A stretch of 30,543 bases of DNA, taken from positions 1 through 30,543 of IMG/VR virus record IMGVR_UViG_3300020470_000134, one strand, 5' to 3'. Under the pieces are notes generated by a model. It did not search any database. It saw only the letters and a list, made by a program, of their open reading frames with translations, and was not told the origin of the DNA. The position numbers and the translations under genes are program-made. Below, in pieces: positions 1-30,543 of this stretch (positions within the stretch are counted from its first letter, which is position 1; the number at the start of each line of letters is the position of its first letter). The stretch comes from a virus.

Positions 1-2
1 CA

Positions 3-1448
3 GCCGATCAAGTTTTAAAATCTGACGGCACTGACATAGCGTGGGGAGATGCTGCTGGTGGAGGAGCTACCTATGCTCCTACTGTCGGGACAGACACTTT
101 TAGCACACCTTTTCACGCGAATATGTCGGGACAAGGTTTCGGTAATGTAATGGCTCTAGGTAACAATTATATCGCTTGTTTTCGTGGCAGAGATACTAAT
201 GTAACTGATAGGTCGAAAGGCAATAAATTTATAGTAACGACTGCTTTCAGTCAGAACCAAACAGCTACTAATGCCGGTAACTATAGCGGTGGATACGCAA
301 CTATTTATTTTGATGTTGTGCCGAGTACGAGAACAGTGACTTGGAGTTCAAATTGGGAGCGAACTTGGCATCATAGTAATTATGCTGGAAACATTCATTC
401 GACTTCCCAATATTTCACAATCGAGGGATCGGGTCAGATGACTCAAAACGGCTATTATGTTTGGTCGAATCAAGGAAGTCATAGTTTTAACATTACCAAT
501 TATGGTTTCAATGATAGTGGAACATATAACACTCATGTTGCTGGCACTGGTAATGGTAATGGTCTATATCATTCAGGTGGTCATCGTGAGGTACTGCCGA
601 CAAATGACTCAGCTAATGGTTATATAGCTAACGTGGGTTATGACAACGCGAACAGTCGGGCGAGCTACCGGATAATGACCGTTGATTCAACTAATGGCGG
701 CATGAACATGGGCAGCATGACCCAATGCCAAAACACAACCTCTTCAACAGTCGAATCTATCCGTATGATCCATCAACCAGGAATTTATCCCGATGCGACC
801 AATGATTTCCCTGTGCAAATTTGGCGATACAACGTAGATAGCAACTATTCAGCGCAAACACTAAATCGTTCCGGTAATGTGAGCAACGAAATTAACACAG
901 GGATGGATAAAACACGCTATCAAGGTTTTGCTTTCTTGTTGATGGATGGCAGCACTCCGGTAGTCATGATGTATGACTCTTGGTTTGAAGCATCTCGATG
1001 GACTCAATATGACGCTGCACCTACTCATTTTCCAACCTCAAACGCAGGAGGATGGATACCAAAAATTCAAATGCACTATTACGGTCAAGGTGGCTTTATC
1101 GCCACTGGCGTTGAAAATGAATTTATGTGTTTTGAGAGTGTGCATCCACGCTATGATTATTTTTCGGGACAGAACACTTTAAAGAAATTCAAAATAAATC
1201 CAACCAACGGTAAATTTACAGACATTTATTACTGCGACATTGATAACTCTGTTGCTGGTTGGTTTCACAGAGCTGGCACTCTTTATTATCACAAATTATT
1301 TGGACTGTACGGTGACGATGGCAGTTCTTCAACGCTCACACATCTACTTGTTGTGTCTTTAGATGGTTCTTACCACCGTGCATCGCATGGAGCACAAGTA
1401 ATCGATCTTCCGACTGCAAGCGATTGGAAGGCTTATCCAGCTAATTAA
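3..1448 (+). CDS. Tail fibre / receptor-binding protein, 5' end missing
   Basis: The reading frame is open from base 3, so this is the C-terminal 481 residues of a longer protein; the first Met (123) is internal. The visible start reads ADQVLKSDGTDIAWGD, the short repeat typical of phage tail-fibre and appendage proteins just before a C-terminal receptor-binding module. The rest is Gly/Asn/Ser/Thr/Tyr-rich with alternating aromatic residues and no membrane segment, as expected of a beta-rich trimeric fibre. Its place upstream of lysis and tail genes fits a virion adhesin. No enzymatic motif is visible. The assignment rests on composition and the linker repeat, so the exact virion position (fibre or spike) is inferred. 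Confidence 0.7.
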   Translation, partial: ADQVLKSDGTDIAWGDAAGGGATYAPTVGTDTFSTPFHANMSGQGFGNVMALGNNYIACFRGRDTNVTDRSKGNKFIVTTAFSQNQTATNAGNYSGGYATIYFDVVPSTRTVTWSSNWERTWHHSNYAGNIHSTSQYFTIEGSGQMTQNGYYVWSNQGSHSFNITNYGFNDSGTYNTHVAGTGNGNGLYHSGGHREVLPTNDSANGYIANVGYDNANSRASYRIMTVDSTNGGMNMGSMTQCQNTTSSTVESIRMIHQPGIYPDATNDFPVQIWRYNVDSNYSAQTLNRSGNVSNEINTGMDKTRYQGFAFLLMDGSTPVVMMYDSWFEASRWTQYDAAPTHFPTSNAGGWIPKIQMHYYGQGGFIATGVENEFMCFESVHPRYDYFSGQNTLKKFKINPTNGKFTDIYYCDIDNSVAGWFHRAGTLYYHKLFGLYGDDGSSSTLTHLLVVSLDGSYHRASHGAQVIDLPTASDWKAYPAN

Positions 1449-1456
1449 GATGACAC

Positions 1457-1627
1457 ATGAATATTTTTATATTGGTTATCGTTATAGGAGGAATCGCAGC
1501 AATTACAAATTGTGATGAGGGATTGTGTTTTGAGCAAAAAACTAACTGTGAAAGATTTGCTCAAAGAATTATTTTAAATTCTGTAAACACAAACATCTCT
1601 GCAATGTGCAAAAGGGTAGAATTATGA
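1457..1627 (+). CDS. Small membrane or secreted protein, 56 aa, unknown
   Basis: A short ATG frame just after the fibre gene. Residues 2-17 (NIFILVIVIGGIAAIT) form a hydrophobic segment, followed by a polar tail with four cysteines (C19, C24, C31, C49). The stop codon overlaps the next gene's ATG in the ATGA arrangement (1624-1627), typical of translational coupling and the main reason to believe it. It could be an exported Cys-bonded peptide or a small lysis-associated membrane protein; no family is recognised. The RBS is weak. Confidence 0.5.
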   Translation: MNIFILVIVIGGIAAITNCDEGLCFEQKTNCERFAQRIILNSVNTNISAMCKRVEL

Positions 1628-2121
1628 TTGGGGAGGCTATGCTTGCTATAAAAGCATTAGACTCCGCATTTGTTTTATGCCAAACAGCTATTGCAAAGAA
1701 AAAAGACGTTGAGGACATGGCGAGTGAGGTTGGTAAATTCTTCACAGCCAAGAAGAAAGTAGAAGAACATATTAATAAAGCTAGGAATGCTGGTACTGAA
1801 GATTTGTTGGTGGGTTCAGCTCTTGAAGAAGCTATAACGATAGATCAGCAAGAAGAACGGATTGAGAAGATGATGGAAAAAATCCGTGATCATTATATGC
1901 GTCAAGGAAAGACACACAGATGGGGCAAGATCAAAGCTGAAGCAGCCAAGATAGAAAAGAAACGTGCAATAAAGGCAAAACAAAGAGCAGCACAACAGAG
2001 TGAAGAAGATCAGTTCATGGAAGACTTGAAATTGATCTTTAAAATTTTAGTAGGAGGAGCCGCATTGACGGCAGCTATTTTGTACGCAGTCGTATTTTTT
2101 TCTACAATGGGAAATGACTAA
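1624..2121 (+). CDS. Coiled-coil protein with C-terminal membrane anchor, unknown
   Basis: 165 aa. The ATG at 1624 is preferred over the upstream GTG (1606) because AAGGG lies about 7 nt before it and it overlaps the previous stop. The body is highly charged and Lys/Glu/Ala-rich, probably helical or coiled coil (roughly residues 25-135). A single hydrophobic segment near the end (ILVGGAALTAAILYAVVFF) would make it a tail-anchored membrane protein with the body in the cytoplasm. Its place between the fibre and lipase/holin genes suggests a lysis or membrane role, but it is not a standard Rz: those have an N-terminal anchor. Confidence 0.6.
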   Translation: MIGEAMLAIKALDSAFVLCQTAIAKKKDVEDMASEVGKFFTAKKKVEEHINKARNAGTEDLLVGSALEEAITIDQQEERIEKMMEKIRDHYMRQGKTHRWGKIKAEAAKIEKKRAIKAKQRAAQQSEEDQFMEDLKLIFKILVGGAALTAAILYAVVFFSTMGND

Positions 2122-2139
2122 AAGTATTAATATATAACT

Positions 2140-2847
2140 ATGAAAGGCATAACAACTACATTAACAAATGATGAGATCGAGGAAGCTTGCTCCCTGGCAG
2201 AGCAAGCTTACGATGAGTCCATAGATGGAGCTACTCGTTTTGACAGTTCTTTAGGCACCACAGCCTTCTATCTTTATAGCAATGATATCCAATACATAAT
2301 TTTTAGAGGCACCCAAGAAGGCAAAGATTGGCTTATGAATATAAGTGCAATCCCCTGGAGAGTTAACGGTCGCTGGGTACATGGTGGCTTTGCTGCTGCA
2401 CAAGGATCCGTCTGGAAGGACATACGCAAGAGGCTAGATCCGAGAAAGAAAACTTATTGTATCGGGCATTCGCTAGGAGGTGCCTGTGCAACGATAAGCG
2501 CCTTGAAGTTAAGAAATTTTCATGATGTCAGATTAATCACGTTTGGTAGACCGAATGTATTTTTTAAAAGCAAAAAAAAGTTAGAAAACATAGTCAATAT
2601 TTCTGTCGTGGCAGGAAGCGACTTGGTTGCACTTATTCCTAAGATTTTCTATCAGGCAGATATAAACCAAGACATTATTTATTTTGGCAAAGATGGCAAC
2701 AATTATTTAAACCCATCAAAAGATTTTAGAGATGGAGATCGCAGGATTGGTGATTCTATTTCTGATCACATGATGGACAAAAGTTACACACCCAGGGTCA
2801 AAGACTGCAATGTTGAGGAGCTTATATGCGATATATCTACCCCTTAG
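2140..2847 (+). CDS. Class 3 (fungal-type) lipase / esterase
   Basis: 235 aa alpha/beta hydrolase. The nucleophile elbow GHSLGGA has Ser111; FRGT at 55-58 fits the oxyanion-hole strand of lipase class 3; Asp161 (VAGSDLVALIP) and His210 (SDHMMD) complete the likely triad with the spacing usual for the family. It would cleave acyl esters such as phospholipids or lipid storage esters. No signal peptide is seen, so it is cytoplasmic until lysis or packaged in virions. It sits beside a lipoprotein and a holin, which suggests a role in lysis or envelope penetration. The fold call is strong; substrate and role are inferred. Confidence 0.85.
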   Translation: MKGITTTLTNDEIEEACSLAEQAYDESIDGATRFDSSLGTTAFYLYSNDIQYIIFRGTQEGKDWLMNISAIPWRVNGRWVHGGFAAAQGSVWKDIRKRLDPRKKTYCIGHSLGGACATISALKLRNFHDVRLITFGRPNVFFKSKKKLENIVNISVVAGSDLVALIPKIFYQADINQDIIYFGKDGNNYLNPSKDFRDGDRRIGDSISDHMMDKSYTPRVKDCNVEELICDISTP

Positions 2848-3041
2848 TTTTCATGGTTATTACTGGTTGTCAGGTCAGTGAAGAAATGATTGCAAACAAA
2901 GAACTGTATTGTAGTGGGGTATATAAAGGAATAAGAGCAGTAGGGCGTGTAGCAACAGAGGTTACAACTGGTGTCGCAATACCAGATGTTTGCGACACCA
3001 TTGATGAAATAGTTGAGGAAGATAGCCTGGGAAAGTCATAA
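2826..3041 (+). CDS. Small lipoprotein, 71 aa
   Basis: Starts inside the end of the lipase gene (22-nt overlap). The N-terminus MRYIYPLVFMVITGC is a short lipoprotein signal with lipobox ITGC, so Cys15 would be lipidated and the 57-residue remainder exposed in the periplasm. Two further cysteines (C29, C56) may form a disulfide. Because it is next to the holin it could be an outer-membrane spanin subunit, but it lacks the Pro-rich stretch of Rz1; a superinfection-exclusion lipoprotein is an alternative. Confidence 0.65.
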   Translation: MRYIYPLVFMVITGCQVSEEMIANKELYCSGVYKGIRAVGRVATEVTTGVAIPDVCDTIDEIVEEDSLGKS

Positions 3042-3081
3042 ACAACATTGAGGCTGGAATAAAGGTGTATTTACTAACACT

Positions 3082-3561
3082 ATGAAACTAGGTGGATTGC
3101 TCAAATCATTAGCTCCTACGATTGCTAGTGCAGCAGGTGGGCCAATGGCAGGAATGGCAGTCAAAATGGCAGCTTCTAAGTTGGGTTTGCCAGAAACTAC
3201 GACAGCAAATGAGATAGAGGATTTAATCGAAAGACAGCCTGAAAAAGCGGTTCTTGTAAAACAGGCAGATGCTGATTTCAAAAACCGTATTAGAGAGATG
3301 GAAATAGACTTAGAAAGTTTTAAGACAGAGGTTCAAGACAGACAAGATGCAAGAGAAAAAAATAGAGAAGCAAACGATTGGACTCCTCGGATATTTATCA
3401 TTTTGTGCTTGCTGTTGTATGGAGGATTTATTTGCATGATTACGATTATGCCTCACGATCAAAACGATGAAACCATAATCTCACTCGTACTCGGACAGCT
3501 CTCGGCCCTCTTAGGTACTGGGGGTGCATATTATTTCGGCTCTCAAAGTGGTAAGAAATAA
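3082..3561 (+). CDS. Holin of the GTA 3TM type
   Basis: 159 aa. The N-terminal amphipathic Gly/Ala segment (LLKSLAPTIASAAGGPMAGM), a charged helical middle (about 45-100) ending in DRQDAREKNREANDWTPR, and two C-terminal hydrophobic segments (about 103-123 and 132-153) match the layout of the GTA_holin_3TM family. Such holins make the inner-membrane lesions that release the lysozyme. The muralytic partner is not next door but in the packaging module at 28034-28459. Its stop overlaps the next ATG by one base (TAATG). The RBS is poor (AAAGGTG about 14 nt upstream). Confidence 0.75.
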   Translation: MKLGGLLKSLAPTIASAAGGPMAGMAVKMAASKLGLPETTTANEIEDLIERQPEKAVLVKQADADFKNRIREMEIDLESFKTEVQDRQDAREKNREANDWTPRIFIILCLLLYGGFICMITIMPHDQNDETIISLVLGQLSALLGTGGAYYFGSQSGKK

Positions 3562-4985
3562 TGGATGAGGATAAGGACGATTTATACGGAGCGATCCGAG
3601 ACAGAAAGTATATTGGTTCTGACGATGCCCCTTACAGTGGTTCATCTTCTCGCGCCTTGGAAGAAATACTAGTCACTAAGCAATTTGATCCTTTTGCTCT
3701 TGGGGATCAATTCGACAATGTCTTAGATTACAGAAGTGCTATAGATGATTTTTTTGCCGATCAAGCGAGTGGCGTATTGGGTGATAATCAATTAGCAACA
3801 GCTCAAAGTGTAGGGAGTTCGTTAGATTTATCTGGTGATGCAATACAAGCATCTGTCAGAGATAGTGCTTTCGCAAGAATAGATGAAATAAACGCAGACC
3901 CTACGTTAACAAAAGAACAAAAAAGAGAGGCAGCTTCCGAAGTTTTAACTATATTAAATATACCGCATGATCCAGACACTTTAGATCCTTTTAGTCGTAC
4001 TGACAAAGATGGATTTATTGGCAGAGAATTGGCTGCGGATACTGGTGCAGATGCTGGAGCTACAAATGGAGGTTTAGTGCTTGGACCAGGGGTGCCTAGT
4101 CAATCTGGGGGAGGAGCATCGAGTCCTCCTGGTGGATCTAAAGGAGGAGGAGGAGGAAAACCACCAAACAATAACAATCAACAACAGACAACACCTGGTA
4201 ATCAAAATGCAAATGCTGGGCAGCAAGGTTCTAACAATAATGATCAAGACACATCAACAAATCAACCTACAGATTTAAGTCAAACAGGCGCCGTAGATCC
4301 TAGTTCAAATGTTTACACCTATGATGCAGACAAAGATGTGTTTGTGCATGCGGATGGAACAACATACAAAAATGATCAATCGGTTGGAGGTAAGTTTGTC
4401 GGTGGAGGTTTGTTAGATGGAAAACAATATTCGATTCTTCCAACCTCCGATGGCGGTGCTTTTGCGGAACATGCCTTAGATACAGATTTAGATAAAACAA
4501 AAATAGATATAGCTGGCAATGTTAGTGACCTTAATAATTCAAATAATGATAAGTCAGGCACAAATAACAATATTGGTGGCGATGATTACGGTACAGCAAC
4601 TGTTGATACGACAGTTACTGGAAGACGAACTCCTTCTGGTGGAGGGATAGTCGTAGCATTACCTCCTGGGGGAGGTGTTGGTCCTGCTGGCCCTGCTGGC
4701 CCCACGGGAGGAGTCGGTCCTGCTGGTCCTGCTGGTCCTGCTGGTGCTGCTGGTGCTGCTGGAGGAGTTGGTCCTGCTGGCCCTGCTGGCCCTGCCGGAG
4801 TTGCTGGGGCTGTTGGTGCTACAGGTGCGACTGGAGCAAAAGGCGACAAGGGCGAAAAAGGTGACCCTGGAATAACTACTTTGATGACAATTGCAGACAA
4901 TACACCAGTAACAGATCAAGCGAGATCTAAATTAGACAGGATTAGGTTAGATCCTACATCTCTTCTATCGAGGTTATTCGGATGA
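3561..4985 (+). CDS. Collagen-like virion protein
   Basis: 474 aa. The N-terminal region (1-150) is acidic with no recognised domain. It is followed by a Gly/Ser/Asn/Gln-rich linker (about 160-240) and, at about 370-437, by an almost unbroken Gly-X-Y repeat (GPAGPAGPTGG... to GDKGEKGDPG) of about 20 triplets, ending in a short conserved-looking C-terminus (SKLDRIRLDPTSLLSRLFG). Collagen triplets in phages form trimeric rods in fibres or decoration proteins. The gene lies between holin and tail adaptor and overlaps the latter (ATGA), so a structural role is likely. The large antisense frames over this stretch are by-products of the repeat. Confidence 0.75.
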   Translation: MDEDKDDLYGAIRDRKYIGSDDAPYSGSSSRALEEILVTKQFDPFALGDQFDNVLDYRSAIDDFFADQASGVLGDNQLATAQSVGSSLDLSGDAIQASVRDSAFARIDEINADPTLTKEQKREAASEVLTILNIPHDPDTLDPFSRTDKDGFIGRELAADTGADAGATNGGLVLGPGVPSQSGGGASSPPGGSKGGGGGKPPNNNNQQQTTPGNQNANAGQQGSNNNDQDTSTNQPTDLSQTGAVDPSSNVYTYDADKDVFVHADGTTYKNDQSVGGKFVGGGLLDGKQYSILPTSDGGAFAEHALDTDLDKTKIDIAGNVSDLNNSNNDKSGTNNNIGGDDYGTATVDTTVTGRRTPSGGGIVVALPPGGGVGPAGPAGPTGGVGPAGPAGPAGAAGAAGGVGPAGPAGPAGVAGAVGATGATGAKGDKGEKGDPGITTLMTIADNTPVTDQARSKLDRIRLDPTSLLSRLFG

Positions 4986-5626
4986 CATATTTGGAATTAA
5001 TAAATGGCGTGTTGAAACGGTTGCGCGAAAGCACCGTTACAACAGCGCCAGAGAATGATTATTCAGTGTTAATAGGCGAATTAGTTAATGATGCTAAAAA
5101 GCAAATAGAATTGCGACACGAATGGACCGCATTAAGAACTACTTTGACATTTAATACTGTTCCATCTACGTCACAGTACACGCTGACAAACGCCTATCAA
5201 AACGCAATTTTTAAACAGGCGATGAATAATGCAACTAATAACTATATGAATCAGCGCGATTTGACTTATTTCAATAACAATACAGTTTTAGCGACTGCTC
5301 CTTCAGGATCTCCAACAGATTTTATGTTTGAAGGAACGAGCGCAGATGGTTATCTAAAAGTTAAATTAAATCCAGTGCCAGATGCTGCTCAAGAATTGAG
5401 ATTCGATATGATTATTCCACAAGTTGATTTAGTGGCTGACACTGATGTTTTGTCCATTCCGAGCAACCCTGTGTTGCAATTAGCTTTCGGTATGGCATTA
5501 CGTGAAAGAGGAGAAACTGGAGGCATGTCAGCAGCAGAACAATTTCAAGTTGCTGATTCAGCTTTAAGTGATGCGATTGCGATAGATCAAAACAGATATC
5601 AAAACGAAACCTATTACGCAGTTTAA
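4982..5626 (+). CDS. Head-to-tail adaptor / tail tubular protein A-like
   Basis: 214 aa. The start MTYLELINGVLKRLRE, followed by a helical region with DAKKQIELRHEWTALR and a central beta-rich insertion, is the pattern of podovirus adaptor proteins (T7 gp11 / P22 gp4-like ring proteins) that bind below the portal. It sits directly before the tubular-B-like gene, the usual order. Start is fixed by the ATGA overlap with the collagen-like gene. Confidence 0.7.
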   Translation: MTYLELINGVLKRLRESTVTTAPENDYSVLIGELVNDAKKQIELRHEWTALRTTLTFNTVPSTSQYTLTNAYQNAIFKQAMNNATNNYMNQRDLTYFNNNTVLATAPSGSPTDFMFEGTSADGYLKVKLNPVPDAAQELRFDMIIPQVDLVADTDVLSIPSNPVLQLAFGMALRERGETGGMSAAEQFQVADSALSDAIAIDQNRYQNETYYAV

Positions 5627-5629
5627 ACT

Positions 5630-7159
5630 ATGGCTCAACAATTACAGAACATTACGATAGCAGCTCCTGGTTTTGGTGGAATCAATACTCAAGATTCTCC
5701 ACTTTTACAGCCCCAGGGATTTGCTTCTATTTGCGATAATGCTGTTATTGATAAGCAAGGAAGAATAGCAGCAAGAAAAGGACACAGCATGGTCAGCACT
5801 AACGGTGCCAGTGTGCTTGGTTCTAGTGATGGTATTGAACATATTAATGAGTTTGTCCAAGAGGATGGTGTTAAAGTTTTTTTCTCTGCTGGTAATAATG
5901 CTATTTTCTCTGGCGACACAACTTTAACAGATATAACTCCTGGTGCTTATACTATTACGGCTAATAATTGGTCGAGCTGCAGTTTGGGCAATAAGTTCTA
6001 CATGTTTCAAAGAGATCATGCTCCGCTAGTTTATGATCCCTCTACATCAGCATTAACGCTTATTACAGCACATGCTGCCGCCCAGGGAACACCTCCACAT
6101 GCTCACATTTGTTTGGCAGCTTACGGTCGAGTATGGGCTGCTGACGTTACTGGCAACAAAAAGACTTTGTACTGGTCTGATCTGCTTGATGGAGTAGATT
6201 GGAATTCAGGATCAAGCGGATCCCTGGACCTTACAAATGTTTGGCCTAGTGGTTACGATGAAATTACTGCATTGGGAACACATAACAATTTCTTAATTAT
6301 ATTTGGTAAACACAGCCTTATTGTTTATGCAGGAGCAGATGATCCTTCTACAATGGTTCTTAGTGATACAGTAGAAAATATAGGTGCTGTTTCCAGAGAT
6401 GTAGTTGTAAGTATTGGTTCTGATTTAATTTTCGTTGATTTTACTGGTGTTCGTAGTCTTGGCAGGACCATACAAGAAAAATCAGCTCCTATTGGAGATA
6501 TATCGAGAAATGTTAATTTTGATATCAAGACTTTAATTGCTGCAGATTATGCAAATATTAAAACAGTATTCGACCCTAACAACGCTTTTGTTTTAATAGC
6601 GTTTACTGGTATTGGTTCTACTTATGCTTTTGATACACGTTTTCCTTTAGACGATGGCAGTTTAAGAGCGACAACGTGGTCATCTATATTGCCACTTGCA
6701 TTTTTATTGAACGATTCTGATGAACTTTTGTTCGGTATAAAGTCAGGCGTGTCAAAGTACAATTTGATGACTGATATTGGTAACGACTATGTCATGTCTT
6801 ACTACAGCCATCCTATGGATTTTGGTGATTCATCTAGGCTCAAATTCCTTAAAAAAATTAATCTAATCACTTTCCAAGGGTCAGAAGCAAATGTCACTCT
6901 GCAATGGGCGTATGACTATAAATCCAGTTATAAAAAACGAGTATTCACGTTACCTCAAAGTAATGAGGCTTTTTATAATTTAAGTGAGTTTAATGAAGGT
7001 GCCGAATATTCTGAATCACCACAATTAATTAACGAACAGCGTGTTAATGCAAGCGGATCTGGAACTGTAGTCCAGATCGGCTTGGAAACAACTGTCAGTG
7101 GCAAAGAGATAGCCATCCAACAACTAAACGTCCAAAGTTTAGTTGGCAGGATGCTTTAG
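5630..7159 (+). CDS. Tail tubular protein B-like / stabilisation protein
   Basis: 509 aa. The N-terminal DNAVIDKQGRIAARKGH signature and many beta-strand segments (KTLYWSDLLDGVDW, NNFLIIFGKHSLIVYAG, DLIFVDFTGVRSLGR) are typical of the tail hub or nozzle proteins of podoviruses (T7 gp12 / P22 gp10-like beta-propellers). It follows the adaptor gene by 3 nt. It would form the distal tail nozzle through which DNA passes. Length fits this group of medium-size nozzle proteins. Confidence 0.75.
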   Translation: MAQQLQNITIAAPGFGGINTQDSPLLQPQGFASICDNAVIDKQGRIAARKGHSMVSTNGASVLGSSDGIEHINEFVQEDGVKVFFSAGNNAIFSGDTTLTDITPGAYTITANNWSSCSLGNKFYMFQRDHAPLVYDPSTSALTLITAHAAAQGTPPHAHICLAAYGRVWAADVTGNKKTLYWSDLLDGVDWNSGSSGSLDLTNVWPSGYDEITALGTHNNFLIIFGKHSLIVYAGADDPSTMVLSDTVENIGAVSRDVVVSIGSDLIFVDFTGVRSLGRTIQEKSAPIGDISRNVNFDIKTLIAADYANIKTVFDPNNAFVLIAFTGIGSTYAFDTRFPLDDGSLRATTWSSILPLAFLLNDSDELLFGIKSGVSKYNLMTDIGNDYVMSYYSHPMDFGDSSRLKFLKKINLITFQGSEANVTLQWAYDYKSSYKKRVFTLPQSNEAFYNLSEFNEGAEYSESPQLINEQRVNASGSGTVVQIGLETTVSGKEIAIQQLNVQSLVGRML

Positions 7160-7169
7160 GAGATTAAAA

Positions 7170-7403
7170 GTGACTAACTATGTGAAAACGACAAATTTCG
7201 CTGCGAAAGACGCTCTAGTAAGCGGAAATCCTAATAAGGTGGTAAAAGGTGGTGAGATAGACGCTGAACTAAATAACATCGCTACAGCATCAGCAACAAA
7301 AGCAGACGCTAATAATGCAAATTTTACGGGTCTGACAACTTTTGCTGATGTCAATATCACTGGCACCTCAACGATTGCCACGATTGATGGAGGTACTTAC
7401 TGA
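7170..7403 (+). CDS. Small structural protein, fibre-N-terminus-like
   Basis: 77 aa. GTG at 7170 is chosen because AGGAG (7158-7162) lies 7 nt upstream; the frame stays open further upstream with no RBS. The sequence TNYVKTTNFAAKDAL...NPNKVVKGGEIDAELNNIATA resembles the conserved N-terminal attachment region of tail-fibre/appendage proteins in environmental podoviruses, here as a free-standing protein ending in TIDGGTY. It may be a split attachment adaptor for a separate fibre. It overlaps the next gene by one base (TGATG). Confidence 0.6.
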   Translation: MTNYVKTTNFAAKDALVSGNPNKVVKGGEIDAELNNIATASATKADANNANFTGLTTFADVNITGTSTIATIDGGTY

Positions 7404-8494
7404 TGTCTCATACTTGGTATCACCCTAAATGGGTAGAAGATATAGAAGATACTATTAGCTCTGGTAAAGACAGTGTTAATAACTTTTTGACAGATGAGAG
7501 CAATAAAGGTACTCGCAACTTAATCGCTGCGATTGGTGGAATAGCCAGTGCAGATAAAGCAGCAGATAGAATTGAAGGTTTAGGTGATACAGCAAAGACA
7601 ACTTTAGATAGTTTGCGTGATGAACTAAAAACAAGTACTAAGTTCGATCCTTTTACAGTTACGGCTGGTCCTGGCAAAGTGACTTTTGATGATAAAGGGG
7701 GTTCGGCTTATACGTTAGACAGTCCTTTTGATAAATTAAAAACTGATTTATCGGGTGCTGCTAACTTTGGTTACAACACAGTTTTTGGAAAAACTGTTGA
7801 CCCTGATACTGGTGAAGTAAGTTTTAATCCGACAAAAGAACGTAATGCACTTATCAATTTATTGACTAGTCCTTTTGGCGGTAATGTAAATCCTGTAACT
7901 GGTCAGGTTGATAGATCTGATAGGGATGCCAGGGAGCAAGCTGTCTATGATCGTCTACGTGAAATAAGAACTCCACAAGAACAACGAGCGCAAGATCAAT
8001 TAAACAATCAATTGTTTAATCAAGGTCGATCTGGATTGCAGACAGCTGCTTATGGTGGATCTCCTGAACAGTTCGCATTATCGAAAGCAATCGAAGAACA
8101 AAAAAGTCGAGATGCTTTAACAGCTATGGGTTTTGCTAGAGAGGATGCGGCTATGGAAGCAGACTCGATAGCAAGAGCTTTGGGCCTAGAGGTTGATCAA
8201 AAGCGTCTTGGTGTTGATGCCTCTTCTTCAGCGCTGCGCGATTCTCTCCTGGGCGATAGTTTCCTATCGCAGCTTACTCAGCCGTCCATTAATGTTGCTG
8301 ACCTTATTAGCACAGCAGATCGTCAGATGGCTGGTTACGAGAGAGATCTTGTTAGTCAGATGCTCGACTACGATCTCGGTACCGAAGAGCTTGCGACTGT
8401 GTTAAGACAGCAAGGATTGTCTAGTCTATTGGATTTTTTAGCCAGCGGTGAATATAACTCAGATTTAAGCGCAATATTAGGAGGAGATAGCTGA
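7403..8494 (+). CDS. Internal virion protein-like, unknown
   Basis: 363 aa. No catalytic motif. An N-terminal Ala/Gly-rich helix (GTRNLIAAIGGIASADKAADRI) precedes a region with TGEVSFNPTKERNALINLL and a long charged helical part (about 160-290, EQRAQDQLNNQLFNQGRSGLQ...). This composition and the position right after the nozzle gene match the small internal/ejection proteins of podoviruses (gp14-like position). One-base TGATG overlaps on both sides place it in one translationally coupled block. Function is inferred from position. Confidence 0.55.
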   Translation: MSHTWYHPKWVEDIEDTISSGKDSVNNFLTDESNKGTRNLIAAIGGIASADKAADRIEGLGDTAKTTLDSLRDELKTSTKFDPFTVTAGPGKVTFDDKGGSAYTLDSPFDKLKTDLSGAANFGYNTVFGKTVDPDTGEVSFNPTKERNALINLLTSPFGGNVNPVTGQVDRSDRDAREQAVYDRLREIRTPQEQRAQDQLNNQLFNQGRSGLQTAAYGGSPEQFALSKAIEEQKSRDALTAMGFAREDAAMEADSIARALGLEVDQKRLGVDASSSALRDSLLGDSFLSQLTQPSINVADLISTADRQMAGYERDLVSQMLDYDLGTEELATVLRQQGLSSLLDFLASGEYNSDLSAILGGDS

Positions 8495-9864
8495 TGGATA
8501 TAGAAAAACAATTAGCAAGATTTATCGATCCTAAAGCAACTAATCGTGCGCGAGTTGAAAACACAGCGACTAAATTATTGTCCAGACTAGGAGCGGATCC
8601 GCGAAGAGTAGGGGGTATGCTGTTTAATCAGGCTTTAGGTCAAATGCCACAAATACAGGAGTACGGTCGTAAGGCTTTAGGAATGACTACACCTGAAGAA
8701 AGGATAAATACCGCAGCAAAAAATTTACAACAAACTTTGCCGCAAACTGATCTAATGAATGCAATACCAGGATTGTTATCTGCTGAATACGGTCCTATTG
8801 CAGGACAAATGTTTGCGAGGAATCTAAGAAGAGAGAATCTTGCTGACGAATATACTGAAGCGCAAATTGCTGCGACAGAAGCAAAAGCCTCATATGATAT
8901 CTCGCGAGCTGGAGATGCAACTAGGGCTCGTATTCAGGAATATAATGAAGCTATTTATGCCACAAATTTAGTCAAAGATAATCCTGACTATACGAATGTT
9001 CCGAGAGATGAAAAGGGAAATCTTAATCTCACCCCAGAGGGTATAAAAAACATTATTGAAGCTTTCGATGGAACTGAGGCTAAAGATCCAATAACGGTTA
9101 TGGGGGCTGATGGTAAACCACATTCTGTATTGATAGGCACTGATGGTCGTTTTTACGATATGCAGGGAAATGAGTTAGAAGGTAAGGACATACCTGATTT
9201 TGTTTTCTCTACTGGCTTACAAGCATCTGAGCTTAAAAATGTTGGTGGGTTAAGTGATGCTGTGATTGATGATTATAATCAGCGCAGAGCTAATTTTGAA
9301 ACACTGTTACAAGTAGCCTCGCAAGCAAAACAACTTTTACAAACGCAGCCATCCGCTAACACTACAATTGGTGATATGGCTGCCACATTAAATGACATCA
9401 ACACTAATTTGCGCTATTTGTTTAATGATATGCAAATGTCAGAAACTTTAGATTTAGAGGAAGTTAACAGACTAGCTTCTGGCATGCACTCAGAAATACC
9501 TGGTCTAAGCTATTCAGGCACAATATTTGAAAATAAAAAATTTACTGAACTTGGTTTAAATGCTCGTGAGTTAGACAGCATGATTACACAGATGGCCTTT
9601 TTGTTGGCTAAGTCCCAACAAAACGGCAACTCAATCAGTAATAGAGATATTGCAGACAAGAAGATTGAATTAGGAGCAAACTCTCAAGATCCAAGAGTTA
9701 TGGTTCGCAACATGGATCGTTTGATTAGCACTGCTGCAGCACAATATGAAGGTGCTTTCACACGTGCTACTGGTCAAGCACCTCCACAATGGAATTGGCA
9801 AGAAAGATATAGAACCCAATTTGAAAAGGATGCTGCCGAGTCTGCTAGTAACTTAGGATTCTAA
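8494..9864 (+). CDS. Internal virion protein-like, unknown
   Basis: 456 aa, mostly helical and soluble, with no enzymatic motif seen. A strong GGAGGAG ribosome site lies inside the end of the preceding gene. A middle section (DPITVMGADGKPHSVLIGTDGRFYDMQGNEL) looks like a small beta insert. The C-terminal half is helical (LLQVASQAKQLLQTQ...). The position matches that of the gp15-like ejection protein in T7-type gene order, but no direct similarity is claimed. Confidence 0.55.
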   Translation: MDIEKQLARFIDPKATNRARVENTATKLLSRLGADPRRVGGMLFNQALGQMPQIQEYGRKALGMTTPEERINTAAKNLQQTLPQTDLMNAIPGLLSAEYGPIAGQMFARNLRRENLADEYTEAQIAATEAKASYDISRAGDATRARIQEYNEAIYATNLVKDNPDYTNVPRDEKGNLNLTPEGIKNIIEAFDGTEAKDPITVMGADGKPHSVLIGTDGRFYDMQGNELEGKDIPDFVFSTGLQASELKNVGGLSDAVIDDYNQRRANFETLLQVASQAKQLLQTQPSANTTIGDMAATLNDINTNLRYLFNDMQMSETLDLEEVNRLASGMHSEIPGLSYSGTIFENKKFTELGLNARELDSMITQMAFLLAKSQQNGNSISNRDIADKKIELGANSQDPRVMVRNMDRLISTAAAQYEGAFTRATGQAPPQWNWQERYRTQFEKDAAESASNLGF

Positions 9865-9866
9865 TT

Positions 9867-12335
9867 ATGGCTGAAAACAGACAATACACACAAGAACAGA
9901 TTGATAATGCATATAACCATTTCAGTGTATACGGCACGAGGGGTATGAACGATGATCAGATTGCTACGTACAACGATATGCGTTCTCAAGGACTGTTCCC
10001 CAGGTTTGCTGAAGATGTACCCGATGCTGATACGTTAAATTTTCTATCATCTGAGGTTGGTGCTGCTGGTGATCTTGCAGCTACCATGATTGCTGGCACC
10101 CCTGTTACAGAAAGATCTCCTACTCTAGACTTGCTAAGAGGAACTGCAGAAACAGTTTGGAATGCTGCAATAGCTCCTACCATGGTTGCTGGGGCGACAG
10201 GTGTTAATGCATTAGTAGGTACACCCTACAGAATAATACGAGGAGATACTTTTGGTGAGGCGTTTAAAGCTTTAGCTGATGATATGGAGAGCATGTTTGG
10301 TCATTTAACTTTTGCTCCCAGATCTGTATCTGGTGCGATTGCTTTAGGTGCTATTAATACTGGTTTTGCTACCTATGATCGAGCTACAGATAAGATAGCA
10401 ACAGTTAGTGCCGAGGCCCTGGCTGATCCATTGCTTTATGATGGAGCTGAAGAATTAGGAATAAGCAATGAAGAATATGCAACGCAAATAAATCAATTAA
10501 GAGAAACGCAGAAAACAATCACTGAAATGTTAGATAACAATGAAACACCTTCTGCTGAACTAATGAACATGTTTAATGAGCAAAGGGAGGCACTAGGTCC
10601 AATAGGGACGCCTAGACAAGGTTTTGCTTATCCAGCTTTTTACCACACTATTAAAACGCTACTTGATTTTGGTCCTGATATTGCTTTTACGGGTGGTCAA
10701 GTGGCAATGCGTAATCGCGCAATTGCCAACGCTAATAAGCAATTGCGCGAGATGGGATTTGATCCTGAAGACATTTCAGTAGACCGTTTGCAAAAATTAG
10801 CTACGAAAGGTAATGAAGTTATTGATGGATTGACAGGAGCGCAACGTGTTAGAGGTGAGGATCTTGGTAGCTTTCAAATTAAAGGTGAAGCATTAAGTCC
10901 TGACAATCTTCAAAAATCAATTATGGAGGCGCAAGAAGCTGAAAGAGAAATGGCTGCAGCCATGTATGCAGAAGCGAGGGAGTCCGATGCATGGGTATCA
11001 ACTAATCAGTTTCAATTGTTAGAGGGATTTTTAGCAAATCATCCTGATTTCAAATGGAATAGGTTTGATATTAAAACCGCTACTTTAACAAGAAACTATA
11101 TGGAAGAACTGTCCAAGATGGGCAAAAAGCCAGACATGGAGTTTGCACAAGGTCGTAACACAGGAGAAACAAGACCAACCGGCACTGACGATGTGTTTGA
11201 ACCTTTTACTGATGTTGATCAAATCTGGGCTTTGCGGCAGCGAATCAATAAATCAATCGAAAACTATGAAGTGACAAAATCTGGTAAAAATGTCACTCCA
11301 GAGCACTTAAATGATTTAGAAGGTTTAAAGTGGTTAAGGAGGGGATATGATCAATGGATCGATGCTGCTTTCAAATCCGATTTAATGGGTGATCCTGCAA
11401 ATTTGGCTAAATGGCGAAATGCAAATAAGTTTTATACCGAGTATTTCGCAAAATTTGAAGGTGACGCATTTATGCGTCAATTCTTAGAGACACCAAAAAC
11501 CAATGAAGAAATTAGGCGATTAATTTTTGGGTTAACCGATTCTGGATTTAAACCAGAAGCAGCCAGAAGTGTAAGACAACTGGCTAATATCTTTGGTGAG
11601 GATAGTCCACAGATGGATTTTCTACGCAATGATATTGCCTTTTCATTGTTTGAACCTATTACAAGACCTGCTAATACTCAGGCAAACAACCTGGCGGTTT
11701 ATCAAAATCGATACGATCAATACTTCAGACGAGATGCTACTTTAATGAAAGAACTTTTCGATGCCAATCAGATCGAAAAGTTCGAGTTGTTTAATAGGAT
11801 CGTTGAGGCAGATTTTGAATCTATGCGACTTAACCCAGATATGGCATCAAGATCTACCTTGGTGCAAGAAGGAGCGAAAGAAAGAAGCCAAATGCAAACA
11901 TTAATAAATAATGCTGGAGCCTTGGTTTTTGCTAAGAGTGTGCCTGGAGGAGGTCAAACTGGTTTAGCTCAAGCTGGTATGGTTATGAGAAGTGGCAGAA
12001 TGATTATGGATAAACTGACAGACTTTAAAAGGTCTGGGATGAATGATCATCAACAATTTATGGCATCTTTTTTAAACCTAGATCCGCGATTGAGTACAAG
12101 TACTTTGACACATTTGAAAAGTCTAAACCCTGTACCTCGCCCTGGTAATATTGGGTTACGCAGAGAAGCTTCAGAGGCTCTCGCTGGGCAGGATCTTGAG
12201 GATGTTAATCTACAGGCACTGCGAAACATTGTTGAAGCTTTAGAAGGAGCTGCTGTTGATGATACTCCGCAAGAAGAGATACCAAGATCTAACCCATTGA
12301 GAAGTCCTGGCCTTTATATGGGATTGATTGATTAG
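9867..12335 (+). CDS. Large internal virion / DNA-ejection-type protein
   Basis: 822 aa, the largest protein in the window and the last gene of the structural block. The N-terminal 100 residues are acidic; two Ala/Gly-rich segments follow (about 85-125 and 150-170). The C-terminal half is charged and helical with Asp/Trp/Arg-rich pieces (DQIWALRQRINKSIENYE, WLRRGYDQWIDAAF, NKFYTEYFAKFEGDAFM) of the kind seen in the large internal proteins of environmental podoviruses. I see no lytic transglycosylase motif (T7 gp16 carries one), so any peptidoglycan activity must come from elsewhere. It is followed by the attachment region. Confidence 0.6.
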   Translation: MAENRQYTQEQIDNAYNHFSVYGTRGMNDDQIATYNDMRSQGLFPRFAEDVPDADTLNFLSSEVGAAGDLAATMIAGTPVTERSPTLDLLRGTAETVWNAAIAPTMVAGATGVNALVGTPYRIIRGDTFGEAFKALADDMESMFGHLTFAPRSVSGAIALGAINTGFATYDRATDKIATVSAEALADPLLYDGAEELGISNEEYATQINQLRETQKTITEMLDNNETPSAELMNMFNEQREALGPIGTPRQGFAYPAFYHTIKTLLDFGPDIAFTGGQVAMRNRAIANANKQLREMGFDPEDISVDRLQKLATKGNEVIDGLTGAQRVRGEDLGSFQIKGEALSPDNLQKSIMEAQEAEREMAAAMYAEARESDAWVSTNQFQLLEGFLANHPDFKWNRFDIKTATLTRNYMEELSKMGKKPDMEFAQGRNTGETRPTGTDDVFEPFTDVDQIWALRQRINKSIENYEVTKSGKNVTPEHLNDLEGLKWLRRGYDQWIDAAFKSDLMGDPANLAKWRNANKFYTEYFAKFEGDAFMRQFLETPKTNEEIRRLIFGLTDSGFKPEAARSVRQLANIFGEDSPQMDFLRNDIAFSLFEPITRPANTQANNLAVYQNRYDQYFRRDATLMKELFDANQIEKFELFNRIVEADFESMRLNPDMASRSTLVQEGAKERSQMQTLINNAGALVFAKSVPGGGQTGLAQAGMVMRSGRMIMDKLTDFKRSGMNDHQQFMASFLNLDPRLSTSTLTHLKSLNPVPRPGNIGLRREASEALAGQDLEDVNLQALRNIVEALEGAAVDDTPQEEIPRSNPLRSPGLYMGLID

Positions 12336-12419
12336 TATTATTTAAAAGTAGGGTGTGTCTGAAACGCGAAAACTTTGAAAAGTTTGAAAGATAATTTAAC
12401 TAATGAAATGCGAAAATTA

Positions 12420-12438
12420 TCGGACGCAAGTCGGACGC
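12420..12438 (+). repeat. Integrase arm-type repeat pair, left arm
   Basis: Two copies of TCGGACGC start at 12420 and 12431, 11 bp apart. The same pair with the same 11-bp spacing and orientation occurs on the other side of the core at 12648-12666, as expected for arm-binding sites of a tyrosine integrase N-terminal domain. Confidence 0.65.
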
Positions 12439-12564
12439 AATGCACGATATTAGTATGACTTTACATAACCCTACATTAACGCATTATTAAATAAATGCTA
12501 TTTATAACAGTAAGTTATATGAAGTTAATGTAAAGTAATGCTCGACCATGTTACGCTACATTGC

Positions 12565-12600
12565 GGAAGGGAGAGGGTTCGAATCCCTCTCTCACCGCCA
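12565..12600 (+). other. attP core: 3' fragment of tRNA-Ser
   Basis: The T-arm GAGGG-TTCGAAT-CCCTC is followed by the acceptor strand TCTCACC, discriminator G and encoded CCA, as at the 3' end of tRNA-Ser genes. No D-arm, anticodon arm or 5' acceptor strand precedes it, so it is not a complete tRNA gene. Phages using a tRNA 3' end as core regenerate the host tRNA on integration. Integration into a host tRNA-Ser gene is therefore predicted. Confidence 0.85.
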
Positions 12601-12618
12601 TCTAACTCATTGATTTTA

Positions 12619-13866
12619 TTAAAGTTTTGTTATTTTAGAGATTTTTTTCGGACGCTTTTCGGACGCTACTTTTTTTACAATGTTGTGATCTGACTCAAGC
12701 ATCTCTAGATTCTGTTTTTGATATTTCTTAATAAACTTAGCGTACACGTTTAAGAAAGTACCGGTATCATGTCCCATTTGTTCAGCTGCCCAGGCTGGAT
12801 TAACACCACGACTTAATAGTTCAGATGCCCTTGTGTGTCTAAAGCTGTAAGGTGGCTTGTGAGGGAGCCTGAGTCGCCTTCTAGCTTTATGGTAAGCTTT
12901 ATCAAAATACTCAGTATCAACACAAGGATTACCGTACTGGTTTACAAAGACATAACCATTGGCAAAACGTGTTGTGCTTTCTCTTAAAAATTTTCGAACC
13001 CACTCTGGAACATAAACATCTCGTAAGGCTCTTTCTGTTTTTCCTACACCTTCTAGGATTTCTCTATCACTTACACAACGATCTATATTGATATGGGTTT
13101 CATCGTCAGACCAATCTGTCCAACGCAAGGGTAAGATCTCCTGCGGTCGTAATCCAAGACCTACAAATAGGACAAAATAAAGCTGTACTTGATCAGCGGC
13201 TGCTGGAGCATAAATACTAGATGTTTTGTTTTGATTTGTAGGTTCAGGCAATTCATTGATAATTGCCTGAACTTGTTCTGGCAACCAGACCTTGTTTAAC
13301 GTAATAGATTTTTTAGCTTGAGAATTAACACGTAAGCGTTTGCTGTTATCTTCATTTTGAAACAAACCGTTAGTAGCTAACTGCTCTTTGTTGTATTTGC
13401 AGACAGTAAAGCAAAGTCTATTAAAAACACCCATCATGTTTTGATTGCGTTTTCTGCCTGTATTTCGTTCTTTTAAAAACTTTTCAAGGTGATCCTTAGT
13501 GATATCAGCAATCAGTGTATTGCCAAAATATGGCACCATAAAGTTTTCTAAATCTTTTATATGCTGTTTTTTAGTTTTCTTTTGTAGTTTGTCCAAGTGA
13601 TGTTCAATGTAGGTTTTTGCAGCATCACAGAATCTAATCATTCCAGATGTCATTTCATCTAACTCTTTTAAATCAGCCCCAAGATTTAATCTGAGTAGTT
13701 GCTCTTTTAAATGGTTGATAGCTAGATGACGATCTTTAACTCGATTTGTTTTAGTCCCTTTTAATCGTTTGTCATACAGAGTTGTATTATCTGCCGTTTT
13801 ACGAATTTTTATTCGGAAAGTTCCTTTGTCATCGTAAATGTGTTTAGGCCACTTGTTTTTATCCAT
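12619..13866 (-). CDS. int: Tyrosine-recombinase integrase
   Basis: 415 aa. The N-terminal arm-binding-like region is about 1-60, the core-binding domain about 75-185, the catalytic domain about 190-385. Catalytic residues visible: Arg240 (GLGLRPQE), Lys276 (GKTERALRD), Arg343 (PYSFRHT), His366 (EQMGHDTG) and the nucleophile Tyr375 (NVYAKF). The first His of the HxxR box is Tyr340, a substitution known in some integrases. It lies next to attP and would integrate and, with the excisionase-like protein, excise the phage at tRNA-Ser. The start carries the recurrent module GAGGTAAACGCATG. The 3' end contains two arm-site repeats. Confidence 0.95.
   Translation of the reverse strand: MDKNKWPKHIYDDKGTFRIKIRKTADNTTLYDKRLKGTKTNRVKDRHLAINHLKEQLLRLNLGADLKELDEMTSGMIRFCDAAKTYIEHHLDKLQKKTKKQHIKDLENFMVPYFGNTLIADITKDHLEKFLKERNTGRKRNQNMMGVFNRLCFTVCKYNKEQLATNGLFQNEDNSKRLRVNSQAKKSITLNKVWLPEQVQAIINELPEPTNQNKTSSIYAPAAADQVQLYFVLFVGLGLRPQEILPLRWTDWSDDETHINIDRCVSDREILEGVGKTERALRDVYVPEWVRKFLRESTTRFANGYVFVNQYGNPCVDTEYFDKAYHKARRRLRLPHKPPYSFRHTRASELLSRGVNPAWAAEQMGHDTGTFLNVYAKFIKKYQKQNLEMLESDHNIVKKVASEKRPKKISKITKL
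12648..12666 (+). repeat. Integrase arm-type repeat pair, right arm (inside int)
   Basis: TCGGACGC at 12648 and again at 12659, matching the left-arm pair in sequence, orientation and spacing. These copies lie within the last codons of the integrase gene, so coding sequence and binding site overlap. Confidence 0.65.
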
Positions 13867-14018
13867 GCGTTTACCTCATTAAGATTAATCATTGTCTGTT
13901 TACCTAGCACTACATAGTGCTTATTTCTTTCCCAGCGTTTCATCCAATTGCTTACAACATTGTGTGAAACACCTGTCATCTCTTCATATCGTTTTCTATG
14001 TACAAATTCTGAAGTCAT
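13809..14018 (-). CDS. xis: Excisionase-like small DNA-binding protein
   Basis: 69 aa, overlapping the integrase start by 58 nt. The sequence VVSNWMKRWERNKHYVVLGKQTMINLNEVNAWI matches the small winged-helix excisionase-like proteins (DUF1233/AlpA-type) that read '...G..t.i...eV..Wi'. It probably bends attP DNA and directs excision. AGGAG about 10 nt upstream of the ATG lies inside the end of the preceding gene, and the start region (TTACGAAATG) loosely resembles the recurrent start module. Confidence 0.75.
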   Translation of the reverse strand: MTSEFVHRKRYEEMTGVSHNVVSNWMKRWERNKHYVVLGKQTMINLNEVNAWIKTSGLNTFTMTKELSE

Positions 14019-14031
14019 TTCGTAATAACTC

Positions 14032-15333
14032 CTAATGTATTGTGCTTGAAGGTTCTAAAGTATTAGCTTGCTTTAGAAACCCAGGCTTTTTAGCTAAGAC
14101 ATAATCCTTCGTCACAGTGCCGTACTTACTGTCTCCACGATGATGTTCCTTGATCCATACCCTAATGCCAGTTTTCTTATAGACTCTCCAGTGTCCTCGC
14201 ACAGAGTGTTCGGCTGTACCGAACTTACGTGTGCGAGGCATAGGCTTCATAAACTCTTTGACGGCTTTGTCCTTGGGCAAATTAATCGTTACTCGCTTGT
14301 AGAGATCCTGGGGGAGTACCTCAGTGTTAACGCTTTTGCTGCCTCTGGCTATTACGCCAGCTTCTTTGTTTACTACCCAATCGTAATTCAACATTGAAAT
14401 GGCTGAGAGCATTATTAAAAAAGCATGTTTTTCGTAACCAAACCACATTTTGTTAGGCTGGAGATATAATTGCATCGTGGCAGATTCAACGGGTTTCCAA
14501 GTAGAGTGATATTTGTTTTGATCTCTAATATGATCTGTGTCCAGTTCACGCATAGTACAATGTGGCCCAATGCCGATATACGCACCTATTTCTTCAATGT
14601 CTTTTGGAATATGTTCTAGCTCTAACCATTTTTTTAAAACGACAGATCCGTTTGTGTCAGGCAGCTGCCCATTCATAGTTTTTTCTATAGCAGCTTCTGG
14701 TAAATTCTTTGAGTGTTTTTGAAGCATTTCTGCATATGACTTCATATCCTCTTCCATAAATATGCTTAGAGTTGCTGGGGAAGTATAAACATAATTGTCT
14801 TTCTTATTAGCCCAATGAAACATGAATTCCTGTCGGCTAGGCGAAACTTCTTTTGAGATTTTCTTGGTATAATAGCTATACATTTCTTGAACAGGATGTC
14901 TCCTATAATTACTTGAAACACCCATCATGTCAGGCATTATCATGCCTTCAAAAGGTTTTCCACCAGCTTGCACTCTCTGTTGATAATTCATTTCAATTAC
15001 TTCTTGTTCTAATTCATTTATATTTAATAATTCACTCGCATAAGCTGCATCCCATTCCATAAAAAAATTATGGTTTGGGGGTCTGGCCCTCCAAAATGCA
15101 TCGACAAATTGCCTGAGTTTCTTTTTGTTAACTGCTGTACAAATCACATCAAGTAATTCGTTTTCCAGCAAATAGGGAGTTGCAGTTGCTATCCATCTTG
15201 CATCGGATCTGAAAACGTCTTTTGTATATTTTTTATTAGCACTTTTTTCAAAGCCAAAATTTCTGGTGTATGGCTGCTGAAAGCTATATGCAACCTTTGA
15301 TCGTAGCTCACCAATCTCTATCTTATTTTTCAT
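14032..15333 (-). CDS. Unknown protein with conserved RGHWR C-terminal motif
   Basis: 433 aa, the largest unknown gene in the leftward operon. The first 300 residues are helical, rich in Trp/Tyr and Met, with no nucleotide-binding or nuclease motif I recognise. The C-terminal 60 residues contain HSVRGHWRVYKKTGIRVW, then HHRGDSKYGTVTKDYVL, a compact basic beta-hairpin-like segment that I have the impression recurs in phage and bacterial hypothetical proteins. Neighbours (SSB, exonuclease, xis) suggest DNA binding or a role in the lysis-lysogeny block. Function unknown. The start is preceded by CGAGTACGCACTA, a weak form of the recurrent start module. Confidence 0.6.
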   Translation of the reverse strand: MKNKIEIGELRSKVAYSFQQPYTRNFGFEKSANKKYTKDVFRSDARWIATATPYLLENELLDVICTAVNKKKLRQFVDAFWRARPPNHNFFMEWDAAYASELLNINELEQEVIEMNYQQRVQAGGKPFEGMIMPDMMGVSSNYRRHPVQEMYSYYTKKISKEVSPSRQEFMFHWANKKDNYVYTSPATLSIFMEEDMKSYAEMLQKHSKNLPEAAIEKTMNGQLPDTNGSVVLKKWLELEHIPKDIEEIGAYIGIGPHCTMRELDTDHIRDQNKYHSTWKPVESATMQLYLQPNKMWFGYEKHAFLIMLSAISMLNYDWVVNKEAGVIARGSKSVNTEVLPQDLYKRVTINLPKDKAVKEFMKPMPRTRKFGTAEHSVRGHWRVYKKTGIRVWIKEHHRGDSKYGTVTKDYVLAKKPGFLKQANTLEPSSTIH

Positions 15334-15602
15334 TAGTGCGTACTCGTTGGTTCGTTTATTTTAGAATGTTCTCTATAAGTTATTTCTGCTAATTCCAGCC
15401 ATTTTTCCTTTGTCAAACAGAGTGTCAAACTCATTTGAGCTGCCATCGAAACAAAGCAAGGTATCAACATGTGAATTGATTCTGTTCTTAACTCAGACTT
15501 TTGTTCTAAAGCATCTGATATGTGTCCAATGACTCGATCCATTTCCTTTGCAAACTCAATACCCTCTACCATGTGTTGTTCTTCTTCTGATAAATAATTC
15601 AC
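15333..15602 (-). CDS. Hypothetical protein, 89 aa
   Basis: Overlaps its downstream neighbour by 1 nt and its upstream neighbour by 4 nt (ATGA), so it is translated as part of the leftward operon. Mostly helical, acidic at the start (MNYLSEEEQHMVEGIEFAKEMDRVIGHISDALEQ), with a Met/Leu/Cys-rich middle. No family recognised. Confidence 0.55.
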   Translation of the reverse strand: MNYLSEEEQHMVEGIEFAKEMDRVIGHISDALEQKSELRTESIHMLIPCFVSMAAQMSLTLCLTKEKWLELAEITYREHSKINEPTSTH

Positions 15603-15820
15603 TCGCAGTAGCTCCTAAAGCATCCGACATTGGGACACCCTGTAATTAATTCTTTATAGGCTGGTTCAAAATCCACGAAATCAAACCCACAGTGTGGGCA
15701 GATACAACTCAAGGGCATGAATGTCATCCAGGGAGAGATCTCTTTCTGTTTCGCCAGAATGTCATCGCGTTTCTGGCGATCAGAAAGAGTAGGCCGTGGA
15801 TGGAGATCTTCGGTCGCCAC
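15599..15820 (-). CDS. Small zinc-ribbon-like protein, 73 aa
   Basis: GTG start at 15820 with AAGGGG 8 nt upstream. The C-terminal half has CICPHCGFDF...GCPNVGCFRSYC, with Cys pairs that could bind one zinc ion. The N-terminal half is charged and helical. Such small ribbons are often accessory nucleic-acid or protein-interaction modules in phage early operons. No specific function can be assigned. Confidence 0.6.
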   Translation of the reverse strand: MATEDLHPRPTLSDRQKRDDILAKQKEISPWMTFMPLSCICPHCGFDFVDFEPAYKELITGCPNVGCFRSYCE

Positions 15821-15897
15821 CTCAATATCCCCTTGATCTTAGACACTGACCAGAGTAGTCAGCGAGGTATCTGGGAAGCCACGGCACTCCCAAGATT

Positions 15898-16236
15898 CTA
15901 GAATGGCGGTTCATCTTCAGTATCGCTATCATTATTATTGCTTTTACCGCCTATGAAAGTAAATGAGTCTAGATTAATCTCGCTGGTATAAACCTTCTTG
16001 CCATTCTTTTCATAGGATCCGTTGCGGATCTCGCCCTCAATGGCTAATTGATCTCCCTTCTTCACATATTCCTGCAAGACTGTGCCTGTTTTTCCCCAGG
16101 CCACAATGTTGTGCCATTGGGTTGGTGCGTCTTTTCCTCTCTGCGTTGCTAGGGAAAACTTAGTGACTGTGGTGTCTTTTACTTCTGATGTCTCTGGATC
16201 TTTGCCCAGGCGACCTACCAGCATAGCTCTATTCAT
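15898..16236 (-). CDS. ssb: Single-stranded DNA-binding protein
   Basis: 112 aa OB-fold SSB. It begins MNRAMLVGRLGKDPE, has the conserved TQWHNIVAWGKTG and VKKGDQLAIEGEI segments, and ends in a short acidic tail DTEDEPPF, the tip that recruits host replication and repair partners. The ATG overlaps the exonuclease stop (ATGA). Together with the exonuclease and annealing protein it makes a phage recombination cassette. Shorter than bacterial SSB because the linker is reduced. Confidence 0.95.
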   Translation of the reverse strand: MNRAMLVGRLGKDPETSEVKDTTVTKFSLATQRGKDAPTQWHNIVAWGKTGTVLQEYVKKGDQLAIEGEIRNGSYEKNGKKVYTSEINLDSFTFIGGKSNNNDSDTEDEPPF

Positions 16237-16856
16237 TTCTTGCTCCTTAGTTTTTTTATGTAATCTTTAATCTCCGCGTCCAACTTCTTTACTTCCGATT
16301 CCTTCGTGTCCAATTCGGCCTTAGTAGGCCGATATGGCACGATGGCAATCCGTTGTTCAGGTTCAGTCATGTCTGGGAAATAGCTGACGAAATCAACCGT
16401 GTGATAGCCTTCAGACCTAAATACACACAGTTGTGCTTGCATCTGTATCAGGTACCGCTTTTCCTCAATCTCACCTTCAAGGACTGCCATGTGGCGCTCA
16501 ATAGTGGTAGGACATTTAACTTCTATCAGAGCAGATCTATCTTCATAGATGCCATCGGGGCTTGCCCCAAAATAAGCTATCTTCGGATGCTTAGTGAAAG
16601 GCATATCGATAATGTCGATACACTTGATTGTCTCAAGGATATGCAAAGCTTCGGCCTCTAGCTTTTTACCACGTTCCATCTGCCACGTTTCAAATTGCGG
16701 ATTAGCCTTGCCGTTCATCCGCTCTGCAGCCTTCTTTCTTATATAGGTCTTTCTGCCCTTGGGACCAGAGATGCCATCAACAAGATCGCTTGCTGTTATG
16801 CAGCCAATGCGATCTGGATCATTTGCTGGATCCTGCAGCTCATTTTTCTCGCGCAT
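16233..16856 (-). CDS. YqaJ-type alkaline exonuclease
   Basis: 207 aa from ATG 16856, chosen because GGAGG stands 6 nt upstream; an upstream in-frame ATG at 16901 has no RBS. Motifs of the YqaJ/lambda-exo PD-(D/E)xK nucleases: ITASDLVDGISG (20-31), WQMERGKKLEAEA with acidic metal ligand (58-70), Asp101 in GASPDG, E112-V-K114 in IEVKCP, and YLIQMQAQL (135-143). It degrades the 5' strand of dsDNA ends to give 3' tails for the annealing protein encoded just upstream, whose gene it overlaps by 17 nt. Confidence 0.9.
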   Translation of the reverse strand: MREKNELQDPANDPDRIGCITASDLVDGISGPKGRKTYIRKKAAERMNGKANPQFETWQMERGKKLEAEALHILETIKCIDIIDMPFTKHPKIAYFGASPDGIYEDRSALIEVKCPTTIERHMAVLEGEIEEKRYLIQMQAQLCVFRSEGYHTVDFVSYFPDMTEPEQRIAIVPYRPTKAELDTKESEVKKLDAEIKDYIKKLRSKK

Positions 16857-17478
16857 CGAATGCCTCCAGCCATCCAGGCATTGATGATTTCTCGATTGCA
16901 TCTATGTACTTAGCAGGAGCAGTTTTCTTGTAATCAGCCCAAATCTTTTCTAGGAAAGTCTCTTTAGACATAGTCTTCGCGGCAGAGTTTAATTTGCCCC
17001 AAGCGATCTTCTGCGCTTTTTTCTCAGCTTCTTCGTCCTCAGTAGGCTCTGGCGTATCAACAACCTTTAATTCAGGCTTTGCCTCTGGTTCTGGCTTAGT
17101 CTCTGTCTCAACTGTGTCTTGCAGAGCAAAGTAGATCTCGTCAGCAGAAGCGTATTCGGTGCCGCCAGCAAGCCCTATACAAGAAAGGGCTCGTCCTATG
17201 GCACTTGTTTCACATAACTCCATGAAGCTTTTAGCATGCAGCTTTGAATGCTTGATGTGATCGTTGGCTATACCTGATCCTCTGAGCCGACCACTTTCAT
17301 CATAAATGGTAGCTTTGATGACACAGGATTCATCTGGTGAATGAAAAAGGATCTCAGTGTTAATTCCCCAATCCTTGGTAATTTCATTCGTTCTGAAGTC
17401 TTCTATACGTGCCACAACCATTTTGTACTCTTTACCGCCCGATACCTTAACGACTCCTGGCTTTTTCTTTGCTGCCAT
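16840..17478 (-). CDS. ERF-type single-strand annealing protein
   Basis: 212 aa from ATG 17478, which has GAGGTG 6 nt upstream; a GTG at 17487 overlaps that RBS. The N-terminal domain (to about 130) carries the ERF-like block ELCETSAIGRALSCIGLAGGTE followed by ASADEI. A Pro/Glu-rich linker (about 130-160) and a basic helical C-terminus follow. First gene of the leftward operon, partnered with YqaJ exonuclease and SSB for homologous recombination and circularisation. Family placement (ERF versus another annealing superfamily) is from the motif only. Confidence 0.75.
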   Translation of the reverse strand: MAAKKKPGVVKVSGGKEYKMVVARIEDFRTNEITKDWGINTEILFHSPDESCVIKATIYDESGRLRGSGIANDHIKHSKLHAKSFMELCETSAIGRALSCIGLAGGTEYASADEIYFALQDTVETETKPEPEAKPELKVVDTPEPTEDEEAEKKAQKIAWGKLNSAAKTMSKETFLEKIWADYKKTAPAKYIDAIEKSSMPGWLEAFDAREK

Positions 17479-17545
17479 AAAATTCACCTCATGATTTTTT
17501 TCACAAATACTATGTGTATCTGATTTACCTGATGAGTCTACTCAA

Positions 17546-17560
17546 ACAACAAATAGTCAT
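17546..17560. promoter_or_regulatory. Probable repressor operator for leftward operon (OL)
   Basis: ACAAC-AAATA-GTCAT matches the accessory-operon operator ATAAC-AAATA-GTTAT at 13 of 15 positions. A second dyad TGAGT-CT-ACTCA lies at 17533-17544. It sits between cI and the annealing-protein gene, where the leftward promoter must be. Promoter hexamers here are weak and not assigned. Confidence 0.6.
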
Positions 17561-17578
17561 ATCAGACCCTAAATTTTT

Positions 17579-18253
17579 TTAGAGGATGATATCTACCTGG
17601 ATAACCCTACCAATGACATGATCTTTATCTGTAATTTTAAAGATCCGGTCAGGGTAGTCAGTGTTGGTAAATTCGCAGTAATTGTTTCCTTTCCAGTTTG
17701 CGACATCCCAGCTTTTGCCTCTAAGCAAAAGCACAGGCTTGCCGATCTCAGGAGACTGCTCTACATCAACGTAGAGCCACGATCCGTCTGGAATGGTACT
17801 CATGGCTTCACCACGCTGCTGAAGAGCGTAGGTACTGTCTGAGTGATTCTGAGGGCAATGTCTGAACTCCGTTATTTTAGGGGCCTTGCCTTTGCTAATT
17901 GCTGCTATTAAATCTACCACACTGTCACCATCTAAAACTTTAACTTGCCTAAAGGCAACCTTAGAGGAAATGGGTAGATTTGCTGCTGCAGCCTCTATTT
18001 TAGCGGCTACAAGAGGTGAGATCTCATCAATTCTCACGCCCAGTATTTCTGCAAGCTCTGGCACTCGGTCGTCAGGTATCAAGGATTCGCTTTTTGTCCC
18101 AGGCTTTGCTTTCATCCATTTGGAAACAGCGGTCTGGGTTACTTTCGGATCTAATGCGTTAGCGAGATCAATTTGATCAAAAGTCTCGCCTCTTGCATTA
18201 GCTTCCAACTGACGTTGTTTAAATATTTTTTCGAGTCGTTTAAAATCTTCCAT
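17579..18253 (-). CDS. cI: cI-type repressor with degenerate S24 domain
   Basis: 224 aa from ATG 18253. The N-terminal HTH is about 1-75 (IDLANALDPKVTQTAVSKWMK), the C-terminal S24/LexA-like domain about 95-224. In the catalytic block the usual G-[DE]-S-M reads GEAM, so the nucleophile Ser is Ala150; the downstream Lys candidate is Lys188 (NWKG). Self-cleavage is therefore not expected and induction may need an antirepressor. TATAAT lies 6 nt before the ATG, so the mRNA is probably leaderless like lambda cI from PRM. An in-frame TTG at 18289 has no RBS. It should bind the operators at 18263-18317, 17546-17560 and 27213-27227. Confidence 0.85.
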   Translation of the reverse strand: MEDFKRLEKIFKQRQLEANARGETFDQIDLANALDPKVTQTAVSKWMKAKPGTKSESLIPDDRVPELAEILGVRIDEISPLVAAKIEAAAANLPISSKVAFRQVKVLDGDSVVDLIAAISKGKAPKITEFRHCPQNHSDSTYALQQRGEAMSTIPDGSWLYVDVEQSPEIGKPVLLLRGKSWDVANWKGNNYCEFTNTDYPDRIFKITDKDHVIGRVIQVDIIL

Positions 18254-18259
18254 CCCCAC

Positions 18260-18317
18260 ATTATAACCATCAGTTATGTCAAATAACAAACAGTTTTCAA
18301 ATCGGACAAGTAGTCTG
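18260..18317. promoter_or_regulatory. Immunity operator array and cI promoter
   Basis: Three dyads centred at 18270, 18290 and 18310: ATAAC-CATCA-GTTAT, ATAAC-AAACA-GTTTT and CGGAC-AAGTA-GTCTG, exactly 20 bp apart (two helical turns). The cI promoter -10 (TATAAT on the minus strand, 18260-18265) overlaps the first site; a TTGTTA in the second site is a possible -35 at 18 nt. The decreasing match suggests graded affinities as in lambda OR. Confidence 0.65.
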
Positions 18318-18372
18318 TCAAAATTTTGGCGCTCTTAAAACCAAATGAGAATGTGTTTTATCAAGATATTTT

Positions 18373-18404
18373 AAAAAAACACACAGCTAATCTGTGTTTT
18401 TTTT
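18373..18404 (+). terminator. Terminator-like hairpin before the rightward operon
   Basis: Left arm 18373-18386 (A-tract then CACACAG), loop CTAAT, right arm 18392-18404 (CTGTG then eight T). About 12 of 13 bases pair. It lies 20 nt before the first rightward gene and has a T-tract on either strand, so it could terminate both ways or act as an attenuator of early transcription. Confidence 0.55.
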
Positions 18405-18424
18405 AAATGTTTTGATGTTAAGAT

Positions 18425-19009
18425 ATGAAACCGTGGAATATGGGTATGCAAACAAAAAATTTAAAAACAGACGTAAAAAAAATACTAAAAGCAGCAAAGA
18501 TGTCGTTATCAACTGCAAGCAAAAATATGGGTTGGTCACCGAATCGGTTAGGTCAGATTCTTAATCAAAGTGATGTCAGCTCTGATAATCTAGTTAAAAT
18601 TTGTGATCATTTTAGGTTAGACATCTATAACTATGCAGATGCTGATGCCTTCCCATACTTCTGGCGAGTGAAGCATCTAATGTCTGACTGCTCTATTCCT
18701 TACTTTAAGACTACGACCATCACTGCTGGACATGTGTGTGAGCTTTACGGTGATGAAGAAATTAATTTTAAAGCATGGGGAGAATCGTATCGATTTCCTC
18801 CTGGCTCATCGCTAATCGTAACTGAAAATTTTACAGACGATTTGATAGGTAACAGACTTTATGCGATTGCTGATAAGGATGGTGATCGATTTAAAATTGT
18901 GATGGGAGAAAAAGTTAAAGGAAAACCTAAGTATGTTTACTCTGTCGTAAGTATTGCTGTGGCTGGGGGACCAAGAGGTAATAGGGGGGTCATTGAAAAA
19001 AAATTGTAA
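18425..19009 (+). CDS. HTH regulator with S24-like C-terminal domain
   Basis: 194 aa, first gene of the rightward early operon, divergent from cI. The N-terminal XRE-type HTH (about 14-70: KILKAAKMSLSTASKNMGWSPNRLGQIL) is followed by a C-terminal part with WGESYRFPPGSSLIV and RLYAIADKDGDRFKIV. This mirrors the S24 fold, with Ser121 and Lys157 placed 36 residues apart as in LexA/UmuD-type dyads. So this Cro-position protein, unlike cI, could be a self-cleaving regulator; an Ala-Gly pair (101-102) is closer to Ser121 than usual. The RBS is weak. It may be a Cro-like antagonist or a second repressor. Confidence 0.7.
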   Translation: MKPWNMGMQTKNLKTDVKKILKAAKMSLSTASKNMGWSPNRLGQILNQSDVSSDNLVKICDHFRLDIYNYADADAFPYFWRVKHLMSDCSIPYFKTTTITAGHVCELYGDEEINFKAWGESYRFPPGSSLIVTENFTDDLIGNRLYAIADKDGDRFKIVMGEKVKGKPKYVYSVVSIAVAGGPRGNRGVIEKKL

Positions 19010-19355
19010 ATTGACAACGAAAAGAAACAATCGGATTAAACAAGTTGCGATTGTTAAAAGTCGTATTAAAGAGTTCAGGAAAGAGCGTGGGTTCAGCCAG
19101 GACGATATGGCTGAAGCTTTAGGAGTGCATAAAAACACCTACCAAAGCTATGAAAATCCAAACGATGAATCCCAATTTTCTATGATACGTTTTTTTGAAA
19201 TGTGTGAAATTTTAGGCATCGTTCCTGGCAATCTCTTTCCGTTAGGTGAGGAAACTAGGCAAGCGATAAAAGAGGCGAGAGAAACGGCTAAATATTTAAG
19301 GCTTGGTGTGGCGCATGCTGATCGCATAGATTCTCGTCTCGACAGATACGAATAA
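18993..19355 (+). CDS. XRE-family HTH regulator
   Basis: 120 aa from TTG 18993, the in-frame start nearest a Shine-Dalgarno (AGGGGGG, 3 nt away); no in-frame ATG precedes the domain. The HTH occupies about 20-80 (IKEFRKERGFSQDDMAEALGVHKNTYQSYEN), followed by a helical tail (EETRQAIKEARETAKYLRLG). It overlaps the upstream gene by 17 nt. By position it is a CII- or Cro-like second regulator of the lysis-lysogeny choice. Function inferred. Confidence 0.7.
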   Translation: MKKNCKLTTKRNNRIKQVAIVKSRIKEFRKERGFSQDDMAEALGVHKNTYQSYENPNDESQFSMIRFFEMCEILGIVPGNLFPLGEETRQAIKEARETAKYLRLGVAHADRIDSRLDRYE

Positions 19356-19375
19356 ACTTTTTTTTGGGAATAGAC

Positions 19376-19645
19376 ATGACCATAAGTCATATAGAAAAAC
19401 TAACAAAGTCAGATGAAGAAAAGCCGATGGGAGACCACTTGACTGTCAAACGGTGGATGACCTTGTACAACCTAGAGCAGGAAGAGGTCGCAGATACTTT
19501 TGGTATTACGCAGCCAGCGGTATCAAAAATGCTTCAGGCTGAAGAATTGGGCAAGCGAATTTTCTACATTATTGAAGAACCTGAAGATTTTTGGAATTTA
19601 ATTGAAGTGAAAAAAAGGCACAGTGGAAAATTTCCCTGGCTTTAA
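19376..19645 (+). CDS. Small HTH protein, 89 aa
   Basis: ATG 19376, preceded by TGGGAA about 6 nt upstream; the frame continues upstream to a TTG without good RBS. The central VKRWMTLYNLEQEEVADTFGITQPAVSKML is a helix-turn-helix of the Cro/sigma-like type. It overlaps the next gene by 23 nt. Third regulator in a row in the early operon. Confidence 0.7.
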   Translation: MTISHIEKLTKSDEEKPMGDHLTVKRWMTLYNLEQEEVADTFGITQPAVSKMLQAEELGKRIFYIIEEPEDFWNLIEVKKRHSGKFPWL

Positions 19646-20060
19646 CAAGTTGCAAGGAGTGCGGAAGTTAGGGGAGAACCAGTGGGCATGTCAGTGTCCA
19701 GCGCATGAGGACTCCGACCCCAGCTTTTACATAAAGAGGGCAGAGGATCGGTGGCTAGTGCACTGCCATGCTGGTTGCACGTTGGATGAGATCTGTGCAG
19801 CCCTTGGGATACATAAAAGTGAGCTTTGGTTTGACGGTCGCAATGGACCGTCAAAACCAAAAGACAACATCGATTGGGAATTGGAAAAAACAATTATTTT
19901 TATACAGGAGCACAGAATTGAGCCAGGAACAGAAGCAGATTGGGAGCGATATCTCCAAGCAAAGCTTCTTGTTGAGCGAGCCAGGGTACGTGAGTCTACA
20001 CAGACAAATAAGAAGCCATTGGGTTTATCAAGACGCAAGTTACCTGAAACTTTGGATTGA
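19623..20060 (+). CDS. Primase-type CHC2 zinc-finger protein
   Basis: 145 aa, GTG start with AAAAGG 5 nt upstream. WACQCPAHEDSDPSFYI followed by WLVHCHAGCTLDEICAALG is the zinc-binding domain of DnaG/phage primases (ligands C-x2-H...C-x2-C type). No TOPRIM polymerase core follows, so the protein is a stand-alone zinc-finger module that could recognise template for host primase or work with the DnaB-like ATPase downstream. Its last 48 codons overlap the O-like gene in another frame. Confidence 0.75.
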   Translation: MENFPGFNKLQGVRKLGENQWACQCPAHEDSDPSFYIKRAEDRWLVHCHAGCTLDEICAALGIHKSELWFDGRNGPSKPKDNIDWELEKTIIFIQEHRIEPGTEADWERYLQAKLLVERARVRESTQTNKKPLGLSRRKLPETLD

Positions 20061-20424
20061 ATTTCTATTATTAGCTGCATACCACAACCATGAAGTTGTG
20101 TTGAATGGGAAAGTTGTCAGCTTGAGGAAGGGTCAATTTATTTTCGGAAGAGATAGTTTTGCAAAACGGTTAAATCTGACCAGCTCAAAAGTAAGAAAAT
20201 TTGTAAACGAGGCTGAAACGCACCGGATGATTAGCCGAGTCAGATGTTCGAAATATTCAATAATATCAATAGTTAATTATGAAAAATTTCAAAAGTCGCC
20301 AGCAAAACGACCAACATCGCGCCAGCAGAGCACCAGCACAGCACCACATACAAATAAGGTAAATAAAGTGAATAAGGTAAATAAAACAGGATACATGAAA
20401 TACGATGAAGGTTATGGCATATGA
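19918..20424 (+). CDS. Phage O-like replication initiator
   Basis: 168 aa from TTG 19918, chosen for its AGGAG 7 nt upstream; GTG 19990 with AGGG 3 nt upstream is an alternative giving 144 aa and starting where relatives usually begin. The winged-helix part (about 25-115) has YVSLHRQIRSHWVYQD, LWIEFLLLAAYHN, GQFIFGRDSFAKRLNLTSSKVRKFV and SIISIVNYEKFQ, the pattern of lambda O / DnaD-like replication proteins. The Ser/Thr/Lys-rich tail contains NKVNKVNKVNK, encoded by tandem repeats that may be the origin. The last bases overlap the helicase ATG (ATGA). It probably opens the origin and loads the helicase. Confidence 0.75.
   Translation: MSQEQKQIGSDISKQSFLLSEPGYVSLHRQIRSHWVYQDASYLKLWIEFLLLAAYHNHEVVLNGKVVSLRKGQFIFGRDSFAKRLNLTSSKVRKFVNEAETHRMISRVRCSKYSIISIVNYEKFQKSPAKRPTSRQQSTSTAPHTNKVNKVNKVNKTGYMKYDEGYGI
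20353..20388 (+). repeat. Tandem iteron-like repeats, candidate origin
   Basis: Two 18-bp units, AATAAGGTAAATAAAGTG then AATAAGGTAAATAAAACA, each built from two 9-mers of form AATAARGTR. They lie in the 3' part of the O-like gene, as lambda iterons lie in gene O, and are AT-rich. A coding explanation (Asn-Lys-Val repeats) is also possible. Confidence 0.45.
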
Positions 20425-21377
20425 GTTTTGAAAAAGTTGATGTCACTGAATTTACTAATGCCGAGCTGCAAGAGGCCATGTCGGTGGCCTCATCGCAGCG
20501 AATAAGTTCCTTTGAGGATATCGGTGAGCGAGTTCATCACAGGATTGAAAATCCAAGGAGCACATCAGGATTTATGTTGCCCTGGAGTAAGTGTGCGGAT
20601 CTAGTGAGAATAAGGAAGAAAGAACTCAGCCTCGTTGCTGGATTAGCAGGACATCGAAAAACGACTTTAGTATCTCAACTCCTACTTTATCTGTCGCAAC
20701 AAACCAAAGTCGGGTTAGCAAGTTTTGAAATGGACCTTGAAGATGTAGCCGAGATTATGATCTGGCAAGCAGCAGCATCAGGATCCGCACCGTCGAGGCA
20801 ATTTGTAAATCACTTCTTGGAGTACACCAAGGGCAAAATCTACGGTTTCGATTATCGTGGAACAGTTGCGCCACTGATGGCCTTGGGCATCATTCGCGCA
20901 ATGGCAGAGAAGGGGTGTGAAGTTATTTGTCTTGATTCGCTAATGATGTGTGGAATAAATAACGACCTTGACGCGGAAAGAGAGTTTGTCTCAGCACTAA
21001 CCGGTCTTGCTCGATCCCTTGATGTTCATGTCATGTTAGTTCATCACGCTCTAGAAAAGAAAAACGATGGAGAGGCTCAGATTCCTCAACGGCAGACCAT
21101 TCGAGGCAATGGAGCTATCGTGGATCTATGCTCTACAGTGTTTCTTGTTTGGCTCAATAAGAAAAAGATGGAACTGATGCAAAAGCAGGAAAACTATCCT
21201 GAACCTCTAGAAGAAAAAGAAGAGGAATATATTGAAACCCATTGTTGTCAAAAATTGATTGTCGCAAAGCAGAGATACCATCCTTTCGAAGGTTCGATCA
21301 ATCTCTGGTCGCATCCAAGTAGACAAATGCTATCTCACAAGGGTGCCAATTCTGTTGCATTGGATTTTGGAAAATGA
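20421..21377 (+). CDS. DnaB/RecA-fold replicative helicase or loader ATPase
   Basis: 318 aa single-domain ATPase. Walker A is GLAGHRKTT (74-82), H1a-like SFEMD (101-105), Walker B CEVICLDS (166-173), then VMLVHHALEK (204-213) and RQTIRGNGAIVDLCSTVFLV (224-243), as in the C-terminal domain of DnaB, gp41 and twinkle helicases. The N-terminal domain of DnaB is absent. It follows the O-like and zinc-finger genes and may unwind phage DNA as a hexamer. It lacks a primase domain, so priming needs the zinc-finger protein plus host DnaG. Confidence 0.85.
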   Translation: MSFEKVDVTEFTNAELQEAMSVASSQRISSFEDIGERVHHRIENPRSTSGFMLPWSKCADLVRIRKKELSLVAGLAGHRKTTLVSQLLLYLSQQTKVGLASFEMDLEDVAEIMIWQAAASGSAPSRQFVNHFLEYTKGKIYGFDYRGTVAPLMALGIIRAMAEKGCEVICLDSLMMCGINNDLDAEREFVSALTGLARSLDVHVMLVHHALEKKNDGEAQIPQRQTIRGNGAIVDLCSTVFLVWLNKKKMELMQKQENYPEPLEEKEEEYIETHCCQKLIVAKQRYHPFEGSINLWSHPSRQMLSHKGANSVALDFGK

Positions 21378-21784
21378 AGCAGCATCAATTCTGGATAGTT
21401 AGAGATGATAACTCGCTTGCTCACTGCAAGAAAAAGTTAGAGGAGTTGTATGCTGAAAATGGTTATGTCGAGGTTGAATGGACTACAGCACGGACGAGGA
21501 CGCAACGCCAGAATAGGGCGTTGCATGTCTATCTAAGAGAGCTTGCTTCAACTTTAAATGAAAAAGGGCTTGATTGCTCGATGGTGCTTAAAGATGGTGT
21601 TACTGCGATTAAGTGGACCGATCATTTGGTTAAAGAACATATTTGGAGAGTCGTGCAGGAAGCGCAGACTGAAAAGAAATCGACCAGGGACTTAGACAGG
21701 TCTGAGGTTAGTTTAATTTACGACATCATCAACAGACATTTGGGAGAAAAATTCGGAGTTCACGTTCCGTTTCCAGAAAGATGA
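21374..21784 (+). CDS. ninB: NinB recombination protein
   Basis: 136 aa. It matches NinB across its length: RTRTQRQNRALHVYLRELASTLNEKGLD, then WTDHLVKEHIWRVVQEAQ, STRDLDRSEVSLIYDIINRHLGEKFGV and the final FPER. NinB (Orf of lambda) binds ssDNA and helps load recombinase in place of host RecFOR. ATGA overlaps join it to both neighbours. Confidence 0.9.
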   Translation: MKQHQFWIVRDDNSLAHCKKKLEELYAENGYVEVEWTTARTRTQRQNRALHVYLRELASTLNEKGLDCSMVLKDGVTAIKWTDHLVKEHIWRVVQEAQTEKKSTRDLDRSEVSLIYDIINRHLGEKFGVHVPFPER

Positions 21785-21933
21785 AATTTTTAATAGAACT
21801 TGATGAGGCTGACGCAGAACGATTTTTAGAGTTGCTGGAGAGACTCGAAAATATTTTGGAGGTCTTAGAAGAACATGCCCAGACGTTGCAAGATGTGCAG
21901 AGCGAAAGTGGGAAACGGAGCGATAATCAGTAA
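21781..21933 (+). CDS. Small acidic coiled-coil protein, 50 aa
   Basis: ATG overlaps the NinB stop (ATGA, 21781-21784). The sequence MKFLIELDEADAERFLELLERLENILEVLEEH is a strongly acidic Leu-heptad helix; the end is polar. It overlaps the NinG start by 59 nt in another frame. Coupling and heptad pattern support it being translated. No family recognised. Confidence 0.5.
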   Translation: MKFLIELDEADAERFLELLERLENILEVLEEHAQTLQDVQSESGKRSDNQ

Positions 21934-22447
21934 CCTTGTTGCTCTTTGTTCCTGGGATTGTTTTAAGAAATATCAAAAATCGCATTATGCGAAACAAGTT
22001 CACGATAAAGTTATGCGGAAGGATAGGGCAGACCGTAAAGAACGCCTTAAAACTTACAACGATTACATTAAGGAAGCGCAGAAAGAGTTTAATCACTACA
22101 TCCGAGTTCGAGATAAATATAAGCCGTGTATTAGTTGCGGTATTACTCAAAAAACAGCAAGACATGGAGGTTCTTTTGACTGCGGTCACTATCGGAGTAG
22201 GGGAGGGAGTCCACAGCACAGATTTGCAGCCAATGGGAACGCAGCAGGTCAATGTAAGAAATGCAATCGGTGGCTATCAGGGAACGTAGCTAACATGCGG
22301 ATAGGTTTGATAAAAAGGTTTGGTGTCGAGCGGATTGAAGCGCTAGAAAATGACAACAAGGTCAGGAAGTTTACAGGCACTGAGCTGCAAAGAATTAAAA
22401 AGATATTTTCCAAGAAACGTAGGCTCTATGAGAAAAAGTTTAGATGA
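21875..22447 (+). CDS. ninG: NinG / Rap recombination endonuclease
   Basis: 190 aa. Diagnostic blocks of NinG: CKMCRAK at the start, CISCG, GGSFDCGHYRSRGGSPQ, QCKKCNRWLSGNVANMRIGL and RFGVERIEALE. NinG (Rap) is a zinc-dependent Holliday-junction/branch endonuclease that resolves recombination intermediates in lambda-like phages. Next to NinB it confirms a nin-type region. No strong RBS (GGAGG lies too far upstream), so translation may depend on the small overlapping gene. Confidence 0.95.
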   Translation: MPRRCKMCRAKVGNGAIISNLVALCSWDCFKKYQKSHYAKQVHDKVMRKDRADRKERLKTYNDYIKEAQKEFNHYIRVRDKYKPCISCGITQKTARHGGSFDCGHYRSRGGSPQHRFAANGNAAGQCKKCNRWLSGNVANMRIGLIKRFGVERIEALENDNKVRKFTGTELQRIKKIFSKKRRLYEKKFR

Positions 22448-22644
22448 TTGAATACAAAAATAAATTTATCCACATAAAGATTCGGGAGCCAGATAATGCC
22501 GATGAGCGGAAACTTTTTTATGAGGATTTTGAAAGTGCTACAAGACTTTGGGCAGCATTGGAGAACGTCACTTTACAACAGAGAATGGAAGAAGAGGACA
22601 TTAAATATGTACACATATTCGGCAAAGGTAAAACGAGTCATTGA
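22444..22644 (+). CDS. Hypothetical protein, 66 aa
   Basis: ATG overlaps the NinG stop (ATGA) and the gene overlaps the thermonuclease start by 38 nt. Acidic, with a beta start (MIEYKNKFIHIKIRE) and helical middle. No family recognised. Belief rests on coupling within the operon. Confidence 0.5.
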   Translation: MIEYKNKFIHIKIREPDNADERKLFYEDFESATRLWAALENVTLQQRMEEEDIKYVHIFGKGKTSH

Positions 22645-23035
22645 TGGCGATTCTGTGGTTTTTGAGTGGGTGGATTTGGGGCTACATACTTTTGTTCATA
22701 ATGAGTCATGCCGGTTATTCGCAGTGGACACAGCTGAGAAAAGAGGAGGCTCAAAAGAGACAAAAGCACTCGGACTGCTTGCCACAGAGTTCGTGCAAGA
22801 AAGATTGCCAGTTGGAAAAGAAGTGATAATTAAAACGGAGCTAGATCGTGCCGGTAAATTCGGCAGGATCTTAGCGACCATCTATCACCAGGGACTGAGC
22901 AAGAAATCATTAAACAAGTTGTTGCTTGAGAGAAAACTTGCGGTGCCTTATCACGGTGAGTCCAAGAGTGAGTTGTTACCGCTGCATATGGCTAATTATA
23001 AACATTGGCAGAAGACGATAGAGAAAAGACAGTGA
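22607..23035 (+). CDS. Staphylococcal-nuclease-like thermonuclease
   Basis: 142 aa from ATG 22607 with AGGA 8 nt upstream; the frame stays open further upstream without RBS. Active-site set of the SNase family: Asp13/Asp15 (VIDGDSV), Arg36, Asp41-Thr42, Glu44 (RLFAVDTAEKRG) and Arg87 (GKFGRILATI), in the same order and near-identical spacing to nuclease A (R35, D40, T41, E43, R87). It is a Ca-dependent phosphodiesterase on DNA/RNA. There is no signal peptide, so it would act in the cytoplasm, perhaps in host DNA breakdown or recombination. Confidence 0.9.
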   Translation: MYTYSAKVKRVIDGDSVVFEWVDLGLHTFVHNESCRLFAVDTAEKRGGSKETKALGLLATEFVQERLPVGKEVIIKTELDRAGKFGRILATIYHQGLSKKSLNKLLLERKLAVPYHGESKSELLPLHMANYKHWQKTIEKRQ

Positions 23036-23514
23036 ATAAGTTTGAAACGCTAAAAGCGCACATTTTACCTCTTTCAAAAGCAGACGAATTCTATGATGCT
23101 AAGAATGAATGGAAGCTTATTGATATCTATGTAGATGATGAATTTGATCATTGCCCCTGTGGGCAAAAGATCAAAGAAATCTGCATTATTGAAAATGTTT
23201 TAAATAAAAATAAAACTTATGTGGGTAACGTATGTATTAAGCAGTTTTTAGAGATTGACACTGGCAATGCGTTTCAAGGCTTGAGAAAAATCATTACTGA
23301 CAGGGGAGCTAACTGTAATCATGATTTAATCGTTCATGCCTATCAGTTTGGGTATATCTATGACAATGAGTACAAGTTCTTAATGGATACGGTGTTAAAA
23401 CGGTCTTTATCGTTTAAACAGAAAGAGTGGAAGCGAAAAATCAATAATAGGATAGTTAGGCAGACGGTAGTCAAAAAAAAGCCCCCAGGACGATCTGAGG
23501 GCTTCGGTTTATAA
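23032..23514 (+). CDS. Cys-rich phage protein, unknown
   Basis: 160 aa. GTG 23032 overlaps the nuclease stop (GTGA). The middle segment HCPCGQKIKEICIIENVLNK followed by YVGNVCIKQF has a CxC...C...C pattern suggesting a zinc knuckle, which I have the impression occurs in phage hypothetical proteins. The rest is helical and basic at the end (KQKEWKRKINNRIVRQ). Last gene of the rightward operon; its final codons contain a convergent terminator. Function unknown. Confidence 0.65.
   Translation: MNKFETLKAHILPLSKADEFYDAKNEWKLIDIYVDDEFDHCPCGQKIKEICIIENVLNKNKTYVGNVCIKQFLEIDTGNAFQGLRKIITDRGANCNHDLIVHAYQFGYIYDNEYKFLMDTVLKRSLSFKQKEWKRKINNRIVRQTVVKKKPPGRSEGFGL
23481..23502 (-). terminator. Intrinsic terminator of the accessory operon
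   Basis: On the minus strand GCCCTCAG-ATCGTC-CTGGGGGC (one mismatch) is followed by eight T (23473-23480), an ideal rho-independent terminator for the leftward operon. It lies in the last codons of the opposing gene, and in the + direction is followed by a weaker T-run (CTTCGGTTT), so it may serve both converging operons. Confidence 0.8.
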
Positions 23515-23534
23515 CGAACGGTTATTATTTGCTT

Positions 23535-23936
23535 TTAACTGCTTGCCACAGAGAGAATTTCATCAAAATCTAATTCCCGATACAAAAGTGGTTCAGCTCT
23601 ATGCTCTTGATGCCATCTGCAATAACCTAAAATAGGGAAATGAAACTCGTCCATCTCTTTACCCCACGGATTAAAAATAACCTCAATTAAACCCCATTTT
23701 CCTGCGGTGCCTAGAAATTGTTCTGCTGAACTTTCATCGTGTTTTTTCCATTCAACAATTACAGCGTCATCATAAACTTCGTGAAAGTTGTTTGCTTTCC
23801 AAACAGCGCGGTCTTGTTCTAATTCATAATATTGTCTTCCAACAATCGCACAAATGTTTGCAATAACATCGATGGCTGGCTCTGGAATTGAAATAATTGA
23901 AAAGTCATCTTCTGTCTCGGATTCTTTTGTTGTCAT
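23535..23936 (-). CDS. Hypothetical protein, 133 aa
   Basis: Last gene of the accessory operon, 33 nt before the terminator. Acidic, soluble, Trp-rich (VWKANN, VEWKKHDES, GKWGLIEVIFNPWGKEM). No family recognised. The start has the recurrent module GAGGACAATACGCAATG, and the ATG overlaps the preceding stop (ATGA). Confidence 0.6.
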   Translation of the reverse strand: MTTKESETEDDFSIISIPEPAIDVIANICAIVGRQYYELEQDRAVWKANNFHEVYDDAVIVEWKKHDESSAEQFLGTAGKWGLIEVIFNPWGKEMDEFHFPILGYCRWHQEHRAEPLLYRELDFDEILSVASS

Positions 23937-24199
23937 TGCGTATTGTCCTCAACATATTTTTTCAGTTTACTTATTTTTTTAGTTAGGGAATCTTCAGACC
24001 AATCAAAACCCTTAACTGGATAACCGTCTATCGGCTCACAAAACATAGAATCTAAATAGTAACTTTCAACTTCGTCATATTCATCGTCAGAATTGTGAAT
24101 GAATAACCACTGATCTATTATTTTAAAATTTAACTTTGCGTCCTGATCTATATATATCCCTCGATTTCCAAACCAATTCCTCACTTGTTCTTCATTCAT
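23933..24199 (-). CDS. Hypothetical acidic protein, 88 aa
   Basis: ATG 24199 chosen: it carries the recurrent module GAGGAAAATACGCATG; the frame is open upstream to 24250 without RBS. Asp/Glu-rich middle (HNSDDEYDEVESYYLDSM) and a basic helical end. The acidity could mimic DNA, as in anti-restriction proteins, but no known family is seen. Confidence 0.6.
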   Translation of the reverse strand: MNEEQVRNWFGNRGIYIDQDAKLNFKIIDQWLFIHNSDDEYDEVESYYLDSMFCEPIDGYPVKGFDWSEDSLTKKISKLKKYVEDNTQ

Positions 24200-24437
24200 G
24201 CGTATTTTCCTCTTTAAGTATTTTTTCATGTTGTTGCCGTCCAGCTTCAATAGATTCTGAAATCATATCGTAAGCAACCTTTGAGGCCGGCGCTGACTCT
24301 AAAGCCATAAAAGTAGCGTACATAATCATAATTGAACTTAATTCAGCCGGTGATCCTACATCCTGTTGCTGATATTCTTCACTAAGCTTTATCAATCGTG
24401 ACCATACGAAATCCTGAATCTCTTGAGCTGATTTCAC
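24192..24437 (-). CDS. Hypothetical helical protein, 81 aa
   Basis: GTG 24437 with the recurrent module GAGGAAAAACGCAAGTG, overlapping the preceding stop (GTGA). All-helical with an Ala/Met-rich core (AELSSIMIMYATFMALESAPASKVAYDMI), possibly dimeric. No membrane segment is clear, and no family is recognised. Confidence 0.6.
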   Translation of the reverse strand: MKSAQEIQDFVWSRLIKLSEEYQQQDVGSPAELSSIMIMYATFMALESAPASKVAYDMISESIEAGRQQHEKILKEENTHE

Positions 24438-24859
24438 TTGCGTTTTTCCTCTAAATAAAAATTCATCTCAAAACCGCCGGTCTGCGGTACAGTTATCCAT
24501 ACCAGATCATTGCAAGCTTCGGTGATTAAATCGTCTGGATGAAAATTAAATTTCTCATGAATCAAATCTAGACTTTCTGCAGTAGGATGAGGTGAATCTG
24601 GATCTTTCTGCAAGATTTTGCTGGCGTTGACCTTCTCAACAAAGTCTAACCATCGCTGGTCCTTCTCTACCCAATCGGATAGTTCTCGCTGGTTGTTACC
24701 CATATTTACTGGATCAAGATTAGTATTTAAAAACATATGCATGTGCGTATTCCTCTGTAAGCCGGTGTAAGCCGGTGCCGGTGCAAAAGGCCGGTGCCGG
24801 TGATTATTGTTAATATATAATAGATAGTAATAATTATGTAGTTCAGCCGGTGTCCTCAC
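24434..24859 (-). CDS. Hypothetical protein with two possible starts
   Basis: GTG 24859 has a near-ideal AGGAGGTGA nine bases upstream, giving 141 aa. ATG 24742 has the recurrent module GAGGAATACGCAC, giving 102 aa. The extra 39 residues (HNYYYLLYINNNHRHRPFAP...) are partly encoded by the GCCGGT repeat array and look unlike a folded domain. The common part (ELSDWVEKDQRWLDFVEKV..., HPDDLITEACNDLVWITVPQ) is acidic and soluble. Two products may be made. No family recognised. Confidence 0.6.
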   Translation of the reverse strand: MRTPAELHNYYYLLYINNNHRHRPFAPAPAYTGLQRNTHMHMFLNTNLDPVNMGNNQRELSDWVEKDQRWLDFVEKVNASKILQKDPDSPHPTAESLDLIHEKFNFHPDDLITEACNDLVWITVPQTGGFEMNFYLEEKRK

Positions 24860-25120
24860 CGCTTGTCACCTCCTGCCGGTGTTATGCCGGTTTAAATTAC
24901 AAAATATCCAGAAAAAGTTTTTCTCCACAAATCTTTAGGGGGTCTATTTCTGAAAAATGGTATTCTACTTCGCTTCATTTGCATGTTGCGTAATCGAATG
25001 AGTCCGTCACTCCCATCGCCTCGAAATTGTCGATATAAAAATACTGTTCTATTCATTTTTATCTTTCTCTGTTAGGCCGGTTTTAAAATAATGGATTTGC
25101 CACTTAAGCCGGTCGCCGGT
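24761..25120 (+). repeat. GCCGGT repeat array
   Basis: Thirteen direct copies of GCCGGT lie between 24476 and 25120, five of them within 24761-24801, and three more at 25600-25640. Only one copy of the complement (25753) is seen in the stretch. The hexamers fall in several reading frames and in non-coding DNA, so a nucleotide-level function or local expansion is likely. Confidence 0.6.
24892..25056 (-). CDS. Small basic protein, 54 aa
   Basis: ATG 25056 overlaps the end of the previous small gene, with AGAGAAAG about 6 nt upstream. The sequence is Arg/Lys/Phe-rich (MNRTVFLYRQFRGDG, MKRSRIPFFRNRPPKDLWRK), basic enough to bind nucleic acid. It fills most of what otherwise looks like a 350-bp gap. 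Supported by the chain of overlaps with its neighbours; no family recognised. Confidence 0.45.
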   Translation of the reverse strand: MNRTVFLYRQFRGDGSDGLIRLRNMQMKRSRIPFFRNRPPKDLWRKTFSGYFVI

Positions 25121-25210
25121 GCTATTTCGCCTTATTAGATTTGCACGAGCCATCATTTGACTCGCGGATCCGTAGGACTTGATAGCACCATTGACAACTA
25201 AAACATACAT
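25049..25210 (-). CDS. Small basic protein, 53 aa
   Basis: ATG overlaps the stop of the Cys-rich gene in a TAATG arrangement, and its end overlaps the next small gene. MYVLVVNGAIKSYGSASQMMARANLIRRN is a beta-then-helix start; the end is charged (KTGLTEKDKNE). Internal GCCGGT copies fall in different reading frames. No family recognised. The evidence is positional. Confidence 0.5.
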   Translation of the reverse strand: MYVLVVNGAIKSYGSASQMMARANLIRRNSTGDRLKWQIHYFKTGLTEKDKNE

Positions 25211-25920
25211 TAGGCAGCATCACTTGCGATTAAATTCGCCTTTTTCTTTCGTGCTCCATGGGCTGGAAATAATACAATCGAATCTCTATCAGCGCGCTGG
25301 CATAACTGGCAATTTTTGCAATTGACGTTCTCTTTGTATGTTGCAGGACATGTAATCGCTTTTATGGGTTCGATTCCTTTTCCAAACATATGCACTTGCG
25401 TCTTAGTTGGATAATCTTCTGGAACTACTGCAGTAACCGGTAATTTAAATTTGGCCTTATAGAATAAAGCTTGTTTTAAATTGTTAGCCGATAAATTGAT
25501 AGTAAATCCGTTTTTATTCGCGGATCTGATAGCGCGTAAATTATTTTGCGCCTCGGCATGCTGCCAAACCGGTTTGTGGGTATACGTGAACCCTTTTAGG
25601 CCGGTGTTTGCTTTAACAAGCCGGTCCATCATAGGCCGGTCGATTTTAGACTTTGAGCCCGGTAAATCTCCAGCGACATTGTGTCGCCATAAAGTACCAG
25701 GATCTAGATTCTTGATTTTATCAAGTAGATCGTCGAAAGATCCTCCGCGTTCACCGGCATCGAGTCGATTCCAATTTAAACGAGTGAAATAGCCAGCTTC
25801 AGCGTAGCAACTATCGTCTAGAAAAGGACACTCTGGAGGGCATGATGCCCTAGCAGTGCTCGTAACTGGGATCCGTCCAGTTTTATCATTCTCTGATTTC
25901 TCTACGAATTGAAAATTCAT
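25210..25920 (-). CDS. Cys-rich CPxxCP...CYAExG phage protein, metal or FeS binding
   Basis: 236 aa. The N-terminal TSTARASCPPECPFLDDSCY then AEAGYF; the middle LWRHNVAGDLPG and KGFTYTHKPVW; the end ITCPATYKENVNCKNCQLCQ. I associate these blocks with a widespread phage family of unknown function (of the DUF7227 kind), with Cys clusters at both ends; the layout recalls DUF5131 'gp37/gp68' radical-SAM-like proteins. Three cysteines at 27, 31 and 38 could ligate an iron-sulfur cluster or zinc. A role in nucleotide or nucleic-acid modification is possible but unproven. The start has GGAGGTAAACGC upstream. Confidence 0.7.
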   Translation of the reverse strand: MNFQFVEKSENDKTGRIPVTSTARASCPPECPFLDDSCYAEAGYFTRLNWNRLDAGERGGSFDDLLDKIKNLDPGTLWRHNVAGDLPGSKSKIDRPMMDRLVKANTGLKGFTYTHKPVWQHAEAQNNLRAIRSANKNGFTINLSANNLKQALFYKAKFKLPVTAVVPEDYPTKTQVHMFGKGIEPIKAITCPATYKENVNCKNCQLCQRADRDSIVLFPAHGARKKKANLIASDAA

Positions 25921-25939
25921 ATTTTGCGTTTACCTCCGT

Positions 25940-25986
25940 TAATAGCCGAATTGCTATTAAATAGAGCGCCTCTCCAGGCGCTCTAT
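25940..25986 (-). promoter_or_regulatory. Double hairpin between accessory genes
   Basis: Perfect 10-bp stem ATAGAGCGCC/GGCGCTCTAT with loop TCTCCA (25961-25986), then TAATAGC-CGAATT-GCTATTA (25940-25959) abutting the Shine-Dalgarno of the next gene on the minus strand. Poor T-tract, so probably RNA processing, partial termination or mRNA protection. Confidence 0.65.
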
Positions 25987-25998
25987 ATGATAGCTACT

Positions 25999-26265
25999 CT
26001 AAAATGATGCTCTGATCTGATCGTAATTTTTAAACTCATCAGCTGAGATCTGAAGCAATCTGTTGAGAGTTTCATTGCGGATCTGTACAGCTCCCTCTGG
26101 AGTTGATCCATATACGCGCTGAATGGTGAATAATGCTTTCGTGATCTCTAGAGCTTGTTTATCTTTGAGGATCTCAGCCAATAACCAAACAGCGTCAGTA
26201 TGGTTATTACATTCAGTAAGATCTCGAATATCTCTTAAATGTTGACTAGGAAAATATCGCATCAT
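25999..26265 (-). CDS. Hypothetical protein, 88 aa
   Basis: Two adjacent ATGs (26265, 26262). The second is 6 nt from GGAGG and may be the real start (87 aa); the first overlaps the upstream stop. Helical, mixed charge (HTDAVWLLAEILKDKQALEITKALF). No family recognised. The gene is unusually dense in GATC sites. Confidence 0.6.
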   Translation of the reverse strand: MMRYFPSQHLRDIRDLTECNNHTDAVWLLAEILKDKQALEITKALFTIQRVYGSTPEGAVQIRNETLNRLLQISADEFKNYDQIRASF

Positions 26266-26504
26266 TTTCCTCCCTGGGCAGAATCAGATAACCAGGACCA
26301 GTTACCAGTTACTGATGAAAATAAAGCCTTCTGAAGATCTTCAGCGCTATTCTTGAAAGCTCTATTAATTTGATCAGCATAATGATGATCAGTCTTTAAA
26401 CTCTCATAAGCGAAATGATGGTATCCAGTTTCACCTGCAGAGATTGAAATATATACATCGTCTACTGGATGCATTACCACAAACCTTCTATCTGAAATAT
26501 TCAT
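26262..26504 (-). CDS. Hypothetical protein, 80 aa
   Basis: Start carries the recurrent module GAGGTAATACGCTATG preceded by a leader hairpin. Beta-rich start (RRFVVMHPVDDVYISISAGETGYHHFAY) then helical. No family recognised. Confidence 0.6.
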   Translation of the reverse strand: MNISDRRFVVMHPVDDVYISISAGETGYHHFAYESLKTDHHYADQINRAFKNSAEDLQKALFSSVTGNWSWLSDSAQGGK

Positions 26505-26528
26505 AGCGTATTACCTCGTGTAGTTATC

Positions 26529-26572
26529 GATATCTAATTGATATCACTCTAGGCGCTCTCACAAGCGCCTAG
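26529..26572 (-). promoter_or_regulatory. Double hairpin between accessory genes
   Basis: Perfect 9-bp stem CTAGGCGCT/AGCGCCTAG (26549-26572), then GATATC-TAATT-GATATC (26529-26545), then the start module. Same order and same AGCGCC/GGCGCT core as the element at 25940-25986. Confidence 0.65.
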
Positions 26573-26583
26573 ACTGCTACCAA

Positions 26584-26892
26584 CTAAATTATCCAATCGT
26601 CGCTATATTCTGACAGTATGATTGCAGCTGCAGATTGAGCGGCTTTAATGGGATCTATACAGTATTTATCAAAGACAATCTTTTCGGCTTCCTTCCTAGT
26701 GATTCGATGCAATATCATTCGAGCTTGTATCTTTTCTTCTAAACAATCCCAATCTGATAACTTAGCATCTTCATTTTTAAGCGCTGGACATCCTAACTTA
26801 GCGAATAACTTGCAGCGCTTCTCATAATCGTCGAATTCGTGTAGACAATCATGGTCCCAAGGTTCACCACAGTGTTTGCAATGTAGATCCAT
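26584..26892 (-). CDS. Zinc-ribbon phage protein, 102 aa
   Basis: Begins MDLHCKHCGEPWDHDCLHE, a CxxC plus His/Cys knuckle of a type seen in small phage proteins, with further cysteines (C27, C35, C50). The C-terminal half is helical (RKEAEKIVFDKY...). ATG overlaps the upstream stop (TAATG). Likely zinc-bound; function unknown. Confidence 0.65.
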   Translation of the reverse strand: MDLHCKHCGEPWDHDCLHEFDDYEKRCKLFAKLGCPALKNEDAKLSDWDCLEEKIQARMILHRITRKEAEKIVFDKYCIDPIKAAQSAAAIILSEYSDDWII

Positions 26893-27152
26893 TATTCAGC
26901 CCTCCAGGTAACAGATCCTGACGCCATGGGATCCCATTTGTAGTTGAAAGTATTATCAGAAGCCTGGAGCGCTTCTAAGACCTCAATAATGCTCATATCG
27001 TCAGTAAATGCCGTTGGTATCGTATCGGTCTCAAATAACTCTCGGATTGAATAGCCTTTATATTGTGCAAGCTTGATGTCGGGATTTTGATATTTTGCCA
27101 TCCAGGTACCATTCGAAAGGAATATAGTAACTACTGGTCTTCTTTTACTCAT
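26892..27152 (-). CDS. Hypothetical protein, first gene of accessory operon
   Basis: 86 aa. Start module GAGGTAATACGCAATG, 44 nt after the predicted transcription start. RRPVVTIFLSNGTWMAKYQNPDIKLA is beta-rich; the rest is acidic. No family recognised. As the first gene under an operator-controlled promoter it should be expressed early and silenced in lysogeny. Confidence 0.65.
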   Translation of the reverse strand: MSKRRPVVTIFLSNGTWMAKYQNPDIKLAQYKGYSIRELFETDTIPTAFTDDMSIIEVLEALQASDNTFNYKWDPMASGSVTWRAE

Positions 27153-27174
27153 TGCGTATTACCTCGTTTAATAT

Positions 27175-27196
27175 TGATTCACATTATTATGAATCA
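27175..27196 (-). promoter_or_regulatory. 5' leader hairpin of accessory operon mRNA
   Basis: TGATTC-ACATTATTAT-GAATCA lies where the predicted promoter should start transcription (near 27196), so the mRNA would begin with a stem-loop, a known stabilising arrangement. Confidence 0.5.
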
Positions 27197-27202
27197 TCGT
27201 TC

Positions 27203-27232
27203 CTTATAGCATATAACAAATAGTTATCTCAA
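27203..27232 (-). promoter_or_regulatory. Promoter and operator of accessory operon
   Basis: On the minus strand: -35 TTGAGA (27227-27232), 18-nt spacer, extended -10 TGC-TATAAG (27203-27208). The spacer holds ATAAC-AAATA-GTTAT (27213-27227), the best copy of the repressor operator. Binding there would block RNA polymerase. Confidence 0.7.
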
Positions 27233-27438
27233 ATGATTAGTCGGATAATGTTTTAATATCTTTAATAGGCACCTAAACGCGCTTATATATTAAACATCAG
27301 CGCTTAAAATTTCATGCGCTAAAATAATCAGTAATTAATTTTTCTGCAGATCTCAGCCTAATTGATCAATTATTGATCATTTAGATCTAATTATCCTCAT
27401 CAGCTCGTGTAAGTTATTGATTTATAACGATTCACTAA

Positions 27439-27462
27439 TTCCGGTAATTAATATTACCGGAA
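27439..27462. repeat. Perfect 24-bp inverted repeat
   Basis: TTCCGGTAAT-TAAT-ATTACCGGAA. No T-tract follows, so a protein-binding site or cruciform is more likely than a terminator. Confidence 0.7.
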
Positions 27463-27565
27463 ATAAGGATTTTAGATCTCAGACGGTCTCGCCGGAATAG
27501 CCCCCCACCCCCCTGAGTGTGTCATTATCGGTAACGGTAGCCTCACCCCCTCAAAAAAACGAAAT

Positions 27566-27581
27566 CGTTCCACGTGAAACC
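27566..27581. promoter_or_regulatory. parS-like ParB binding site
   Basis: CGTTCCACGTGAAACC matches the bacterial chromosomal centromere consensus TGTTNCACGTGAAACA at all positions but the first and last. The invariant core CACGTGAAAC is intact. No parA or parB gene is in the window, so host ParB would be the ligand. Confidence 0.7.
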
Positions 27582-27626
27582 AAATAGCTAATTTCATACG
27601 ACTTCTGGTAATATAATTTTATATGA

Positions 27627-27670
27627 CGGATTTAGATCGGATTTAGAACGGATTTAGAGCGGATGTATGG
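27627..27670 (+). repeat. 11-bp tandem repeats into the small-terminase start
   Basis: CGGATTTAGAT, CGGATTTAGAA, CGGATTTAGAG, then CGGATGTATGG, in register with no gaps; the last copy contains the ATG of the small terminase gene (27667). The 11-bp period places each copy on one DNA face. Candidate terminase or regulator binding site. Confidence 0.7.
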
Positions 27671-28047
27671 ATAAGTCTATTCGGGAATTAGTAGAAAAGC
27701 CCCCAAGGGTAAAGAAGCCTAAAGTTGATTCTGTTATTGCAAAAGCGCCAACAGGAAAAAGGCGTGGTAGACCTCCAGGTCAGTATGCTCAACAGTTAGC
27801 TTTGCAGGAATTGATGTACAACCATCCCGATAGGGAGAAGGTTGTACATGAAGTTTTCCGTGCTGCATTAGATGAAGAGCATAAGAATCAGGGTATTGCC
27901 TGGAAGCTTCTAATGGATCGTATGGCACCGATCTCAGGTTTTGAAAAGTTGAGAGGTACTAGTGCTATAGCAATCAATATAACGACTGTAGGCACTCCAG
28001 AGGTTACAGGAGAGATAATTGAAGGAGAGGACTTTGAAGAAGCTTAA
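27667..28047 (+). CDS. terS: Probable small terminase subunit
   Basis: 126 aa. Basic N-terminus with an AT-hook-like GKRRGRPPG (31-39), a helical middle (LALQELMYNHPDREKVVHEVFRAAL) and DEEHKNQGIAWKLLMDRMAPISGF, reminiscent of small DNA-binding terminase-linked proteins; the acidic tail EVTGEIIEGEDFEEA suits contact with the large subunit. It lies upstream of terL with only lysozyme and small genes between. No classical Shine-Dalgarno is seen because the 11-bp repeats occupy the leader. Assignment by position and composition. Confidence 0.6.
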   Translation: MDKSIRELVEKPPRVKKPKVDSVIAKAPTGKRRGRPPGQYAQQLALQELMYNHPDREKVVHEVFRAALDEEHKNQGIAWKLLMDRMAPISGFEKLRGTSAIAINITTVGTPEVTGEIIEGEDFEEA

Positions 28048-28459
28048 AGAGATGCTAGAAGCTCATGAAGGCAAGAAAAGCCATGTATATCAAGATGTTG
28101 GAGGTAAATGGCATATTGGCATTGGAAGGAATATAGATCCTTCTGGATTAGGTTTAGCTGATGATGAGATTGAATATTTATTGGATAACGACCTTGTAAG
28201 GGTAATGAAAGAATTAGCTGGTGCGTTTAGTTGGTTTTCTAATCTGGATGAAGTGAGATCTGATGCTTTGATAATGATCGCGTTCAACTTGGGGTTGACG
28301 CGATTACGCAAGTTTGAAAAAGCTTTAGCTGCGATGGAAGAGGGTAACTACGTTTTAGCAAGAATTGAATTTATGGATAGCTTGTGGAGTAAGCAAGTGG
28401 GTCATCGAGCTGAAGTTTTATCAACGATGATAGAGACAGGACAATATCCTGATGAATGA
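28034..28459 (+). CDS. T4-type lysozyme (GH24 endolysin)
   Basis: 141 aa from TTG 28034, with GGAGAGG about 5 nt upstream; it overlaps the end of the terminase gene. Active-site block AHEGKKSHVYQDVGGKWHIGIGR: Glu12 and Asp21 correspond to T4 E11 and D20, while the position of T4 Thr26 is His27. The rest has the T4-fold landmarks (ALIMIAFNLGLTRLRKFEKAL, SLWSKQVGHRAEVLSTMI). It cleaves peptidoglycan beta-1,4 bonds. No signal peptide, so it needs the holin. Its place between the two terminase genes, 6 kb or more from the holin, is unusual. Confidence 0.9.
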   Translation: MKKLKEMLEAHEGKKSHVYQDVGGKWHIGIGRNIDPSGLGLADDEIEYLLDNDLVRVMKELAGAFSWFSNLDEVRSDALIMIAFNLGLTRLRKFEKALAAMEEGNYVLARIEFMDSLWSKQVGHRAEVLSTMIETGQYPDE

Positions 28460-28646
28460 GATAGCTACTGGTCCTGTTTCAGCTGTTCCTTTGGTGACAA
28501 CACATGTTGATAGGACCAGGGAAATGGTAGAAGTTGAAAAGCCTGTCACTAAGGTAGTTGAGAAAGTGAAGGTGATTGACACCTATGATTTTCGAGGTGT
28601 GATTTCCACTAGGACTAATGAACATACGGTTAGTTGGTTGGTATGA
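28452..28646 (+). CDS. Hypothetical protein, 64 aa
   Basis: Overlaps the lysozyme stop by 8 nt. Val/Lys/Glu-rich (MVEVEKPVTKVVEKVKVIDTYD), probably beta-strand or extended, ending RTNEHTVSWLV. No family recognised. Confidence 0.5.
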   Translation: MNEIATGPVSAVPLVTTHVDRTREMVEVEKPVTKVVEKVKVIDTYDFRGVISTRTNEHTVSWLV

Positions 28647-28656
28647 GGAAAAAGTA

Positions 28657-28698
28657 ATGCCGAAGAAGAAAAGAGTTAAGAAGCCTAAACCTTACTAA
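28657..28698 (+). CDS. 13-codon basic leader peptide before terL
   Basis: MPKKKRVKKPKPY, with GAGGAAAAAGTA directly upstream and a stop that overlaps the terL start (TAATG). It is the only feature with a good Shine-Dalgarno before terL, which has none of its own, so its translation probably delivers ribosomes to terL. Whether the peptide itself acts is unknown. Confidence 0.5.
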   Translation: MPKKKRVKKPKPY

Positions 28699-29948
28699 TG
28701 GATCTGAATATATCGCTGTTACCTTGGCAGCAAAAGGTTTGGGATAACAAATCGAGGTTTAAGGTAGTAGCAGCAGGACGTAGAACAGGTAAGAGTCGTT
28801 TGGCTGCTTATCTGTTGATTGTTAATGCTCTGCAAGCAGATCGAGGTAATGTGTTTTATGTCGCACCTACCCAAGGGCAAGCCAGGGATATCATGTGGAA
28901 TTCTCTCTTGGAATTGGGTCATGGCGTTATTGCTAGTTCGCATGTAAATAACATGACGATCAAGTTAGCGAATGGAGCAACTATTAGCCTCAAGGGTGCT
29001 GACAGACCAGAGACTATGCGAGGTGTGAGTTTAAAGTATCTGGTCATGGATGAATTTGCAGACATGAAACCTGAAACGTGGGAGCTGGTATTAAGACCAG
29101 CTCTCACGGATCTCAAGGGTAGTGCTTTGTTTATAGGAACTCCGATTGGTCGTAATCATTTTTATGATTTATACCTTTGGGCAAAAAAAGAGAGTGATCC
29201 TGATTGGGATGGTTTTCACTTTACCAGTTACGACAATTCATTATTGGATAAGAATGAAATTGATGCAGCCAAAAGATCCATGTCCAGCTACGCCTTCAGG
29301 CAAGAGTTTATGGCAAGCTTTGAAGCACGTGGTTCAGAGATGTTTAAGGAAGATTGGGTTAAATACGAATCCGAAGAGCCAGCAGATGGCGATTACTACA
29401 TCAGCGTTGACTTGGCTGGATTCGCGGAAGCAGGAAAAAGTAAAAGAAAATCCAAAAACCTAGATAACACGGCTATTGCTGTAGTGAAGGTGAATCAGGA
29501 AGGCTGGTGGGTAAAACAGATTATACATGGTCGTTGGGATCTTAATGAAACGGCTAACAAGATTTTTGAAGCAGTAAAACATCACGAACCTTTGTCGGTA
29601 GGAATTGAGAGAGGTATTGCTAAACAAGCAGTCATGTCACCGCTGAGTGATGTGATGCGAAGGAACAATCGTTATTTCCGTGTAGAGGAGTTAACACACG
29701 GAAATAAAAACAAGACAGATCGTATTATGTGGGCCCTTCAAGGAAGATTTGAAAATGGTGCAATCAAGATCTGTCCTGGGGAATGGAATGAGGTGTTTTT
29801 AGATGAGCTGTTTCAGTTCCCAGATCCACTGACACATGATGATACGGTGGACGCATTGGCTTATATCGATCAATTGGCCCAGGTGAGTTACTGGGATGAC
29901 TATGAAATAGATGACCACGAATACGTGGATACCTTAGTGGGGTATTAA
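28698..29948 (+). CDS. terL: Large terminase subunit
   Basis: 416 aa. Packaging ATPase: Walker A GRRTGKS (27-33), Walker B YLVMDEFAD (114-122), coupling region GTPIGRNHFYDLY (148-159). RNase H-like nuclease: Asp238 (YISVDLAGF), Glu304 (VGIERG), Asp381/Asp382 (THDDTVDALAY). It pumps DNA into the prohead and cuts at the end. The start overlaps the leader peptide stop, and the portal gene follows after one base. Confidence 0.95.
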   Translation: MDLNISLLPWQQKVWDNKSRFKVVAAGRRTGKSRLAAYLLIVNALQADRGNVFYVAPTQGQARDIMWNSLLELGHGVIASSHVNNMTIKLANGATISLKGADRPETMRGVSLKYLVMDEFADMKPETWELVLRPALTDLKGSALFIGTPIGRNHFYDLYLWAKKESDPDWDGFHFTSYDNSLLDKNEIDAAKRSMSSYAFRQEFMASFEARGSEMFKEDWVKYESEEPADGDYYISVDLAGFAEAGKSKRKSKNLDNTAIAVVKVNQEGWWVKQIIHGRWDLNETANKIFEAVKHHEPLSVGIERGIAKQAVMSPLSDVMRRNNRYFRVEELTHGNKNKTDRIMWALQGRFENGAIKICPGEWNEVFLDELFQFPDPLTHDDTVDALAYIDQLAQVSYWDDYEIDDHEYVDTLVGY

Positions 29949-29949
29949 C

Positions 29950-30543
29950 ATGGCAGAGGAATTAGAAGGTTTAACTGAAGAAGAGTTTAGCAGTATAGAC
30001 AGTTGGGTGATTGCCCAGGTAGATGATTGGAATGATCACTATCGTCAAAACTATGAAAAAGCATTTGAAGAATATTATCGCTTATGGAGAGGCATCTGGG
30101 CCGAAGAGGACAAAACTCGACAGTCTGAGCGCAGCACCCTTATCTCTCCTGCTCTCCAACAGGCTGTGGAGTCCTCTGTCGCTGAGATCGAGGAAGCCAC
30201 CTTTGGTCGAGGTGCCTTCTTCAACATACGCGATGATATTAAATTTCCTGACTCAGAACCGACCTCACCTGAAGAAGCGCAGATGCTGCAAGCTAAAGCA
30301 GACCAGTTAAATCAGGAAAAACTGAAAATTCAGTATTTGCGAGATAAATTAAGTGAAAATTTTAATAAAGCAAAAATCCGCAAGGCAGTAGGAGAATGTC
30401 TATTAAATTCAGCAGTTTATGGTACTGGTATCGCTGAAATTGTGGTTGATGTAATAAACGATGTAAAACCGTCTGAACAAGTTGTTGATGGAATGACAAT
30501 GCAAGGTGTTGAAAATGATGAAAAAACAATCGTTAAACTGCGT
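29950..30543 (+). CDS. Portal protein, 3' end missing
   Basis: 198 codons visible, running off the window. The acidic start MAEELEGLTEEEF is followed by WNDHYRQNYEKAFEEYYRLWRGIWAEEDKTRQSERSTLISPALQQAVES, the N-terminal clip of podovirus portal proteins, and VGECLLNSAVYGTGIAEIVV, the usual helical core segment. It forms the dodecameric vertex that docks the terminase. Coat and scaffold genes should follow outside the window. Confidence 0.8.
   Translation, partial: MAEELEGLTEEEFSSIDSWVIAQVDDWNDHYRQNYEKAFEEYYRLWRGIWAEEDKTRQSERSTLISPALQQAVESSVAEIEEATFGRGAFFNIRDDIKFPDSEPTSPEEAQMLQAKADQLNQEKLKIQYLRDKLSENFNKAKIRKAVGECLLNSAVYGTGIAEIVVDVINDVKPSEQVVDGMTMQGVENDEKTIVKLR

Follow-up and report, generated by a model that had tools for sequence, protein, structure and literature searches.

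Start Associated Sequences (SAS) have been known in actinobacteriophages since 2011, and we know of no reader or function for them. In Cluster K mycobacteriophages the SAS is an ungapped 13-mer with the consensus GGGATAGGAGCCC, is present in 11–19 copies per genome and favours genes with an upstream gap of more than 50 bp (PMC3203893). About half of these copies are preceded directly on their 5′ side by inverted repeats (ESAS), the arms of which were judged to be DNA sites since their changes do not preserve pairing (PMC3203893). Such elements also exist beyond Cluster K, as the unrelated Cluster EF Microbacterium phages have an SAS-like consensus of their own, GGGAAAGGACCCC (PMC7302621). The operators of phage T4 RegA likewise lie where translation of many phage mRNAs begins; they are A+U-rich around the AUG and show no clear sequence conservation (PMC3014915). 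Finally, the mosaic junctions of phages have been proposed to carry short conserved boundary sequences (PMC3029335).

The window, by which we mean the whole 30.5-kb stretch of DNA analysed here (IMG/VR virus record IMGVR_UViG_3300020470_000134), belongs to a marine, temperate, tailed phage. Its landmarks are the terminase (28698), tail and lysis genes, a tyrosine integrase (int, 12619–13866, minus strand), a repressor-like gene (17579–18289, minus strand) and a primase/helicase (20421–21377). A block of small accessory genes occupies 23535–27152 on the minus strand. Seven genes of this block and int, with all gene starts taken as predicted, begin behind a common module that consists of GAGG, an A/T-rich spacer of 3–5 nt, ACGC and a further 0–5 nt before the start codon. 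All eight copies lie on the minus strand. The module GAGGTAATACGC-A-ATG is found at 27154–27165, 1 nt before ATG 27152, and GAGGTAATACGC-T-ATG at 26506–26517, 1 nt before ATG 26504. The DUF7227 gene 25920 is preceded by GAGGTAAACGC-AAAAT-ATG (25926–25936, 5 nt before the ATG) and gene 24742 by GAGGAATACGC-AC-ATG (24745–24755, 2 nt before the ATG). The start of the latter is ambiguous, with an in-frame GTG at 24859 that has a strong Shine-Dalgarno (SD) sequence of its own (AGGAGGTGA). Three further copies lie within the end of the upstream ORF: GAGGAAAAACGC-AA-GTG at 24440–24451, 2 nt before GTG 24437; GAGGAAAATACGC-ATG at 24200–24212, abutting ATG 24199; and GAGGACAATACGC-A-ATG at 23938–23950, 1 nt before ATG 23936. 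The copy of int, GAGGTAAACGC-ATG at 13867–13877, abuts ATG 13866.

Across these copies ACGC stands 3–5 nt from GAGG and 1, 1, 5, 2, 2, 0, 1 and 0 nt from the start (in the order 27152, 26504, 25920, 24742, 24437, 24199, 23936, 13866). The initial annotation of the window had described a fixed spacing to the start codon; this spacing is not observed, as ACGC floats on both sides. GAGG itself is 7–12 nt from the start, which is the ordinary Shine-Dalgarno range. Two weaker forms that had been listed at 15333 and 14018 are not supported either: CGAGTACGCACTA-ATG at 15333 reads CGAGTACTCACTA in a sister phage, so that ACGC is not kept, and GGAGTTATTACGAA at 14018 contains no ACGC. The distribution of the module is all-or-none, gene by gene. 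The accessory genes 26892 and 26265, whose starts fall at the stop of the preceding gene or within it, have plain SDs and no module, and the short, doubtful ORFs 25210 and 25056 are also without it. Its absence from the plus-strand genes, as stated initially, is confirmed, with ACGC before 0 of the 27 plus-strand starts in the window gene set. The single plus-strand match to the pattern lies away from any listed gene start, and all seven occurrences of AATACGC are on the minus strand.

The pattern is matched eight times on the minus strand of the window, against a mean of 0.08 over 300 dinucleotide shuffles, none of which exceeded 2, and ten times in the sister phage, against 0.10. The initial description of GAGG, an A/T-rich spacer and ACGC directly before seven accessory starts and int is thus correct. 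We also applied a word test to every non-SD word of 4 or 5 bases before the predicted starts of 86 viral sequences. The first place is taken by ACGC in the window and the second by ACGC in the sister phage (log10 P of −9.5 and −8.7; best other sequence −5.5), and the top eight places are all held by these two phages. Phage Anaya served as positive control: its SAS are recovered when a variant of the test is run on its annotated starts. Searches through the relatives of TerL (80 loci), DUF7227 and int found no other carrier. The sister phage has nine gene-linked copies, and in the 80 terminase relatives the module is not recurrent. No comparable rate of the motif is seen in the unrelated and distantly related phages covered, nor in 60 Pseudomonadota genomes. 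Exact-pattern scans of viral contigs gave at least 60 stretches with GAGGTAATACGCNATG, those listed being single copies without recurrence, and 11 stretches with GAGGAAATACGCAAATG, of which two copies together are found solely in the sister phage.

The sister phage (PBPU01000124.1; C111 of G001, L149) is a 24.4-kb contig from a Red Sea MAG. It was found by scanning genome contigs that hold terminase relatives, and its terminase is 100% identical to that of the window. The MAG label, Acidimicrobiaceae, was set aside as a host assignment since phage contigs are often mis-binned. The flanks of the accessory block are 86–96% identical between the two phages, and the block itself is mosaic. The module precedes nine of about eleven sister accessory genes, most of which are without a window homologue, in the forms GAGGTAATACGCAA-ATG, GAGGTGTTACGC-ATG, GAGGTAATACGC-ATG, GAGGTAAACGCAAA-ATG, GAGGATAAAACGCAA-ATG, GAGGTAATACGCAAAT-ATG, GAGGAAATACGCAA-ATG (twice) and GAGGACAACACGC-ATG; the tenth pattern match on the module strand is unplaced. 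The same nine modules are present in a further viral contig, L166, which shares 99.7% identity with the sister. Only four sister block proteins have clear window homologues (88, 90, 50 and 34% identity), and most sister modules therefore precede unrelated genes. Both phages carry the module at the pairs 26504/C9240 (88% at the amino acid level; sister form GAGGTAATACGCAA-ATG), 25920/C10542 (50%; GAGGTAAACGCAAA-ATG) and 24437/C12446 (34%; GAGGAAATACGCAA-ATG), and both lack it at the pair 26265/C10201 (90%). Past 21224 the sister contig differs, and no homologue of int is present in it, so that the comparison of modules covers the accessory block.

Several further observations were made on the two phages. 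At 9523–10201 of the sister (L164) two tandem paralogues, 38% identical, each have their own module, and at the same place in the window a single unrelated gene lies behind a homologous leader. In the window block (23535–27300) CCGG is found at 5.6 per kb versus 0.56 elsewhere, and ACCGGC occurs 16 times on the coding strand and once on the other; the sister block (L164, 8951–13000) has CCWGG at 8.6 per kb versus 2.4 and almost no CCGG. This crowding of words is the reverse of restriction-site avoidance. Just 5′ of the packaging operon on the plus strand, at 27626–27667, there are three direct repeats, ACGGATTTAGA(T/A)CGGATTTA, spaced 11 bases apart. The sister phage also keeps an inverted repeat of 13 nt that lies at 27436–27465 in the window; both elements are possible operators. 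On the 3′ side of int, GGGAGAGGGTTCGAATCCCTCTCTCACCGCCA at 12569–12600 resembles the 3′ end of a tRNA-Ser gene, and this end (12577), downstream of int, is likely to be attP. A 28-mer of this sequence matches exactly in 11 of 398 Pseudomonadota genomes, which is too common for a host assignment, and this route to the host was dropped.

A comparison of the window with the sister phage shows that three switches between homologous and non-homologous sequence coincide with the module. At the first, gene 26504 and C9240 lie behind differing leaders, and nucleotide homology starts about 11 bases before GAGG. At the second, the leaders of 26504 and C9887 are homologous (local score 36, with no shuffle above 21), and the genes behind the two leaders are unrelated. 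At the third, the leaders of 25920 and C10542 share about 82% identity, and their nucleotide homology runs no further than the start codon; the two DUF7227 proteins behind this homologous leader are only 50% identical. Homology switches at the module, and therefore genes have been exchanged behind it, which directly supports the shared cassette border, one of the options given in the initial annotation. Such exchange is in line with the short boundary sequences proposed for other phages (PMC3029335). In both cases a brief conserved stretch marks a gene border at which homology begins or breaks off, and they differ in that the published ones are not presented in that source as translation-start elements repeated before many genes of one genome.

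Two of the modules are accompanied by structured leaders on their 5′ side. A hairpin of 21 pairs is found at 26535–26586 (minus strand) before the module of 26504, with a homologue before an unrelated gene of the sister phage, and a second one at 25948–25999 (minus strand) before the module of 25920, beginning at the stop codon of gene 26265. The leaders of 26504, 25920, C9887 and C10542 all form the long hairpin, with folding z-scores of −4.5 to −5.6. In these four leaders 9 of the 21 pairs have pairing-preserving changes on both sides. The covariation score is 0.524 versus 0.232 in shuffles, a value that 0 of 500 shuffles reach and slid controls fall far below, though it rests on four related sequences, and an inverted repeat acting at the DNA level would give the same picture. 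At 27175–27196 (minus strand), 5′ of the 27152 module, there is only a small inverted repeat, TGATTCA/TGAATCA, whose folding z-score is not significant. Judged from the sequence, the 3′ strand of the hairpin could alternatively pair with a stretch just before the SD (AATAGC/GCTATT; GATATC/GATATC), and two mutually exclusive folds may therefore be possible. The idea that the module is sequestered within its own leader was dropped, since the folds give no consistent pairing. When 25 sources were searched with a covariance model of the leader, copies came up in the two phages only, and an Rfam search gave no meaningful match. The modules inside gene overlaps are without a hairpin leader, and the hairpin is therefore a separate element. 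It would form a second, separable part of the system, which probably processes, insulates or switches the message 5′ of the start.

The module resembles the Cluster K SAS in many respects. Both are short asymmetric repeats with an SD core, located a few bases before starts in one orientation; both precede different gene families and have conserved bases that are unable to pair with the 16S tail; and both are restricted to non-structural genes, here the accessory block and int. The differences are also clear. The consensus is GGGATAGGAGCCC there and GAGG-N3-5-ACGC here; the SAS is ungapped, whereas the inner spacing varies here; and the SAS prefers gaps of more than 50 bp, whereas the modules of 24437, 24199 and 23936 lie inside the upstream ORF. 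With eight copies in the window and nine in the sister contig, both partial genomes, and all in gene orientation, the copy number is slightly below that of Cluster K. A possible counterpart of the ESAS is the covarying hairpin at two window and two sister copies (weak or none at the others), but its changes keep pairing, unlike those of the ESAS. The Cluster EF element differs in sequence, host phylum and arrangement. The module may therefore best be summarized as working like the SAS/ESAS of Clusters K and EF while sharing neither their sequence nor all of their habits, and we do not file it as a member. A further repeated leader, CCGTAACCGTAAAGGAACC, was observed in DSL-LC05 (OR003940.1), a gammaproteobacterial phage from fresh water that carries a DUF7227 gene. 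It precedes three small accessory genes (L171, 5039, 5206 and 5756), two of which share 25 identical bases, and the replication genes of this phage (L192, 4048 and 8755) are preceded by GGAGTAA(A/C)TGTA-ATG.

Taken on balance, we consider it somewhat probable that the module is a lineage-specific extended ribosome-binding site, SAS-like, whose repetition also makes a border for gene exchange. It would provide one common initiation signal for int and the accessory genes, which are of the lysogenic-conversion type. Within it ACGC, which has no pairing partner in the 16S tail, would be read by something besides pairing with the 16S 3′ tail and would set the expression of this gene set. The same 11–13 bases at the head of each gene would also offer a short homology border, so that genes could be swapped under a ready-made start signal; this border role may be a by-product of the module or the reason for its spread. 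The tie to translation made in the initial annotation, whose interpretation is in sum partly supported, stands on the position of the module exactly at the ribosome-binding site before unrelated genes, but not on its argument from fixed spacing. Much of the conservation could be explained by common descent and leader copying, because only two phage lineages carry the module. ACGC is nonetheless retained despite shifting distances to GAGG and to the start and despite 34–50% protein identity behind the module, and this retention, in two lineages only, would favour function over mere copying.

The exchange border could also be the whole explanation, the module being merely a decent ribosome-binding site that recurs through recombination at its copies. 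The three breakpoints at the module suit this reading, as do the leader L2 that precedes different genes in the two phages, the position of the modules where genes meet, in several cases within the last bases of the preceding ORF, and the boundary sequences proposed in other phages (PMC3029335). Neutral copying, however, would not be expected to keep GAGG and ACGC while the spacer length and the surrounding bases vary. Moreover, int lies some 10 kb away behind unrelated upstream sequence and has the module all the same, and a homologous pair at 34% amino acid identity has kept it. We therefore regard a pure border as a possible but distinctly less probable account.

Alternatively, ACGC may be the target of a translational regulator, a RegA-like protein or a trans-acting RNA, that switches the accessory set, for example between lysogeny and lytic growth. 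One signal before many genes including int, its all-or-none distribution and its overlap with the initiation region speak for such a regulator; RegA acts at this position on about 30 mRNAs (PMC3014915), though its operators lack the sequence conservation that ACGC has here. A single rigid site is unlikely, since the distance from GAGG to ACGC varies. No CsrA is found in the window (PF02599, 0 matches, with controls detected), although a CsrA of the host could act instead, and the window gave no match to PF01818 (RegA), a profile for which the control genomes gave none either. An antisense RNA of the phage complementary to the module was rejected, because GCGTATT is absent from the minus strand (AATACGC from the plus strand) and no perfectly complementary RNA is thus encoded apart from the modules themselves. 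For the two genes shared by both blocks, AlphaFold gave only low-confidence models (pLDDT 58 and 51), which were left unused. Overall, a dedicated regulator appears unlikely.

For the extended ribosome-binding site, candidate readers of ACGC would be an RNA-binding factor of phage or host, or the ribosome itself through a contact in its exit/E-site region. The sequence GGTGAAATGCGTAGA was confirmed as E. coli 16S sequence, and we take this stretch to be the 690 loop of 16S rRNA. ACGC, often extended to UACGCA and in several copies to UACGCAU, could pair with the conserved UGCGUA of this loop, which faces the mRNA in the E site, and so make a second rRNA contact, next to the SD, favouring the accessory genes. 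The E-site codon is reported to stack on the 690 loop (PMC8318882). Six matching bases in an RNA of 1.5 kb carry little weight, however, and the variable distance to the start argues against a rigid contact; we regard this pairing as very improbable. Also hard to credit is an ordinary ribosome-binding site of the host, with the phage genes merely reflecting the host start context, since within this phage the module is absent from the structural and replication genes, and GAGG-N3-5-ACGC-N0-3-ATG, which in the 30.5-kb window has six copies or about 200 per Mb, is not recurrent in 60 sampled Pseudomonadota genomes, at no more than about 12 per Mb.

Private repeated start contexts may be common among phages. 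The module described here is a case separate from the SAS of actinobacteriophages, in a marine phage, with a different consensus, a sister genome for comparison and breakpoints at the element. This suggests that phages may repeatedly evolve a private start signal for swappable genes, which would allow the immediate expression of newly acquired genes.
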